Below are positions 1-64,000 of a DNA stretch of 64,000 nucleotides, piece after piece. The position numbers were made by a program, and so were the translations under genes. Numbering within the stretch: the first letter of the stretch is position 1; the number at the start of each line of letters is the position of its first letter. The stretch spans positions 1 through 64,000 of the forward strand of contig NZ_SCNG01000003.1 of NCBI RefSeq assembly GCF_005503555.1. Reading direction: 5' to 3'. Under the pieces are notes generated by a model. That model searched no databases, was not told the DNA's origin, and was given only the letters and a program-made list of their open reading frames with translations. This stretch comes from Rudaea sp. 3F27F6 (GTDB lineage Bacteria; Pseudomonadota; Gammaproteobacteria; Xanthomonadales; Rhodanobacteraceae).

Positions 1-3000
1 GGCCGAGCAGAGATTGGTCGGAGCGACGGTCAGGGTCTGACCGTTGTCCGTACCGCAGGCACCGTTGACGGCGTTCGCAGTGAACGAGGCGGTGATGGTG
101 CAGTTGGCGGTGATCGCACCGGTGGTGTAGGTGCTGCCACTCTGCACGCTGGGCGAGCAGGTATCGCCAGTGACCGAGGCGATTGAATAGCCGGTCAACA
201 CAGACACAGTGAACGTGGTCGATTGACCTTGCTGCACAGGCGACTGCGCCGGTGCGGAGATGCTGCCGCCGGTGCCGCTGAGAGTCGTCGTGACTGTGTA
301 GGACGGAATCGTGCCGAACGTCGCGCTGACCTGACAGTCACTTTTCACGCCGGGCGGAATCGTGTAGGTGTTGGTGGCAGAGTTGAAGGTGCCGGCCGCT
401 GCGCCCGCGTTGCCGCAGTTGTCGGTCACGGTCGCCTGGTTGCCGGTGGCGGGCGTGACGGTGAACACGACGGCCTTGGTCGTCGAAACGGTCTGCACGG
501 TGGACGGAGTGATCGAACCGGAGCCGGTCGAGTTCGGTGTGACGACCCAGCCGAGCGTGACGACCTGGCCGTCATGATCGGAAGTGCGCACCGCCGTGCC
601 GGGCTGGGTCAGGGTGAGCGAGGCAACGGACGTGTCCGAATTGCCGCGGCCGCTATCGACCGAGACGAAGTCGCCTTTGCCCACGTCGGTAAGCAGGATG
701 TGATCGATTTCCTGCAGGTAGCCGCCGAAGTTGTACGAGTAGTGCTGCGCCTGCGCCACCGTGCTGCCGGTGTCGAACATGACCGGGGTCGGCCGCACGT
801 AACCGTTGCTCGGCGGATAGACGCTGTGCGAAGCGGTCGCATCGACCGTGCCCATGATCGTGCCGGTGACGTCGACGTAGCCGTCGCTGAATTCGTAGGC
901 GTTGAAGTCGCCGAGCACGATGACCGGCGTGGTCGCATCGCCAGTGATCGGGTAGGGATTGGAGGTCACGTTGCCGGCGGAATCCTGACGTGCATTGCCG
1001 GCCGCCGAGCCCGGTGCGGCGGGATCGCAGTCGACCGCCATACCCGTGGTCTGCAGGGCCTGCACGATGCACGCAACCTGCTCGGCCTGCACGCGGCGCT
1101 TCTGGCCGACGTAGTCTTTGCCGGCGGCGCCGAGGCTGCCGAGCGAGCGGTCGTAGATCGCCAGTACGCGGAAATGGTAACCCTGGTATTCGGCGTCGAG
1201 CAGCACGGGCGGACGGTCGTTGAGCAGGCAGGACGTGCCGCTGCTGCAGGCTGAGGTCGTCGTGTTGAGATAGAGCTGGGTCACCGAGTTCACGGTCACG
1301 CCGGCGCGCACGAAGATGCCGATATTGATGCCGCCCGGATCGTTGCCCTTGAGCAGATAAGGCTGATAGGCGATCGAGGAATCGTCGCCCTGAATCTTTG
1401 CGGCGAGGTCGCGCATCACGGTCAGATTCTCCGCTTCCTGCACGACTTGCACGGTGGGCGCCTTCAGTATGGTGCGGATCTGCAGGGACATCTTGCTCAG
1501 GCGCGTTTGGTATTGCGCCGGCGTCGGGCAGGTATCGTCGGCGCCTCCGGCGAGCGGGGTGTTGAGGCCGCTGAGGTTGCCGGCGACGTCGGATGGCTGG
1601 GCCAGGCAGCGATCGGTGTAGACGGAGGTGTCGACGCCGTCGAAAGAGGCGTTGAAGAAATGCAGCATGTTCTGCGTGCCGACACGCAGCTTGCCAGCGG
1701 TCGGATCCGGCACGGCGACCGGGTAGGTCGGATCGCCGACCAACTGCAGGTCGGCACCGGTGCGCGGATACAGCTCATAGGTCGGATCGGGCATCGTGGC
1801 CGACTGGTAACCCTGGATGATGCCGGTCAGGCGAATTTTCTGGCCGCCGCTGTAAATGCCGCCGGCCGGCATGTTCGCCGCTTGCGGCAGGCTGGCTGGC
1901 GTCACGCCGAGGCCCGGGTAGTAGACCTGGACGAGTTCCGGGGCGCCCCAGAAGGTCGGTATGTTGACCGTGCGGTTCGCATCGTTGGCGAGGATGCCTG
2001 CCTTGCGGAACGAACGCGCATCGCCGGCGACCGCGTAGAAACCGCTGTTCGGCGTGGCCGGCGACGGCGTGATGCCGCTGTTCGCGGTGGTATAGGTCGG
2101 CGCATTGACAGTGCCGTTGCTCATCGTCACGAGCATGCCGTCGAGACAGGCGAAGTTGGCGGCCTGGTAGCCGTCGTTGCGCGTCTGGCCGTCGGCCGAG
2201 GGCACGACGATGTTCGAGCCGGTTCCGGTGCAGATGCCGCTGCTCGAATCGGTGTTCGGCAAGTTGAGGCTGAGGTCGTAAGCGGCCGGCACGGGATTGC
2301 CCGAGCTCAGGACCGTGTACGAAGGACCGCCGGCGATTTCGGTCGAGCCGCTGAATTCCTGTATGCGACCCACGACCACGACCGAGTCACCGACCGCAAC
2401 GGCCGGCGCGCTGCCGCTGCCGGTGTAGACGTAGATGCCGTCCGAGGTCGTCAGGTCGTTGTCGCCCTGCGCATCCTGCATGAAGAAGCCGGCCGGGCCG
2501 ACGGCGGTGACGATATTCTGGCGTCCCGTGGTCGGCGTGCGGATATATGCGGTGCCGAGGGTCGTGCCGGTTCCCGCGTAGGAAGAACGCGAGCCGTGGC
2601 CCTGGATGTCCATGATCGTTGCCGGCGTCACCGTGCGCACGCTGATCGAGATCGCGGTGGCGGCCGCAGTGCGGCTCTGGTCGTCGGTGACGGTGATCGG
2701 CAGCGACTTGGTGCCGGTCGCGGTGCCCGGATCGATAGTGGCGCTGAAGGTGTAACTCAGATTGCCCAAACCGTCCGTGCTCGAATAAGTGAACGCCTGA
2801 TTGGTCGCGCCCGGGACGATCGCGGAAATGTCCGCGGCGACGACGGCGCTCGGCGAAGTGAACGTGCTCGCCGGGTTGGTGCCCGGCGTAACCTTGATCG
2901 ACAGCGTCACGGCGTCACCGGGCGAGGCCGTATTAGGCGTTGCCGTGCCAGTCGCGGCGGGATTGGTCGACGCGCCACCGCTCGGGTTGGCGGTCACGGA

Positions 3001-3756
3001 GAAATCGTCGATAGCCAGACCGTCGTCGGAGCCGGGATCGTCGATGTCGACCCAGCGCAGCCAGATTTCCTGGCCGGCCGGAATATTAACGGTCAGCGTG
3101 CTGCTCAGATTGGTGCGGTTCGCCGGATCGTTGCCGTCGAGCGCCGCGGCGGTGGCATTGGTTACCGGGCTGGTGAAGTCGAGCGCGGTATACGCCGTCC
3201 AGCCGGTGGTCGGGGCATTGATGCCCGTGACGGTGCCGGCCGCGCCGATTTGATATTGAAACTGCAGTTTCTGCGCTGTGGCATTGGCCACGCGCCACTC
3301 TTCGCCGGTGTACTTGATCGCCAGCGAGGTGATGGCGACGCCGGTATTGTTGACCAGGCGAACGCCGTAGTAATAGGTGTTGCTGCCCGAAGCGACCGAA
3401 CCGAGGGCGCGGTCGGTGGCCGGATTCACGCCGGCGACGCCGAAGCTGTAGAGCGAGCCGGTATTGCTCGATCCGTTGCCGGCCGAGTAGACCGCCGCGG
3501 CGGTCGGCGAGCGTGTGTAGTACCAGCCCGGCAGCGTGCTGTTGTCGGTCCAGGTGTTCGTGGTTCCGCTGGACGCTAGGCTGTTGAAGTCCTGCGTATA
3601 CGCGGTGTTGACGGCGCTGATGCTGACTTGCGCGAGCGCCAGAGTCGGCGCGAGCAATGCGATCGCGGCGAGAAGTGCGAGATTGCGACAGTGCGAAAAC
3701 GCACGAGCAAAAAAAGAAAAGCGGACGCCAGGCATGGCGCCTTGATGTGTAAGCAT
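1..3756 (-). CDS. ExeM/NucH-like secreted endonuclease, 3' end off the window
   Basis: An open frame of 1252 codons runs from ATG at 3756 to the window edge, so the C-terminus is missing. Residues 1-43 form a Sec signal peptide ending ALA-Q. An N-terminal beta-rich region and a putative OB-fold stretch (about 370-475) precede an endonuclease/exonuclease/phosphatase domain from about residue 685. That domain shows RVGTQNMLHFF, a VQEAEN catalytic-Glu segment, GDFNAYEF near 944, QEIDHILL near 1014 and SDHDGQ near 1057. From about 1085 the protein turns into Thr/Ser/Gly-rich repeats with regularly spaced Cys, as in adhesive or anchoring tails. By family it is an extracellular DNase or phosphodiesterase used for nutrient scavenging or biofilm turnover; substrate is inferred. 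Several long antisense frames across it are shadows. Confidence 0.85.
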   Translation of the reverse strand, partial: MLTHQGAMPGVRFSFFARAFSHCRNLALLAAIALLAPTLALAQVSISAVNTAYTQDFNSLASSGTTNTWTDNSTLPGWYYTRSPTAAAVYSAGNGSSNTGSLYSFGVAGVNPATDRALGSVASGSNTYYYGVRLVNNTGVAITSLAIKYTGEEWRVANATAQKLQFQYQIGAAGTVTGINAPTTGWTAYTALDFTSPVTNATAAALDGNDPANRTNLSSTLTVNIPAGQEIWLRWVDIDDPGSDDGLAIDDFSVTANPSGGASTNPAATGTATPNTASPGDAVTLSIKVTPGTNPASTFTSPSAVVAADISAIVPGATNQAFTYSSTDGLGNLSYTFSATIDPGTATGTKSLPITVTDDQSRTAAATAISISVRTVTPATIMDIQGHGSRSSYAGTGTTLGTAYIRTPTTGRQNIVTAVGPAGFFMQDAQGDNDLTTSDGIYVYTGSGSAPAVAVGDSVVVVGRIQEFSGSTEIAGGPSYTVLSSGNPVPAAYDLSLNLPNTDSSSGICTGTGSNIVVPSADGQTRNDGYQAANFACLDGMLVTMSNGTVNAPTYTTANSGITPSPATPNSGFYAVAGDARSFRKAGILANDANRTVNIPTFWGAPELVQVYYPGLGVTPASLPQAANMPAGGIYSGGQKIRLTGIIQGYQSATMPDPTYELYPRTGADLQLVGDPTYPVAVPDPTAGKLRVGTQNMLHFFNASFDGVDTSVYTDRCLAQPSDVAGNLSGLNTPLAGGADDTCPTPAQYQTRLSKMSLQIRTILKAPTVQVVQEAENLTVMRDLAAKIQGDDSSIAYQPYLLKGNDPGGINIGIFVRAGVTVNSVTQLYLNTTTSACSSGTSCLLNDRPPVLLDAEYQGYHFRVLAIYDRSLGSLGAAGKDYVGQKRRVQAEQVACIVQALQTTGMAVDCDPAAPGSAAGNARQDSAGNVTSNPYPITGDATTPVIVLGDFNAYEFSDGYVDVTGTIMGTVDATASHSVYPPSNGYVRPTPVMFDTGSTVAQAQHYSYNFGGYLQEIDHILLTDVGKGDFVSVDSGRGNSDTSVASLTLTQPGTAVRTSDHDGQVVTLGWVVTPNSTGSGSITPSTVQTVSTTKAVVFTVTPATGNQATVTDNCGNAGAAAGTFNSATNTYTIPPGVKSDCQVSATFGTIPSYTVTTTLSGTGGSISAPAQSPVQQGQSTTFTVSVLTGYSIASVTGDTCSPSVQSGSTYTTGAITANCTITASFTANAVNGACGTDNGQTLTVAPTNLCSA

Positions 3757-3954
3757 GGATTTTTCCCCGGTAAGTGTTGACTGCCCGTACCCACATTCTC
3801 AGCACTATTTGTTACAGCAGGCAACAGGCAGATTGTGGATTTTCGTTCATCGTTGTAAGTGTCGGCAGGCGGGAAACGAACGCGATTCGCCGACTTCGGC
3901 CGCGCCTTGTGTGAAAATCGGCGCCCTCCAGTCAGTCCGGGAACAGCATCGCAG

Positions 3955-4821
3955 ATGGGCATCAGCGACAACCGCCGCGAACTCGAAGCCGGCATCGAAA
4001 CCGATCTGCGCGATCGTCTGAGTTACGGCGGCTATCTGCAGCTCGACCGGCTGCTGTCCGCGCAGAAACCCCTGTCGAGCCCGCCGCATCACGACGAAAT
4101 GCTGTTCATCGTCCAGCATCAGGTGTCGGAGTTGTGGCTCAAGCTGATGATCCACGAGCTTGGCGCGGCGATCGAATGCCTGCGCTCCGACCGGGTCTGG
4201 CAGTTCGGCAAGATCGTCGCGCGGGTCAAGCAGGTGCTGCGTCAGCTCACCGAGCAGTGGTCGGTGCTGGAGACACTGACGCCAGCCGAATATCTCGAAT
4301 TCCGCGACGTGCTCGGGCCGTCGTCGGGCTTTCAGTCGCTGCAATACCGCGTCGTCGAGTTCTTGCTCGGCAACAAGAACGCGATGATGCTGCGCGTGTT
4401 CGAGCACGACGCGGCGGCGCACGCGCGCCTGCAGGAAGTGCTGCAGGCGCCGAGTCTGTACGACGAGTTCCTGCGCTATCTCGCGCGCTGGGGCCACGCG
4501 GTGCCAGTGCGCAACATCGAGCGCGACTGGCTGCAGCCGCACGTGTCCGACAGCGAACTGCTGCCTGTGTTCGAGCGCATCTACGAGGACACGAACCGCT
4601 ACTGGCGCGAATACGCGCTGTGCGAGGACCTGGTCGATCTCGAAACCCAGTTCCAGCTTTGGCGTTTCCGCCATATGAAGACCGTCGAGCGCATCATCGG
4701 CTACCGCCGCGGCACGGGTGGATCGTCGGGCGTCGGCTTCCTCAAGAAGGCGCTGGAACTGACGTTCTTCCCCGAACTGTTCGAGGTGCGGACAACCATC
4801 GGCACCCATCGGGCGCCCTGA
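3955..4821 (+). CDS. kynA: tryptophan 2,3-dioxygenase
   Basis: This 288-aa protein is a haem dioxygenase that opens the indole ring of L-tryptophan to N-formylkynurenine, the first step of the kynurenine pathway. Active-site residues fall exactly on the Xanthomonas campestris TDO numbering: Phe51 and His55 in [11 protein letters not shown], Tyr113 and Arg117 in EYLEFRD, the proximal haem ligand His240 in WRFRHMK and Thr254 in [12 protein letters not shown] 3955 gives this register, whereas the frame upstream (from 3859) reads as non-conserved sequence, so I chose 3955. No kynureninase, formamidase or kynurenine monooxygenase gene is adjacent, so the rest of the pathway must be encoded elsewhere. 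The gene is divergent from the nuclease gene across about 200 bp. Confidence 0.95.
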
Positions 4822-4925
4822 CGGACCGGCACCGAATCCCGCAGCGCGGCATCGGTTTTGTTTGACGCGCGAATGGCGAAGCGGTTACATGTTCGTTTTT
4901 CGCGGCGCCGTCGACAGTTCTGCTC

Positions 4926-5028
4926 GTCATTCCCGCGAAGGCGGCAATCCCGTTTCTGATCTCGCCGCTCCTTCGGGAGCGCAAGAAAGACGAGCCGGAT
5001 TCCCGCTTTCGCGCGAGCGACAGCGAGA
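4926..5028. repeat. composite inverted repeat between kynA and the POT gene
   Basis: Two arms, CGCGAAGGCGGCAATCC near 4936-4952 and the reverse complement of CGCGAAAGCGGGAATCC near 4999-5015, match at 15 of 17 positions. Between them lies a perfect small hairpin, GCTCC-TTCG-GGAGC. The outer motif resembles the common dispersed ATTCCCGCGAAAGCGGGAAT element of high-GC proteobacteria. It lies in the 267-bp gap after kynA and could act as a transcript 3' structure. Confidence 0.6.
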
Positions 5029-5088
5029 GGATTCGGGCGCTACCCAACTCACATCGCGCAACAGACGCGAATCGAAACGGAGCAAGAC

Positions 5089-6630
5089 ATGGCAGCAACC
5101 GGGGCAGGGGCGGTAGGAACGACGAGCGGCGACGCGGCCGCCGACGTGGCGGCGGGACGATTGACGTTCCCGGAGACACTGGGCCATCCACGCCCATTGT
5201 GGATGTTGTTCATGACCGAGTTCTGGGAGCGCTTCTCGTTCTACGGCATGCGCTGGGCGCTTGCGCTCTACATCGTCGCCCAGTTCTACAACGGCGACGC
5301 GAGCGGCGAGAAGCCGGCGAGCAACATCTACGGTGCTTATCTCGCGCTCGTCTACGCGGCCGGCGTGTTCGGCGGCTACATCGCCGACCAGTTGATTGGC
5401 CATCAACGCTCGATCCTGGCCGGCGCCATTGTCATGGGCGCGGGCCTGTTCGTGATGATGCTGCCGAAGATGGACCTGATGCTGCTCGGCCTGGCCCTCG
5501 TCATCATCGGCAACGGCTTGTTCAAGCCGAATATCTCGACCATGGTCGGCCAGCTTTACAGCCAGGGCGACAATCGGCGCGACGCTGGATTTTCCCTGTT
5601 CTACATGGGCATCAACGTTGGCGGCTTCGTCTCGCCGATCGTCACCGGCTGGCTCGCCGGCTGGCTCACCGACACGCCGATGCAGCAGAACTACAAGGCG
5701 GTGTTCTTCGCGTCCGGCATCGGCATGATCCTGTGTTGGCTCTGGTTTTGGTTCGGCCGCAAGCAGCTTCAGGGCGTCGGCCAGTCCGCGCAGACCTCGC
5801 TGAGCCCGCGCAACCTCGGTCTCGTCGCCGGCTATCTCGTCGTCGGCGTGCCGGTCATGTACTACCTGCTCGCCAAGCTCGGCGCCGAAGCGCTGGCCTG
5901 GATCCTCGGCATCCTCTTTATCGGCCTCGCCGCGATGCTGCTCATCGAAGGCATGCGTGAAGGCGCGGTCGCGCGCGACAAGGTGATTGCGATGCTGATC
6001 ATCTTCGTTTTCAACGTGATGTTCTGGATGTTCTTCGAGCAGGCCGGCTCCTCGTTCAACTTCCTCGCCCAGAACATCGTCGATCGCATGTTCGGCAGTT
6101 GGGAATTCCCGGTCGCCTGGTTCCAGTCGGTGAATTCGCTCGCGATCATCACCATTGCGCCGATCATCGCCGGCATCTGGGTCTGGCTCGGCAAGCGCAA
6201 CGCCGAGCCGTCGATCGCACGCAAGTTCAGCCTCGGTCTGATCTTCAACGGCCTTGCCTTCCTGCTGCTGATGTTTGCGCTGACCTATCTCGTCAACGCC
6301 AAAAGCCTGATCCCGTTCTGGACGCTGTTCATGGTCTACGTGATTCAGTCGGTCGGCGAGCTGTGCCTGTCGCCGATCGGTCTGTCGATGGTGACCAAGC
6401 TCGCGCCGGTGCGCTACGTCGGCTTCGCGATGGGCGGCTGGTTCCTGTCCACGGCGAACGGCAACAACCTATCGGGCATCTTCGCCGGCATCGTTTCGGG
6501 CGATACCGGCATGACCACCGCATCGGCTCTGTCGGGCTACACCTTCGGCTTCTGGGCGCTGGTCGTCGCGGGCGTGCTGTTGCTGCTCGTCGCGCCGCTG
6601 ATCAGCAAATTGATGCACGGAGTGAAGTGA
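5089..6630 (+). CDS. POT/PTR2-family proton-dependent oligopeptide transporter
   Basis: This 513-aa, roughly 14-helix inner-membrane protein should import di- and tripeptides with protons. The POT signature ExxERFxFYG is at residues 44-53 (EFWERFSFYG) and the second PTR2 signature, FYMGINVGGF, is near 171-180. Hydrophobic segments continue to the C-terminus. ATG 5089 follows AAGACATGG with a GGAGCAAG stretch just upstream, a plausible ribosome site. It lies between tryptophan dioxygenase and the tyrosine-degradation operon, which fits peptide and amino-acid use. The family is clear; substrate specificity is not. Confidence 0.93.
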   Translation: MAATGAGAVGTTSGDAAADVAAGRLTFPETLGHPRPLWMLFMTEFWERFSFYGMRWALALYIVAQFYNGDASGEKPASNIYGAYLALVYAAGVFGGYIADQLIGHQRSILAGAIVMGAGLFVMMLPKMDLMLLGLALVIIGNGLFKPNISTMVGQLYSQGDNRRDAGFSLFYMGINVGGFVSPIVTGWLAGWLTDTPMQQNYKAVFFASGIGMILCWLWFWFGRKQLQGVGQSAQTSLSPRNLGLVAGYLVVGVPVMYYLLAKLGAEALAWILGILFIGLAAMLLIEGMREGAVARDKVIAMLIIFVFNVMFWMFFEQAGSSFNFLAQNIVDRMFGSWEFPVAWFQSVNSLAIITIAPIIAGIWVWLGKRNAEPSIARKFSLGLIFNGLAFLLLMFALTYLVNAKSLIPFWTLFMVYVIQSVGELCLSPIGLSMVTKLAPVRYVGFAMGGWFLSTANGNNLSGIFAGIVSGDTGMTTASALSGYTFGFWALVVAGVLLLLVAPLISKLMHGVK

Positions 6631-6746
6631 CGCAGGGATTCCTGCGCCTGCTCGGTCGTAGCCAAGGAAGGCCGACGCAGCGTGGCGAGTAGCGCAATGC
6701 CGGGGCGCCGGCTTCTTCGCCGGTATCGGAAGAAAGATTGAAGCGA

Positions 6747-6768
6747 GGGCCGGTGAAAGTCCCGGCCC
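6747..6768 (+). terminator. stem-loop after the POT transporter gene
   Basis: GGGCCGG (6747-6753) pairs with CCGGCCC (6762-6768) across an 8-nt loop and is followed by ATTGTTTAA. The T-tract is weak, so this is only a candidate intrinsic terminator. Confidence 0.35.
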
Positions 6769-6869
6769 ATTGTTTAAGCAGCCTTACAAGTGCATCCGCT
6801 GCGGCGGGATTTTTCCGCGTTAGTGCCGCTCGTAGACTTGCCTCCGTCTTATCCCCACGGAGTCGCGAC

Positions 6870-7868
6870 ATGCAAATGCGTAATCTGGGCCGCAACGGTC
6901 CGCAAGTATCTTCCATCGGCCTGGGCTGCATGAGCCTGGGCATTGCCGACGTGTATTCGAGCGGCCTGCGCGACGATGCGGGCGCGATTGCCTTGATCCG
7001 GCATGCGCTCGATCGCGGCATGACCATGCTCGACACGGCGAATATTTACGGCGATTCGGAAGCCAAGGTCGGCAGGGCAATCCAGGGGCGCCGTGACGAC
7101 GTGTTCGTCGCGACGAAATTCGGTATCGTCGTCGCCGGCGACCGGCCCGGCAGCAACGAAGGCGTCGACGGTCGTCCCGAATATGTGCGTGCGCAGTGCG
7201 AAGCGTCGCTGCAGCGCCTCGGCCTCGACCATATCGATCTTTACTACCAGCACCGCATCGATCCGGCGACGCCGATCGAAGAAACGGTCGGGGCGATGGC
7301 CGAACTGGTGCGCGAGGGCAAGGTGCGCTGGCTCGGCCTGTCCGAAGCCGCGCCGGAAACGGTGCGCCGTGCGCATGCGGTACATCCGATCTCCGCGGTG
7401 CAGACCGAATATTCGTTGTGGAGTCGCGAGCCGGAAGAGGCCTTGCTGCCCGTGCTGCGCGAACTCGGCATTGCCTTGGTCGCCTACAGTCCGCTCGGAC
7501 GAGGCTTTCTTGCCGGCCGCTTCAAGCACAAGGATGATCTGGCGGCGGCCGACTGGCGCCGCGGCAATCCGCGGTTTTCTGACGCGAATTTCGACAAGAA
7601 TCTTGCCCTGGCCGAACGCGTCGCCGAAGTCGCAGCGGAAAAAGGCTGTACGCCGGCGCAACTGGCTCTGGCATGGCTGCTCGCGCAAGGCCATGACGTG
7701 TTGCCGATCCCGGGTACCAGCAGTGTCGCTCGTCTGGAAGAAAACATCGCCGCGGACGCGATCGAGCTGTCGCCGGCCGAACTCGCGCGTATCGCCGCCG
7801 TTGCTCCGAAGGGCGCCGCGGTCGGTGAGCGCTACCACGAGAGCGGCATGAAACTCCTCAACGCCTGA
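6870..7868 (+). CDS. aldo/keto reductase family oxidoreductase
   Basis: This 332-aa protein is an NAD(P)H-dependent (alpha/beta)8-barrel aldo/keto reductase. The catalytic tetrad is visible: Asp55 and Tyr60 in [10 protein letters not shown], Lys83 in ATKFG and His128 in YYQHRID. The LGLGCMSLG start, the [14 protein letters not shown] segment and [14 protein letters not shown] near the C-terminus (cofactor binding) fit the YajO/IolS/AKR13-like group. ATG 6870 was chosen because ACGGAG lies just upstream and the family N-terminus MRNLGRNG begins there; the frame is open further upstream but unlike the family. The substrate cannot be read from sequence. It converges on the MarR gene downstream. 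Confidence 0.92.
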
Positions 7869-7886
7869 TCTTTGGGTTTGAGTTGG

Positions 7887-7917
7887 CGCCGCGTTGCCCG
7901 CAATGGGCGGCGCGGCG
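7887..7917. terminator. bidirectional stem-loop between convergent aldo/keto reductase and marR genes
   Basis: CGCCGCG (7887-7893) pairs with CGCGGCG (7911-7917), with inner GCCC/GGGC pairing. It sits in the 54-bp gap between the two converging stop codons. There is no clear T-run on either side. Confidence 0.45.
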
Positions 7918-7922
7918 AATCT

Positions 7923-8393
7923 TCAGCGCGCAATCTCTTCCAGTTCCGCCTGCCAGAGGCGTTCGAGGATGCGCGTCAGCCAACGCTGCTCTTCCGTACT
8001 CAGGTGCGCGAGCAGACGACGTTCGTGTTCGAGCGCGAGCGGCGCCACTTCGTCGTAGACCTTCCAGCCTTTCGCCGTGAGCTGCAGTACGGACTGGCGC
8101 TTGTCGTGCTCGGCGATGCGCCGGCGCACGCGTCCCGCGGCAATCAGGCCCGATAGCGCGCGGCTCACCGCGACCTTGTCCATCGCGGTGCGTTCGGCGA
8201 CTTCGCGTGCCGACACGCCTTCATAGCGGCCGAGCACGGCCATCACTCGCCATTCCGTGATCGACAGCGCGAACTGGCGCTCGTAGCAGTCCGCGATCGC
8301 CTGGCTGACGGTGTTCGACAAGACCGACAGCCGGTACGGCAGAAACTGCTCCAGTTCGAGGACGTGATGCTTGGTCGTGGGCTTCGTATTCAT
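7923..8393 (-). CDS. MarR-family regulator divergent from the tyrosine-degradation operon
   Basis: This 156-aa protein is a winged-helix MarR repressor. The DNA-binding part spans about residues 45-110: SITEWRVMAVL, then the recognition helix MDKVAVSRALSGL (71-83), then a wing around HDKRQSVLQLT. Flanking helices form the dimer interface. ATG 8393 is preferred over the upstream in-frame TTG at 8414, which would overlap the putative operator. Family knowledge and the divergent layout suggest that it controls hppD-hmgA-fah, as HmgR/HpdR-type regulators do, probably with homogentisate or another pathway intermediate as ligand. A perfect palindrome lies between the two genes. Confidence 0.88.
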   Translation of the reverse strand: MNTKPTTKHHVLELEQFLPYRLSVLSNTVSQAIADCYERQFALSITEWRVMAVLGRYEGVSAREVAERTAMDKVAVSRALSGLIAAGRVRRRIAEHDKRQSVLQLTAKGWKVYDEVAPLALEHERRLLAHLSTEEQRWLTRILERLWQAELEEIAR

Positions 8394-8417
8394 CGGCGGC
8401 GAATCCGCTTGCAATTG

Positions 8418-8431
8418 GTTTCAATTGAAAC
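8418..8431. promoter_or_regulatory. candidate MarR operator in the marR-hppD divergent region
   Basis: A perfect 14-bp palindrome, GTTTCAATTGAAAC, lies 24 bp upstream of the MarR start codon and about 100 bp before hppD. A second CAATTG core is at 8412-8417, and TTGCAATC/GATTGCGA half-sites follow at about 8438-8470. MarR proteins bind palindromes of this size, so binding here is a strong inference. Confidence 0.55.
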
Positions 8432-8531
8432 TAGTGTATTGCAATCGTCCATTGATTGCGAAGATCGAGAGCGCCCGCTCCCGGCCTTCCTCCCCAACAA
8501 CAGCAGGCCGGCGGGCCGCGTGGAGCATGCC

Positions 8532-9620
8532 ATGAATGCACAACTGAAAGCCGGCGCGCAGCCGGTGATGTTCGAGAATCCGATGGGCATCGACGGCTTC
8601 GAGTTCGTCGAATTCGCCTCGCCCGAGCCGGCGAAGCTGCACGAGCTGTTCCGCAACCTCGGCTTCGTCCAGGTCGCGCGGCACAAGACTCGGCCGATCT
8701 ACAACTACCGCCAGGGCGACTGCACCTTCCTGATCAACGAAGATCCGGATTCGTTCGCTGCCGACTTTGCCAAGAAGCATGGCCCGTGCGCCTGCGGCTT
8801 CGCGATCCGCGTGTCCAAGCTCGCCGAGTGGGTGCGCGTGCAGGCGCTGAAGAACGGCGCCAAGTCGATCGAGAACAAGGAAACGTCGAAGGCCGTCGCC
8901 GCTCCCGTGATCGAGGGCATCGGCGGCTGCATGCTCTACATCGTCGATCGCTACGACGAGAAGGGCACGATCCACGACCCCGATTGGGAATGGCTGCCCG
9001 GCGCCGAGATGATGCCGCGCGGTTTCGGCCTCACCTTCATCGACCATCTCACCCACAATCTCTATTTCGGCAACATGGGGAAATGGGCGGATTACTACGA
9101 GCGCCTGTTCCAGTTCCGCGAGATCCGCTACTTCGACATCAAGGGCGCGAAGACCGGCCTGCTGTCGAAGGCGATGACCGCGCCGGACGGCATGGTGCGC
9201 ATCCCGCTCAACGAGTCGTCCGATCCGAAGAGCCAGATCAACGAATACCTCGATCAGTACAACGGCGAGGGCATCCAACACATCGCCTGCTTCACCGACA
9301 GCATCTACGAGACGATTGAGGCAATGCGCGCGCGCGGCATCGAGTTCCTCGACACGCCGAACGCGTACTACAGCGTGATCGACCAGCGCATTCCGAACCA
9401 CGGCGAAGACGTGGTGCGCATGAAGCAGAACAAGATCCTGATCGACGCCGATCCGGAAACGAAAAAGAAGCTGCTGCTGCAAATCTTCACCAAGAACTGC
9501 GTCGGCCCGATCTTCTTCGAGATCATCCAGCGCAAGGGCAACACCGGTTTCGGCGAAGGCAATTTCCAGGCCCTGTTCGAGTCGATCGAACGCGAGCAGA
9601 TGGAGCGTGGAGTGCTGTGA
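8532..9620 (+). CDS. hppD: 4-hydroxyphenylpyruvate dioxygenase
   Basis: This 362-aa Fe(II) dioxygenase converts 4-hydroxyphenylpyruvate to homogentisate, the second step of tyrosine breakdown. The two-domain vicinal-oxygen-chelate layout is visible. Iron ligands are His172 in IDHLTHN, His250 in [10 protein letters not shown] and Glu330 in [12 protein letters not shown]. The C-terminal stretch [17 protein letters not shown] is typical of bacterial HPPD. ATG 8532 has GGAG seven bases upstream and gives the usual length. The stop overlaps the hmgA start by four bases (GTGA), so the two are translationally coupled. Regulation is probably by the divergent MarR protein. Confidence 0.97.
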
Positions 9621-10915
9621 GTGCACTGAAATATCAGTCCGGCTTCGGCAACGAATTCGCGACCGAAGCGGTCGCGGGCGCGTTGCCCGAAGGCCGCAAT
9701 TCGCCGCAGCGCGTAGCGCACGGTCTCTATGCCGAGCAGCTCTCGGGCACGGCGTTCACCGCGCCGCGCCATACGAACCGGCGCAGTTGGCTGTACCGCA
9801 TACGCCCGGCGGCGGTGCATGCGCCGTTCGCTTTGCGCAACGGTGGAAAATTCCATAACGCCTTTGACGAAGCGCCGGCGACGCCGAACCAACTGCGTTG
9901 GGATCCGTGGCCGTTGCCGAGCGAGCCGACGGATTTCATCGACGGCCTGATCACTGTCGCCGGCAATGGCGGCGCGCCGACGCAGCACGGTATCGGTATC
10001 CATGTCTATGCAGCGAACCGCTCGATGCAGGGCCGCTATTTCTACGATGCCGACGGCGAACTGCTGGTCGTGCCGCAGCTTGGGCGCCTGCGCCTGGCGA
10101 CCGAATTCGGTGTGATCGAGATCGAACCGCAGGAAATCGCCGTGATCCCGCGCGGTGTGCGTTTCCGTGTCGATCTGCTCGACGGCGAGGCGCGCGGCTA
10201 CGTCGCGGAAAACTTCGGCGCTTTGCTGCGCCTGCCCGACCTCGGCCCGATCGGCTCGAATTGTCTGGCCAATGCGCGCGATTTCCTGACGCCGGTCTCC
10301 GCGTACGAAGATCTGGAAGGGGACTTTGAGCTGATCGCCAAGTTTCAGGGCCATCTGTGGTCGGCGAAAATCGATCATTCGCCGCTCGACGTCGTCGCCT
10401 GGCACGGCAACTACGCACCGTACAAATACGATCTGCGCCGGTTCAACACGGTCGGTTCGATTTCCTACGACCATCCCGACCCGTCGATCTTCACCGTGCT
10501 GACCTCGCCGAGCGATACGCCCGGCACGGCGAACATGGACTTCGTCATCTTCCCGCCGCGCTGGCTCGTCGCCGAAGACACGTTCCGTCCGCCGTGGTTC
10601 CATCGCAATATCGCGAGCGAATTTATGGGCCTCGTGCACGGTGCCTACGATGCGAAGGTCGGCGGCTTCGTGCCGGGCGGAGCGAGCCTGCACAATTCGA
10701 TGAGCGGGCACGGCCCCGACGCGGCAAGTTTCGACAAGGCGAGCGAGGCGGACACAGCCAAGCCGCATCACATCGTCGATACCATGGCCTTTATGTTCGA
10801 GACGCGCGCGGTGATCCGTCCGACCACGCAGGCGCTGGAATCGCCGCAGTTGCAGCGCGACTATTACCAATGTTGGCAGGGGCTGAAGAAACATTTCCGC
10901 CTTCCGCAGAATTGA
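9617..10915 (+). CDS. hmgA: homogentisate 1,2-dioxygenase
   Basis: This 432-aa cupin-type Fe(II) enzyme opens homogentisate to maleylacetoacetate. The N-terminus reads [13 protein letters not shown], a family hallmark. The iron ligands fit His329 and Glu335 in [12 protein letters not shown] and His359 in [15 protein letters not shown] 9617 overlaps the hppD stop and has GGAG five to eight bases upstream, which supports the non-ATG start. The length matches bacterial HmgA (about 430-440 aa). It is the middle gene of the hppD-hmgA-fah operon. Confidence 0.97.
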
Positions 10916-10931
10916 CAAGGAATCCTCGGCA

Positions 10932-11930
10932 ATGAAATTGGCAAGTCTCAAAGAAGGCGGCCGCGACGGCACGCTGATCGTGGTCAGTCGCGATCTCACG
11001 CGCGCGGTGCGCGCGACCGACATCGCGCATACCTTGCAGCGCGCGCTCGAAGACTGGCACAACGCCGCGCCGCGCCTGCATCGCGTCTATGAACTGCTCA
11101 ACGACGCAGCGCGCGCGCAGACGATCAACGGCGAGTCCGTGTTCGCACTCGACGTGGTCGCGCTCGCCGCGCCGTTGCCGCGTGCCTACGAATTCGTCGA
11201 CGGCAGCGCTTATCTGCCGCACGTCGAGCGCGTGCGCCGCGCGCGCGGTGCCGAGGTGCCCGAGAGTTTCTATGTCGATCCGCTTATGTACCAGGCGGTC
11301 AGCGCCGGCTTTTACGGTCCGCGCGACGCGGTGCGTGTCACCAGCGAGGAATACGGCATCGATCTCGAAGCCGAAATCGTCGTCGTCACCGACGACGTGC
11401 CGATGGCCGCGACGAGCGCGCAGGCGGCGGCACATATCCAGTTGGTCGGCCTGGTCAACGACGTCAGCCTGCGCAACCTGATTCCGGGCGAACTGGCCAA
11501 GGGGTTCGGCTTTCTCCAGTCCAAACCGCGTTCGGCGCTGTCACCGGTGTTCGTGACGCCGGACGAACTCGGCGAGGCTTGGAAGGACGCGAAAGTGCAT
11601 CTGCCGCTGACCTCGCACATCAACGGTCAGTGGTTCGGTGCGCCCGAGGCCGGTGACGACATGCAGTTCTCGTTTGCCGATCTCGTCGCGCATGCGGCGA
11701 AGACGCGGCCGCTGTCGGCCGGCACGATCGTCGGCTCCGGCACGATCGCCAATAAGGACGAAGGCAAAGGCGCGTCGTGCCTGGCCGAGCGGCGTACGCT
11801 CGAAACGATCCGCGACGGCAAGCCGTCGACGCCGTTTCTCAAGTTCGGCGACACGGTGCGTATCGAAATGCTCGACCGCGCCGGCACCAGCATCTTCGGC
11901 GCGATCGAACAGAAGATCGAGCGCGCCTGA
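10932..11930 (+). CDS. fahA: fumarylacetoacetase (FAH family)
   Basis: This 332-aa protein belongs to the fumarylacetoacetate hydrolase family, whose member in this pathway splits fumarylacetoacetate into fumarate and acetoacetate. The metal-binding segment EEYGIDLEAEIVVV, the LVNDVSLRNLIP motif and the SGTIANKDEG loop are visible. It is the shorter bacterial form (about 330 aa). It starts 16 bp after hmgA with AAGGA upstream of ATG 10932. No maleylacetoacetate isomerase gene lies between hmgA and this gene, so that step must be encoded elsewhere or be dispensable. Confidence 0.92.
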   Translation: MKLASLKEGGRDGTLIVVSRDLTRAVRATDIAHTLQRALEDWHNAAPRLHRVYELLNDAARAQTINGESVFALDVVALAAPLPRAYEFVDGSAYLPHVERVRRARGAEVPESFYVDPLMYQAVSAGFYGPRDAVRVTSEEYGIDLEAEIVVVTDDVPMAATSAQAAAHIQLVGLVNDVSLRNLIPGELAKGFGFLQSKPRSALSPVFVTPDELGEAWKDAKVHLPLTSHINGQWFGAPEAGDDMQFSFADLVAHAAKTRPLSAGTIVGSGTIANKDEGKGASCLAERRTLETIRDGKPSTPFLKFGDTVRIEMLDRAGTSIFGAIEQKIERA

Positions 11931-11938
11931 AGCGCGCT

Positions 11939-11958
11939 CGCGATCGACGACGATCGCG
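11939..11958. terminator. stem-loop between convergent fahA and pilU
   Basis: CGCGATCG (11939-11946) and CGATCGCG (11951-11958) form a perfect 8-bp stem with an ACGA loop in the 29-bp gap between the convergent stops. It probably serves both transcripts, although no T-tract is present. Confidence 0.5.
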
Positions 11959-11959
11959 C

Positions 11960-13066
11960 TTACAGATTCGGCATCTCGAAGGTATCGAGCATCGGCGTTT
12001 CCTCTGTGCCTTCGCCGAGGCGGATCTTGAGCGCGAGTCCGTCGCGCGAGTCCGCTTTCGACAATGCCTCGTCGAGATCAATGCGCCCTTCGCGATAGAG
12101 CTTGAGCAGGGCCTGGTCGAAGGTCTGGGTGCCTTCGGACAAGCTGCGGTCCATCGCTTCCTTCATTTCGTGCACTTGGCCGCGGCGGATCATGTCGCGG
12201 ATGTGCGGCGTGTTGATCAGCACCTCGACTGCGGGAATGCGCTGACCGTCCTTGCCGAGAACCAGACGCTGGCCGATCACCGCGCGCAGATTGAGCGACA
12301 GGTTCAGCAGCACGTTGCGGTGCGCACCTTCTGGGAAGAAGTTGAGGATGCGTTCGAGCGCCTGGTCGGCGTTGTTCGAGTGCAGCGTGGCGAGGCAGAG
12401 GTGGCCGGTTTCGGAGAAGGCGACCGAGGCCTCCATCGTCTCGGAATCGCGGATTTCGCCGATCATGATGACGTCGGGCGCCTCGCGCATCGCGCTCTTG
12501 AGCGCGTCGCGGAAGGTGTGCGTGTCGAAGCCGACTTCGCGCTGATTGACGATCGATTTTTTGTGCTGATGCAGGTACTCGATCGGGTCCTCGATGGTGA
12601 GGATGTGGCCCGGCGAATTCGTGTTGCGGTGATCGATCATCGAGGCCAGCGTGGTCGACTTGCCGGAACCGCTGGCGCCGACGACGAGCAGCAGGCCGCG
12701 CGGTTCCATGATCAGCTCGTTGAGCACCGGCGGCAGCTGCAGTTCCGCAATGCTCGGCACCGTGCTCTTGATCGCACGGATGACCATGCCGATCTCGCCG
12801 CGCTGGCGGAAAATGTTGACGCGGAAGCGGCCGACGTCCTTGAGCTGGGTGACGAGGTTCATCTCGAGGTCGCGTTCGAACAGGGCGACCTGCTTCTCGT
12901 CCATCATCGAGTAGGCGATGCGCTTGACCAGTCCCGACGGCATGGCGGCGCTGCCGAGCGGCGTGAGTGAACCGGAAATCTTGATATTGATCGGAGCGCC
13001 GGTGGACAGAAACATGTCCGAGGCGTTCTTTTCGTTCATCAAATTGAGGAAATAGCTGATATCCAT
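11960..13066 (-). CDS. pilU: type IV pilus retraction ATPase, PilU type
   Basis: This 368-aa cytoplasmic hexameric ATPase works with PilT to retract type IV pili. It has an N-terminal PAS-like region, Walker A GASGSGKST (130-138), an Asp box around ILTIEDPIEYLH, Walker B DVIMIGEIRD (198-207) and the His box GHLCLATLHSNNA (221-233). The C-terminal SEGTQTFDQALLKLYREG segment separates PilU from PilT. ATG 13066 (MDISYFLNLMNEKNASD) is the conserved start; the frame remains open upstream but is non-conserved. PilU usually sits beside pilT, yet no pilT is adjacent here. Confidence 0.94.
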   Translation of the reverse strand: MDISYFLNLMNEKNASDMFLSTGAPINIKISGSLTPLGSAAMPSGLVKRIAYSMMDEKQVALFERDLEMNLVTQLKDVGRFRVNIFRQRGEIGMVIRAIKSTVPSIAELQLPPVLNELIMEPRGLLLVVGASGSGKSTTLASMIDHRNTNSPGHILTIEDPIEYLHQHKKSIVNQREVGFDTHTFRDALKSAMREAPDVIMIGEIRDSETMEASVAFSETGHLCLATLHSNNADQALERILNFFPEGAHRNVLLNLSLNLRAVIGQRLVLGKDGQRIPAVEVLINTPHIRDMIRRGQVHEMKEAMDRSLSEGTQTFDQALLKLYREGRIDLDEALSKADSRDGLALKIRLGEGTEETPMLDTFEMPNL

Positions 13067-13179
13067 CCGCTGACTTCTGCCCCTGTTGCCTTGCGACCCG
13101 ATATGGCCGTTGCCATCATGCCTGCGCTTTGTGGACAATGCGCGAACCGACGGCGAGCCTTTTTTACCTGCGAAATGAT

Positions 13180-13572
13180 ATGACAACCCTGCGTGCCATT
13201 GCCCTGACGGGCTTCTCCGTTTTTGTGACCTGCATCGCAGGCTGCGCGCAGACCAAGCCGCCGCTCGCCGAGATGCAGGAGGCGTCGCGGCGCGTGGAGA
13301 CGGCGCGCGATGCGGGCGCGTCGACTTACGCGCCCTCCGAATTGCGCGCGGCGCAGGAGCGTCTCGGTCAGGCGCGCGCCGCGATGAAACAGGAGGATTA
13401 CGACCAGGCGGCGCAGCTCGCTGACGAGGCGCGCGTCGCGGGCGAGCTCGCCCAGGCCAAGACGCGGCTCGGCAAGGCGCGCGAGCGAGTCGACGCCAGA
13501 ACGCGCGAAAATGCGCAGTTGCGCAGCGATCTGTCGGTGCCGGCCGAGCCGAAACAGGAGGGGTTTCAGTGA
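13180..13572 (+). CDS. DUF4398-type lipoprotein
   Basis: This 130-aa protein has a lipoprotein signal peptide with lipobox IAG-C at Cys22, so it should be lipidated and anchored, probably in the outer membrane. The mature part is an Ala/Glu/Arg-rich helical hairpin (EASRRVETARDAG, ELRAAQERLGQARAAM, YDQAAQLADEARVAG) as in DUF4398 proteins. Its stop overlaps the next gene's GTG start by four bases, and such lipoproteins are commonly paired with OmpA-like partners. ATG 13180 was chosen because it places the lipobox correctly. The function is unknown; an envelope or peptidoglycan-linked role is inferred. Confidence 0.78.
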   Translation: MTTLRAIALTGFSVFVTCIAGCAQTKPPLAEMQEASRRVETARDAGASTYAPSELRAAQERLGQARAAMKQEDYDQAAQLADEARVAGELAQAKTRLGKARERVDARTRENAQLRSDLSVPAEPKQEGFQ

Positions 13573-14546
13573 AAGTCGGGATGCGGAATTCGGGATTCGG
13601 AATGCGGGTCGCGCGGACTCTGGCGCTGGCGTCGGTGCTTGCCGTCTCCGTCAATGCCTGGGCGGCCAAGGACGATCCCGACTATGACCGCCTGCGCGGC
13701 CAGCTCAATCAGTTGACCAACGACCGCACGCTCGGGTCGCTGGCACCGGCCGAGATCGCCCTCGCCGAACAGGCCTTGGGCAACCTCGCCGAGTTCGGCG
13801 GCAAGCGCAAGCTGCACGACCACTACGTTTTCCTCGCCGAGCGCCGCATCGATATCGCCTACGCCGCGGCCCAGGCGGTCGTACAGGAGCGCAAGATGCA
13901 GGCGCTCGATCGCGAGCACGACCAGATTCTGATCGCGGCGAGCCGGCGCGACGCCGAGCAGGCGCGGCTCGAACTCGAACGGCAGCGCATCCAGAGCGCC
14001 GCCCAGGCGGAAGAAGCCGAACGTCTGCGCGCCGAGGCCGACGAAGCGCGCACGCAGAGCGAACAGACTTCCAAGCAGGCCGAAACGGCGAAAAAGCAGG
14101 CAGCCCAGGCGCGCAGACTCGCCGATGCGCAGGCGCGCGAGGCCGAACTGGCGCGCAAGGAAGCCGAACTTCTCGCGGCGAGCGGCGCCAAACCGGCCGC
14201 TGGCGCCGCCAAGCCGGCTCCGACCGCGGCGCCCGCCGCCAAGGCCGCGCCAATCACCCTCGGCGAGGGCGCCTTTGCCCCGGGCCAGGCCGTACTCAAG
14301 GCCCCCGGCACCGCGCAGATCGGCAAGATCGCCGCGGCCGCAACAAACAAGTCGGTACGCATCGAGGCCTATGCGAATGACGGCGGCAACGCGAAGGGCA
14401 ATCTCGCCCTGTCGCAGCAGCGCGCGCAGGCGATTCGCGATGCCCTGGTTGCCGCCGGCGTGCCGGCCAAGCGCATCACGACGGTCGGCGCCGGGCTTAA
14501 GGCAGGGGCCTCGCGCGGCGCCGTCGCGACCTTCTCCGACCACTGA
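13569..14546 (+). CDS. OmpA-like domain protein with long helical region
   Basis: This 325-aa protein has a signal peptide ending NAWA-A, then a DUF4398-like helical region. A charged coiled coil rich in EAxR/QAxR follows (about residues 110-200), then an Ala/Pro linker (205-225). The C-terminal OmpA-like peptidoglycan-binding domain includes NLALSQQRAQAIRDALVAAG and ITTVGAG. GTG 13569 is supported by AGGAGG seven bases upstream and by the 4-base overlap with the lipoprotein gene. A dispersed GGATGCGGAATTCGGGATTCGG-like repeat encodes residues about 4-13, so ATG 13602 (MRVARTLALAS), which gives a compact signal peptide, is a real alternative. Confidence 0.8.
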   Translation: MKVGMRNSGFGMRVARTLALASVLAVSVNAWAAKDDPDYDRLRGQLNQLTNDRTLGSLAPAEIALAEQALGNLAEFGGKRKLHDHYVFLAERRIDIAYAAAQAVVQERKMQALDREHDQILIAASRRDAEQARLELERQRIQSAAQAEEAERLRAEADEARTQSEQTSKQAETAKKQAAQARRLADAQAREAELARKEAELLAASGAKPAAGAAKPAPTAAPAAKAAPITLGEGAFAPGQAVLKAPGTAQIGKIAAAATNKSVRIEAYANDGGNAKGNLALSQQRAQAIRDALVAAGVPAKRITTVGAGLKAGASRGAVATFSDH

Positions 14547-14555
14547 TCCGCCCTT

Positions 14556-14583
14556 CGCCCGGCCAGGGTTGCGCGGCCGGGCG
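14556..14583 (+). terminator. GC-rich stem-loop after the OmpA-like gene
   Basis: CGCCCGGCC (14556-14564) and GGCCGGGCG (14575-14583) form a perfect 9-bp stem with a 10-nt loop, 10 bases after the stop codon. There is no U-tract, so it may be a 3' stabilising structure instead of a terminator. A second hairpin, CTTCACC/GGTGAAG, is at 14677-14696. Confidence 0.45.
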
Positions 14584-14805
14584 CAAAGGAGTAGGTTGGA
14601 ACTGCCGGGTCTCGTCCTGAGCGGGGCTCGGTATCCGAGCCCATGAGTGCAGCCATCGCCTTCCATCGCGCCTGCACTTCACCCGTCGCGGTGAAGCGTT
14701 CTTGGTATGCGCTCTCGGCTCCCTTTCCTGATCTTGCGCAAACTGCTTTCCGGTCCCGTGGCCCGGGCGACTCCGGCTTGCGCCTACGAAAGAGGAGATT
14801 GGCCG

Positions 14806-15030
14806 ATGTTTGAAGACCGCCAGAAAAATGAAGTCGACGCCCTCCTGGCCAGCGACGCGGAGTTTCGCAGCCTGTACCGGCATCACAAGGATCTCGATAA
14901 GAAAGTGCACGATGCCGAAATCGGCGTGCTGCCGATGGACAGCATGACCCTGATGACGATGAAGCGCGAAAAACTGCGCGCCAAGGATCGTCTCACCGAA
15001 TTGTGGGACCGTCACCAGGCGATGCACTGA
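14806..15030 (+). CDS. YdcH-family (DUF465) small protein
   Basis: This 74-aa charged, all-helical cytoplasmic protein matches the YdcH/DUF465 family: MFEDRQKNEVDALL, FRSLYRHHKDLDKKVHDAE and LKREKL-like MKREKLRAKDRL. ATG 14806 has AGGAGA nine bases upstream, and the protein begins exactly where the family does. The molecular function of YdcH proteins is not established. It appears to be monocistronic, followed by a large inverted repeat. Confidence 0.85.
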   Translation: MFEDRQKNEVDALLASDAEFRSLYRHHKDLDKKVHDAEIGVLPMDSMTLMTMKREKLRAKDRLTELWDRHQAMH

Positions 15031-15056
15031 CGGCCGCCGCACGAACTCAAAATCCC

Positions 15057-15136
15057 GGCGGCGCAGGGGCGCGACGGATCGCACCCGCCCTATAGGACGC
15101 AGTACCTGGCGCCATCCATCGCGCCCCTGCGCCGCC
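15057..15136. repeat. large inverted repeat with 18-bp perfect arms
   Basis: GGCGGCGCAGGGGCGCGA (15057-15074) is the exact reverse complement of 15119-15136. Pairing extends about five more bases inward with one mismatch, around a 34-nt loop containing CGCACCCGCCCTATAGGA. It lies between ydcH-like and cbs genes. It is probably a REP/BIME-type element, or a strong transcript stem. Confidence 0.75.
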
Positions 15137-15252
15137 ATGCGACTTCCGGCGAGGCCGAGTGCCTGATTGCAACGGCCCGGTCGGATGCTCTCCTGTATCA
15201 TTGGCGGCCCCATCGTCGGCGTTCATGCCGGCAGGCGCATACAGGAGTTTTC

Positions 15253-16623
15253 ATGGCCGTACACCGCAGCGTGCTCGAGCTGATCGGCGAAACGCCTATC
15301 GTTCGCGCGCAACGTCTCGACGCGGGCTCTTGCGAGCTTTATTTCAAGCTTGAGAGCGCCAATCCCGGCGGTTCGATCAAGGACCGCATCGGTCTGTCGA
15401 TGATCGAGGCCGCGGAGAAGGCCGGCAAGATCAAGCCCGGCGACACCCTCGTCGAGGGCACGGCCGGCAATACCGGCATCGGTCTGGCCCTGGTCGCTCA
15501 GCAAAAGGGCTATCGGCTGATCCTCGTCGTGCCCGACAAGATGAGCCGCGAGAAGATTTTCAACCTAAAGGCGATGGGGGCCGAAGTCGTGCTGACGCGC
15601 TCGGACGTCGCCAAAGGCCATCCGCAGTATTACCAGGACTTGGCCGAGCAGCTCGCGAAGGACACACCGGGCGCGTATTTCATCAATCAGTTCGGCAATC
15701 CCGACAATCCCCGTGCGCATGAGGAGAGCACAGGCCCCGAGATTCTGCGCCAGATGGACGGCAAGCTCGACGCGATCGTGTTCGGCTGCGGCTCCTCGGG
15801 CACGATGACGGGCCTGTCGCGGCATTTCGCCAAGGCCGCGCCGAACGTCGAACTCGTGCTCGCCGATCCGGTCGGTTCGATCCTCGCCCAGTACATCAAC
15901 GAAGGCACGCTGTCGACCAAGTCGGCGAGCTGGATGGTCGAGGGCATCGGCGAGGATTTCCTGCCGTCGATTTCGGATTTTTCGCGCGTGAAGAAAGCCT
16001 ATGCGATCAGCGACAAAGAGAGCTTCCTCGCCGCGCGCGAACTGCTCGCGAAGGAAGGTATCTTCGGCGGCTCTTCGACCGGCACCCTGCTTGCCGCGGC
16101 GTTGAAGTATTGCAAGGAACAGACGACGCCGAAGCGTGTGCTCGTTTTCGTCTGCGACACGGGCAACAAGTACCTGTCGAAGATGTACAACGACTACTGG
16201 ATGCTCGACAACGGCTTCCTCGAACGCCAGCACTACGGCGATCTGCGCGACCTGATCCTGCGGCCGTATTCGCAGCGCGATACTGTCGTCGTCGGTCCGG
16301 CCGAGCCGCTCGTCACCGCGTACCAGCGCATGAAGCTCTACGACGTCTCGCAGCTACCAGTGATGGACGGCGACCAGATCGTCGGCATCGTCGACGAGTC
16401 GGATGTGTTGCTGCACGTGTACGGCGACGAATCGCGCTTCCGCGATCCGGTGTCGACCGCGATGGTCGGCAAGCTGCAGAAGCTCGACGTGAAGTCGCCG
16501 ATCGAGGCGTTGCTGCCGGTATTCGACGCCGGCCATGTCGCCATCGTCGTCGACGGCGACAAGTTCCTCGGCCTGATCACGCGCATCGATCTGCTCAATT
16601 ACTTGCGTCGCCGCGTGCAGTGA
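15253..16623 (+). CDS. cbs: cystathionine beta-synthase with C-terminal CBS domain pair
   Basis: This 456-aa PLP enzyme condenses serine (or O-acetylserine) with homocysteine to cystathionine. The PLP lysine is Lys43 in GGSIKDRIG, and the phosphate-binding loop GTAGNTGIG is at 69-77. A Bateman-type CBS domain pair fills about residues 340-455, as in full-length regulated CBS enzymes, and could sense a nucleotide such as AdoMet. ATG 15253 follows AGGAG. The next gene encodes the partner gamma-enzyme, forming a reverse-transsulfuration pair. No haem-binding N-terminal extension is present, unlike the human enzyme. Confidence 0.93.
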   Translation: MAVHRSVLELIGETPIVRAQRLDAGSCELYFKLESANPGGSIKDRIGLSMIEAAEKAGKIKPGDTLVEGTAGNTGIGLALVAQQKGYRLILVVPDKMSREKIFNLKAMGAEVVLTRSDVAKGHPQYYQDLAEQLAKDTPGAYFINQFGNPDNPRAHEESTGPEILRQMDGKLDAIVFGCGSSGTMTGLSRHFAKAAPNVELVLADPVGSILAQYINEGTLSTKSASWMVEGIGEDFLPSISDFSRVKKAYAISDKESFLAARELLAKEGIFGGSSTGTLLAAALKYCKEQTTPKRVLVFVCDTGNKYLSKMYNDYWMLDNGFLERQHYGDLRDLILRPYSQRDTVVVGPAEPLVTAYQRMKLYDVSQLPVMDGDQIVGIVDESDVLLHVYGDESRFRDPVSTAMVGKLQKLDVKSPIEALLPVFDAGHVAIVVDGDKFLGLITRIDLLNYLRRRVQ

Positions 16624-16759
16624 GACGTTTCGGCGATCGTCCCGATCTCGAAAGTCGGGCTGGTTCGGGCGTCCTTCGCATTGATGATGCGGCTGTCGCC
16701 GATCGCGAAGACCGCAAAGCAATGATGCGTGACCGTACTTTCCAAAGAAAAGCCAATCC

Positions 16760-17923
16760 ATGACCAAGTCAAGCAAATCCCTCGGCCTCGGCACGCGCGC
16801 CATCCATGCCGGCCAGTCCCCGGACCCCTCGACCGGCGCGATCATGACGCCGATCTACGCGACTTCGACCTACGTCCAGTCCAGCCCCGGTGTGCACAAG
16901 GGCTACGAATACAGCCGCACACAGAATCCGACGCGCATGGCCTACGAGCGCTGCGTCGCCGACCTCGAAGGCGGTACACGCGGCTATGCGTTCGGCTCTG
17001 GCCTCGCCGCGGCGAGCACGGTGCTCGATCTGCTCGATTCGGGCAGCCATGTGATCGCGATGAACGATCTCTACGGCGGCACCTACCGGTTGTTCGAGCG
17101 CGTGCGCCGACGCAGCGCGGGGCTCGATTTCACGTTCCTCGACCTCAACGATCAGGCTGCGCTGAAGGCCGCGCTGAAGCCGAACACGCGCATGATCTGG
17201 GCCGAGACGCCGACCAATCCGATGCTGACCTTGGTCGACCTCGCCAAAGTCGGTGCGTTCGCACGCAAACATGGTCTGATCTTCGTCGTCGACAATACGT
17301 TTTGTTCGCCGATGCTGCAGCGGCCGCTCGAATACGGCGCGGATCTCGTCCTGCATTCGGCGACCAAATACCTCAACGGCCACTCCGACATGGTCGGCGG
17401 CATCGTCGTCGCGGGCGAGAATCATGAACTCGCCGAGCAGATGGCGTTCCTGCACAACTCGGTCGGCGCAATCGCAGGTCCGTTCGACGCGTTTCTCGCG
17501 ATGCGCGGACTCAAGACCCTGCATTTACGTATGCGCGCGCACTGCGCAAGCGCGATGGAACTTGCCGGCTGGCTGGAAAAGCATCCGGCGATCGAGCGCG
17601 TGATCTATCCAGGGCTCAAATCGCATCCGCAACATGCGCTGGCGAAGAAGCAGATGGATGGCTTCGGCGGCATCATCAGCGTGGAAGTTCGCGGCGGCCT
17701 GCGCAAGGCGAGGCGCGTGCTCGAGCGCTGCGAGCTGTTCGCACTGGCCGAATCGCTTGGCGGTGTCGAAAGCCTGATCGAACATCCGGCGATCATGACC
17801 CATGCGTCGATCCCGGCGGCGAACCGCAAGCGCCTCGGCATCAGCGACGGACTGATCCGTCTCTCGGTCGGCGTCGAAGACGTGCACGACCTGCGCGCGG
17901 AGCTGACGACGGCGTTAAGCTGA
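16760..17923 (+). CDS. cystathionine gamma-synthase/gamma-lyase family PLP enzyme
   Basis: This 387-aa protein belongs to the Cys/Met-metabolism PLP family. The internal-aldimine lysine is Lys203 in SATKYLNGHSD. Other marks are YSRTQNPTR, FGSGLAAAST, ETPTNP and the C-terminal SLGGVESLIEHPAIMTHA. Sequence alone does not cleanly separate gamma-synthase (MetB) from gamma-lyase. The adjacent cystathionine beta-synthase favours gamma-lyase activity, converting cystathionine to cysteine. It begins 136 bp after cbs and may be cotranscribed with it. A strong hairpin follows 17 bases after the stop. Confidence 0.9.
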   Translation: MTKSSKSLGLGTRAIHAGQSPDPSTGAIMTPIYATSTYVQSSPGVHKGYEYSRTQNPTRMAYERCVADLEGGTRGYAFGSGLAAASTVLDLLDSGSHVIAMNDLYGGTYRLFERVRRRSAGLDFTFLDLNDQAALKAALKPNTRMIWAETPTNPMLTLVDLAKVGAFARKHGLIFVVDNTFCSPMLQRPLEYGADLVLHSATKYLNGHSDMVGGIVVAGENHELAEQMAFLHNSVGAIAGPFDAFLAMRGLKTLHLRMRAHCASAMELAGWLEKHPAIERVIYPGLKSHPQHALAKKQMDGFGGIISVEVRGGLRKARRVLERCELFALAESLGGVESLIEHPAIMTHASIPAANRKRLGISDGLIRLSVGVEDVHDLRAELTTALS

Positions 17924-17930
17924 GAAGAAA

Positions 17931-17976
17931 CCGGGTCGGCCGGCGCAGCGATTGCTGCGCCGCAGCTGAAACCCGG
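17931..17976 (+). terminator. two-tier stem-loop after the gamma-enzyme gene
   Basis: CGGCGCAGC-GATT-GCTGCGCCG (17941-17962) is a perfect 9-bp hairpin, flanked by a second pairing layer CCGGGT (17931-17936) with ACCCGG (17971-17976). It separates the transsulfuration genes from gmd. The T-run is lacking, but the position fits transcript termination. Confidence 0.5.
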
Positions 17977-18044
17977 GGTAAAATGCCAAATTCAGCGGTT
18001 GGGGGCCGCAAATATCGAATTTCCTTGGATGTAATCGGAGCTTT

Positions 18045-19139
18045 ATGAGCCAGAAGAAGGTTGCCCTCGTCACGGGCATTACGGGGCAGGATGGCGCTTA
18101 TTTGACTGAACTGCTGCTCGCCAAGGGCTATGCGGTGCACGGCCTGCGCAGGCGCGCATCGCTGTTCAATACGGATCGCATCGATCATCTCTACCACGAT
18201 CCGCACAACAAAGGCTTCGATCTGACCCTGCACTACGGCGACCTGACCGATTCGTCGAGTCTGATCCGCGTCGTGCAGGAAGTTCAGCCGGACGAGATCT
18301 ACAACCTTGCGGCGCAGAGTCATGTCGCCGTTTCGTTCGAGGAACCGGAATACACGGCCAATTCGGATGCGCTCGGCGCGCTGCGCCTGCTCGAAGCGAT
18401 CCGCATCGCGAAGCTCGAAAAGAAGACGCGTTTCTACCAGGCCTCGACCTCCGAGCTGTACGGCCTCGTGCAGGAAATTCCGCAGAAGGAAACGACACCG
18501 TTCTATCCGCGCTCGCCGTATGCGGTGGCCAAGCTGTACGCGTACTGGATCACGGTGAACTACCGCGAAGCGTACGGCATGTACGCGTGCAACGGCATCC
18601 TGTTCAATCACGAATCGCCGGTTCGCGGCGAGACTTTCGTCACGCGCAAGATCACGCGCGCGCTGGCGCGAATCAAGCTCGGCCTGCAGGAATGCCTGTA
18701 TCTGGGCAACCTCAATGCCTTGCGCGATTGGGGCCACGCGCGCGATTACGTGGAAATGCAGTGGCTTATGCTGCAGCAGCAGGCCGCTGAGGACTACGTC
18801 ATCGCGACGGGCCAGCAGCACTCGGTGCGGGAATTCGTCGATCTCGCGGCGAAGGAGATCGGTATCGGCATCCGTTGGCAGGGCGTCGGTGAGGAAGAGA
18901 AGGGCTACGACGAGGCGAGCGGAAAGTGCATCGTCGCCGTCGATCCGCGCTACTTCCGGCCGGCTGAGGTCGAGACATTGCTCGGCGATCCGAGCAAGGC
19001 CAAGCAGAAGCTCGGTTGGGAGCCGCGCACGACGTTCCAGGAACTGGTCGCCGAGATGATGCGCGAGGATCTCAAGGAAGCGCAGCGCGACGAGCTGGCG
19101 CGCCAGAACGGGTTCAAGTACTTCAACTACAACGAGTGA
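18045..19139 (+). CDS. gmd: GDP-mannose 4,6-dehydratase
   Basis: This 364-aa extended short-chain dehydrogenase converts GDP-D-mannose to GDP-4-keto-6-deoxymannose. The NADP-binding motif TGITGQDG is at 10-17, the catalytic segment STSELYG is at 134-140, and the YxxxK pair is Tyr159/Lys163 in [11 protein letters not shown]. The [11 protein letters not shown] segment is typical of Gmd. It opens the surface-glycan region and is followed 11 bp later by a GDP-perosamine synthase. No fucose synthase or rhamnose reductase gene follows, so the 4-keto sugar is probably committed to perosamine. CGGAG lies upstream of ATG 18045. Confidence 0.96.
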
Positions 19140-19150
19140 GACGACGGCTC

Positions 19151-20302
19151 ATGATCCCCGTATATCAGCCGTTCTTCACCGGTCGCGAGAAGGAATACGT
19201 CAACCAATGCCTGGACTCGACCTGGATCTCTTCCAAGGGTGAGTTCATCGGCAGGTTCGAAGCCGGTTTCGCGAAGTACATCGGATCGCCTCACGCCACA
19301 AGCGTATGCAACGGCACCGTCGCGATCCATCTCGCGCTCGAAGCGGTCGGAATCCGCCCGGGCGATGAGGTGATTGTGCCGTCGCTGACCTATGTCGCTT
19401 CGGTGAACACGATCTTGCAGACCGGCGCCAAGCCGGTTTACGTCGACTCGCTCGAACACTCCTGGCAGATCGACCCGGAAGACGTGCGGCGCAAGATCAC
19501 GCCGAAGACCCGTGCCGTGATGGCGGTCCATCTATACGGTTTGCCTTGCGACATGGACAGCCTCGTGCGCATCTGCGAAGAGCACAAGCTGCTCTTGATC
19601 GAGGACTGTGCGGAAGGATTCGGAACCTATTATCGCGGCCAGCACGTCGGTACGTTCGGCGATATCGCGACCTTCAGCTTCTTCGGCAACAAGACCATCA
19701 CGACCGGCGAAGGCGGCATGGTCGTGGCCAAGGACAAGGCGGTGATCGAGCGCGCCTACCATCTCAAGAACCAGGGCGTTTCGCCCGCGCGCGAGTACTG
19801 GCACGACATCGTCGCCTACAACTACCGCATGACCAACATCTGCGCGGCGATCGGCTTGGCCCAGCTCGAAAGCGCGGAGTCGATTATCGCGAAAAAACGG
19901 CAGGTCGCGGACTGGTACCGCGAAGCGCTGCGCGGGTTACCGCTGAAATTCCACGACGAGCTGCCGGACACGGTCCATTCCTACTGGATGTGCTCCATCG
20001 CCGTCGACGATGCCGCCGACAGGCAGCCGCTGCGCGATCATCTGAAAGCCGCCGGCGTGGAGACGCGGCCGGTTTTCCATCCCTGCCACACCTTGCCGCA
20101 CTGCGCGGCGGAGGGACATTTCCCGGTTGCGCAGTCGTTGTCGGCGCGCGGCATCAATCTGCCGAGTTATCCCGCGCTGACGGCGGCCGAGGTCGGCGAA
20201 ATCTGCGGTGCGATTCGCACCTACTTTGAAAATAGTTCGAGAGCGGCGGGATCGAAGTCTGCCGAAGCGCAGCGCTCCGCCGCGGTCGCCTCCGCGATCT
20301 GA
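19151..20302 (+). CDS. per: GDP-perosamine synthase (RfbE/Per-type aminotransferase)
   Basis: This 383-aa DegT/DnrJ/EryC1 aminotransferase closely follows the Vibrio cholerae RfbE pattern from the first residues: MIPVYQPFFTG, CLDSTWISSKG, GDEVIVPSLTYVASVN, and FFGNKTITTGEGGM carrying the PLP lysine Lys181. It should transfer an amino group from glutamate to GDP-4-keto-6-deoxymannose, giving GDP-D-perosamine. ATG 19151 matches the family start; the frame is open further upstream inside gmd but unrelated. A non-conserved tail of about 20 residues (SRAAGSKSAEAQR) extends the C-terminus. It is in operon order with gmd and the ABC transporter genes. Confidence 0.9.
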   Translation: MIPVYQPFFTGREKEYVNQCLDSTWISSKGEFIGRFEAGFAKYIGSPHATSVCNGTVAIHLALEAVGIRPGDEVIVPSLTYVASVNTILQTGAKPVYVDSLEHSWQIDPEDVRRKITPKTRAVMAVHLYGLPCDMDSLVRICEEHKLLLIEDCAEGFGTYYRGQHVGTFGDIATFSFFGNKTITTGEGGMVVAKDKAVIERAYHLKNQGVSPAREYWHDIVAYNYRMTNICAAIGLAQLESAESIIAKKRQVADWYREALRGLPLKFHDELPDTVHSYWMCSIAVDDAADRQPLRDHLKAAGVETRPVFHPCHTLPHCAAEGHFPVAQSLSARGINLPSYPALTAAEVGEICGAIRTYFENSSRAAGSKSAEAQRSAAVASAI

Positions 20303-20305
20303 GCG

Positions 20306-21091
20306 ATGGCCGGCAGCTACTTCAGAGGCATATGGGCGGCCCGCCATTTCTGGGTCCACTTGGCCATGTCGGATCTTCGCTCGCGCTGGCGAAGATCTTT
20401 CTTCGGCATATTGTGGACGCTGATCCAGCCCTTGGGCATGACCTTGCTGATCTCGTTCGTGTTCAGCAATCTGCTCAATACGCCCATCAAGGGCTACGCT
20501 CCGTACATCCTGTCGGGAATTGTGGTGTGGGACTTCGTCGCCGCGTGTGCGGTCGGCGGCTCGCTCTCGTTCGTCCAGGCCGACGCGTACATAAAGCAGT
20601 ACGGCCATCCGCTGGCGATCTATACCCTTAGGACGGTGCTGACGAATCTGGTCGTTCTTCTGCTGGCCAGTCTCGGCTTGGTGATTTGGGTATTGCTGGC
20701 GATGCCGGAGAATTTCGGCTGGCCCTGGTTGGCGGCGTTGACGATTTTCCCCATCGTCGCGCTGATCATGTGGCCTACGTCGACTTTGCTCGCTTATGTC
20801 GCGACGAGGTTTCGCGATCTCCCTTATGCGATGACGCTGATCCTGCAGGCGATGTGGTTCGTTTCTCCGATTTACTTCGAGGCGAAGGCGTTTCGCAACG
20901 GCAAGTTGGATTTTCTCGTCGACTACAATCCTCTATACCATTTGTTGCAGATCGTGCGTGCTCCGCTTCTGCAGGGTGAATGGCCGACCGCAGAAAACTA
21001 CGCCTACTGTTTCGGCCTGATCGTCGTGCTGTCGCTGATAGCTTGGGTGTGCGGGCGCCGTGCAGAGAAGAAAGTCATTTTCTATCTATGA
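20306..21091 (+). CDS. wzm: polysaccharide ABC transporter permease
   Basis: This 261-aa ABC-2 permease has about six hydrophobic segments and the polysaccharide-export pattern RSFFGILWTLIQP near the N-terminus. FVSPIYFEAKAF and YNPLYHLLQIVRAPLLQG follow. It should form the channel that moves a lipid-linked O-polysaccharide to the periplasm. It starts 3 bp after per and overlaps the ATPase gene by four bases (ATGA), so the genes are translationally coupled. Confidence 0.92.
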   Translation: MAGSYFRGIWAARHFWVHLAMSDLRSRWRRSFFGILWTLIQPLGMTLLISFVFSNLLNTPIKGYAPYILSGIVVWDFVAACAVGGSLSFVQADAYIKQYGHPLAIYTLRTVLTNLVVLLLASLGLVIWVLLAMPENFGWPWLAALTIFPIVALIMWPTSTLLAYVATRFRDLPYAMTLILQAMWFVSPIYFEAKAFRNGKLDFLVDYNPLYHLLQIVRAPLLQGEWPTAENYAYCFGLIVVLSLIAWVCGRRAEKKVIFYL

Positions 21092-21837
21092 GCACTCTCA
21101 TTTCCCTGAAAAATGTCGACCTGTGCTATGCGTCGACCGCTTTCAAGGAGCGGTCGCTGAAGACCGCTCTGGCCAAGTTATTCAGCGTTGGAAAAGAAAA
21201 GGTCGAGGTGCAGGACATCAAGGCGCTGAAGAACGTCAGTGTCGATATCAGCTCCGGCGAACGCGTGGGTTTGCTCGGCCATAACGGCGCGGGAAAAAGT
21301 ACGTTTCTCAAAGTGGTCGCAGGGCTTTATCCGATCTCTGCAGGGACGCGGTCGGTGCAGGGCATCGTGCGCTCGATGTTCGACCTCAGCTTGGGTTTCG
21401 AGCCCGATGCGACCGGAAGGGAAAACATTCTCTATCGCGGGTTGCTGCTCGGGCTCACGCCGAAATTCATGCGCGGCATCGAGGATGAAGTGGTCGCGTT
21501 CGCCGATTTGGGCGAATTCATCGATTATCCGATCAAGACGTATTCGGCGGGTATGCTCGTGCGCCTGGCGTTTGCGATTACCACGGCGGTCGGCGGCGAC
21601 GTATTGCTGCTCGACGAAGTGATCGGCGCCGGAGACGCCAATTTCATGGTCAAGGCCAAGCAGCGCATTCGCGAATTGATAGAGAATTCCGAAGTTCTTC
21701 TGCTGGCCTCGCACGACTTCGTCACTTTGCGCGCCACCTGCGAACGCGGCTTGGTGTTTCATCACGGCGAACTGCGCTTCGACGGCCCGATGGAAGAAAG
21801 CATCACCACTTACAAGCGATTGAACGGACTGGCGTGA
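21088..21837 (+). CDS. wzt: polysaccharide ABC transporter ATP-binding protein
   Basis: This 249-aa ATPase has Walker A GHNGAGKST (64-72), the YSAGM signature in place of LSGGQ typical of Wzt/TagH, and Walker B DVLLLDEVIG. The length covers only the nucleotide-binding domain. The C-terminal carbohydrate-binding domain used by some Wzt proteins to recognise a capped chain end is absent, so export probably does not depend on a terminal modification. ATG 21088 overlaps the wzm stop. The stop overlaps the next glycosyltransferase start. Confidence 0.92.
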   Translation: MSTLISLKNVDLCYASTAFKERSLKTALAKLFSVGKEKVEVQDIKALKNVSVDISSGERVGLLGHNGAGKSTFLKVVAGLYPISAGTRSVQGIVRSMFDLSLGFEPDATGRENILYRGLLLGLTPKFMRGIEDEVVAFADLGEFIDYPIKTYSAGMLVRLAFAITTAVGGDVLLLDEVIGAGDANFMVKAKQRIRELIENSEVLLLASHDFVTLRATCERGLVFHHGELRFDGPMEESITTYKRLNGLA

Positions 21838-24134
21838 TGAGCGACAAACCCCTGCGCGTAATGTGGTTGCTGAATCACACGTCGGCGCGAAAGTTCGAAG
21901 TGCCGATGTTGAAGCGAATCGGTGTGAAGGAAATCTTCCTGCCGAAAAAATATCTTCCGGACATCGAGTTCCGTTCCGCATCCGTCACCTACGAGGAAGA
22001 TGCGAACCTGACGATTCCGGCGGACGATCTTGCGATACTCAACGAGCAGGACTGGTACTGCTCTCCGTCGAAGCAGGCATGGGACATCGCGAACAAACAC
22101 TTCGACGTCCTGTTCTTTATCTTCTACAAGCCGGAAATCCTCACCAGCATCGCCAATAATTTCAAAGGCGTCGCGTTGTGGCGCACGTATGGCGTTGCAC
22201 AAGGTGTCACCTACGACAGCATCTTGAAGATGATGTCACCGAACGAGGGTGTATACAAATTCAAGTCGATGGGGCGGCGCATCTGGTTTGCAGAGGCGTA
22301 TCCGCATCTGCACAAGGTCGAGCCCGACTACATCGCGCGCCGTCGTCTGTACCTGCCGCTCGGCTTGGCCAATACGGAGGTCAACGATCGCTGGACTGGT
22401 GGGGATGCGAAGATTTTCTTCGTCTGTCCCAATATCGCGACCAACGACTACTATGAAAAAGTATACAACGACTTCAAAAAATCGTTCGGTGATCTTCCGC
22501 ATGCGATAGGTGGGACGCAGGCGATCGATCCGGGCAAGCCCAATGTACTGGGCTTCGTGCCGCAGGAAGTGCACGAAAGAAACATGAGAGAGTTCCGGCT
22601 CATGTTCTACCACTCGACCGAGCCGAACCATATTCACTATCACCCGTTCGAGGCGGTTCGTGCGGGAATGCCGCTCGTGTTCATGGCCGGCGGCCTGCTC
22701 GACCGTTTGGGTGGTAAGGGTTTGCCTGGGCGCTGCAAGACGATCGAAGACGCGCGACGGAAAATAAAGCGGCTATTGGACAACGACCGCGGCCTGATCG
22801 AGGAAATCTGCAAGAGCCAACTCGTGTTGCTCGATCCGATGCGGGCCGACAATTGCGTGGACGCGTGGCGAGAGGGCATGCGCGCGGTCGTCGAAGATCT
22901 TCAGGCAGGCCGCGAAAATCAGCCTGCGCTCATCACTCGAAAAAAGCGCATAGCTGTCATCATCCCGGTGGGCTATCGCGGCGGCACTTTGCGCGCGGCC
23001 AAATTGCTCGCACAGGCGATTTCCGTCGGTAGTCGGCAATTCGGCGAAGACGCGGAAGTGGTGCTCTTGCATCTCGACGATCGCACCTTGTATCCAGACG
23101 AGGAATTCGACGATCTTCCAGAAGGCGTCGCCAGGCGGCCGTACGCATGGAGCACGCTGGACGGCATTGAAGCGCGGCGGGCGATGCGCTTCGCCGGGCA
23201 TGAAGGATGGGAGCCCCAGTCGCTGCTCTACATCAGTCCGAGTGATGGCGTTGCCGACCTGTTGGATTGCGATCTGTGGATTGTTGTGTCTGACCGGCTT
23301 TCCATGCCTTTGCTCCCTTTACGCCCATATTTTCTGATGGTCTACGACTATCTGCAGCGCTACGTCTCCATCATGTCGCCTGGTGCCGACCAGACATTTC
23401 TTGCCGCCGCGCGCCGCGCCGCGGGGGTGATGGTGACAACCGAGTTCACCTATCGCGATGCGTTGCAGTACGCAGGCGTGCCGGGCGAAAAGCTATTCAA
23501 ATTACCGATGCTCGCTCCTGCCTATTCAAAATTGGAGTCAGTAAAGGATCAAGCGGTCGAAGAAAGAGACTATTTTCTCTGGACGACGAATGCCGCCCCG
23601 CACAAGAATCACGAGCGCGCGATCGAAGCTCTCAAGATCTACTATGAAGAACTCGACGGACAGCTGAAGTGTGTCGTTACCGGCGTGAATACCGCGGGTT
23701 TGATGAAGAACCCACCGTCGCACCTGCAGAAATGCGCGGAATTGTTCAACAGCAGCAAGGTTCTGAAGAAGCGGGTGCGCTGGCTCGGTGAGCTTGGGGA
23801 AGGAAGCTACCGCAAGACCTTGGCGGGAGCAGCGTTCCTCTGGCATGCCGGAAGCATGGACAACGGCACTTTCAGCGTGGTGGAGGCGGCGGCATTCGGT
23901 GTGCCGGCGTTGAGCAGCGACTATCCGGCGATGCGGGAAATGGATACCCAGTTTTCGCTCAACCTCGAGTGGATGGACGCCACGCGGCCGAGAAATATGG
24001 CTGAGATTCTGAAAGCGATGGAGGCCACCTGGCGGGAGAGAAAGAATCTTCTGCCGTCCAAGGACGTTCTCGCAAAGCAGTCGATCGACGAGTTGGCCGG
24101 CGAATATTGGAAGGTGGTGCGCGAATGTCTGTGA
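21837..24134 (+). CDS. large two-part glycosyltransferase
   Basis: This 765-aa cytoplasmic protein has two halves. The C-terminal half (about 370-765) is a GT-B/GT4-like glycosyltransferase: KKRIAVIIPVGYRGG, FLWTTNAAPHKNHERAIEAL, and the nucleotide-sugar site region HAGSMDNGTFSVVEAAAFGVPAL. The N-terminal half (1-360) resembles another GT-B fold with HYHPFEAVRAGMPLVFMAGG near 270-290, but I do not recognise its family. A protein with two GT modules could add two sugars or make a repeating polymer. ATG 21837 overlaps the wzt stop by one base; GTG 21834 is an alternative. It is probably a polymerising transferase for the perosamine glycan; specificity is inferred from context. Confidence 0.82.
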   Translation: MSDKPLRVMWLLNHTSARKFEVPMLKRIGVKEIFLPKKYLPDIEFRSASVTYEEDANLTIPADDLAILNEQDWYCSPSKQAWDIANKHFDVLFFIFYKPEILTSIANNFKGVALWRTYGVAQGVTYDSILKMMSPNEGVYKFKSMGRRIWFAEAYPHLHKVEPDYIARRRLYLPLGLANTEVNDRWTGGDAKIFFVCPNIATNDYYEKVYNDFKKSFGDLPHAIGGTQAIDPGKPNVLGFVPQEVHERNMREFRLMFYHSTEPNHIHYHPFEAVRAGMPLVFMAGGLLDRLGGKGLPGRCKTIEDARRKIKRLLDNDRGLIEEICKSQLVLLDPMRADNCVDAWREGMRAVVEDLQAGRENQPALITRKKRIAVIIPVGYRGGTLRAAKLLAQAISVGSRQFGEDAEVVLLHLDDRTLYPDEEFDDLPEGVARRPYAWSTLDGIEARRAMRFAGHEGWEPQSLLYISPSDGVADLLDCDLWIVVSDRLSMPLLPLRPYFLMVYDYLQRYVSIMSPGADQTFLAAARRAAGVMVTTEFTYRDALQYAGVPGEKLFKLPMLAPAYSKLESVKDQAVEERDYFLWTTNAAPHKNHERAIEALKIYYEELDGQLKCVVTGVNTAGLMKNPPSHLQKCAELFNSSKVLKKRVRWLGELGEGSYRKTLAGAAFLWHAGSMDNGTFSVVEAAAFGVPALSSDYPAMREMDTQFSLNLEWMDATRPRNMAEILKAMEATWRERKNLLPSKDVLAKQSIDELAGEYWKVVRECL

Positions 24135-25858
24135 AACGATATGGCATGTACCTGGCTTACCCGCCCACCGTCGATCTTCGGCATGACGGCCTCGGGCGAT
24201 ACATGGCGTCGTTTCTCAAAGGAGCGGAGGACAGGAAGGATCTGCACTTCGTTCTGGTCTGCCCGAGTTGGGCGAAGGAAGGGTTGCAGGCGCTGTTCAA
24301 GACAGAGGGCGTCACCGGCAGCTTCGAGCTGATCACGCCTGTCGGCAAGCCGGTCATCCTGCGCTGGTACGAAGCGTATGTGCGCTACAAGAATCGAGTG
24401 CGCAATCGCAGTCTTTGGTACCGCGTGATTTCGTCGTTGACGCACCGGCTGAATTGGTGGGTCAGCCATATCGAGCGTCGGCTCGGTAACGCCTATTCTG
24501 TCTTCGCACTGCTTCCAGTGTTTCTCGAACTGGCGGTGTTCGGAGTGTTGTTTCTGCTGCTCGCAGCGCTGTTGAGTCCGATTCTCCTGATTGCCGTCGT
24601 CGCGTTTGCGGCTGTTGTCGGCTTGAAGCGCGGTGTGCGTGCGGCCACGGCCTTCGTGCGACAAGAGGCGCTGAAACGGGCGAAGGGGATCGGCGTTGCC
24701 CAACTGCAGTATCTTGCCTCCCGCTTCGGCGCATTGCTGCATGCGCCAAAAGACAACGAGTGGGTGCTACAGCTCTACAAGTACATGGAGGAGGCAGAAA
24801 GCGAAAGAATGCTTCGCCTCATTCACGGCATGAAAGACGTCCGTGCATGGTACAGCCCTTCTGCATTCTGGCCGGCGTTCAACAAGATTCGATCGCCAAA
24901 GCTCATGTGCGTGCCTGATGTCGTCCTGACGGAATTCCCCGTGACGTTCTCGAAGACCGGCGGCAGTCGATATTTGAAGTCGTTCGAGGCCGTCGAGGAG
25001 GCGATACGCGGCGGCCAGAACTTCGTCACCTATAGCGACGCGATCAAGTACGGAACGTTGGTCGAACGTTATGGCGTTCGTCCGCAAGACGTCACCACCA
25101 TCCTTCATGCGCCGAGCGATCTCAGTCGGTGGGTCAGTGTGAAGAACGTCGCCGACGGCGGTGCGACGGAACGGTTCTACTGCAAAATACTCATACGCAG
25201 TGCGTTGGCCAGGTCTTCCGTGCCGGGCTACTCGGCGGAGTTCCTGAACTCTTCGTTCAAGTATCTCTTCTATGCCACACAGTTCCGTCCGAACAAGAAC
25301 CTGACGGCGCTGATCACGGCTTACGAATACTTGCTCAGGAAGCGTCACATTGGACATAAATTGTTGCTGACCGGCAGTCCGCAGGAGTTTTCTCCTGTGC
25401 GCGAGCTGATCGAGAAGTTTTCGTTGCAAAACGATGTGCTGTGTCTCTACAAGCTGCCGGTGCATGAATTGGCGGCCTGCTACAAGCTGGCGGATCTTGC
25501 GGTCAATCCGAGCTTGAGCGAGGGCGGCTGTCCGTTCACCTTCACCGAAGCCCTGTCGGTCGGCACTCCGGTAGTGATGGCGCGGATTCCGGTGGCCGAG
25601 GAAGTTCTTACCGACTCTGAATTGCAGGCGGCGACCTTCTTCGAGCCCTACGATTGGCGCGACATGGCCAAACGCATCGAATGGGCCATCGAGCACCGCG
25701 ATGCGTTGCTGCAGCTGCAAGCCAAGACCTATTCCGTTTTGGCGAAACGGACCTGGGGCGACGTGGTCAACGAGCATATCGATGCGCTGGAGCGCATCGC
25801 CGACGCGGGCAAAGAACAAGCGCTGCCCGGCGCTGCAAATCGTTTGCGCGTGGCATGA
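24125..25858 (+). CDS. GT4-like glycosyltransferase with internal membrane segment
   Basis: This 577-aa protein has a C-terminal GT-B/GT4 domain (about 380-550): YLFYATQFRPNKNLTALITAY, LLLTGSPQEFSP, and LADLAVNPSLSEGGCPFTFTEALSVGTPVVM. Residues about 125-180 form two closely spaced hydrophobic segments (LLPVFLELAVFGVLFLLL and ILLIAVVAFAAVVGL), unusual inside a cytosolic transferase, which would tether it to the inner membrane. ATG 24125 lies 10 bases inside the preceding gene, showing coupling. The two large GTs and Wzm/Wzt probably form one O-polysaccharide assembly unit. Confidence 0.82.
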   Translation: MSVKRYGMYLAYPPTVDLRHDGLGRYMASFLKGAEDRKDLHFVLVCPSWAKEGLQALFKTEGVTGSFELITPVGKPVILRWYEAYVRYKNRVRNRSLWYRVISSLTHRLNWWVSHIERRLGNAYSVFALLPVFLELAVFGVLFLLLAALLSPILLIAVVAFAAVVGLKRGVRAATAFVRQEALKRAKGIGVAQLQYLASRFGALLHAPKDNEWVLQLYKYMEEAESERMLRLIHGMKDVRAWYSPSAFWPAFNKIRSPKLMCVPDVVLTEFPVTFSKTGGSRYLKSFEAVEEAIRGGQNFVTYSDAIKYGTLVERYGVRPQDVTTILHAPSDLSRWVSVKNVADGGATERFYCKILIRSALARSSVPGYSAEFLNSSFKYLFYATQFRPNKNLTALITAYEYLLRKRHIGHKLLLTGSPQEFSPVRELIEKFSLQNDVLCLYKLPVHELAACYKLADLAVNPSLSEGGCPFTFTEALSVGTPVVMARIPVAEEVLTDSELQAATFFEPYDWRDMAKRIEWAIEHRDALLQLQAKTYSVLAKRTWGDVVNEHIDALERIADAGKEQALPGAANRLRVA

Positions 25859-26484
25859 AGACGCCGGCAGGGCTGGTAATCTTCGGTTTCGGCGGGCATG
25901 CCCGCAGCGTCGCCGATGTGGCATTGGCTGCGGGTATATCGAAGCTGTTGTTCGTCGATGCGAATGCACGCCAAGGCGAATCTTTCCAGGATTTCGAGGT
26001 GCTCGCCGCCTGGGGTCGATCCATGCCGGAAGGCTGGGCTGTCTTCAGCGCCTCCGGCAATGGCGACACGCGTCAGCGCCAGATCGGAGAATTCCGGCAA
26101 GCGGGCTTCCCGATCGCGACCTTGATTGCGCCCAATGCGACCCTCGGTGTCGGCAGTTACATCGGCGAAGGTACTTTCATCGCGCGTTCGAGTCATGTCG
26201 GCCCCGCTGCGACGATTGGCGAAGGTTGCATCGTCAATACCGGAGCCATCGTCGAACACGAATGCGCAATCGGCGATTACACGCATATTTCGGTAAACGC
26301 TACGATTGCGGGACGTAGCCGAATCGGCAATTTCTGTATGATCGGCGCAGGGGCCACCGTTATCGATAGTGTGACGGTTTGCGACCGAGTCGTAGTCGGC
26401 GCGGGTGGACTGGTGCATCGCTCCATCGCCGCCGCGGGTACATACGTCGGCGTACCTGCAAGAACCTTGCGTAAGGACGCTTGA
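25855..26484 (+). CDS. PglD/NeuD-family sugar O/N-acyltransferase
   Basis: This 209-aa protein starts with the NeuD/PglD nucleotide-sugar-binding fold (VIFGFGGHARSVADVAL). It continues as a left-handed beta-helix of hexapeptide repeats (IAPNATLGVGSYIGEGTFIA, GEGCIVNTGAIVEHECAIGD, IGAGATVIDSVTV). The catalytic His is probably in the EHECAIGDYTHIS segment. In a gmd-per context it is likely to acetylate the 4-amino group of GDP-perosamine, as the Caulobacter perosamine N-acetyltransferase does; this is inferred. ATG 25855 overlaps the preceding stop by four bases. Confidence 0.85.
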   Translation: MKTPAGLVIFGFGGHARSVADVALAAGISKLLFVDANARQGESFQDFEVLAAWGRSMPEGWAVFSASGNGDTRQRQIGEFRQAGFPIATLIAPNATLGVGSYIGEGTFIARSSHVGPAATIGEGCIVNTGAIVEHECAIGDYTHISVNATIAGRSRIGNFCMIGAGATVIDSVTVCDRVVVGAGGLVHRSIAAAGTYVGVPARTLRKDA

Positions 26485-26641
26485 TTCTTTGATCAAGGAA
26501 ACTCGGACAGGCTGAGATGCTTCCGAGGAAAAATTTTGTCCGCGTGCTGGACGCGCAAGCAGAAGCGTCGCGACGGACGATTTGCAATTCTCGACGATAT
26601 TTTGCCGGCTTGGCCGGACCGAACTGGCTTAGGGGGCCGCG

Positions 26642-28816
26642 GTGTCGATTGATCTGATTAATCCGAGTCCTGGCCGACGGCGCACGCCGGCAGTAGAGAT
26701 GAGCGTTCTCGCGCGCTGGGCGATATTTTTCACCGTCGCTGCGGTGTGCGTCGCAGTGATCTGGCTGCCGTTCGGCCTCGCCATGACCGGTTTGATCGAA
26801 GAGTGGGCCGAGCTCAGCAACATGGCGCGTCTGGGGCCGACGTTCTTCCTCGACCTCACGCATCCGATGTCGGACATATTGCGGCCATTGGGTCACCTTC
26901 CATTCGCGCTCGCCTATGTCTTCGGACCAGACTCCTTCGTGTCCTGGCATGTCCTGCTGATGCTCGCGCTGACTTTGAAAGGCTGTGCATCGAGTGAACT
27001 GGTTTTCCGCGCGAGCGGATCGCTGGTCGTCGCGCTCGTTGCGGGCGCCCTGGTCATCGTGTATCCGGCAGATACGATGCAGTTCCCGTTCCGGGCGCTG
27101 CATATCAACTGGTCGCTCACGCTGGGCCTACTGGCGTGCTGCGTCTACCTCGCGGCGTGGGATCGCGGCAGCAAGAGCACGCTGCTTGCCCTGGGCGCCG
27201 CAGCGCTGCTGCTCTCGGCGGCGCTCATGTATGAGGCCGCCCTGATTTGTTTGGCGATTCCTCTCTTGCTGGTCATCGCGCGCGACGGTGTGCACGGTTG
27301 TCTCAACGAGTTGCGCAGACGATTTGGCCTGTTGTTGATATGGGCTTCGGCGGGCGTGTTATATGGCGTCTACGCGTTTTGGATGTCCCACAAGGTCGCC
27401 ACGTATCAGGCCACCCTGCTCAACGGGCAAGGTTGGATTCCCGCACTCAAGAACGCGCTGCCGAAACTCTTCTCGGTTGGCATGGCGCGAGCTGTCTACG
27501 GCGGCTGGCTCGACGCGTTCAAAATGCTGGTCAGTGAATATCAAAGCTACGTCTATCTGGGCGTTGCCGTGTTTGCGCTGATAGGCCTGGTATGGATACT
27601 CACCCGCAAATACCAAGAAGTGGTTCCGAATCCGCTTCGTATCCTCCGGCTTGGCTGCATCGGTTTGGCCGCCGTTGCTCTGGGATATTTGCCGTATCTG
27701 CTGTCGATCTCACACGTGGCCGTCAGTCAGCGCACTTTTCTCTATGCCTCTTTTGGCGCTGCCGTTTTTTGGTGCACCCTGTTGCTGGCGGCGAGATTCG
27801 CTGCAACGGCTTTGTTCTGGTGCGTGGCTTCCGCGCTGCTGGCACTCGGACTTGGCGCACAGCTAGTTCAATTCCACCATTACGTGGGTATCGCTGAAGA
27901 ACAAAAACGCTTGCTGCGTGGCATCGTAGAGAATTTCGACGGCAGTTCGGAAAATAAGACCCTGATCGTGGTCGACCATAGCGGCTATCTCGGACAGACA
28001 TGGATGTTCGTCCCGACCAATTTGCGATTCGCGCTTGAATACATCTATGGGCGAAGATTGAAGCGGGTTTCAATTTGCCATGCGCAAATTTTGGAATGGG
28101 AAGATGTCGATCGGGACGGGCACAAGGGGGCCTGTGAGGAAACGAATGATGCATGGGTTTTTCGCGCAGCGGACGATTCGCCGATTGCCGACTGGCTGGT
28201 CGCGAAGAAAGATGCCGTAGTACTCGACGTCGATGTGGATGGGCGTGTGACCCCCAGATCGGCTATGCAAACGCACCGGACAAATCTGCAAAGCGGTCAA
28301 GATGTTTTCGCGCGCAGATACCGCGCCGTTCTTGTCGACAGTGACTGGAGCTTTTACGCAAGCTCATTCGGAGATGCGAGCGCGAGCGCGCGTTATGAGA
28401 GTAGTTTCGGACGTTGGTGGAGCATGACGCCTCCGATTCGGGGCTTTGGATGGCGTGGCATTGAATGGGACTTTACCCAGCCGTATCCGGTGACCTTCTC
28501 GTGGAAGATCGGTACGAACGCGGCCCTCTTTTTCGATCTCGCCCCGATCGAGACAGATTATTCGTTGCGCGTAGACTTCACGATGTTCGCCAGCGAGAAA
28601 ATCCACGACGCCACAAAGATCAGCCTCAATGGCCACGACGTCGAGTGTCGCTGGACAACGTTCTATCGATGCGAGGCGCGAGTGGCGCCAGGCGTTTTAC
28701 GCGCAGGCGTCAATCAGATCGGGTTCACGTCGCCGATCGATCCGGACTACTATGGGCTTTCGGTAAGCCTGCATTCGTTCAGTCTAGTACCACTTGGGCA
28801 AGGAACCGGAAAGTAA
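26642..28816 (+). CDS. large polytopic membrane protein with C-terminal soluble domain, function unknown
   Basis: This 724-aa protein has about 10-11 hydrophobic segments between residues 25 and 410 and then a hydrophilic, beta-rich domain (about 430-724). The general layout resembles GT-C glycosyltransferases or polysaccharide-modifying membrane proteins, but no family signature is certain; an Asp-rich motif in the first loop is not obvious. GTG 26642 has AGGGGG just upstream; ATG 26699 (MSVLARW) is an alternative. It lies between the acyltransferase and methyltransferase genes, which suggests a role in glycan modification. I do not recognise the gene. Confidence 0.7.
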   Translation: MSIDLINPSPGRRRTPAVEMSVLARWAIFFTVAAVCVAVIWLPFGLAMTGLIEEWAELSNMARLGPTFFLDLTHPMSDILRPLGHLPFALAYVFGPDSFVSWHVLLMLALTLKGCASSELVFRASGSLVVALVAGALVIVYPADTMQFPFRALHINWSLTLGLLACCVYLAAWDRGSKSTLLALGAAALLLSAALMYEAALICLAIPLLLVIARDGVHGCLNELRRRFGLLLIWASAGVLYGVYAFWMSHKVATYQATLLNGQGWIPALKNALPKLFSVGMARAVYGGWLDAFKMLVSEYQSYVYLGVAVFALIGLVWILTRKYQEVVPNPLRILRLGCIGLAAVALGYLPYLLSISHVAVSQRTFLYASFGAAVFWCTLLLAARFAATALFWCVASALLALGLGAQLVQFHHYVGIAEEQKRLLRGIVENFDGSSENKTLIVVDHSGYLGQTWMFVPTNLRFALEYIYGRRLKRVSICHAQILEWEDVDRDGHKGACEETNDAWVFRAADDSPIADWLVAKKDAVVLDVDVDGRVTPRSAMQTHRTNLQSGQDVFARRYRAVLVDSDWSFYASSFGDASASARYESSFGRWWSMTPPIRGFGWRGIEWDFTQPYPVTFSWKIGTNAALFFDLAPIETDYSLRVDFTMFASEKIHDATKISLNGHDVECRWTTFYRCEARVAPGVLRAGVNQIGFTSPIDPDYYGLSVSLHSFSLVPLGQGTGK

Positions 28817-29016
28817 GAGTGTTGAAGTTTTTCGCGCATAGGCGGCAGGTGACTGCCTCAACGTTCTTGAATACCGCGCATCCTGCCGGGTTTGTGCGGT
28901 GGAATTGCAGATGAGTAAAATTGCTTTGCGCGAAGCCGGCGACACGCCTATTTCGGCATCGATAACATCGATCGTCCAGCCGGCGCCTATGGGTCGATCG
29001 CAGGATCAAGAGAATT

Positions 29017-29691
29017 ATGGATAACGAATTCGATCGCTATGCCAAGAGCTACGATCAAGATCTTGTAGCTGCAATGCCGCCGGGAATGGAGGAGAGCGAA
29101 TACTTCGCCCGCTACAAGATTGAACATCTGGCCCGGAGGTGTGCCGGAAAGACAATTACGCGCATCCTGGACTTCGGCTGCGGAGCGGGAAGAAGTCTGA
29201 TCTTTCTCGCCGAGAAATTTCCACATTCGCAGATATTCGGGTTTGATCCATCCACTGAATCCGTGGATCTGGCCAAGGGACGCTGCGGAGCAGCGCATGT
29301 AACAAGTGACTGGCAACAGGTTGCGGAAGAAAAATACGATCTCATCCTTGCCGCAAACGTTTTCCACCACATACCTCGCGTGGAGATGCCGACACGGCTT
29401 TCGCAATGTGCGAATGTGCTGCAGCCCGGCGCCGCCATGGGCATATTCGAGCACAATCCGCTGAATCCGTTGACTCGCTACGTTTTCGAGCGATGCATTT
29501 TCGATCGCGATGCGGAGATGATTCCGCGCAATGTCCTGATGATGCAAGCCGCGGGCGCCGGACTGCGGGTAAGGAAGAAGGAATACACCTTGTTCTTTCC
29601 CAAGCCGCTCGCTGCTCTGCGGCCCATCGAGCACTGGCTCGGGTGGTTACCTCTCGGTGCGCAGTACTATCTGGAATTGACGAACAAGTAG
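29017..29691 (+). CDS. class I SAM-dependent methyltransferase
   Basis: This 224-aa protein has a canonical AdoMet-binding motif I, ILDFGCGAGRS (about residues 49-59), followed by FGFDPSTESVDLA (motif II acidic residue), YDLILAANVFHHI (motif IV/post) and LQPGAAMGIFEHNPLNP. It is soluble and of ordinary length. In a surface-glycan region it probably O- or N-methylates a sugar or chain end, but the target is not visible. A short frame upstream (28911-29024) overlaps its start by eight bases. Confidence 0.85.
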   Translation: MDNEFDRYAKSYDQDLVAAMPPGMEESEYFARYKIEHLARRCAGKTITRILDFGCGAGRSLIFLAEKFPHSQIFGFDPSTESVDLAKGRCGAAHVTSDWQQVAEEKYDLILAANVFHHIPRVEMPTRLSQCANVLQPGAAMGIFEHNPLNPLTRYVFERCIFDRDAEMIPRNVLMMQAAGAGLRVRKKEYTLFFPKPLAALRPIEHWLGWLPLGAQYYLELTNK

Positions 29692-29959
29692 TTAAACGCT
29701 GAACAATTGGATAAAACCGAGGGGGCCATTTGCGTCTGCGTGAGTTCGAAAAAAGTGGAACTGTTGAGCTTCCGTTACAAAATTTATTTGGAATCGACAT
29801 TGCCGTCGGAAAATTTTTGAGGCGCTTTCTCCGTATGGCTTCGTAAGGCGATTGGCTATCACACTTCCGTGGCCAGTCAAGTCGATACGAAGTGTGAATG
29901 CGACAATCTGAGTATCGGCGTACGTATAAGGCAGGCGGAGCCCTGCATCAGGTGAGTAT

Positions 29960-31741
29960 ATGAATTCTCAAGCAACGAAAAAGATTTCAGACGAATCAAT
30001 TCCGGTTGAGAAGGGGCTGCTGCAATATCTCATATCGGACTGGAGGTGGCTGATACTCGGTGCGATTTTCTCTTTTCAGTTCGCCAGCATTTTGCTGATG
30101 GGATGGCCTAACGGTCTGGTCCCATCCATTCGACTCCCGTATGTGTATGCCGGTGATGCCTTGTTTTTCCACTGGATGGCGCAGCGATCGATCGAGGGCT
30201 GGTATTTTATAAACGAGCGAAGCGGATTTCCTTTTGGGTCGACAACGTACGATTTTCCTAACTCCGATGCGGGTAGCTTTCTGATCTATAAGATTCTGGG
30301 AAATCTTACGGGTTCGGTTTTTTCGGCTGTGGATTTATATTTTCTCCTAAGCTTCCCCGTTATATTTATCACGGCGTTCATTGTTCTGAGGTCATTCGAC
30401 ATCAGAAAAATATACTGCGCGATGGCAGCAATTCTTTTCGCCTTTGCGCCATTTCATTTTTCGCGATTGATGTACGGGCACGATTTGTATCTTTGGTATT
30501 TTGGTATACCACTTTTTTTTTATTATGGAAAAAATCTTATTTATTATGGACAGACGCATTGGGGGCTGCGAAAACCAAGGCGGTTGATATCCCTTTTGTT
30601 TGTGGCGTTTTTGCTCAGTTCGTTTGGGATTTACTACGCATTTTTCGGAGCAATCGTGCTGCTCGTTTGTGGGATAGCGTCGAGCTTCAAGACCGTAACT
30701 TTTCGCCCGTTGAGAAATTCGCTGCTCTTCTGCGTGCTGATTTTCTCCGGCTGCGTACTGAACCTTTTGCCGAGTATCGTGTATCGACAAACACATGCCG
30801 TAAACCATGAGGTTGCGCAGCGAGTGCCGCTGCAGACTGAAGTGTATTCTTTGAAGATAATGACCCTGCTGCTGCCACAGCCGGATCATCGTGTTGAAGC
30901 GCTGAGGTCGTTCACCGCGATGTATAACTCGACTTTCCCTCTCGCCAATACAACGGCTTCCCTGGGAATCGTCGGCGTCATAGGTTTTCTGGCGATTCTG
31001 CTGTCGGTAGGGGCGGGCCTTGTTCAAAAACCGATTGGCCCGGCCTTTGGTGTAGCTGCCATGGTGGTTGTCTCTCTGCTGTTAATTTCAACGGTCGGAG
31101 GGTTTAATGTCTTGTTCGCAATCCTCGTAACGCCGTTGATTCGAGGCTGGGATCGAATAAGCATCTTTATTGAATTCGGTTCTATTTTAGCATTTTGCCT
31201 TTTGCTCGATGGGTGTGCCCGCATCAATCGAAGTTCATTTGTCGCATCACTATGTGCAATCGTGGCAACAATCGCGGGGCTTTGGGACCAGACACCCTCA
31301 TCATATCGCTCGGTTGTTGCCGCCGGATCCGCAGCGGCGGCTGTAGATGAAGAATTCATTCACCAGATAGAGGCATCAATGCCACCGGAGTCGGCGATCT
31401 ATCAATTGCCATATATGAGATTTCCAGACTTCGGGCCACTTCAGAAACTAGGCGGTTATGAGCTGGCTACCGGGTTCACCAACTCGAAAACCTTGCGTTG
31501 GAGTTTTGGCGGAATGCAGGGCAGAGAGGGGGATTTATTTTTCCGGGGGTTGGCAGAAAAGAGTGTGCCTGAGCAGATTGTTGCAATCCAAAATCTAGGC
31601 TTCTCTGGAATTTATATCGATCGCAGAGGATTCGCCGACAGAGGGGTGTCGATCATCGACGATTTCTCCCGCGCTATTGGATCGGCGCCGATATTAGAGA
31701 GATCGGATGGAAACGTTGTTTTCTTCAAGTTGACTCATTGA
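29960..31741 (+). CDS. AT-rich polytopic membrane protein, probable GT-C-like
   Basis: This 593-aa protein has about 11-12 hydrophobic helices (for example WLILGAIFSFQFASILLMGW, FPVIFITAFIVL, LLFVAFLLSSFGIYYAFFGA). A C-terminal soluble segment of about 150 residues follows (MPPESAIYQLPYMRFPDFGP, IQNLGFSGIYIDRRGF). Loop 1 contains YVYAGDALFFHWMAQ, with an acidic residue where GT-C enzymes carry their catalytic Asp. Local GC falls to roughly 25-45% in places, well below neighbouring genes, and this suggests horizontal acquisition. Its stop overlaps or abuts a GtrA gene. A periplasmic-facing glycosyltransferase acting on a polyprenyl-phosphate sugar is an inference. Confidence 0.72.
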   Translation: MNSQATKKISDESIPVEKGLLQYLISDWRWLILGAIFSFQFASILLMGWPNGLVPSIRLPYVYAGDALFFHWMAQRSIEGWYFINERSGFPFGSTTYDFPNSDAGSFLIYKILGNLTGSVFSAVDLYFLLSFPVIFITAFIVLRSFDIRKIYCAMAAILFAFAPFHFSRLMYGHDLYLWYFGIPLFFYYGKNLIYYGQTHWGLRKPRRLISLLFVAFLLSSFGIYYAFFGAIVLLVCGIASSFKTVTFRPLRNSLLFCVLIFSGCVLNLLPSIVYRQTHAVNHEVAQRVPLQTEVYSLKIMTLLLPQPDHRVEALRSFTAMYNSTFPLANTTASLGIVGVIGFLAILLSVGAGLVQKPIGPAFGVAAMVVVSLLLISTVGGFNVLFAILVTPLIRGWDRISIFIEFGSILAFCLLLDGCARINRSSFVASLCAIVATIAGLWDQTPSSYRSVVAAGSAAAAVDEEFIHQIEASMPPESAIYQLPYMRFPDFGPLQKLGGYELATGFTNSKTLRWSFGGMQGREGDLFFRGLAEKSVPEQIVAIQNLGFSGIYIDRRGFADRGVSIIDDFSRAIGSAPILERSDGNVVFFKLTH

Positions 31742-31782
31742 AGAATGCTAGCTATCAAGGTAGATCAAACATTGATGTTCGC

Positions 31783-32160
31783 ATGATGTGGAAAAATCTA
31801 CTAATAAAATATTCCGTTGCTGGCTTGGCTAACAGCGCCGTAGGCTATGCGGTAATATTTTCCTGCATGTTTCTCGGAATGAGCGCGACGCTCAGCAATG
31901 TGCTCGGCTATTTGGTCGGCTTGGTACTTTCGTATGTGCAGTTTCGCTTCTTTGTTTTTCAATCAAACAATCATTCTGGCCGAGAGATTGTTCGCTTTTT
32001 TGTCGGATTTTTGATTGCGTTCTCTGCAAATTTTTGTGTGCTGAAAGCTCTTTTGGAGGCCGGCTGGAATCCGTTTTTGTCGCAAATTATTTCTTGCGCA
32101 GTCTATGTGATTGTTGGATTTGTAATTAACTCGAAGTTTGTCTTTTCGAAGAAAATCTGA
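31783..32160 (+). CDS. GtrA-family membrane protein (copy 1)
   Basis: This 125-aa protein has four transmembrane helices in the GtrA/DPMS pattern: KYSVAGLANSAVGYAVIF, NVLGYLVGLVLSYVQFRFFVF, FFVGFLIAFSANFCVL and ISCAVYVIVGFVINSKFVF. GtrA proteins are proposed flippases or partners for polyprenyl-phosphate-linked sugars. ATG 31783 gives the normal family length; an in-frame TTG at 31738 that overlaps the previous stop by four bases is an alternative and would imply translational coupling. The gene is AT-rich like its upstream neighbour and converges on a GT2 gene. Confidence 0.83.
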   Translation: MMWKNLLIKYSVAGLANSAVGYAVIFSCMFLGMSATLSNVLGYLVGLVLSYVQFRFFVFQSNNHSGREIVRFFVGFLIAFSANFCVLKALLEAGWNPFLSQIISCAVYVIVGFVINSKFVFSKKI

Positions 32161-32161
32161 G

Positions 32162-32180
32162 CTATTTTTGATTAAAAACC
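32162..32180. terminator. AT-rich hairpin between convergent gtrA and GT2 genes
   Basis: TTTTT-GATT-AAAAA lies in the 25-bp space between the convergent stops. The stem is short and A/T only, so termination here is tentative. Confidence 0.25.
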
Positions 32181-32185
32181 AGTTT

Positions 32186-33124
32186 TCACGTGATCTCCCG
32201 AATTACAAATTGGGGCTTTTTGTTGACCTTGAGATAGGTCCTGCCCAAGTACTCTCCGACCACGCCAAGGCAAAAAGTCTGCAGGCCGCCGACGAGAAGA
32301 ATCACAGCGATTAGCGACGTCCATCCTGCCGGCAACTCCGGATGCAGCAGCTTATTGAGGACGACCAGGGCAACGGCGACCAAGCTCAGGAAGGTCAAGA
32401 TCATGCCGAGCGCCGTTGCGAGACGAAGCGGGAACACGGAAAAGCTCGTCGCCATCTTCAGCCACAACGATATCGATCTGCGCAGGTTGTAATTGCCTTT
32501 GCCTTCAAGCCGTTCTTGATGCTGGATGGAAATGACGTGCACGTTGTGCGTAATGTCGAGAATGAGGCCGTCCACGTAGGCGAACGGTCCGTCGTATTGC
32601 ACGACTTGCCGGGCGATATCCCCATGCAACGCTTTGAACGACGATAGATACAGTCCGCGCGGTTTCTTCAGCAAAATTCCCGCGACCCGATCATTGAACC
32701 AACTGCCGATTCTCTTCCACGCCGCATGCTGGCGGTTCTCATAGCGCGTGTAGCACACATCGAAACCCGAGCGGATCGCGTCATCGAGGCGCAGGATGGA
32801 CTCCGGCGGATGTTGCAGATCGTCATCCATGATTACGACGACTTCGCCCGTTGCCTGCGACAAACCGGCCATAGTGGCGTTGTGCTGACCGACATTCTTG
32901 GCCAGTCGGATGCCTTTTACAAAAGCGTGTTCCTGCGCGAGCTGCCGAATCACTTTCCAACTGTCGTCCGGGCTGGCGTCGTTTACCAGGATCAGTTCAA
33001 AACGATGCGAAGTACCGGCCATGGCATCGGCTACTTTAGCTACCAGATGCGGAAGGATCTTCTCGCTTCGATACACGGGTACGACTATCGAGGTATCGAT
33101 GAGGGGCAGATTCGGGTCAGGCAT
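32186..33124 (-). CDS. GtrB/DPM-like family 2 glycosyltransferase
   Basis: This 312-aa protein has a GT2 (GT-A) domain with SIVVPVYRSE (12-21), VNDASPDDS (48-56) and the DxD-type motif MDDDLQHPPE (99-108). Two C-terminal transmembrane helices follow (about 230-290) and end in LGVVGEYLGRTYLKVNKKPQF. This is the GtrB/ArnC/DPM1 pattern: transfer of a sugar from a nucleotide donor to undecaprenyl phosphate on the cytoplasmic side. ATG 33124 was chosen because the family start begins there; the frame is open upstream inside the epimerase gene. It overlaps that gene by eight bases. Confidence 0.9.
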   Translation of the reverse strand: MPDPNLPLIDTSIVVPVYRSEKILPHLVAKVADAMAGTSHRFELILVNDASPDDSWKVIRQLAQEHAFVKGIRLAKNVGQHNATMAGLSQATGEVVVIMDDDLQHPPESILRLDDAIRSGFDVCYTRYENRQHAAWKRIGSWFNDRVAGILLKKPRGLYLSSFKALHGDIARQVVQYDGPFAYVDGLILDITHNVHVISIQHQERLEGKGNYNLRRSISLWLKMATSFSVFPLRLATALGMILTFLSLVAVALVVLNKLLHPELPAGWTSLIAVILLVGGLQTFCLGVVGEYLGRTYLKVNKKPQFVIREIT

Positions 33125-33806
33125 AGTACTTTTCCAATGTTCTGAGCAGATAGCCGTCGTCGAACGATATGCCGCATCTGCGTATGGACTCGGCAATTGT
33201 CGAGGTGTCGATGTGATATTCGGCGCCTTTTTCGATTGAATTGAACACCGCCGCGTGCTGCGTCGTTGCTTCCAGGGCGGCGACGATCTCCTCCATCGAA
33301 TAGTCGCGGCTGTTGGCGATGTTGACGAAGTCGTGGTCGCCGCTCCCCTGCTCGATAAGGTCGACGGTGATCTTGGCGACGTCTTCAACATCAATGATAT
33401 TGCGTCGAGCGAACCGCCATAGATCGAATCGTTCGGAACGCACGATCCTCGCGTACAGATAGTTCAGTATCGTGTGCGGATTCGGTGTACTGCCTGCTAC
33501 TTGGGGTAGCCGGGCGATAAGGAACCTGCGGCGCCGGCGCACCAATGCTTCGAGCTCGAATTTGTGCCGCGTATAGCGGTTGTCGACAGATCCTGGATCG
33601 ACAATGCTGCAGGTACTGAAATAAACGAACAGTTTGCTGTCCGGCGTATCCGCTAGGGTAGCTTGCAGCCGCGAGGAATCGCGTTGGTATTCGGACTCAT
33701 ACGAGCAGGATGAATTCGAGACTCCGGCTGCATATACGCACACATCCTTCAGCGAGGCCCGAACTGGAATGAATGCTCTTGCGAGGAGACCGGAGCCGAT
33801 AATCAT
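33117..33806 (-). CDS. short NAD-dependent epimerase/reductase-like protein
   Basis: This 229-aa Rossmann protein begins MIIGSGLLARAF, a compact nucleotide-binding glycine motif. VYFSTCSIVD and YTRHKFELE supply a YxxxK-like pair (Tyr-Thr-Arg-His-Lys), and INVED-like NIIDVEDVAKI follows. At 229 aa it is shorter than typical extended SDR sugar epimerases (about 310), lacking part of the N-terminal fold, but it reads as an intact frame. It overlaps the GT2 gene by eight bases and could supply or modify the sugar that GT2 loads on the lipid. Exact substrate unknown. Confidence 0.75.
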   Translation of the reverse strand: MIIGSGLLARAFIPVRASLKDVCVYAAGVSNSSCSYESEYQRDSSRLQATLADTPDSKLFVYFSTCSIVDPGSVDNRYTRHKFELEALVRRRRRFLIARLPQVAGSTPNPHTILNYLYARIVRSERFDLWRFARRNIIDVEDVAKITVDLIEQGSGDHDFVNIANSRDYSMEEIVAALEATTQHAAVFNSIEKGAEYHIDTSTIAESIRRCGISFDDGYLLRTLEKYYA

Positions 33807-33984
33807 GCAGAATCCCTGGTTGCACTATCCAAGACGTCGTCGTTGACCGCCGTCACTTCCTGATTTGCACAAAAACGATAGCCATTTGCGCGGCCGATAG
33901 CTAGTCGGCGTGTGGGTGCTGCTCGAGCGCAGATTTAGGCGCCCGATGTCTTGAAACGTCGAATTGCTCTCGATATCAGGATTT

Positions 33985-34443
33985 CTATCGTTTGCCGTCC
34001 GCTGCCGTTGCAGAAGAAAAGGAAAGATACTTGTGCCCGAGAAAGCTGGTGAACACGGGTACTGCGATGCCTACCGCATGGGCAATTTCGTGCGAATGCC
34101 ACGAAATACTCATGGCGGGCAGAACGTAGTTGGCAAGCAAGAGGCTGATCAATACGGTTTGTGCCAGTGCAGCGAGATTCACGGTGAGGAACCAGAGTAT
34201 CTGCTTGCGCACCGGCTGATTCGATTTGGGGAAGACATAGCGGCGAAAGAGCACAAAGGCCACAGCGAACCCGATCAAATATGCCAGCACGACGGAGAGC
34301 GCGAACGTCAACCACTGGTTCAACACGATGCGCGAGCAGAAATTGATTGCCGCCGCTGCGCCTCCGGTAAACAGAAAGCGCAGGAATTCCCGCGGCGTAC
34401 GTGCTCTCGGAATTTCCACCTCGTTGACTTCGATGCGATCCAT
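33985..34443 (-). CDS. GtrA-family membrane protein (copy 2)
   Basis: This 152-aa protein has a charged N-terminal tail (MDRIEVNEVEIPRARTPRE) and then four hydrophobic helices in the GtrA pattern: FLRFLFTGGAAAAINFCSRI, LAYLIGFAVAFVLFRRYVF, LWFLTVNLAALAQTVLISLL and VGIAVPVFTSFLGHKYLSF. ATG 34443 follows the FAD-protein stop by seven bases, so the two are probably cotranscribed. A role in translocating or presenting a polyprenyl-linked sugar is the family proposal. This is the second GtrA within 2.7 kb. Confidence 0.85.
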   Translation of the reverse strand: MDRIEVNEVEIPRARTPREFLRFLFTGGAAAAINFCSRIVLNQWLTFALSVVLAYLIGFAVAFVLFRRYVFPKSNQPVRKQILWFLTVNLAALAQTVLISLLLANYVLPAMSISWHSHEIAHAVGIAVPVFTSFLGHKYLSFSSATAADGKR

Positions 34444-34450
34444 TGGAGTT

Positions 34451-35746
34451 CTACGATGCCACCAATCGTGCCAGTTCCAGTCCCACTTTAACGCTTTCGC
34501 TGATCGATCGGTCCTCCGGATAGTAGTAGGACGTATCGGCCATATAGAGTCCGTTGATCGGCGTGCGCATCGGCGGCAGCATCGCCGAGAATCCCGGCGG
34601 GCAGATCGTCTGGGCGAAGTCGTAGCGATGGCAGTGGCTCGCGAGCACCCAGTCCGGCTTGAACGCAGGATTGAGTTTCGGCAGGTAGCCAAGCGTTTCG
34701 TCGATGAAAGACTGGTTGTCGCGCGCGTACTTGGGATGCGTCTTCGGCATGTAGAACGGCGCGTAGACGATCGTCGTCCCCGCTCCCGGATTGAGGTTGG
34801 AGTATTCGATCACGCCGGGAATCTCGATACTCTCGTCGCAGATGTTCATCCAGAAGTTCTCGCTCAACGGCTGCTTCAGCTTGAGGATGACGCAGGCGAC
34901 CGGGATGTTCTTGATCGCGCGGATTCGTGCAGCGAATTCTTCGGGCAGGTCGGGCACAAGAGCAGGCACGTACTGGATCGGTGCCGTGCTGACGACATTG
35001 TCGACCGCGCTCTCCGCCCCGGCAACGACGATGCCGCGAACTTTGCCCGAGCCATCGGTCGTGACTTTCTCAATACCCGAGCGCAGATGAATACGGCCTC
35101 CGAGCGACTCGATGCGAGCGCGCATCGCTTCGAGCAAGGTGGACGAACCGCCTTCGAGATAGCCGAGCGATTCATTGAACAGATTGCGTCGCGATAGCGC
35201 AACGCGCTTGATTCGCGTGCCTAACCACGCTGCCGAAAGCTGATCGCTCAGCTCGTAGAACTTGAGATAGAACAGCCGCTCCCAGAGCACTTTGTACGCG
35301 CGCTCGCCCAGCCAGGACTTCAGCCACGGCAATGCGCCGATCTTGTCGAGCGCAGTCCAGTCGCTGACGCTCTTAGTCTTCATCACCTGTAGCGCGTAGC
35401 GGAATTTCTCGATCAAGCCCAGACCATCGAAGCGCAACAGCGCTTGCGGCGTGCCCCATTTGTACAGGCGGCCATTCCAGTAGAAACCCATCTTGGTATC
35501 GGTCCAATGGAGACGATCGGACAGCCCCAGTTCGCCGAGCAGGTCGAATAGCGGATAGTCGGTCTTGCAGATGAAGTGGTAGTAGCGCTCGATCGCGAGG
35601 CCGTCGAAATTGAAATGCGCGGACATGCCACCAATTCGGTCGTCGCGCTCGTAGATGTCGACCTCATGGCCGGCCTTGAGCAATTCGAGCGCACAGATCA
35701 GGCCCATTGGGCCAGCGCCGATGACGGCCGTCGTAGTTTTTTTCAT
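34451..35746 (-). CDS. FAD-dependent oxidoreductase (amine-oxidase/UGM-like fold)
   Basis: This 431-aa protein starts with a dinucleotide-binding motif, VIGAGPMGLICALELLKAG, then YERDDRIGGMSAHF, the GG doublet that contacts FAD in amine oxidases and UDP-galactopyranose mutases. The C-terminal NGLYMADTSYYYPEDRSISE segment closes the FAD site. The middle (KFYELSDQLSAAWLGTRIKR) is family-specific. Such proteins recur in polysaccharide loci but the reaction is not established. It could be a sugar mutase, desaturase or oxidase. It lies between GtrA and a GT-C-like protein. Confidence 0.8.
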   Translation of the reverse strand: MKKTTTAVIGAGPMGLICALELLKAGHEVDIYERDDRIGGMSAHFNFDGLAIERYYHFICKTDYPLFDLLGELGLSDRLHWTDTKMGFYWNGRLYKWGTPQALLRFDGLGLIEKFRYALQVMKTKSVSDWTALDKIGALPWLKSWLGERAYKVLWERLFYLKFYELSDQLSAAWLGTRIKRVALSRRNLFNESLGYLEGGSSTLLEAMRARIESLGGRIHLRSGIEKVTTDGSGKVRGIVVAGAESAVDNVVSTAPIQYVPALVPDLPEEFAARIRAIKNIPVACVILKLKQPLSENFWMNICDESIEIPGVIEYSNLNPGAGTTIVYAPFYMPKTHPKYARDNQSFIDETLGYLPKLNPAFKPDWVLASHCHRYDFAQTICPPGFSAMLPPMRTPINGLYMADTSYYYPEDRSISESVKVGLELARLVAS

Positions 35747-35852
35747 TTTTCGATTACCGTTCTGGATCGCGCACAGCGACGGATTGAGCATTTGCTGGCT
35801 TGATCAGGCGCCCGGGCAGACGTGCCTGCATCGAACGAGCAATCATGGGCCG

Positions 35853-37898
35853 CTATTTTTTGAGTAGGCCCCGATTGGGCTGATGCAATTCTACAGGCAT
35901 TCCTACGCCGATCCATTGCCCCCAGCCAGAGCCATCGTCTTCGGCGCGGATCGTGTATCGCGCGCACGCAGGCGCCGCGTGGATGCGTATTGCGGTCCAA
36001 TCGATGACCGGAGGAGGCAGCCCCTCGGTGACGACCTCGCGGACCCCGCCGATATCGCGTTCGATCGACAGTGTGCCGCTACGCACCGGACCCACGACGT
36101 AGGGGACGACTACGTCACCACATGCCTCAAACGGGCCTATGACAAGCTGGCCCGTTTTGCCGTCGGATCCGCTCCACGAAGCGTACAGAGGATAGGGCCA
36201 GTCGGACGATGAAAGCTCTGACGGATATCCATTCAGAGTCCATGCCGGCGACATTTGTGCTGATGTGGAGATGGCGTGATAGTCGGTCTTCTGCAGTAGC
36301 TCTAGGTTTGCCGTACAAGACTTTTCCGGCGTATCGGGAGGCGAGCTCACGAACAGAAAACCTGGGCCGTGAATTGATTGCAAAGTCGATCCGGGCGACC
36401 CGTCGAATGGGCTGGGAAACCGTTCCTCTACCCGATATCCCTTGGCCTGGAGTTCCAGAAGCGTTCGTTTGGACGGAAGATCGCCGAAATCGAAGATCTT
36501 GTGAATGACCGCTCCGCAGAAGGAACCACGCAGCGAAGAAATTTTTGCCGTATCCGCCCACGCGAATAGCACCGGCAAAGAGTGCCGGCTGCCGATGTCC
36601 TTGGTCATCGCTTCGACTCGTTTGTCCCGATCTCCATCAAACAAAGTTTTGTAGAGGGTGGCGCTGACCGAGTATGCGGGCAGCGCGACGAGAACCAGAA
36701 CGACACCTGCCGCAGCAGCCAGCCAGCCGCCGGCGCCGTCGCTGCGCGCATTGAGGGCAGCGCGAATACAGCGACCAAGAAATACAAATCCGAGTGCGGA
36801 CATGGCGAACATAATCGGAAGCGCATGGCTGAAATTGCGTTCGAAGAATGTTCGGGTCTGCATGAAGTACAAAAGAGTCAGCAGCGGGCCGGCGACAGCA
36901 AACAGAACGACATGATTTCTCTCGCGGAGCAAGCTGAAAGCGCCGACGACGAACAAGATCAGCGCCGGCCAGCCTTGCGTATAGGCCAGATAAGCAACGC
37001 CGTTGGCGAGTCGGGCGAGCAAGCCGGCGTCGCCCAGCGTATACGGCCACCAACCGGTGCCGTTGTACTGTTTGAATAAAAATCCGAGGCCATTCAGATA
37101 TTCCCACGGAGCATGCAAAGCATAAGGTGCGCCGTAACCAAAACCGAAAACGATACCGACAAAATAGAGGGCGCATGCCGAAGCAATCGCCCATGGGTGC
37201 GGCAGCGCGTAGGCATAGTGCCGGGAATGCAGGCGCGCGGCGATCGCCAGCAGCGGAAAAGGTAAAAACAGCAGGAAGGTGATCTTCGCTGCGACCAGCA
37301 GGCCGAGGATGAACCCGCTCAAGGCCAGAATCATCCAGATTCTCAGATTGGAGCTGATCTGCACCAGTACGAAAGCCAGGGTTAGAACGGAAACGAATGT
37401 TTCCGGACGGGCATACAGATCGTCCTGGAAAAGCGTCACGTTGCACGCTGTCAACGTGGCTCCGATGACGGCGCCGAAACGGTTCGAGAGTCGCCAGGCG
37501 AGCAGTCCGGCAAGCAAAACGACGATCCCGCCGAAAATGACGTTTTGCTGGCGCAGATTTTTGATCAGCACCGAACTGTTGTTGATGTCCTCGGCACGAT
37601 GACCTAGGAGCTTTTCTATTTTGGCGGCGACCAGGTAGTAGGATGAAAAATTGAACTGATCGTAGCGAAAGCCGACGACGTCGGTGCGCGCCCAATTCGT
37701 ATCCTTGGATTTGGTGGCCAGCACCTTGCCGACGACGGCGCGCGCAATCTCCTCGTCGGGATGCCCGTAATTTCCCGCCAATGCATACCAGTGTGCGCAG
37801 GATGACGCGATGGCAATCGCAAGCAGCAAGACGATCGTGGCACAGCGAGAAGTAGCGAGATCGATGAATCTCTTCGCAGTGGCCGATGTGGACATCAT
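35853..37898 (-). CDS. GT-C/ArnT-like membrane glycosyltransferase
   Basis: This 681-aa protein has about 11-12 transmembrane helices between residues 20 and 420 and a soluble C-terminal domain of about 250 residues. The first periplasmic loop contains YGHPDEEIARA, the acidic motif expected of GT-C (GT39/GT83) enzymes, and a second loop contains FQDDLYARPETF. This architecture fits an enzyme that takes a sugar from polyprenyl phosphate in the periplasm. It overlaps the upstream epimerase gene by four bases. By analogy with the mycobacterial locus it might be an arabinofuranosyltransferase; acceptor unknown. Confidence 0.78.
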   Translation of the reverse strand: MMSTSATAKRFIDLATSRCATIVLLLAIAIASSCAHWYALAGNYGHPDEEIARAVVGKVLATKSKDTNWARTDVVGFRYDQFNFSSYYLVAAKIEKLLGHRAEDINNSSVLIKNLRQQNVIFGGIVVLLAGLLAWRLSNRFGAVIGATLTACNVTLFQDDLYARPETFVSVLTLAFVLVQISSNLRIWMILALSGFILGLLVAAKITFLLFLPFPLLAIAARLHSRHYAYALPHPWAIASACALYFVGIVFGFGYGAPYALHAPWEYLNGLGFLFKQYNGTGWWPYTLGDAGLLARLANGVAYLAYTQGWPALILFVVGAFSLLRERNHVVLFAVAGPLLTLLYFMQTRTFFERNFSHALPIMFAMSALGFVFLGRCIRAALNARSDGAGGWLAAAAGVVLVLVALPAYSVSATLYKTLFDGDRDKRVEAMTKDIGSRHSLPVLFAWADTAKISSLRGSFCGAVIHKIFDFGDLPSKRTLLELQAKGYRVEERFPSPFDGSPGSTLQSIHGPGFLFVSSPPDTPEKSCTANLELLQKTDYHAISTSAQMSPAWTLNGYPSELSSSDWPYPLYASWSGSDGKTGQLVIGPFEACGDVVVPYVVGPVRSGTLSIERDIGGVREVVTEGLPPPVIDWTAIRIHAAPACARYTIRAEDDGSGWGQWIGVGMPVELHQPNRGLLKK

Positions 37899-38839
37899 CT
37901 CTTCAGCACGATGCTGCTATAGCGCGGATCGCAGTAACTTTCGCGCACGGCATCCTCGAACGGCGTCTGCGTCACGCCGAAAGTCGCGCGCGTGTCGACG
38001 CCGTGGAATTCGTCGCCGGCGCTGAGCGCTTTGAGCTGGTCGGCGGTGAACGGCGGTTTGCCGCTGAACAGCGCGTATACCTTGAGGAGGGTGTAGAACA
38101 GTGAATAGGGGATATGCACGATCCAGGTGTGCAGGCCCTTGGCGCGCTTGATCGTGCGGATGATGTCGACATAGTCGATGCGCGTGTCGCCGCAGACGTC
38201 GTAGGCCGCGCCGTCGGGCTGGGTCTCGATGCACTTGGCGATGCAGCGGCAGAAGTCGCGCTCGTACAGCGGCTGGCGCATGTACTTGCCGTCGCCGGGG
38301 ATCGGAAAAACCGGCGTCTTCGCCATGAAGCGCGACAGCCAGCCGAGGTGCTTCGGATCGAACCAGCCGAACATCAAAGTCGGCCGCAGTACGCAGTGCT
38401 TGATGCCGGACTTGACGACCAGTTTCTCCTGGACTTTCTTCGTATTCGTGTAGTCGTCGTCGGCGACCGAATTGACCACGGACGAGGAGATATGTACGAG
38501 GTAGGGCACGTCGTGGCGTTTCACCGCATCGAGCACGATGCGCGTCGCGTCGATGTTGTTGCGCACGAAGATCTGCGAGTCCTTGCCGGTGATCTGCGCA
38601 TGCAGCTGCACGGCACAGGCGGCGCCGGCGAAGCTCGCTTCCCATTCACCGCGCTCGGCGACGTCGGCGAGGATCGCCTGCACGTCCGGATGCAGCCGGC
38701 GCAGGATGCCGAGGTTGTACTCGTGCTTGTCGATGGCGACGAGGTTCGTATAACCCTGCGCCTTGAGTTCGACGATCAGGTTTTGGCCGACGAGGCCTGC
38801 CGCGCCGGTGAGTACGATTTTCGAATCCTTGGCGATCAC
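37895..38839 (-). CDS. NAD-dependent sugar epimerase/dehydratase
   Basis: This 314-aa extended SDR has TGAAGLVGQNL (residues 11-21) for NAD binding, HISSSVVNS with the catalytic Ser, and the YxxxK pair in YTNTKK. ALRPTLMFG-like LRPTLMFGWFDP follows. The substrate is likely a nucleotide or lipid-linked sugar. It follows the DprE2-like gene by 13 bp and overlaps the GT-C gene by four bases, placing it inside the arabinose-like module. Confidence 0.86.
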   Translation of the reverse strand: MIAKDSKIVLTGAAGLVGQNLIVELKAQGYTNLVAIDKHEYNLGILRRLHPDVQAILADVAERGEWEASFAGAACAVQLHAQITGKDSQIFVRNNIDATRIVLDAVKRHDVPYLVHISSSVVNSVADDDYTNTKKVQEKLVVKSGIKHCVLRPTLMFGWFDPKHLGWLSRFMAKTPVFPIPGDGKYMRQPLYERDFCRCIAKCIETQPDGAAYDVCGDTRIDYVDIIRTIKRAKGLHTWIVHIPYSLFYTLLKVYALFSGKPPFTADQLKALSAGDEFHGVDTRATFGVTQTPFEDAVRESYCDPRYSSIVLKR

Positions 38840-38852
38840 GCGATGCGGTCCG

Positions 38853-39593
38853 TCACAGTTTGAGCTTTTTGAAAATCGGTTCGGGAATGTGCTTGATGAT
38901 CAGCATGATCAGGCTCCAGAACCACGGCAGATAGACGACACTTCGGCGCTTGTCGATCGCGTGCACGATGCCGGCGGCGATCTGGTCGGGCTTGGCCCAT
39001 AGCGCGCCTTTGTTGGCGATCGCCGCGGTCATCGGCGTGTCGACGAAACCGGGCTTGATCGTGAGCACGTCGACGTTGGACTTCGCCAGGCGCTGGCGCA
39101 GGCCGGAAAGAAACGCGCTGACCGCGGCCTTGGCCGAACCGTAGGCGTAGTTGCTCTGCCGGCCGCGGTCGCCGGCGACCGAAGAAATCACCGCGAGCGT
39201 GCCGTTTTTGCGTGCCTCGAACAGATTCGCGAGCGTCGTGAGCAAGGCCATTGTCGACAGAGCGTTGACGTTGAACTCGCGGCGCAAGGCGTCGACGGAT
39301 TTCTCGCATTCGGCTTGGTCTGACAGCGTGCCGTGCGCGATCAGCACGGTGTCGAGGCCGCCGAGTTCACGCTCGGCCTGGTCGATCACCGCCTGGTGCG
39401 CGGCGAAGTCGGCGACATCGAGGGTCGCGTGCGCTGCGCGCACCGCGCCGCGCACGCCGAGATCGGTGGCGATCGCCTGCAGGCGGTCGGCATTGCGCGC
39501 GACGAGGAACAGGGCGTCGCCGCGCGTGGCGAAGATGCGCGCCGTGGCTTCGGCGATGGCCGAGGTCGCTCCGATGATCAAGACTTTACGCAT
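38853..39593 (-). CDS. DprE2-like short-chain dehydrogenase
   Basis: This 246-aa classical SDR has the cofactor motif IIGATSAIAEATARIF (7-21), NAHG-type IAHGTLSD, and the catalytic Ser in VISSVAG with Tyr151/Lys155 in YAYGSAK. The C-terminal helix (LPWFWSLIMLIIKHIPEP) is hydrophobic, as in DprE2, which reduces the 2-keto intermediate of decaprenylphosphoryl-ribose to the arabino epimer. The pairing with the DprE1-like gene four bases upstream supports this assignment. Known DprE1/DprE2 pairs act on polyprenyl-phosphate sugars; the lipid here is likely undecaprenyl. Confidence 0.85.
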   Translation of the reverse strand: MRKVLIIGATSAIAEATARIFATRGDALFLVARNADRLQAIATDLGVRGAVRAAHATLDVADFAAHQAVIDQAERELGGLDTVLIAHGTLSDQAECEKSVDALRREFNVNALSTMALLTTLANLFEARKNGTLAVISSVAGDRGRQSNYAYGSAKAAVSAFLSGLRQRLAKSNVDVLTIKPGFVDTPMTAAIANKGALWAKPDQIAAGIVHAIDKRRSVVYLPWFWSLIMLIIKHIPEPIFKKLKL

Positions 39594-39597
39594 AAGC

Positions 39598-40893
39598 TCA
39601 TTCCATCACGCGGCGCCAGAAGCCGGAAGAAAATTTCGGGTCGATAGCGCCGCGCATTTCCTGCCAGCGCGGAAAATATTGCCGAAAGCGTGCGCCGTTC
39701 ATGCGCGCGTCCTTGGCTGGATAGACCGCGCCGCCTGCGGCGGCGGTGATCTCGTCGAGGCGGTCGAGCAGGGCAAACGTCGCGGCACCGCGGTTCGGAA
39801 AATCGAGCGCGAGCGTCGTCCCCGCGCGCGGGAACGAGAGTATACCCGCCGCCGGCCGGTCGGCGAACACCTTGAGTACGGCCAGGAACGAGCCGCTGCC
39901 GCTGGCCGCGATCGTGCGCAGCAGCTCGGCGGTGGCGGTCTCCGCGGCGGCCGGCGGCACGACGCACTGGTATTGCAGGAATCCGCGCGGACCGTAGATG
40001 CGGTTCCATTCGCCGATCGCATCGAGCGGATAGAAGTACGGCTCGTAGTGCACGATCTCATGGCCTTCGTGAGCACGGCGGAAATACAGCTCGTTGAAGG
40101 CGGACAGGCTCAAGCCGTTGATCAGCGAAATCGGCGGCGTGAACGGTACGCTGAGCCGGCGCTGGCGCGGCGCAGCGATGGCGGCATTCGCCGGCGCATG
40201 GTTGGCGCTGTAGAAAATGCCGCGACCGAAGCGGTCGCCGCGGGCCGTGCAATCGATCCAGGCGACGGTGTAGGCGTAGTCGCGCTCGGACTGCGCTGAC
40301 AGCGAGAAGAATTCGGCGAGGTTGCCGAAGCGCCGCGTCTCCTGCGCCATCCACGGACTGGCGATGCGCTGCAGGCGGAATTCCGCCCAGACGATCACGC
40401 CGGTCAGGCCGAGGCCGCCGATTGTCGCAGCGTAGAGGTCCGCGTTCTCGTCCGCACTGCATTCCAGGCGTCGGCCGTCCGAACGCAGCAGCTCGAATCG
40501 GAGCAGATGCTCGCCGAACGTGCCGGCGACATGGTGATTCTTGCCGTGCACGTCGTTGGCGATCGCGCCGCCGACGGTGATGTAGCGCGTACCCGGCGTG
40601 ACCGGCAGAAACCAGCCCTGCGGTACGGCGAAATCGAGGATGTCCGCGAACAGCACGCCGGCCTCGCAGCGCAGGATGCCGCTGGCCGGGTCGAAGGCGA
40701 TGTAGCGGTCGAGTCCGCGCGTATGCAGCAAGGTGTTGCCGTCGTTGAGGCAAACGTCGCCGTAGCTACGGCCGTTGCCGTAAGCGAGCACGCTGCCTTC
40801 GGCGTCGGGCAGTCCTTCGTCGCGCCAATGCAGCGGCGCGACCGTCTGCTTAGCGCGCGGATAGCGGCCCCACGATGTCCCGACCGCGGGCAT
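39598..40893 (-). CDS. DprE1-like FAD-linked oxidase
   Basis: This 431-aa protein has a PCMH/FAD-binding-4 domain: YGNGRSYGDVCLND (38-51), TPGTRYITVGGAIANDVHGKN with the HGKNHH motif near 116-121, and IGGLGLTGVI. The ALO-type C-terminal domain holds YPAKDAR with Lys394 at the place of the DprE1 active-site lysine. It should oxidise the 2-OH of a polyprenylphosphoryl ribose. The residue aligning with mycobacterial Cys387 is Ala362 (TLALDFP). A single base separates it from the UbiA gene upstream. Confidence 0.86.
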   Translation of the reverse strand: MPAVGTSWGRYPRAKQTVAPLHWRDEGLPDAEGSVLAYGNGRSYGDVCLNDGNTLLHTRGLDRYIAFDPASGILRCEAGVLFADILDFAVPQGWFLPVTPGTRYITVGGAIANDVHGKNHHVAGTFGEHLLRFELLRSDGRRLECSADENADLYAATIGGLGLTGVIVWAEFRLQRIASPWMAQETRRFGNLAEFFSLSAQSERDYAYTVAWIDCTARGDRFGRGIFYSANHAPANAAIAAPRQRRLSVPFTPPISLINGLSLSAFNELYFRRAHEGHEIVHYEPYFYPLDAIGEWNRIYGPRGFLQYQCVVPPAAAETATAELLRTIAASGSGSFLAVLKVFADRPAAGILSFPRAGTTLALDFPNRGAATFALLDRLDEITAAAGGAVYPAKDARMNGARFRQYFPRWQEMRGAIDPKFSSGFWRRVME

Positions 40894-40894
40894 G

Positions 40895-42322
40895 TCAGAT
40901 GGCCACGACGATCACGATGGCGCACAGCGCCAGAACGACTCGGCTGACATAGTCGGTCAACGCGAACACCACCGGATCGTCGTCCATCAGACCACGATGC
41001 GCCTTGAGCCAGACGCGGCTGACCCAGTAGAGCAGCAGCGGGCAGAGCAGCCACAGCACCTGCTGGTGCCGGTACAGCACTTCGCTCGCCGAACTGTTGA
41101 TGTATAGCGCGAGCACGAGCACGGCGAGATAGCCGCTGGCGCCGCCGAGCGACTGGATCAGGCTCAGATCGTCGGTTTCGTAGCCGCGCCCGTCGGTGCG
41201 GCTGCGGCCTTGCTGGAGCAGGCTGCGCAGTTCGGTATAGCGTTTGACCAGGGCCAGACTGAGGAACAGGAACATCGAGAACGCGAGCAGCCAGAACGAC
41301 GGCGCCGAATGGATCGCGACGGTGCCGGCGATGATGCGCACGGTATAGAGCGCGGCGAGCACGACGGTGTCGAGCATCGCGATGCGCTTGAGTCGGAATG
41401 AATAGGCCAGGGTCAGCAACCAGTAGCCGAACAGCACGATCGCGAACTTCGCCCCGACCGCGATCGCTAGCGCGAAAGCGGCAACGGTCAGCGCCGGCGC
41501 GGCGACGAGACCGGAGGCGAGCGCCAGCGTGCCGGCCGCGAACGGACGCAGCCGCTTGCGCGGATGATTGCGGTCCGACTCGAGATCGAGCAGATCGTTG
41601 AGCACGTAGACGCCCGAAGCGCACAGGCCGAAGCTGACGAAGGCCAGCAGCGACAGCACGACGGCTTCGACCTGGAACAGCTTGTGCGAGGCGAGCAGGG
41701 GCAGGAATACGAGCAGGTTCTTCAGCCACTGATGCAGGCGCAGCGCCTTGATCCAGGTGCGCAGGCCGCCGCCGTTGTGCGGCAGCACCTGTTCGACCGA
41801 GGTCACCGCGGCCGCGCGCCGGGCGAGGCCGTCGCTTGCGTTGACCACGATCGCGCTGCGCGCGTACTGCCAGACTTTCAGGTCGGGCGCGGCATTGCCG
41901 GCATAGTCGAAGCCGCGTTCGCCGTAAAGTTCGACGAGAGCCTGGGCCTTGTTCGATCCGGCCAGATTGCGTTCGCCGTCGCTCGCGATCACCTCGTCGA
42001 ACACGCCGAGATGGGCGGCGACGGCATCGGCGTACTTGCGGTCGGATGCGGTGCAGAGCACGCGATGCCGCGACGAGTCGCGCAACCGGTCGACGACGCG
42101 GTCGTCGTACGGCAGCAGCGAGACATCGACCTCGCTGCGCGCGGCGATCTCGCGCTTCATCGCCGCCTTGCCGCGCAGCAGCCACGCGCCGCAGCGCAGA
42201 ATGTTGAGCGGATTGCGGCGTATCAGTCCGAGTGCGGACTCGATTAGCAGGTCCGAACGGATCAGCGTGCCGTCAAGATCGACGCAGAGCGGAATGTCGT
42301 CGCGTTGCTGGGCGGCCGTCAT
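40895..42322 (-). CDS. HAD-UbiA fusion, decaprenyl-phosphate phosphoribosyltransferase-like
   Basis: This 475-aa protein joins an N-terminal HAD phosphatase (DLDGTL at 15-20; TASD near 91-94; GDxxND-like YAGNAAPD near 140-147) to a C-terminal UbiA prenyltransferase of about nine helices. The UbiA motif NDLLDLESDRNHP is at 242-254, with a second site at RIAMLDTVVLAALYTVR. UbiA homologues in arabinan-making actinobacteria attach PRPP to decaprenyl phosphate; the HAD part could remove the 5-phosphate. ATG 42322 lies nine bases after the acetoacetyl-CoA synthetase stop. The set UbiA-DprE1-DprE2 supports a polyprenyl-phospho-ribose/arabinose pathway. Confidence 0.87.
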   Translation of the reverse strand: MTAAQQRDDIPLCVDLDGTLIRSDLLIESALGLIRRNPLNILRCGAWLLRGKAAMKREIAARSEVDVSLLPYDDRVVDRLRDSSRHRVLCTASDRKYADAVAAHLGVFDEVIASDGERNLAGSNKAQALVELYGERGFDYAGNAAPDLKVWQYARSAIVVNASDGLARRAAAVTSVEQVLPHNGGGLRTWIKALRLHQWLKNLLVFLPLLASHKLFQVEAVVLSLLAFVSFGLCASGVYVLNDLLDLESDRNHPRKRLRPFAAGTLALASGLVAAPALTVAAFALAIAVGAKFAIVLFGYWLLTLAYSFRLKRIAMLDTVVLAALYTVRIIAGTVAIHSAPSFWLLAFSMFLFLSLALVKRYTELRSLLQQGRSRTDGRGYETDDLSLIQSLGGASGYLAVLVLALYINSSASEVLYRHQQVLWLLCPLLLYWVSRVWLKAHRGLMDDDPVVFALTDYVSRVVLALCAIVIVVAI

Positions 42323-42331
42323 CGGTCAAGC

Positions 42332-44290
<1,959 letters not shown>

Positions 44291-44327
44291 GCGGCGTTCC
44301 CTTTTAGGCGATATCCGGCGAGGGCCG

Positions 44328-44333
44328 ATTATA
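44328..44333 (-). promoter_or_regulatory. candidate -10 box for acetoacetyl-CoA synthetase
   Basis: A perfect TATAAT on the minus strand lies about 38 bases upstream of the aacS ATG, but the -35 position (17-nt spacing) is poor. It is the best promoter-like signal in the 203-bp gap before etfA. Confidence 0.35.
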
Positions 44334-44493
44334 AATCAGCGCTGCGAGGCTCTGTGTGACGGCGAGGAAACCTCGGAGCAAAGCGACGCGGAGGCGATTC
44401 GATGAGCGGTTCGACGCGTCGAACCGGGACTTTCGGTGTTTGCGGCGACTGCCGCGGGCGCAGTGATCGCGCCCGGCGGCGGCCGCTTCGGCC

Positions 44494-45435
44494 TTATCCC
44501 AGCGCCGCTTCGAGTTCCGGAATGATCTTGAACAGATCGCCGACGAGGCCGATGTCGGCGACTTCGAAGATCGGCGCTTCGCCGTCCTTGTTGATCGCGA
44601 CGATCGTGCCGGCGTCCTTGATCCCGGTCAGATGCTGGATCGCGCCCGAGATGCCGATCGCCATATACAGTTCCGGTGCGATGATCTTGCCGGTCTGGCC
44701 GACCTGAAGATCGCTCGGCACGTAGCCCGCGTCGACCGCGGCGCGCGAGGCGCCGACCGCCGCGCCGAGCTTGTCGGCGAGCTTGAAGATGATCGCGAAA
44801 TTCTCCGCCGAACCGACGCCGCGGCCGCCCGAGACGACGCGGCCGGCGCTCTGCAGGTCGGGGCGTTCGCTCGAACCCTGGGCAAGCTCGACGAAGCGCG
44901 TATGCGTCGGCAGCTCGGCGCTGAGGCTGAGCGCTTCGACCGGCGCGCTGCCGCCGTCCGCCGCCGCGGCCCACGAAGCCGTGCGCACGGTGGCGACGAG
45001 TACCTGATCGGCCGGTGCCTGCACCGTGATGATCGCGTTGCCGGCGTAGATCGGACGCGTGAAGGTGTGCGCGTCGATCACGCTGATGACGTCGCTGACC
45101 TGGGCGACGCCGAGCAGGGCGGCGACGCGCGGAGCGAGGTCCTTGCCGAACGTCGTCGACGGCGCGAGCACGTGGCTGTAGCCCGCCGCCGCGGCGACGA
45201 TCTGCGGCGCATACACCGCGGCGAGCGCGTGCTGGTTCGCCGCATTGGCGACGGTCAGCACCTTGGTCACGCCGGCGATTTTCGCCGCTTCGGCGGCGAT
45301 CGCGTCGGGCGCGTCGGCGAGCACGAGCACGTCGATCGCGTCGGCCTTGATTGCCTGCGCGCAGCTCACGCAGCGTGCCGTGCTGGAATTGAGTTTGCCG
45401 TTGAGATGCTCGGCGATGATCAGAATTTTGGACAT
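44494..45435 (-). CDS. etfA: electron transfer flavoprotein alpha subunit
   Basis: This 313-aa protein is the FAD-carrying ETF subunit that passes electrons from acyl-CoA and other dehydrogenases to ETF-quinone oxidoreductase. Visible marks are the start [55 protein letters not shown] and [20 protein letters not shown], the last two forming the FAD site. It follows etfB, separated from it by a 158-bp gap filled with inverted repeats. The heterodimer with EtfB is the standard arrangement. Confidence 0.96.
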
Positions 45436-45452
45436 CGGAGTTTCCTTTGCTT

Positions 45453-45588
45453 CCCTTCTCCGGTCGGGAGAAGGTGGCGCGGCAGCGCCGGATGAGGGAA
45501 AGGCCTTGCGCTTTCAGTGGAGCCTGCGGTTGCGGATGGGCTCTTCCCTCATCCGCCCTGCGGGCACCTTCGTCCCGGCGGGAGAAGG
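45453..45588. repeat. paired inverted repeat in the etfB-etfA gap
   Basis: Two arms of about 45 bp (45453-45499 and 45544-45588) are near-reverse complements, carrying CCTTCTCC...GGAGAAGG and GGATGAGGGAA/TTCCCTCATCC. They fill most of the spacer between etfB and etfA and match a widely dispersed REP-like element of high-GC proteobacteria. Confidence 0.7.
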
Positions 45589-45593
45589 AAGAA

Positions 45594-46340
45594 CTAGAGC
45601 AGGCCTTTCGTCTTCAAAGCGGCGACGAGTTCCGCGGCGTCCTTCACCATCACACCTTTGCTGCGCTTCGCCGGCGCCGCGTAGTTCATCGTCTTCAGCG
45701 TATCGCCCGAGGCGATGCCGAGGTCGGCGAGCTGCAGGGTTTCGAGCGGCTTCGACTTGGCTTTCATGATGTCGGGCAGCTTGATGAAGCGCGGTTCGTT
45801 CAAGCGCAGGTCGGTCGTGATCACGGCCGGCAGATCGACTTCGATCGTTTCCAGCCCGGCGTCGACTTCGCGCGTCACTTTCGCCGCGCCGCCGTTGACT
45901 TCGACCTTGGAGGCGAATGTCGCCTGCGGCCGGTTCCACAGCGCGGCGAGCATCTGCCCGGTCTGGTTGCAGTCGTCGTCGATGGCCTGCTTGCCGAGGA
46001 TGACGATCTGCGGCTGTTCTTTCTCGATCAGCTTGAGGAAAGCGCGCGCCGCGGTCAGCGGCTGGATCGCATCGTTGGTGACGAGGTGGATCGCGCGGTT
46101 TGCGCCCATCGCCAGGCCGTTGCGCAGGTGCGCCTGTGCGTCGGCCGGCGCGATCGTGGCGACAACGACTTCGCTCGCGATGCCTTTCTCACGCAGGCGC
46201 AGCGCTTCTTCGAGCGCGATGTCGTCGAACGGATTGGCCGAGAGCTTGACGCCGGAGGTTTCCACGCCCGAGCCGTCGGGTTTGACCTGAATGCGCACGT
46301 TGTAATCGACGACGCGCTTGTAACCGACAAGAATTTTCAT
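45594..46340 (-). CDS. etfB: electron transfer flavoprotein beta subunit
   Basis: This 248-aa protein is the AMP-binding ETF subunit. It starts MKILVGYKRVVDYNVRI and contains NPFDDIALEEALRLRE, GKQAIDDDCNQTGQMLAALW and TTDLRLNEPRFIKLPDIMKAK, all typical of EtfB including the recognition loop. ATG 46340 was chosen over the upstream in-frame start because it matches the family N-terminus. It precedes etfA in the transcript. Confidence 0.96.
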   Translation of the reverse strand: MKILVGYKRVVDYNVRIQVKPDGSGVETSGVKLSANPFDDIALEEALRLREKGIASEVVVATIAPADAQAHLRNGLAMGANRAIHLVTNDAIQPLTAARAFLKLIEKEQPQIVILGKQAIDDDCNQTGQMLAALWNRPQATFASKVEVNGGAAKVTREVDAGLETIEVDLPAVITTDLRLNEPRFIKLPDIMKAKSKPLETLQLADLGIASGDTLKTMNYAAPAKRSKGVMVKDAAELVAALKTKGLL

Positions 46341-46495
46341 CGATCGCGTATTCCCTGCTGTGGGTTCCGTACGCAAGCGTAGCGGAGGGGGAATGCGATT
46401 CTACCCGATTGATTGGAGCAAAAGCTCCACGCCGCCGCAGCGCACTTTGCCGGCCGGCCGGGCCATGAACGGACGCCAAGCGCGGTCGTTCGGCA

Positions 46496-46891
46496 TCAGC
46501 CCTGCGGCGCGCTTGTGCAGTACGGCGGCACCGGCGTCGAACGCGCGACGCAGTGGCGGTAGCCGGACGGCAGATTGCTCAGCGACTTGGACTCGCCCTT
46601 GGCCACGGCGAAATCGGCGATGCGCTGCGTCGTGCAGGTGTTTACCCCGGAGGTTTTCGCGTCGTCACGGCAGTCGCTGGTGAACACGGCGTAGTAGCAA
46701 CGTCCGCTCGCGCTGTCATTGCAGGTGAACTCGATGTTGCCCGATGCCGATTCGCGGATTGCCGAATCGAGCACGTCGACGCCGTTGATCGTCGTCGTGC
46801 TGATCATCGTCGTGTTGATCGAGGTGCTCGGCGAATAATTGCAGCCGGCAAGGATCAGTGGCAGCAGGGCGGAAACGAGGTTGGTGCGCAT
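46496..46891 (-). CDS. small Cys-rich lipoprotein, function unknown
   Basis: This 131-aa protein has a lipoprotein signal with lipobox LAG-C at Cys17 (LPLILAGCNYSP). The mature part is Thr/Ser-rich and contains seven further Cys after the lipidated one (for example FTCNDSASGRCYYAVF and SDCRDDAKTSGVNTCTTQ), suggesting disulfides in the periplasm or at the outer membrane. I do not recognise a family. It follows the LytTR regulator by 25 bp on the same strand and could be controlled by or act with that system. Confidence 0.65.
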   Translation of the reverse strand: MRTNLVSALLPLILAGCNYSPSTSINTTMISTTTINGVDVLDSAIRESASGNIEFTCNDSASGRCYYAVFTSDCRDDAKTSGVNTCTTQRIADFAVAKGESKSLSNLPSGYRHCVARSTPVPPYCTSAPQG

Positions 46892-46916
46892 GGTCGGTTC
46901 TCGCTGGATACGGGCG

Positions 46917-47675
46917 TCACATGGAACGGAACAAGGTCATGAACGGCTGGCTGACGGTCAGTGTCTCGGGGCGCGTCTTCAGTTTCACCGTGCCGCGGCC
47001 GGTCTCGTCGCGCACCACCGATGCGATCGCTTTCAGATTGACGATCGTCGAGCGGTGGATCTGCTTGAACGCGCTCGGATCGAGCAGGCCGAGCAGTTCG
47101 CGGATCGGCGTGCGCAGCAGCGCTTCGCCTTCGCGGGTCATGACCACGGTGTACTTGTTGTCGGCCTGGAAATAGGCGACGTCGTCGACCAGGATCAGCT
47201 TGGTTTCCTTGCCCGCGCTCGCAGTGATCCAGGCGAGCGGCGGCTTGTCGGCGATCTGCGGCACAATGCCGAGCTGCTGGATGATCGCGGCGAGCGCGCC
47301 GGCGTCGCGCGCGCTGCGTGCCTGCAGGCGCTTGATCGTCGCGGCGAGGCGGTCGCGCGCGATCGGCTTGAGCAGATAGTCGACCGCGCCTTTGTCGAAT
47401 GCGTCGATCGCATACTGGTTGTAGGCGGTGACGAAAACGATCTGCGTGGTCGGGCTCGCATCCGCCGCCGCCGCCGCGACTTCGAGCCCGGTCAGGCCCG
47501 GCATGCGGATATCGAGGAAGGCGATCTCGGGCTGGTAGGTCGCGATCGCGTCGAGCGCGCTGCCGCCGTCCTCGCATTCGGCGACGATGTCGAGCTGCGG
47601 CCACGCTTCGCGCAGCAGACCGACGAGCGAGTTGCGCAGCAGTTCTTCGTCTTCGGCAACGATGCACTTAGGCAT
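46917..47675 (-). CDS. LytTR-family response regulator
   Basis: This 252-aa protein has an N-terminal receiver domain with acidic pair Glu8/Asp9/Glu10, phospho-acceptor Asp55 (AFLDIRMPG), Thr87 (VTAY) and Lys103 (YLLKPI). A C-terminal LytTR DNA-binding domain follows (about 147-250; VDDVAYFQADNKYTVV, FKQIHRSTIVNL). LytTR proteins bind direct-repeat sites upstream of targets. It overlaps the histidine kinase gene by eight bases, so the two form one operon. Targets are unknown; the small lipoprotein downstream is a candidate. Confidence 0.92.
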   Translation of the reverse strand: MPKCIVAEDEELLRNSLVGLLREAWPQLDIVAECEDGGSALDAIATYQPEIAFLDIRMPGLTGLEVAAAAADASPTTQIVFVTAYNQYAIDAFDKGAVDYLLKPIARDRLAATIKRLQARSARDAGALAAIIQQLGIVPQIADKPPLAWITASAGKETKLILVDDVAYFQADNKYTVVMTREGEALLRTPIRELLGLLDPSAFKQIHRSTIVNLKAIASVVRDETGRGTVKLKTRPETLTVSQPFMTLFRSM

Positions 47676-48912
47676 GGGTCGCTCCTGTCGTCGTGGCCGG
47701 CACGGTGATCGTCGCGGCGACGCCGTTGGGGAAATTCGCTGCGATGACGAACGAAGCCGCTGCGCCGTAGGCGAGACTGAGGCGTTCGCGCAGATTCTTC
47801 AGGCCGATGCCGGTGCCGCTCGATTGCGCGTTGAAGCCCTGGCCGTCGTCGGCGACCGTCACGGTCAGGCCGCCGCCGCTTTCGCGCGCGAGTATCCAGA
47901 TCGTGCCGCCGCCGTACTTCGGTTCGAGGCCGTGCTTGATCGCGTTCTCGACTAGGGTCTGCAGCATCATCGTCGGGAACGGTATGTTTTTGAGCGCTTC
48001 GGGCACTTCGATCTGCGTGTGCAGGCGCGCACCCATGCGGATTTTCAGAATGTCGAGATAGGCGCGCGCGCGTTCGAGTTCGGCGCCGAGCGTCGACGGC
48101 ACGTCTTCCGTGCGCGGCAGCGAATGACGCAGGTAGGAAATCAGATTGCCGAGCATTTCGTCGGCGCGCGCCGGGTCGCTGCGCGTCAGAATCTGTGCGC
48201 TGGCGAGTGTGTTGTAGAGGAAGTGCGGTTCGATCTGCGCGTGCAGCAGGTTGAGCTTGGCCACGGCGAGTTCCTTCTCGCTGCCGGTCTGCGCGGCGCT
48301 GGCCTTCTCGCTGCGTCGGCGTTCGGCGACGCGGCGCACGATCGCCCTCTTGATTGCCTCGGCGTTCTCCAGATTGCCGCCGTCGTCGAAATGGAACCAC
48401 TCGCTCCACGCGCCGCCTTCGGGCTCGCAGATCAAGGTGACGCTGCATGTGCCCTCGCCCGGTGTGATCGTCGCGAGGATGCGATTGCCCGTCGCTCCGA
48501 GGTAGTTATATTTTTTCGCCGTTTTCGCCGCATAGTCGGAGTGGGTCACGTTCGCGCGAATGTGCAGGCTGTCGCGTGCGCTTTGGACGACGGTCGAGCC
48601 GGGCAATTCGCGGATCGCCGCGTCGACCAGCTCGAATGCCTCGGCCGGGTCGAACGGAATCTCCATATGCCGGCGCTGTCGGTTCGACAGCGAATCCGCA
48701 TCGACCTTGCCGGTGATCAGCTGGACGCGGCGCACATGCAGGAACGCGTGTGCGATCTTCGCGCCGAACAGCAGGAACGAGCCGCTGATCAGGATGAAGT
48801 TCAGCAGGCCGCGATGACCGATGCCGACCGCCTCGATGGCGATGTTGATGAAGAGAATCGCCGCACCCCAGGCGATCGCGGTGCGGAAGATGAATAATGC
48901 CGAAGCCAGCAT
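47668..48912 (-). CDS. LytS/YehU-type sensor histidine kinase
   Basis: This 414-aa kinase has two N-terminal transmembrane segments (FIFRTAIAWGAAILFINIAI, FILISGSFLLFGAKIAHAFL), a soluble linker of about 150 residues and a His_kinase domain. The phosphorylated His is near 230 in AQIEPHFLYNTLAS, and the ATPase C-terminal part contains NAIKHGLEP and GTGIGLKNLRERL. ATG 48912 begins at the first membrane helix; the frame further upstream looks non-coding. Partner of the LytTR regulator, with which it overlaps. The signal sensed is not evident. Confidence 0.9.
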   Translation of the reverse strand: MLASALFIFRTAIAWGAAILFINIAIEAVGIGHRGLLNFILISGSFLLFGAKIAHAFLHVRRVQLITGKVDADSLSNRQRRHMEIPFDPAEAFELVDAAIRELPGSTVVQSARDSLHIRANVTHSDYAAKTAKKYNYLGATGNRILATITPGEGTCSVTLICEPEGGAWSEWFHFDDGGNLENAEAIKRAIVRRVAERRRSEKASAAQTGSEKELAVAKLNLLHAQIEPHFLYNTLASAQILTRSDPARADEMLGNLISYLRHSLPRTEDVPSTLGAELERARAYLDILKIRMGARLHTQIEVPEALKNIPFPTMMLQTLVENAIKHGLEPKYGGGTIWILARESGGGLTVTVADDGQGFNAQSSGTGIGLKNLRERLSLAYGAAASFVIAANFPNGVAATITVPATTTGATHA

Positions 48913-49092
48913 GGCGGAACCTGCGCGATGGGATTGCAGCGCAGGATAGCGGGCGCCGCGCACGGCGCAATGCACTTGCGACGAAAGCCGGGCCGGAGCG
49001 ACGAAGCCGACTCTAAACGGTGCGAAATCGGGCAAAAAGAAGGGCCGCTTCCGCGGCCCTGAGGCAAGGGGGAGAGCGCCTATCCTCGAGAA

Positions 49093-49569
49093 TCACTGAG
49101 AGTTGTTACCGCCCGGCTTGCGTTGGGCCCAGCGTCCGGCGGGCATTTCGTCGGAGGTGATGAAACCGTCGCCGTTCTTGTCGAGCTTGGCGAAACGCGC
49201 CTGCGCCGCGGCGAGATACTGGTCGCGCGTGATCGCGCCGTTGCTGCCGATTCTCTTGACTTCGTGCTCGGCGAACTTCTCGTCGCGCTGCTTGACGGCC
49301 TGCGAATTCGCGATCTGTTCAGCGGTGATCTTGCCGCTGCCCTGCGTGTCGATCGCGTCGAAGCGAGCGGCCGCGGCGGCCTGGAATTCCGCCGACGAGA
49401 TCTTGCCGTCGCCGTTGCTGTCCATCTTCTTCAACATATGATCGAACAGCGACGGGTGCGTGGTCGCGGTCGCCGCGGGCGCCGGGTTCGACTGCGCGAA
49501 CGCGGCGAACGGGACCGTGCTGAAAGCGGCAATCGCGACGGCGAGGGTGAGTTTGCTGATGCGTGACAT
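49093..49569 (-). CDS. secreted EF-hand calcium-binding protein
   Basis: This 158-aa protein has a Sec signal peptide (1-26, ending AFA-Q) and four EF-hand-like loops. Loop 1 (DSNGDGKISSAE, 50-61) and loop 4 (DKNGDGFITSDE, 130-141) are canonical. Loop 2 (DTQGSGKITAEQ, 74-85) is nearly so. Loop 3 (RIGSNGAITRDQ, 106-117) has lost its calcium-binding acidic residues. It should bind calcium in the periplasm or outside; role unknown. ATG 49569 is preceded by ACGGAG. Confidence 0.85.
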   Translation of the reverse strand: MSRISKLTLAVAIAAFSTVPFAAFAQSNPAPAATATTHPSLFDHMLKKMDSNGDGKISSAEFQAAAAARFDAIDTQGSGKITAEQIANSQAVKQRDEKFAEHEVKRIGSNGAITRDQYLAAAQARFAKLDKNGDGFITSDEMPAGRWAQRKPGGNNSQ

Positions 49570-49969
49570 GATTTGCTCCGTTGTGGGGGATGGTTTGGTA
49601 GTGGCCACAGCGGATTCAACGCCGACGATACGCCGACGTTTACCGGAACTGGGTAAAGCAAAGTAAACAAGCGCAGGATTCTTTGTGTACGCGGCGACGG
49701 CGGCGGGAGCGCGCGCGGCGGAATCGGGCGCGCAGCGCACGCAGCGCTAAGAACTCATCGGTAAATAAGCAGCCGTTTGCGTTGAGCGCAGCGAGGCTTT
49801 GCTTCGCGAAGTCGAAACACCGGGGATTTCGTGGTTTGCGGTACTTTGGCTTTCGGCACTTCGACTTCGCGCCTGCGGCGCTACGCTCAGTGCGAACGGG
49901 CTATCTGTGCGCCAGCTCCTGGTGCGCCGCCTGCGGCAAAGCGCTGGCGGCGTGATCGATAAGGAAGGC
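49570..49969. other. 400-bp gap with no gene
   Basis: No coding frame is convincing here. The left 170 bp holds the probable promoter region of the EF-hand gene. The right part holds a long inverted repeat (listed separately) and the 3' end of the pepQ transcript. Confidence 0.6.
49773..49899. repeat. long inverted repeat between pepQ and the EF-hand gene
   Basis: An arm at 49773-49821 and the reverse complement of 49854-49899 share CCGTT.GC..TGAGCG.AGCG, CGCGAAGTCGAA and CACCG/TGCCG blocks. The arms are about 46-49 bp with scattered mismatches around a 32-bp spacer. It looks like a REP/ERIC-class dispersed element. Confidence 0.65.
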
Positions 49970-51295
49970 TTATGCTGCGGCGGCGAACGCGTCGCGGGTG
50001 AGATTTTCCGGTGCCGTTTCGCCACAGGCCACGTCGTCCTCGATGCGGATGCCGCCGTACTGGCGGAAGTGATCGACCTTGTCCCAGTCGATGTCCTTGG
50101 CCTCGGGCCGGGTCTTCAACTCGGCGAGGAGCAGATCGACGAAATACAGGCCAGGCTCGATCGTCACGACCATGCGCGGTTCGAGCATACGTGTCATGCG
50201 CAGGAATGGATGGCCGGCCGGCTTCTCGATCGTGCCGCCGCGCTCGTCCTTCTGGAAACCGCCGACGTCGTGCACCTGCAGGCCGATCGGATGACCGAGG
50301 CCGTGTGGGAAAAACACATTCGACACGCCCGAAGCGACCGCCGCCTCGGCGCTCATGCGGATAAAGCCGTGTTCGCGCAGCACGCCGGCAAGCACATGAT
50401 GCGCGTGCAGATGCAGGTCGGCGTAGTTCGTGCCTTTCTGTACTTTTTCCACAAATCCCTTCTGCGCCGTATCGACCGCATCGATCAAGGCCTGGAATTC
50501 GCCGGCCTGCTTGGCCGCGTAGGTGCGCGTGATATCCGAGGCGTAGCCGTGGAAGCTCGCGCCGGCGTCGATCAGGAACGAGTTCGCGTGCGCCGGCGGC
50601 GCGCGGTTGAGTTCGGTGTAGTGCAGGATCGCGCCGTGCTGGTTCAGCGCAATGATGTTGGAATAGGGCAGCTCGTTCTCGGTCTCGTGCACGGCGTTGA
50701 GATAGGCCGTGTTGATGTCGTACTCGCTCGCGCCGGCGCGGAACGCGCGTTCGGCCGCAAGGTGCGCACGCGTGCCGAGCTTGGCGGCGACGCGCAGCAT
50801 GCCGAGTTCGTAATCGGTCTTGTAGCCGCGATGCCAGTGCAGATAGTCGAGCACTTCCTGCGGATTGTTCGGCACGTAGTCGCCGACCGCGGCATTGTCT
50901 TCGCCGACGATCGCGCAGCGCGCGACATTCGCCGGCAGATGCGCCTTCGCCTCGCCGGCTTCGCGAATGATCTCGATGTCGAAGTGCTCGACCCAATATC
51001 CCGCCGGAGCCTCGGGCACGACGTGCCAGTAGTCGTGCGGCTGCAGGTAGATCAGCTTCGGCTTGTGCCCCGGCGTGTAGACGAGCCACGAGCCGGGCGC
51101 CTTGGTCACCGGCAGCCAGTGCTTGAAATGCGGATTGACCGCGAACGGATACGGACGGTCGTCGAGAAACTGATAGCGCGGCGTGCCCGCGGCGACGACG
51201 AGATGATCGTAGCTGCCGCGCGCGAGCGCGGTGTCGCTGCGCGCCGTCAGTGTGGCGAGATGATCGGGATAGAGTTTGGCAAGCAGATCGGTCAT
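49970..51295 (-). CDS. pepQ: Xaa-Pro dipeptidase
   Basis: This 441-aa M24 metallopeptidase cleaves X-Pro dipeptides. The dinuclear metal ligands lie in FLIDAGASFHGYASDITRTY (two Asp), FFPHGLGHPIGLQVHD (His), VVTIEPGLYF (Glu) and GGIRIEDDVA (Glu). The N-terminal creatinase-like domain includes LYPDHLATL. ATG 51295 (MTDLLAKLYPDHL) matches the PepQ start; ATG 51304 adds three residues. It is monocistronic and flanked by repeats. Confidence 0.95.
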   Translation of the reverse strand: MTDLLAKLYPDHLATLTARSDTALARGSYDHLVVAAGTPRYQFLDDRPYPFAVNPHFKHWLPVTKAPGSWLVYTPGHKPKLIYLQPHDYWHVVPEAPAGYWVEHFDIEIIREAGEAKAHLPANVARCAIVGEDNAAVGDYVPNNPQEVLDYLHWHRGYKTDYELGMLRVAAKLGTRAHLAAERAFRAGASEYDINTAYLNAVHETENELPYSNIIALNQHGAILHYTELNRAPPAHANSFLIDAGASFHGYASDITRTYAAKQAGEFQALIDAVDTAQKGFVEKVQKGTNYADLHLHAHHVLAGVLREHGFIRMSAEAAVASGVSNVFFPHGLGHPIGLQVHDVGGFQKDERGGTIEKPAGHPFLRMTRMLEPRMVVTIEPGLYFVDLLLAELKTRPEAKDIDWDKVDHFRQYGGIRIEDDVACGETAPENLTRDAFAAAA

Positions 51296-51515
51296 GACGC
51301 GCATCCGGAATTCGTACGCGCGTATTGTGCCGCAAGCGGCACGGGGAATCCCGCATCTCGGGACTCCCTGCGTCTTCGTCCCGGCAACGAATGCCGGGTT
51401 GCGCGTGGCGGAACGTTGAAGCTATGAGTGCTTACGCGGCGGCGCACTTGCTGTTCAGCGCCGCCGCACTCGCGCGCCACATCCTGCCGTTCGGCTTGAG
51501 CGGAATGCCGAGCGC

Positions 51516-53357
51516 TTACTTGCCCGGCGACCAGCTCACGGTCAGGTAACCCGACCTGCCCGGCGTGTTGTAGCCGTAGGCGAGCTGGTAGTTCTTGTCG
51601 CCGAGGTTCTCCACGCGCGCGCCGAGGCGCCACTGCGCATTGATCGTATAGCTCGCACGCAGGTTGAGCAGGGTGTAGGAGCCGAGCTTGGCGCCGCCGA
51701 CGTCGTCCGCGCGCCCCGCGTAGACGATTTCCGCGCCGGCGCTGAGCGCGTCGCTGAGCTGGGCGTCGAAGACGCTGGAGAGTTTCTGCTTCGGCCGGCG
51801 CACGAGCTGCTTGTCGGTGTCTTCGTTGCGCGGGTCCTGCAAGGTCAGCGTGTTCGTCCACGAGTAGGCACCCGAATGCCAGCCGTGGGTCAGTTCGAGC
51901 CCGTCGATGGCGGCGTGGGCGATGTTGATCGCTTGCGATTTGTTGCCCGAGAAATCGATCAGGTCGCGCACGCGCGTGGTAAAGGCGCGCGCTTCGAGGC
52001 GGTTGGCGTCGTCGGCTTTCCATTCGAGGCCGAGTTCGCCGGTGCGCGAGCGCTCCGGGTCGAGCAGTGGATTGCCGGCGTAGTAGCCACCGTAGCCGGG
52101 TGAGTAGAGCTGGCCGAGCGTCGGCGCGCTGAACGCGGTGCCGTAGCTCGCGGTGAGGCGCAGGTTGTCGGCGAACTTGTAGCCGCCGGCGATCGAGCCG
52201 GAGAACTCGCTGCCGAAATTGCTGTTGTGGTCGTAGCGGCCCGAGACTTCGCCGTCGAACGCGCCCGCGTCGGCGCGCCAGCCGGCGAACACGCCGGTGT
52301 TGTTGCGCGTCTTGTCGTACACCGTAGTGCCGCCGAAGGTGTCGAGATTGCGGCCGTGGTCGTAGACATAATCGAGGCCGGCGGTCAGATGCTGGTTCGG
52401 CGCGAATGTGTAGTCGTTGGTCCACGACAACTGCTCGCGCGTGGAGCGATAGGCCGAGCCGAACGCAGCCGTGTCGATGTTCTCGCGCGAAGTGCCGACC
52501 GACAGACGGTGCTGCCAGTCCGCCGTGATCGCGCCTTCCAGATTGATCCCGATCGACTGGTCGAGCGTGTGCGAAATGGCCGGGCCGTAGGCGCCGTTGT
52601 CGAAGCTCTGCGTGCCGACGTTGCGGAACGCGCTGGCCGACAGCGTCTGCGTGCCGAGCTTGTACCAGGCCTGCGCGGTCTGGTTGTGGTTCTGCATCGG
52701 GTTGTCGTCGGGGTTGTAGACGTAGGGGCCGGCGAGCGGATTCGAGGAGGAGAAACCGTCGACGTGGCGGCCGCCGGCCTGCGCGGAAACGCCCCAGGTG
52801 TCGGTCTGCATGCCGTAGCCGACACTGCCGTCGGCGCTGCCGTAGCTGCCGTAGCTGGCGGCGATGTGCGCGCCGTCGAGCTTGCGCGTGAACACCTGGA
52901 TGACGCCGCCGATCGCGTCCGAACCCCAGTAGCTCGCACGCGGGCCGCGCACGATCTCGATGCGCTCGACCGCGTCGAGAGGCAGGTTCTCGAACGCGAA
53001 CGAGCCGGTGTTGTTGGAGGCGACGCGTACGCCGTCGATCAGCACGAGCACATGATTGGAGTTGGTGCCGCGCAGGAACACGCTGGTCTGCATGCCCGCG
53101 CCGCCGAGGCGCGCGACATCGACGCCGGCCTGCAGGCGCAGCACTTCGATCAGGTCCGGCGCACCGGTTCTCTCGATGTCGGCGCGCGTGATGACCGAGA
53201 CGCTGGCCAGGCTCGCGTCGACCGTCTGCGCGACGCGCGAGGCGGTGACTTCGATGGTCGGCTGCAGTTGCGCGTCCGGCGTATCGGCGGTGGCGGCGAA
53301 GCTCACGCCCGCAAGCGCGGCAGCGACGGCGAGAGAGAGAATGGATTTTTGCGACAT
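51516..53357 (-). CDS. btuB: TonB-dependent cobalamin (BtuB-type) outer-membrane receptor
   Basis: This 613-aa protein has a signal peptide (1-24, ending ATA-D), a TonB-box-like PTIEVTASR, a plug domain (RLGGAGMQTSVFLRG, IEIVRGPRASYWGSDAIGGVI) and a 22-strand beta-barrel. The length and the NSNHVLVLIDGVRV segment match BtuB. A cobalamin riboswitch upstream strongly supports vitamin B12 uptake. The C-terminal residues WSPGK lack the usual terminal aromatic residue for barrel assembly, which is odd but may be tolerated. ATG 53357 is the start after which the signal peptide is intact. Confidence 0.93.
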   Translation of the reverse strand: MSQKSILSLAVAAALAGVSFAATADTPDAQLQPTIEVTASRVAQTVDASLASVSVITRADIERTGAPDLIEVLRLQAGVDVARLGGAGMQTSVFLRGTNSNHVLVLIDGVRVASNNTGSFAFENLPLDAVERIEIVRGPRASYWGSDAIGGVIQVFTRKLDGAHIAASYGSYGSADGSVGYGMQTDTWGVSAQAGGRHVDGFSSSNPLAGPYVYNPDDNPMQNHNQTAQAWYKLGTQTLSASAFRNVGTQSFDNGAYGPAISHTLDQSIGINLEGAITADWQHRLSVGTSRENIDTAAFGSAYRSTREQLSWTNDYTFAPNQHLTAGLDYVYDHGRNLDTFGGTTVYDKTRNNTGVFAGWRADAGAFDGEVSGRYDHNSNFGSEFSGSIAGGYKFADNLRLTASYGTAFSAPTLGQLYSPGYGGYYAGNPLLDPERSRTGELGLEWKADDANRLEARAFTTRVRDLIDFSGNKSQAINIAHAAIDGLELTHGWHSGAYSWTNTLTLQDPRNEDTDKQLVRRPKQKLSSVFDAQLSDALSAGAEIVYAGRADDVGGAKLGSYTLLNLRASYTINAQWRLGARVENLGDKNYQLAYGYNTPGRSGYLTVSWSPGK

Positions 53358-53494
53358 GGTGTACTCCGAGCGTCGGCTGAAAAATGCACGGCGCGGGAGG
53401 TTTGGAAAGGGGTGTCGACGCAGGAACGACGCGCGATACGCCCGTCCGTTGCCCACCGCAACGCCGCAAGCTGATCGACCGCAATGCGGTCGCG

Positions 53495-53720
53495 CAGGCC
53501 GGTCTCCGGGCTTGCAAGCGATGCAGTGAGCGGCGCGGCCGGGACGGCCTCTTGCGCCTTTCGCGATCGGCATCGATCGCGGACACTTCATCAGTTCGAT
53601 CGCCTTCCCGTGCCGTTCGGCACAGTGGCATTGAGATCGAGACGCGCTCGCGCGGAGCGCACTTGCTTACCGTTGCGGGGGCAGCGCTGAATTCACATCA
53701 GCTTCCCGTTTCACCTTGCG
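53495..53720 (-). ncRNA. cobalamin riboswitch upstream of btuB
   Basis: On the minus strand the conserved aptamer pieces occur in the right order. GGTGAAACGGGAAGC is at 53715-53701, CCCCCGCAACGGTAA at 53681-53667, CAATGCCACTG at 53633-53623, CACGGGAAGGCG at 53612-53601 and the B12 box AAGCCCGGAGACCGGCC at 53513-53497. The aptamer ends about 140 bases before the btuB ATG. A GACCGC-ATT-GCGGTC hairpin (53491-53477) just after the B12 box could be part of the expression platform. Adenosylcobalamin binding should switch off btuB. Boundaries are approximate. Confidence 0.93.
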
Positions 53721-53824
53721 CCGAAAAGGCAGCGCAGGGCACCTGCGAGGCGCGCAGTGTAGGGACAGGTCGGGGCCGAAGCAAGGATTATGCGTCCTTT
53801 CCCGTAGCAGGTCGGGGCCGGAGT

Positions 53825-54019
53825 CTAATCCCGGTCCGTGCGCGTCGACACGCCGAGCAGTTCGCCGTCGTCGCTGACGCGCAGCGCGATCTCGATCGGT
53901 TTGCAGCAAATGGCGCAGTCCTCGACATAGCTCTGTGAACCCGCGGATAGATCGACCTGGGTTTCGAAGCCTTCGCCGCAGTACGGGCAGTGGATGGTGA
54001 CGAATTCCAGCGTGTTCAT
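53825..54019 (-). CDS. CPXCG-motif Cys-rich small protein
   Basis: This 64-aa protein has two Cys pairs: HCPYCGEGF near residues 11-19 and EDCAICCKPIEI near 33-44, the zinc-ribbon-like pattern of CPXCG proteins. It lies next to hemW and starts six bases beyond its stop, with GGAGG ten bases upstream of ATG 54019. An in-frame TTG at 54028 that would overlap the hemW stop is less likely. Function unknown; metal binding is inferred. Confidence 0.85.
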   Translation of the reverse strand: MNTLEFVTIHCPYCGEGFETQVDLSAGSQSYVEDCAICCKPIEIALRVSDDGELLGVSTRTDRD

Positions 54020-54024
54020 GGTTT

Positions 54025-55206
54025 TCAAGCCTCCGTCGCCGGCGCCTTCTTGTCCGGCAGGAACAGGGAGATCAGGTCGTTGAGGAAGCGCTGCCCGGAT
54101 TCGGTCGGCAGCAGATTGCGATCATCGACTGCGAGCCAGCCGCGCTGAACGGCCTCGTCGATTTCCGTGCGGATCGCATCGAGGCCGAGTCCGGTCGTTG
54201 CATGAAATTCCGCTAGCGGAATGCCTGCGGTCAGGCGCAGGCCGTTGAGCATGAACTCGAACGGCAGCTGCTCGACGGCCACGGCGTCGTCGCCGCCGAT
54301 CACGCGTTCCGTTTTCGCGTGCTCGAGATAGCCGCGCGGTGCGCGCAGCTTCCAGCGCCTGTGCACTTCGAGCGCGCCGTCGACAGCGGGGGACGAATAC
54401 TTTCCGTGCGCCCCTGCACCGATGCCGAGATAGTCGCCGAAGCGCCAGTAGTTCAGATTGTGTGCGCTCTCGCGCCCCGGCCGCGCATAGGCCGACACTT
54501 CGTAATGGACGAAACCGGCCGCTGCGATGTGCGCCTGACAGGCTTCCTGCATGTCCCAGGCGCTGTCCTCGTCGGGCAGCGAAGGCGGGTTCGCGGCGAA
54601 GGCGGTATTCGGTTCGAGGGTGAGCTGGTAGTGCGACAGATGCGGCGTGGCGAACGCGAGTGCCTTGTCGACGTCAGTGAGCGCACCGGCCACGGTCTGC
54701 TGCGGCAGCGCGTACATCAGGTCGAGATTGAGATTGTCGAGGCCGTCGTCCTGCGCGCGTTTGATCGCGCGCTCAGCCTGCCGCGCATCGTGGATGCGGC
54801 CGATGCGCTTGAGCGCGTCGTCGTCGAAACTCTGCACGCCGAAGCTGAGGCGATTGACGCCGGCCCTGCGATAGGCGGCGAAGTCGCCGTGCTCAACCGT
54901 GCCCGGATTGGTTTCCATCGTGATCTCGATGCCGGGCGCGAAATCGAGCCGCGCATTCACGCCGTCGAGGATGCGCGCGATGCTGTCCGGCGCGAACAGG
55001 CTCGGCGTGCCGCCGCCGAAGAAGATGCTGCGCAGCGGCCGGCCTTGTGCGAGCGGCAGATCGCGGTTGAGATCGGCGAGCAGCGCCTCGACGTACTCGC
55101 GCTGCGGCAGCGTGTCCGGCGCGTTGTGCGAATTGAAATCGCAATACGGACACTTGCGCACGCACCACGGGATGTGGATGTAGAGCGAGAGCGGCGGCAG
55201 AGTCAT
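54025..55206 (-). CDS. hemW: HemW, radical-SAM haem chaperone
   Basis: This 393-aa radical SAM protein carries the HemW-type cluster motif CVRKCPYCDF with Cys15, Cys19 and Cys22. The HemN-specific fourth Cys is replaced by Phe24. GGGTPSLF and the HemN-like C-terminal domain (HATTGLGLD) follow. HemW inserts haem into proteins and is not a coproporphyrinogen oxidase. ATG 55206 overlaps the rdgB stop by four bases, so the genes are coupled. Confidence 0.94.
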   Translation of the reverse strand: MTLPPLSLYIHIPWCVRKCPYCDFNSHNAPDTLPQREYVEALLADLNRDLPLAQGRPLRSIFFGGGTPSLFAPDSIARILDGVNARLDFAPGIEITMETNPGTVEHGDFAAYRRAGVNRLSFGVQSFDDDALKRIGRIHDARQAERAIKRAQDDGLDNLNLDLMYALPQQTVAGALTDVDKALAFATPHLSHYQLTLEPNTAFAANPPSLPDEDSAWDMQEACQAHIAAAGFVHYEVSAYARPGRESAHNLNYWRFGDYLGIGAGAHGKYSSPAVDGALEVHRRWKLRAPRGYLEHAKTERVIGGDDAVAVEQLPFEFMLNGLRLTAGIPLAEFHATTGLGLDAIRTEIDEAVQRGWLAVDDRNLLPTESGQRFLNDLISLFLPDKKAPATEA

Positions 55207-55799
55207 CGCCGTTCGGCGTCGAGCAGCTCGCGCAGGCGTGCCAATGCGAGGCCGCGATGGCTGAAGCGGATCTTCACGGCGGGGTCGAGTTCGCCGGCGG
55301 GTCCGTGCTGCGGATCGAAGAACACCGGGTCGTAGCCGAAACCCTGGCCGCCCTGCGCCGCGTGCAGGATGCGGCCATACCAAAGGCCCTCGGCGATCAG
55401 CGGCGCGGGATCGTCGGCGCTGCGCAGCAGGGCCAGGGTGCAGTGGAAATGCGCGCCGCGCTCCGCGTCGGGTACGCCGCGCAGCGCATCGAGCAGCTTG
55501 ACGTTGTTCGCCGCGTTGTTGCCGTGTTCGCCCGCATAGCGCGCGGAATAAAGTCCCGGTGCGCCGCCGAGCGCATCGGCGCAGATGCCCGAATCGTCGC
55601 CGAGTGCGGGCAGGCCCGACTGGCGCGACGCGTGCCGCGCCTTGATCAGCGCGTTCTCGACGAAGGTCATGCCGGTTTCGTCGGCGTCGGCGATGCCGAA
55701 TTCGCTTTGCGCGACGAGTTCGATGCCGGTGTCGGCGAGCACTTTGCGGATTTCGGCGAGCTTGCCCGGATTGCTGCTGGCGAGGACGATGCGTTTCAT
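55203..55799 (-). CDS. rdgB: dITP/XTP pyrophosphatase
   Basis: This 198-aa enzyme removes non-canonical purine NTPs (dITP, XTP). It has the family start ASSNPGKLAEIR, TFVENALIKARHAS, the metal and active-site segment ALGDDSGICADALGG, and the C-terminal SHRGLALARLRELL. The length is normal. It is translationally coupled to hemW and lies 30 bp after rph in the same direction, matching the common rph-rdgB-hemW order of gammaproteobacteria. Confidence 0.97.
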   Translation of the reverse strand: MKRIVLASSNPGKLAEIRKVLADTGIELVAQSEFGIADADETGMTFVENALIKARHASRQSGLPALGDDSGICADALGGAPGLYSARYAGEHGNNAANNVKLLDALRGVPDAERGAHFHCTLALLRSADDPAPLIAEGLWYGRILHAAQGGQGFGYDPVFFDPQHGPAGELDPAVKIRFSHRGLALARLRELLDAERR

Positions 55800-55829
55800 G
55801 CGTAAGGGTGTGGTTGGTGCGGTCGCGGG

Positions 55830-56561
55830 TTATGCACGCGTCAGCGCTTCGCGCTGGAACTGCAGCAGTTCGCCGATGCCTTTCTGCGCAAGGCCGAGCA
55901 AAGCGTCGAGTTCGTCGCGGCGGAACGCATGACCTTCCGCGGTGCCCTGCAGTTCGATGAAACCCCCGCCGTCGTTCATGACGACGTTGAGGTCGGTGTC
56001 GCAGGCCGAGTCCTCGGGATAGTCGAGATCGAGCACGGGCGCGCCGCGATAGATACCGACCGAGATCGCGGCGACTGCGCCGACGATCGGGTTTTTCTTC
56101 AGCGCGCCGCGCTTGAGCAGGGTCTCCACTGCATCGACGAGGGCGACATAGGCGCCGGTGATCGCCGCGGTGCGCGTGCCGCCGTCGGCCTGCAGTACGT
56201 CGCAGTCGAGGGTCACGGTGCGCTCGCCGAGGGCGGCGCGGTCGACGCAGGCGCGCAGCGAACGCCCGATCAGGCGCTGGATTTCCATCGTGCGCCCGCC
56301 CTGGCCGCCGCGCGCCGCTTCGCGCTGAGTGCGCTCCTTAGTCGCGCGCGGCAGCATGCCGTACTCGGCCGTGACCCAGCCTTCGGCCTTGCCGCGCAGG
56401 AACGGCGGCACCTTGTCTTCGACGCTGGCGGTGCAGAGGACGCGCGTGTCGCCGAACGCGATCAGCACCGAGCCTTCGGCATGGCGCGTGTAGCGGCGTT
56501 CGATCGTGACCGTGCGCAGTTGATCGGCGGCGCGGCCGCTGGGACGTTGGATATTGGACAT
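55830..56561 (-). CDS. rph: ribonuclease PH
   Basis: This 243-aa phosphorolytic 3' exoribonuclease trims tRNA precursors. Marks include [43 protein letters not shown] and [19 protein letters not shown], the phosphate-binding and catalytic parts. ATG 56561 gives the usual N-terminus; the open frame further upstream is not conserved. It is divergent from yicC across about 200 bp, a typical arrangement. Confidence 0.97.
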
Positions 56562-56764
56562 TCGAGACAGGTTCGTTGCGAGCAGGCCCGCAATTGTAAG
56601 ACGAGAAGGCATTTCTTTCGCCCGCGATTTCCGCGAGGGCAGGAATTCGCTGCGGTTTCTGAACGGTTTCGGCATCGAGAACCGTCCTCGCCCGTGCAGC
56701 GCAATGACGGGAACCGGCGGCGCGCGTGGCATACTTCGCGCCCCGAATCGCGATGAAACCGCCC

Positions 56765-57643
56765 ATGATCCGTAGCATGACCGCCTTTGCCAGCGCCGAT
56801 GCCGACACGCCGTGGGGTGCGTTGAGCTTCGAATTGCGCTCGGTCAACCATCGCTATCTCGAACTCAATCCGCGCCTGCCGGACGAGCTGCGCGCGATCG
56901 AGCCGGTGCTGCGCGAGCGCGTCGCGGCCAAGCTCACGCGCGGCAAGGTCGACGTGAACCTGCGCTTCCGCGCGAGCGAAGCGGCGGCGAGCGAGATCCG
57001 CCTCAACGACGCCGTGCTCGACAAACTCGAAGCAGCCGCGGGCGTGTTCGCCGAGCGCTTCCCCAAGTTCAGCGTCGATTTCGCCAGCCTGCTCGGCTGG
57101 CCCGGCGTGCTCAAACGCGAAGAGGTCGATCAAGACGGGTTGCGCCAGGCCGCGCTCGATCTGCTCGACCGCGCGCTCGCCGATATGGTCGCGACGCGCG
57201 CGCGCGAGGGCGAGCGCCTCGGCGGTTTCCTGCGTGAGCGCCTCGACGGCATCGCGCGCACCGTCGCCGACGTGCGCGGCTGGCTGCCGGAGATTCGCAA
57301 AGGCCTGCGTGCGCGGCTCGAAGCCAAGCTCGCCGAGATCACCCAGTCGGCGGAGTCGCTGCGCGCGGACAACGGCCGTCTTGAGCAGGAACTAGTGCTG
57401 CAGCTTTCGCGCATCGACGTCGACGAGGAACTCGATCGTCTGACCGCGCACATCGCCGAGGCGCGGCGCATTCTCGCCGCGCCGGACCCGGCCGGCCGCC
57501 GCCTCGATTTCCTCATGCAGGAATTCAACCGCGAAGCGAATACGCTCGGCTCCAAGTCGGTCGATCAGCGCACCACGCAGGCTGCGGTGGAGCTCAAAGT
57601 GCTGATCGAGCAGATGCGCGAGCAAGTGCAGAATATAGAATAA
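56765..57643 (+). CDS. yicC: YicC-family endoribonuclease
   Basis: This 292-aa protein starts [18 protein letters not shown] and has the YicC-like N-terminal and DUF1732 C-terminal regions ([42 protein letters not shown]). Family members are endoribonucleases linked to small-RNA turnover. ATG 56765 matches the family start; an in-frame ATG at 56753 adds four residues. It precedes gmk by four bases, the conserved yicC-gmk order. Confidence 0.95.
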
Positions 57644-57647
57644 GGCG

Positions 57648-58262
57648 ATGTCGGGAACTCTCTACATCATCGCCGCGCCTTCCGGAGGCGGCAAAACCAG
57701 CCTCACCCGCGCCCTGCTCGAGCGCGAGCCGAACATCCTGCTTTCGGTGTCGTACACCTCGCGTCTGCCGCGGCCCGGCGAGGCCGACGGCGTGCACTAT
57801 CACTTCGTCTCGCGCGGCGTGTTCGAGGAAATGATCAAGCGCGGCGAGTTCTTCGAGCATGCGGTCGTGCACGGCGACTTGAAGGGCACGGCGCGCACCG
57901 CGGTCGAACGCACTCTGGCGCAGGGCAAGGACGTGCTGCTCGAAATCGACTGGCAGGGCGCGCGTCAGGTGCGCGCGCAGATGAAGGACACGGTCAGCAT
58001 CTTCATCCTGCCGCCGTCGCGCGCCGAACTCGAACGGCGCTTGCGTTCGCGTGCGCAGGACAGCGACGCGACGATCCGCCGCCGCCTTGCCGATTCGCGT
58101 GAGGATATCGCGCATTCGGTTGAATTCGACTACATCGTCGTCAACGACGATTTCGCCACCGCATTGTCCGACCTGCGTTCCATCGTCACCGCGCGGCAAC
58201 TGCGTGCAGCGGGACAGCGCGAACGCTACGACGCACTGCTCGCCGATCTGCTCAAGGACTGA
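57648..58262 (+). CDS. gmk: guanylate kinase
   Basis: This 204-aa enzyme phosphorylates GMP to GDP. The P-loop APSGGGKTSL is at residues 10-19. SVSYTSRLPRPGEADGVHYHFV contains the GMP-binding Ser/Arg/Tyr residues, and EIDWQGARQVR completes the site. It is followed after nine bases by the convergent DeoR-type gene, with a short GAAGCG-G-CGCTTC palindrome between them. Confidence 0.97.
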   Translation: MSGTLYIIAAPSGGGKTSLTRALLEREPNILLSVSYTSRLPRPGEADGVHYHFVSRGVFEEMIKRGEFFEHAVVHGDLKGTARTAVERTLAQGKDVLLEIDWQGARQVRAQMKDTVSIFILPPSRAELERRLRSRAQDSDATIRRRLADSREDIAHSVEFDYIVVNDDFATALSDLRSIVTARQLRAAGQRERYDALLADLLKD

Positions 58263-58271
58263 AGCGGCGCT

Positions 58272-59027
58272 TCAGGCGCGCCGCACCGACAGGCCGAGCC
58301 GGCGGTAGGCTTGCACGGCGCGCGACGGCACGTCTTTCGCCACTACGACGCCGGCGATCTCGCTGAGTTTGGCGATGACGTAGGGCGAGGCGGCGTCGAC
58401 TTTTTCCGCCGTCACCAGCACATGCGTTTCCGCCGCGCTCGCGATCAGTGCGCGTTTGACGTGGCACTCTTCGAGATCGCCGGTGCTCAGTCCGGCGCGC
58501 GCATGAATGCCGGTGACGCCCATGAAATAGAGGTCGGCACGGATGTGCCGTATCGCCTCGACCGCCGCGGCGCCGACGTTGACGAACGAGTGCTTGAACA
58601 GGCGCCCGCCGATCATGACGACCTCGACGAGCGGATGCTCCCCGAGCGCGAGCGCAATGTTCGGGCTGTGCGTGACCACGGTCGCGCGCAGATCCCTGGG
58701 CAGGTGGCGCGCGATCTGCAGTGTCGTCGTGCCGCCGTCGAGAGCGACGATCTGGCCCGGCTGGATCATCGCGGCCGCGGCGCGGCCGACGGCGATCTTC
58801 TCGTTCGGCGCAAGCTGTTCTCTCGCGCTGAAATCGGTCGCGGCAGCCGCGGCCGGCAATGCGCCGCCGTGCACGCGCTGCAACTCGCCTTTCGCCGCGA
58901 GTTCGCGCAGATCGCGGCGAATGGTGTCTTCGGATACGTCGAGCTGCGTGCTCAGATCCTTCGCCACGATTTGCCCGTGACGCTTGAGATGTTTCAGCAG
59001 ATGCGCCTTGCGTGTCGGCCCGAGCAT
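58272..59027 (-). CDS. DeoR-family transcriptional regulator
   Basis: This 251-aa repressor has an N-terminal HTH (about 5-56; ALDVSEDTIRRDL-like LDVSEDTIRRDLRELAAKG) and a C-terminal sugar-phosphate-binding domain (ALDGGTTTLQIARHL, GGRLFKHSFVN, GVTGIHARAGLST). DeoR proteins sense phosphorylated sugars. ATG 59027 was preferred over GTG 59042, which adds five residues. It is divergent from nudK with repeated TGCACGA elements between them, so it may regulate nudK and itself. Confidence 0.9.
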   Translation of the reverse strand: MLGPTRKAHLLKHLKRHGQIVAKDLSTQLDVSEDTIRRDLRELAAKGELQRVHGGALPAAAAATDFSAREQLAPNEKIAVGRAAAAMIQPGQIVALDGGTTTLQIARHLPRDLRATVVTHSPNIALALGEHPLVEVVMIGGRLFKHSFVNVGAAAVEAIRHIRADLYFMGVTGIHARAGLSTGDLEECHVKRALIASAAETHVLVTAEKVDAASPYVIAKLSEIAGVVVAKDVPSRAVQAYRRLGLSVRRA

Positions 59028-59037
59028 GATTTTTCTC

Positions 59038-59075
59038 TGCACGAATTTTCTTGATTATGCACGATTCTACACGAT
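59038..59075. promoter_or_regulatory. phased TGCACGA repeats between deoR-type gene and nudK
   Basis: TGCACGAATT (59038), TGCACGATTC (59058) and CTACACGAT (about 59067) recur at about 20- and 10-bp steps, that is on one face of the helix. This is the pattern expected for a multimeric repressor such as a DeoR protein. It may also overlap the nudK promoter. Confidence 0.5.
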
Positions 59076-59113
59076 ACGATCCGGCTCCCCACGAACCCGC
59101 CCGGACCTGCCGC

Positions 59114-59689
59114 GTGAATCCCGACATCGAAATCGTCAAGACCGAAGTGCTCTCCGACAACTGGTATGTGCTGCGCAACGTCCACTACCGCATGCGCAAG
59201 GCCGACGGTAGCTGGGCCGAGCGCACGCGCGAGGCTTACGACCGCGGCAACGGCGCGACCATCCTGCTTTACGATCGCGCGCGCCGCACCGTGCTGCTGA
59301 CGCGGCAATTCCGCCTGCCGACCTATGTCAACGGCAACGCCACCGGCATGCTGATCGAAACCTGCGCCGGCCTGCTCGACGCCGACAGCCCCGAAGACGC
59401 CATCCGCCGCGAGACGCGCGAGGAAACCGGCTACGACGTGCGCAACGTACGCAAAGTGTTCGAGGCCTATATGTCGCCGGGGTCGGTGACCGAGATCCTG
59501 CATTTCTTCGTTGCCGAGTACGCGGCAGCCGACCGCGTCGACGCCGGCGGTGGCATCGACGACGAGGACATCGAGGTGCTCGAAATGAGTTTCGACGAGG
59601 CGCTTGCCGCGACCGGCGACGGCCGCATCCGCGACGCCAAAACGATCATGCTGCTGCAATACGCGGCCCTGAAAATATTCGCCGCGTAG
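59114..59689 (+). CDS. nudK: GDP-mannose pyrophosphatase NudK
   Basis: This 191-aa Nudix hydrolase closely follows Escherichia coli Nud[15 protein letters not shown]-like [14 protein letters not shown], the Nudix box from about residue 86 to 108 ([15 protein letters not shown] then TREETGY), [18 protein letters not shown] and [13 protein letters not shown]. It hydrolyses GDP-mannose to GMP and mannose-1-phosphate. GTG 59114 gives the same length and register as the E. coli protein; ATG 59057 would add 19 non-conserved residues across the putative operator, so I chose GTG. GDP-mannose is also the substrate of Gmd in this window. Confidence 0.9.
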
Positions 59690-59831
59690 GCGGCGCGAAA
59701 CGCTGTGGCGCGTGCGTGATTCGATCGGCTGAGGTGGCGCTTAACCGCTTTTTCACATAGCTTCCGTTGCCGCCGGCCTTCGGGTAAGGTGGTCGGGTCT
59801 GGGCGCGTCAAGCGCCGTTTCCTGGCTTGAG

Positions 59832-60668
59832 ATGAACGAAGAACAGCGAGCGCCCATTGCCGACGATGTGTTGATCCGCGTGCGCGGGCTTTCGACCGTG
59901 CTCAACGGCAAGACCATCTTCGACAAGGTCGATCTCGATATTCCGCGCGGCAAGATCACCGCGGTCATGGGCCCGAGCGGCACCGGCAAGACGACCCTGA
60001 TGCGCCACATCACCGGTCAGCTCGCGCCCGACGCGGGCGAGATTTTTGTCGACGGCCAGAATGTCGTGCGTCTCGATCGTGCGCAGTTGTTCGCGCTGCG
60101 CGAGAAGGTCGGCTACCTGTTCCAGAACTCGGCCCTGCTGACCGACTTCTCGGTGTTCGAGAACGTCGCCTTCCCGCTGCGTCAGCACTTGAGCCTGCCC
60201 GAAGTCGTCTTGCGCAATCTGGTCCTGACCAAGCTGCAGGCGGTCGGTCTGCGCGGTGCGGCCGATCTGATGCCACATGAACTGTCGGGCGGCATGATGC
60301 GCCGCGTCGCGCTCGCCCGTGCGATCGTGCGCGATCCGATGCTGATCATCTACGATGAGCCGTTCGTCGGTCTCGATCCGATCGCGCTGAACCAGATTCT
60401 CAAGTTGATCCGCACTTTGAATGAAACGCTCGGCATCACCAGCATCCTCGTCGCGCACGAACTTGCCGCGATCAGCCGGGTCGCCGACAGCATCTTCCTG
60501 ATCGCCGGCGGCAAGATCGCCGCGCACGGCAAGCCCGCCGAACTCGAACGCGGCGAAACGCCGTGGACCAAGCAGTTCTTCAGTGGCGAAGCGGATGGTC
60601 CGGTGCCGTTCCAGTATCCGGCGCCCGACTACGCGGCGCAGCTCGGCCTGACCGGAGCGCGCGCGTGA
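59832..60668 (+). CDS. mlaF: phospholipid ABC transporter ATP-binding protein MlaF
   Basis: This 278-aa ATPase drives the Mla system that keeps outer-membrane lipid asymmetry. Walker A is GPSGTGKTT (47-55), the signature is LSGGMMRRVALARA, and Walker B is LIIYDEPFVGLDPIAL. The MlaF-type LSGGM form replaces LSGGQ. It is the first gene of mlaFEDCB and overlaps mlaE by four bases (GTGA). It starts 142 bp after nudK. Confidence 0.96.
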   Translation: MNEEQRAPIADDVLIRVRGLSTVLNGKTIFDKVDLDIPRGKITAVMGPSGTGKTTLMRHITGQLAPDAGEIFVDGQNVVRLDRAQLFALREKVGYLFQNSALLTDFSVFENVAFPLRQHLSLPEVVLRNLVLTKLQAVGLRGAADLMPHELSGGMMRRVALARAIVRDPMLIIYDEPFVGLDPIALNQILKLIRTLNETLGITSILVAHELAAISRVADSIFLIAGGKIAAHGKPAELERGETPWTKQFFSGEADGPVPFQYPAPDYAAQLGLTGARA

Positions 60669-61432
60669 GCGCCGTGCGCAAGCCCTCGTATTTGACCGAC
60701 GGCATCGCCCAGATCGGCGCGTGCAGTCTCTTCCTTCTGCGCATTCTCGCCGCGGTTCCGCGCAGCTTGCGCCATTTCCGCGAAACGGTCCGGCAGATTT
60801 GGTTCGTCGGCGCGATGAGCCTGACGATCATCATGACCTGCGGCTTGTTCGTCGGCATGGTCCTCGGCCTGCAGCTCTATTACGTGCTGTCGATTTTCGG
60901 CGGCACGGCGGCCCTCGGCACGGTGGTGTCGCTGTCGCTGTATCGCGAACTCGGGCCGGTCGTCACCGCTTTGCTTTTCGCCGGCCGCGCGGGTACGTCG
61001 ATCACGGCCGAAATCGGCCTGATGCGCGCCACCGACCAGATCTCGGCGATGGAGATGATGGCGGTCGATCCGCTCGCCTACGTCGTCGCGCCACGCTTCA
61101 TTGCCGGCCTGATCGCGATGCCGCTGCTCGCCTGCGTGTTCAATGCGCTCGGCATTTTCGGCGCGCACCTGGTCGGAGTGAGCTGGCTCGGCCTCGACAA
61201 CGGCACGTTCTGGTCGAATATGACGTCGAGCGTCGACGTGTGGAAAGATGTGGTCAACGGCGTCTGGAAGAGCGTTGCGTTCGGTGCGATCTGCACCTTG
61301 ATCGCGACATTCCAGGGCTATACGACCGCGCCAACCAGCGAAGGTGTCGCCTACGCGACGACGCGCACCGTGGTGTTCTCGTCGATCGCGACGCTCGCGC
61401 TCGATTTCGTGATGACGGCATTCTTGATGTGA
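60665..61432 (+). CDS. mlaE: phospholipid ABC transporter permease MlaE
   Basis: This 255-aa inner-membrane permease has the MlaE/MlaE-like core: QIWFVGAMSLTIIMTCGLFVGM, YRELGPVVTALLFAGRAGTS, EIGLMRATDQISAMEMM and FQGYTTAPTSEGV. GTG 60665 overlaps the mlaF stop; the frame extends further upstream inside mlaF but is not conserved. It acts with MlaF, MlaD and MlaB at the inner membrane. Confidence 0.96.
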   Translation: MSAVRKPSYLTDGIAQIGACSLFLLRILAAVPRSLRHFRETVRQIWFVGAMSLTIIMTCGLFVGMVLGLQLYYVLSIFGGTAALGTVVSLSLYRELGPVVTALLFAGRAGTSITAEIGLMRATDQISAMEMMAVDPLAYVVAPRFIAGLIAMPLLACVFNALGIFGAHLVGVSWLGLDNGTFWSNMTSSVDVWKDVVNGVWKSVAFGAICTLIATFQGYTTAPTSEGVAYATTRTVVFSSIATLALDFVMTAFLM

Positions 61433-61464
61433 GATCGAAAGATCGACGCGCGCAGAACGCAGAG

Positions 61465-61498
61465 AAGATCGAAGAATCGAATCTGATCTTTTGCTTTT
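61465..61498 (+). terminator. hairpin with T-rich tail between mlaE and mlaD
   Basis: AAGATC (61465-61470) pairs with GATCTT (61485-61490) across a 14-nt loop and runs into TTGCTTTTCC. This resembles a weak intrinsic terminator or attenuator inside the mla operon, in a 145-bp spacer that also holds CGCAGAACGCAGAG-like repeat remnants. Confidence 0.35.
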
Positions 61499-61577
61499 CC
61501 TCGCGCTCTCCGCGCTCTCAGTGATTTAGTTTTCTACCTATCTTTCGTGGATAGCGGAAGTTTTAAGGACCGCAGCA

Positions 61578-62090
61578 ATGGCACAACGACAATCCTTCCA
61601 GATCGGCACCGGGCTGTTCATCCTGCTCGGCTTCACCGCGCTAGCCTATCTGGCGACGCAGACCACTTCGGTCGCGAACTTCAGCCAGGGCGAGAGCTAC
61701 AGCCTCAAGGCGCGTTTCACCAACGTCGGCCAACTCAAGCTGCGCGCGCCGGTGAAGATCGCCGGTGTGCGCGTCGGCTCGGTCGACAAGGTCGTGCTCG
61801 AGCCGGACAAACTCGATGCGCTGGTCACGCTGTCGATCGACAAACGTTACAGCCAGATTCCGGACGATTCGGCCGCCGCGATATTCACCAGCGGTTTATT
61901 GGGCGACCAGTATGTTGCCCTGCAGCCTGGCGGCTCGCCGGACATGTTCAAGAACGGCGACGAGGTGATCTTGACCCAGAGTTCGGTGCAGCTCGAAGAA
62001 CTGATCGGCAAATATCTGGTCGGTGGCGGCGACTCGGCCAAATCGGCGGGCGACAAGGCCACCGGCACCGACAAGCCGGCCAAGCCCTAG
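61578..62090 (+). CDS. mlaD: MlaD, MCE-domain phospholipid-binding protein
   Basis: This 170-aa protein has one N-terminal membrane helix (TGLFILLGFTALAYLA, about 11-26) and a periplasmic MCE domain (about 37-115; LKARFTNVGQLKLRAPVKIAGVRVG, AAAIFTSGLLGDQYVAL). MlaD forms a hexamer that carries phospholipid between MlaC and MlaFE. The C-terminal tail after VQLEELIGKYLVGG is Ala/Lys/Gly-rich. ATG 61578 starts the family sequence. Confidence 0.95.
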   Translation: MAQRQSFQIGTGLFILLGFTALAYLATQTTSVANFSQGESYSLKARFTNVGQLKLRAPVKIAGVRVGSVDKVVLEPDKLDALVTLSIDKRYSQIPDDSAAAIFTSGLLGDQYVALQPGGSPDMFKNGDEVILTQSSVQLEELIGKYLVGGGDSAKSAGDKATGTDKPAKP

Positions 62091-62183
62091 GCGCATAGAT
62101 GTAAGGACGGGAACTGCGCACAACGCGCAGTTTCGGGAAGGGCGGATGCACGGGCATTCGTCGGCGAATTGAAAAGGTGACTT

Positions 62184-62822
62184 ATGCGTATTCTGTATTC
62201 CCTGCTTTGTGTACTCGCGCTGACGACGGCGGCTCCCGCGTTTGCTGACACGCCGACGCCGAACCAGGTCGTGCAGAACCTCGTCGACGAGCTCGGCAAG
62301 ACCATGGAGGCGCGGCGCGGTGAACTGGCCAAGGATCGCGAAGGCCTGATCAAGGTCATCGATCAGATCGTGCTGCCGCACTTCGACATCGACTATGCCT
62401 CGATCCTCGTACTCGGCCAGAACGCACGCACCGCCTCGCCGGCGCAGCGCGCGCGCTTCGCCAAGGCGATGTACAACTCGATCACGCACCGCTACGCCGA
62501 AGGCCTGCTCAAGTACACCGAGGGCCGCGTGCGCGTGCTGCCGCAGCAGAGCGAACTCAACGACAAGCGCACCCTGGTGCGCACCCAGGTCGTGCTCGAC
62601 GACGGCAAGCTCGTGCCGGTCGACTATGCGTTCCGCAAGACCGCGCAGGGCGACTGGAAGGCTTACGACGTGGTGATCGAGGGCATTTCCTACGTGACCA
62701 ACTATCGCAACCAGGTCGCCGAGGAAATCCAGAAGTCGAGCCTCGACGCGCTGACTCAGCGACTCGAAAGCCAGGGCGCGAAAGCGCTCGAATCGATGGA
62801 CGCCGAAGGCGTCAAGAAGTGA
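62184..62822 (+). CDS. mlaC: MlaC, periplasmic phospholipid shuttle
   Basis: This 212-aa protein has a signal peptide (1-21, ending AFA-D) and the Tol/Ttg2 (MlaC) fold: NQVVQNLVDELGKTM, IDQIVLPHFDIDYASILVLG, RYAEGLLKYTEGRVRVLP and WKAYDVVIEGISYVTNYRNQ. It ferries phospholipids across the periplasm between MlaA-type proteins and MlaFEDB. Its stop overlaps mlaB by four bases. Confidence 0.95.
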   Translation: MRILYSLLCVLALTTAAPAFADTPTPNQVVQNLVDELGKTMEARRGELAKDREGLIKVIDQIVLPHFDIDYASILVLGQNARTASPAQRARFAKAMYNSITHRYAEGLLKYTEGRVRVLPQQSELNDKRTLVRTQVVLDDGKLVPVDYAFRKTAQGDWKAYDVVIEGISYVTNYRNQVAEEIQKSSLDALTQRLESQGAKALESMDAEGVKK

Positions 62823-63049
62823 GGATCAGCTTCGACAATGCCGCCGCCGCGCTGCGCAATCCGCCCGCGGCGGACACGGTGGACTTGTCGGAGCTGGCCG
62901 ATGCGGACAGCGCGACGCTGGCCGTATTGATCGCCTGGGCCGCGCAGGCACGCACGCGCGGCGTCGAACTGCGTTATCAGAACGCGCCGCAGGCTCTGCG
63001 CAATCTCGCGCGCCTGTCCGATGTCGACGGGCTGCTCCATCTGAACTGA
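62819..63049 (+). CDS. mlaB: MlaB, short STAS-domain protein
   Basis: This 76-aa cytoplasmic STAS-domain protein binds MlaF and supports the transporter. The core VDLSELADADSATLAVLIAWA carries the STAS Ser/Ala motif, followed by VELRYQNAPQALRNLARLSDVDGLL. GTG 62819 overlaps the mlaC stop (GTGA). At 76 aa it is shorter than E. coli MlaB (about 97), lacking some N-terminal residues, but it ends the operon in the usual position. Confidence 0.88.
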   Translation: MRISFDNAAAALRNPPAADTVDLSELADADSATLAVLIAWAAQARTRGVELRYQNAPQALRNLARLSDVDGLLHLN

Positions 63050-63457
63050 GCTTCAGCCGCGGCATAGCGGCTTCGTTCGTGTAAATCAGACGATACGCTG
63101 CCGATCGCGGAACACTGCCGCGTGGATCGCGCTGGCGGCTCGTGCCCGCATCGGGTGGGGCTCCGCTTCGGACACACTGACAAAGCTCTCCCGGCGGTGC
63201 TCGTTGATCTTCAGCGCGACCGTGCCGGATCGGGGTGTTCGTCCACGTATCTTCCTCGCCTCCGATGACTACACGCTAGAAATGGGCGGCTAACTCAGGC
63301 CGAAATTCGGCGCCAGCGTGGTGCCAGCATGAACTTTCGTTTGAATTTCATTTTCTTACTTTTTCTTTCAAATTTATTGACAATGATTCCGAATCTGCCC
63401 TAGAGTCGATCACTACATTTCAAATTACCGCGTATTGCGGGCTCCGGGGGCGGGGAT
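63050..63457. other. 408-bp gap between mlaB and the GH31 gene
   Basis: I see no convincing gene here. A minus-strand frame of 68 codons at its left end is a low-complexity shadow. The right 120 bp is AT-rich and contains the putative GH31 promoter. Confidence 0.6.
63378..63407 (+). promoter_or_regulatory. candidate sigma-70-type promoter of the GH31 gene
   Basis: A perfect -35 TTGACA (63378-63383) is followed after 18 bp by TAGAGT (63402-63407), 4 of 6 matches to -10. The motif TTTCAAATT occurs at 63368 and 63418, flanking the promoter, and could be operator half-sites. About 50 bp separate this promoter from the ATG. Confidence 0.45.
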
Positions 63458-64000
63458 ATGTTGCAAGCAAGAAACGGCGGCCGGTTCCTGGCTTTGATCG
63501 CGCTGTTGGCGATCGGGTCGCGCCCGCTCCACGCCGAAACGCTCGGCAATCTGAGCGGCATTTCGCCCGTTGCCGACGCGGGTACCACATCCGCCTGGGA
63601 ACTCGCCACCGACAACGGCGCCCGCATCCGCATCGAACTGCTGCGCGCCGACCTGCTGCGCATCCAGGCCGGCCGCGGCGGCAAGCTGCTCCCGGCCGGC
63701 GACAAGGCCACGCCGATCGTGCTGCCGCAGGCGGCGAGCAAAGTCGTCTCCAGTATTGAGCAAGGCACGGACGAGTTGCGCATCCGCACCGACGCGCTCG
63801 TGCTGCATATCCAGCAACGACCGCTGCGTCTTGCGCTCGACCGCATCGATGCCGGCAAGGTCGTGCCACTGTGGCGTGAACTGCAGCCGCTCGATCTGGA
63901 CAAGACGCAGAGCGTGCAGGTGCTGTCGAGCACGCCCGACGAGCATTTCTACGGCGGCGGGCAGCAGAACGGCCGCTTCGAGTTCAAGGGCCGCGAACTG
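63458..64000 (+). CDS. GH31-family glycosidase, 3' end off the window
   Basis: The first 181 codons are visible and the frame is open to the edge. A signal peptide (about residues 1-26, ending LHA-E) directs export. The N-terminal GH31 domain (galactose-mutarotase-like) has RIRIELLRADLLRIQAGRGG. Near the edge, EHFYGGGQQNGRFEFKG is the loop typical of alpha-glucosidases and alpha-xylosidases of GH31. The catalytic Asp residues lie beyond the window, so substrate cannot be judged. ATG 63458 follows CGGGGAT. Confidence 0.82.
   Translation, partial: MLQARNGGRFLALIALLAIGSRPLHAETLGNLSGISPVADAGTTSAWELATDNGARIRIELLRADLLRIQAGRGGKLLPAGDKATPIVLPQAASKVVSSIEQGTDELRIRTDALVLHIQQRPLRLALDRIDAGKVVPLWRELQPLDLDKTQSVQVLSSTPDEHFYGGGQQNGRFEFKGREL

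Follow-up and report, generated by a model that had tools for sequence, protein, structure and literature searches.

Which lipid-linked sugar is made by a run of genes that resembles the mycobacterial arabinose-donor pathway and lies beside O-antigen genes in Rudaea sp. 3F27F6? A first-pass annotation of the 64,000-nucleotide stretch analysed here (the window; contig NZ_SCNG01000003.1) had read it as a module for D-arabinofuranose (Araf) or a relative, with an epimerase and a FAD enzyme in the run. Judging from sequence comparisons, we propose, with a probability of about 0.7, that a six-gene set provides a pathway to a lipid-linked pentose donor in which these two enzymes, here termed Epi and FADox, extend the route beyond Araf.

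Gene content and setting of the locus

The minus-strand run 42322-37895 comprises four nearly touching genes, for a HAD-UbiA fusion, a DprE1-like oxidase, a DprE2-like SDR and Epi; a GT-C-like protein, FADox and then GtrA follow on the same strand. The UbiA, DprE1-like, DprE2-like, epimerase, GT-C-like, FAD and GtrA genes of the first-pass annotation were all found in place.

40895..42322, minus strand: HAD-UbiA fusion, 475 residues (NF006088, Pfam UbiA and HAD, 8j8j match, motifs)
39598..40893, minus strand: DprE1-like FAD oxidase, 431 residues (NF053785, solved DprE1 match, motifs)
38853..39593, minus strand: DprE2-like SDR, 246 residues (NF005489, NF053786, YGSAK at 151)
37895..38839, minus strand: Epi, extended SDR and candidate epimerase, 314 residues (fold, GxxGxxG, YxxxK)
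35853..37898, minus strand: GT-C-like polytopic protein, 681 residues, candidate pentosyltransferase (class putative)
34451..35791, minus strand: FADox, flavoprotein of the amine oxidase / phytoene desaturase superfamily, 446 residues
33985..34443, minus strand: GtrA-type candidate flippase, 152 residues (Pfam GtrA_DPMS_TM, E 1.7e-13; start codon chosen in this analysis)
32186..33130, minus strand: GT2 of the polyprenyl-P-sugar synthase type, neighbouring second system (Glycos_transf_2)
31738..32160, plus strand: second GtrA, neighbouring second system (GtrA_DPMS_TM, E 5.4e-18)
29960..31741, plus strand: second GT-C-like polytopic protein, neighbouring second system (8 hydropathy segments, no Pfam match)

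Since the spacings from the fusion gene through GtrA are only 1, 4, 13, -4, 61 and 7 nt, these genes probably form one operon. The GT2 of the neighbouring second system, which scored 170 bits with an ArnC-type and 164 bits with a PgfS-type model, both below the cut-offs, lies outside the six-gene set.

Further along, the plus strand carries O-antigen genes. Of these, gmd (18045-19139) scored 595 bits against a cut-off of 415, and an aminotransferase (365 bits with its best model) and an ABC exporter ATPase (221.5 bits) stayed below their cut-offs; a NeuD-type acetyltransferase is also encoded there. The surface-glycan setting and the GtrA partner had both been recognized correctly, and of the perosamine O-antigen locus claimed nearby, the O-antigen genes are present; perosamine as their sugar is plausible but unproven.

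The gene set is flanked by a metB-like cystathionine-lyase/synthase gene (16760-17923) and an ETF alpha-like gene (44494-45435), both scoring below equivalog cut-offs. The metB/etfA interval is the reported position of the xanthomonad LPS locus and is common to the window and the loci of Xanthomonas citri 306, X. oryzae pv. oryzae BXO8 and X. oryzae pv. oryzicola BLS256, for which the sections of that report drawn on here list, with no function assigned, a prenyltransferase (481 aa), an oxidoreductase, a short chain dehydrogenase, an epimerase (312 aa) and a 'phytoene desaturase', together with a 136-aa protein that may be the GtrA counterpart (PMC2238763). For these three strains, the pairing with the window's genes relies on name, length and order; sequence was used for the pairing in other Xanthomonas loci.

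A phosphatase fused to a phosphoribosyltransferase-like UbiA domain

The protein encoded at 42322-40895 carries a HAD domain (PF12710) fused N-terminally to UbiA (PF01040) and passed NF006088 as a full-length model (670.6 bits, cut-off 351, residues 3-475 of 475). Its best match among sequences of solved structures is the decaprenyl-phosphate phosphoribosyltransferase 8j8j (E 2.1e-27). Its motifs are DLDGT at 15 (the HAD nucleophile DxD), NDLLDLESD at 242 and KRYTEL at 360; the second contains the NDxxDxxxD motif of phosphoribosyl UbiA enzymes, and N242, D243, D246 and D250 are invariant in the window and five relatives. The proposed kinship to the mycobacterial enzyme is borne out by the 8j8j match and the kept motifs. 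We regard the UbiA half as a candidate polyprenyl-P phosphoribosyltransferase and the HAD half as a candidate phosphoribose phosphatase, such that the fusion may transfer ribose-5-P from PRPP to polyprenyl phosphate. The HAD half is not universal: of the 12 genomes of the window's class that have both Epi and the UbiA gene, 8 gave a match to each half, the HAD match is absent from the stretch in 3 (G330, G525, G617) and one is cut by a contig end.

The mycobacterial decaprenylphosphoryl-arabinose pathway comprises Rv3806c, Rv3807c, DprE1, DprE2, Rv3789 and GT-C arabinosyltransferases. The window has in common with it a UbiA phosphoribosyltransferase-like protein, DprE1 and DprE2 homologues, a small exporter and a putative GT-C protein, but its phosphatase is HAD-type and fused, and it contains two extra enzymes. 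The description as a UbiA-type prenyltransferase with mycobacterial kin thus holds, but has to be amended for the fused phosphatase, an arrangement seen in Citrobacter youngae ORF15.

In ORF15, residues N247, D248, D251, D255 and D18 were tested by Kelly 2024 (PMC11127046), and this pattern is mirrored by NDxxDxxxD and DLDGT of the fusion. Because the fusion matches the ORF15 plan, the Gram-negative lipid-linked pentofuranose pathway described in that work for ribofuranose and xylofuranose, and by inference for arabinofuranose, is the nearest described system. The three-component system of C. youngae O1/O2 (ORF15, ORF14, ORF12, ORF13) has in common with the window the HAD and UbiA fusion, an SDR epimerase, a separate exporter, a GT-C-like transferase and an O-antigen locus (PMC11127046), whereas DprE1/DprE2 and an extra flavoprotein tied to Epi distinguish the window. 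Examples with several epimerases or GT-C proteins from Xanthomonas and Bacillus are left unexplained in the parts of the paper considered here (PMC11127046).

DprE1 and DprE2 homologues

The oxidase (40893-39598) scored 359.3 bits with NF053785, below the equivalog cut-off of 500, and is a homologue of DprE1, apparently not an equivalog. As the earlier claim of mycobacterial kinship implied, its best solved-structure match is DprE1 (21gq/4kw5, E 5.8e-68), with which HGKNHH, QYQ and AKDAR (AKDxR) align; we take these to be the catalytic motifs. At the position of NICVDF in solved DprE1, whose Cys is presumably the inhibitor target Cys387, the window has TLALDF, and each of the 64 parsed relatives carries either TLALDF or TLAVDF. 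The SDR (39593-38853), with YGSAK at 151, passed NF005489 (342.8 bits, cut-off 267) and gave 171 bits with the DprE2 model NF053786, below the equivalog cut-off of 250, and is classed by sequence as a DprE2 homologue. That both proteins fall below their NCBIfam equivalog cut-offs counts against the proposed pentose pathway. Polyprenyl-P-ribofuranose and then polyprenyl-P-arabinofuranose are likely to be made, because the ORF15-like two-domain plan and the DprE1 motifs are kept. By analogy with the mycobacterial homologues, the DprE1-like protein would oxidise C2 and the DprE2-like protein would reduce it with inversion, giving polyprenyl-P-arabinofuranose.

Epi and FADox are linked to each other and to DprE1

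Epi was present in 13 of the 369 genomes sampled from the window's class, and strong FADox in the identical 13; in 12 of these, the two lie at most 2.2 kb apart on one contig. DprE1 accompanies them in all 13 and the UbiA gene in 12, the contig of the thirteenth stopping just beyond DprE1. In three class genomes with Epi apart, the UbiA gene and DprE1 were found elsewhere in the genome. Thirty-six fetched UbiA-gene loci contained DprE1 in 29 cases (scored present at 200 bits or more), DprE1 and DprE2 in 24, Epi and FADox in 5 and Epi without DprE1 in none. Since the pair and DprE1 co-occur, and Epi never appeared without DprE1, Epi and FADox look like a linked pair that acts after arabinofuranose; the two are not bystanders to an Araf module.

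All six genes lie within about 21 kb in 60 of 80 named loci; in the other 20, at least one gene is missing from the part covered, about half of these loci being cut by contig or stretch ends. By annotation, the identical unbroken order also occurs on plasmids of Burkholderia stagnalis, Agrobacterium salinitolerans and a Rhodobacteraceae member. Because it recurs in other bacteria, the arrangement is not due to chance, and the conserved unit in Gamma- and Alphaproteobacteria appears to be an extension of the pentofuranose pathway, set apart by Epi and FADox. Epi, either alone or together with FADox, is separated from the rest of the set in L137 (Lysobacteraceae) and in several Thiotrichaceae. 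A further genome sample had Epi in 23 of 247. No Epi relatives were confirmed in viral contigs. One partial UbiA match was seen in a phage collection.

Candidate products

We suggest that Epi and FADox would turn the arabinofuranosyl lipid into a further pentose, as their co-occurrence indicates. A final product of plain D-Araf, with Epi and FADox serving another sugar or role, is probably not what the locus makes: DprE1/DprE2 are the known Araf-making pair, with homologues in Araf-glycan loci (PMC11127046, in part), yet DprE1 is found in all 13 sampled class genomes with Epi and FADox, and distant bacteria have the pair within the same operon. Of the initial arabinose reading, the UbiA and DprE1 kinship stands, but D-Araf is better seen as an intermediate, because Epi and FADox co-occur with each other and with DprE1.

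Epi has a predicted extended SDR fold with GxxGxxG and YxxxK, like UDP-sugar C4-epimerases; dehydratases and complex I NDUFA9 score comparably, so that the fold sets neither substrate nor carbon. A Xylf-type C3 epimerase acting on ribofuranose, two pentofuranoses being made side by side, is very improbable. A single SDR, ORF13, decides between Xylf and Ribf in C. youngae (PMC11127046, in part), but such an Epi would need no DprE1, which was present in all five Epi loci among the 36, and FADox would be left without a role.

Alternatively, FADox and Epi might act as a further oxidase/reductase pair, inverting arabinofuranose at C3 to give D-lyxofuranose. This would mirror the DprE1 flavin oxidase and DprE2 SDR, the folds nearest to that predicted for FADox are redox flavoenzymes, and inversion of C3 in such a lipid-linked sugar by an SDR has a precedent in C. 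youngae ORF13. However, the YxxxK site of Epi is epimerase-type, Epi resembles epimerases that act singly, and lyxofuranose occurs in no solved carbohydrate structure according to the consulted part of PMC11127046; we consider this route unlikely.

Tentatively, the product may be L-xylose. FADox would be a mutase converting polyprenyl-P-D-arabinofuranose to the pyranose and Epi a pyranose C4-epimerase, yielding polyprenyl-P-L-xylopyranose, which GtrA would flip and GT-C proteins would attach to rhamnose-rich O-chains as side chains. Inversion of D-arabinose at C4 gives L-xylose, and only the pyranose ring leaves C4 free; UDP-galactopyranose mutase (UGM) is a flavoprotein furanose/pyranose mutase. 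The route would account for a pair of enzymes beyond DprE1/DprE2. Rhamnose-rich O-chains bearing L-xylose have been reported from Ralstonia and Xanthomonas: Ralstonia solanacearum O-antigen has non-stoichiometric terminal beta-L-Xylp (PMC10450222, in part), and one title names a 'partially L-xylosylated L-rhamnan' for X. campestris pv. begoniae. X. translucens LPS is reported to have rhamnose and xylose, and S. maltophilia O18, according to a paper title, a xylosylated rhamnose unit.

Reports on two genera argue against L-xylose. X. citri O-antigen is given as a rhamnose polymer (PMC8042644, citing Casabuono 2011), yet the gene set is present, judged by gene names, in X. citri 306 (PMC2238763), and the xylose of Xylella O-antigen is the D form (PMC5786101), each as stated in the portions of these sources drawn on. 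Epi counts in the order (16 of 293 genomes) and family (5 of 248) of genome G130 lend no support to L-xylose, and the predicted whole fold of FADox does not favour UGM over other flavoproteins. TIGR00031, the UGM model, was not among the best 25 of 38 NCBIfam families listed for FADox, and the hhalign alignment to two UGM sequences was confined to the FAD-binding region. In a mafft alignment, UGM HRYGPH, ARIPVR and YRYYNMD stand opposite ERYYH, TRIKRV and SYYYPED of FADox, UGM alone having been compared in this way. FADox residues 1-13 are of low confidence, and the protein may start at Met16. Were the product L-xylose, the pathway would explain how plant-associated bacteria come to make one of their O-antigen sugars, and a flavoprotein family would gain a new role.

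Export and transfer

Whichever pentose is formed, GtrA would flip the lipid-linked sugar and the GT-C-like protein would transfer it in the periplasm, most likely to the O-antigen of the same locus as a side chain. Pilin, one of the targets suggested earlier, has no support here, the setting being that of O-antigen genes. No MATE match was found in ten window proteins scanned, and GtrA is present instead; the C. youngae system of Kelly 2024 exports with a MATE protein (PMC11127046, in part), a difference that weighs against the pentose pathway.

The same holds for the missing family match of the GT-C-like protein (37898-35853): Pfam and NCBIfam yielded none, Pfam also had none for ten other polytopic proteins, and solved-structure sequences gave no meaningful match (three PDZ-domain chains at E 0.05-0.06). 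In the C. youngae system, the GT-C transferase (ORF12) belongs to family GT136. Its eight hydropathy segments, an HPDE motif at 46, just past the first segment, which we read as pointing to the GT-C class, and the context suggest its assignment to that class. A large polytopic ORF lies nearby in 54 of the 60 complete loci.

Layout and composition of the probable window operon

The window is G000:C10 of a 5.7 Mb genome, and the probable operon comprises seven genes:

42322 to 33985, minus strand: HAD-UbiA fusion, DprE1-like oxidase, DprE2-like SDR, Epi (an extended SDR, candidate epimerase), GT-C-like polytopic protein, FADox (a flavoprotein of the amine oxidase/phytoene desaturase superfamily) and GtrA, in that order

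The first-pass annotation had described the UbiA, DprE1-like, DprE2-like and epimerase genes as nearly overlapping on one strand, and indeed they share the minus strand with gaps of 1, 4 and 13 nt; the gaps from Epi through GtrA are -4, 61 and 7 nt. GC content is 0.62–0.67 in the first four genes and 0.55–0.59 in the last three, compared with 0.48 in a GT-C-like gene nearby. Among the best 80 of at least 507 confirmed named loci, window Epi is most similar to its counterpart in Rudaea cellulosilytica (91% identity), followed by those of Dyella and Tahibacter (77–83%); on this basis the host is presumed to belong to the Lysobacterales.

Epi and FADox are a linked pair in a nested gene set

Neither Epi nor FADox is an optional neighbour of the other. 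A class sample of 369 genomes contained Epi (E <= 1e-50) in 13 cases and FADox in 16; FADox scores above 600 bits in exactly the 13 genomes that have Epi, and below 290 bits in the remaining three. The two genes share a single contig, within 2.2 kb of each other, in 12 of the 13 genomes and sit on two contigs in G327. With the window counted, DprE1 accompanies the pair in 13/13 genomes and the UbiA gene in 12/13, the contig of the thirteenth (G465) stopping just beyond DprE1; DprE2 was sought inside the fetched stretches of G327, G568 and G628.

The converse does not hold. Of 299 phylum genomes, 37 have a match above the cut-off of NF006088, the family model that the window fusion also matches; these matches begin in the HAD half (model position <=12) in 33 and later in four. 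Among 36 such loci taken with flanks from genomes other than that of the window, some cut by contig ends, DprE1 (>=200 bits) was present in 29, DprE1 with DprE2 in 24, and Epi with FADox in five, while Epi never occurred without DprE1. This nesting of Epi and FADox within DprE1/E2, and of these within UbiA, reads as a pathway extended at its end, as judged from presence and absence in related, non-independent genomes. Epi and FADox would then be terminal steps, following UbiA and then DprE1/E2.

The pentofuranose pathway framework has been known since 2024, and the new part is the Epi-FADox step. In the literature searched, which included few subscription papers, neither an L-xylose donor nor a function for the pair came to light.

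Distribution of the operon

The 80 best named loci (two from one genome, one apparently mislabelled) contain all six genes in 60 cases and FADox with Epi in 77. About half of the 20 incomplete loci are truncated by the end of a contig or of the stretch; the remainder, in which the genes lie apart, comprise L137 and otherwise mostly Thiotrichaceae loci. In L137 and in L143, L145, L148, L150, L155 and L160 (Thiotrichaceae and relatives), the stretch contains Epi and FADox but no UbiA, DprE1 or DprE2 gene, and L148 and L155 alone among them show GtrA; L146 and L149 additionally lack FADox within the stretch.

Epi occurs in 23/247 genomes of a neighbouring family in the same order, and in 16/293 and 5/248 genomes of the order and family, respectively, of genome G130. 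Its distribution is patchy, as expected for O-antigen genes. No Epi relatives were confirmed in viral contigs.

By annotation, the same operon lies uninterrupted on plasmids of Burkholderia stagnalis, Agrobacterium salinitolerans and a member of the Rhodobacteraceae. On the A. salinitolerans plasmid, typed conjugative, it adjoins rhamnan synthesis F and glycosyltransferase genes (L168, 1-11636). Its annotated neighbours in B. stagnalis (L167, 1-11703), an isonitrile synthase family gene, a nucleotide-diphospho-sugar-binding protein and a methyltransferase, hint that here the pentose is added to a secondary metabolite and not to LPS. A record titled Bacillus subtilis SK7B5 (L164) holds a complete Xanthomonadaceae-type operon with an Epi 75% identical to that of the window; this assembly is probably mislabelled or contaminated. 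Dyella jiangningensis carries two copies with identical hit patterns on one chromosome (L089 and L090); assuming a circular record, some 0.32 Mb separates them.

A candidate link to L-xylose

Surface glycans reported in the literature bear on L-xylose as a possible product of the six-gene set. Ralstonia solanacearum is reported to have a rhamnose-rich O-chain with non-stoichiometric beta-L-Xylp side chains (PMC10450222), Xanthomonas campestris pv. begoniae an L-xylosylated L-rhamnan (PMC5786101), and Stenotrophomonas maltophilia O18 xylose side chains on a rhamnose-rich O-chain (a title cited in PMC11089167); the LPS of X. translucens is described as having both rhamnose and xylose (PMC8042644). 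The metB-etfA LPS loci of X. citri 306, X. oryzae pv. oryzae BXO8 and X. oryzae pv. oryzicola BLS256 are reported to carry genes with the same names as the window set (PMC2238763). However, the X. citri O-antigen is described as a rhamnose polymer (PMC8042644), and the xylose of Xylella as D (PMC5786101).

Probable early steps: the HAD-UbiA fusion and the DprE homologues

The window fusion scores 670.6 bits against NF006088 (cut-off 351), and sequence similarity ties its UbiA half to the solved decaprenyl-phosphate phosphoribosyltransferase 8j8j. It shares its HAD and UbiA domain plan with ORF15 of Citrobacter youngae, for which activity was demonstrated using PRPP and farnesyl phosphate, and was lowered or abolished by substitutions at D18 in the HAD half and at N247, D248, D251 or D255 in the UbiA half (PMC11127046). 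The window fusion carries DLDGT at 15 and NDLLDLESD at 242, whose Asp/Asn positions are invariant in an alignment with five relatives. It would likely yield polyprenyl-P-ribofuranose.

Of the 12 class genomes with both Epi and the UbiA gene, eight match both fusion halves, three lack a HAD match and one is cut, so that the phosphatase fusion is common but not universal. In the three (L073, L077 and L080, from G330, G525 and G617), where the UbiA protein beside Epi and FADox has no HAD-half match, a separate phosphatase may serve.

Residues 35-428 of the window oxidase align to solved DprE1 (E 5.8e-68), with HGKNHH, QYQ and AKDxR kept. As both this oxidase and the DprE2-like SDR score under the NCBIfam equivalog cut-offs, we regard them as homologues, not proven equivalogs. 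DprE1/E2 homologues are reported in loci for Araf-containing glycans (PMC11127046). The window DprE1-like protein, at 39598-40893, and its relatives have TLALDF (or TLAVDF) in place of the cysteine-bearing NICVDF of solved DprE1. Covalent DprE1 inhibitors that require this cysteine should therefore, judging from the motif, be ineffective on window-type proteins.

Proposed flipping and transfer

GtrA (>=60 bits) is part of the definition of the 60 complete loci and is present in nine of the 20 incomplete ones. A nearby polytopic ORF (>=350 aa, >=7 hydropathy peaks) was found in 54 of the 60, some of which may be other membrane proteins; the GT-C-like protein of the window gave no family match in family-model searches. 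Beside the six-gene set, at 29960-33806, lies a second candidate lipid-linked sugar system, composed of a GT2 of ArnC/PgfS type, GtrA, a GT-C-like protein and a small SDR, and the O-antigen may thus bear two side-chain sugars.
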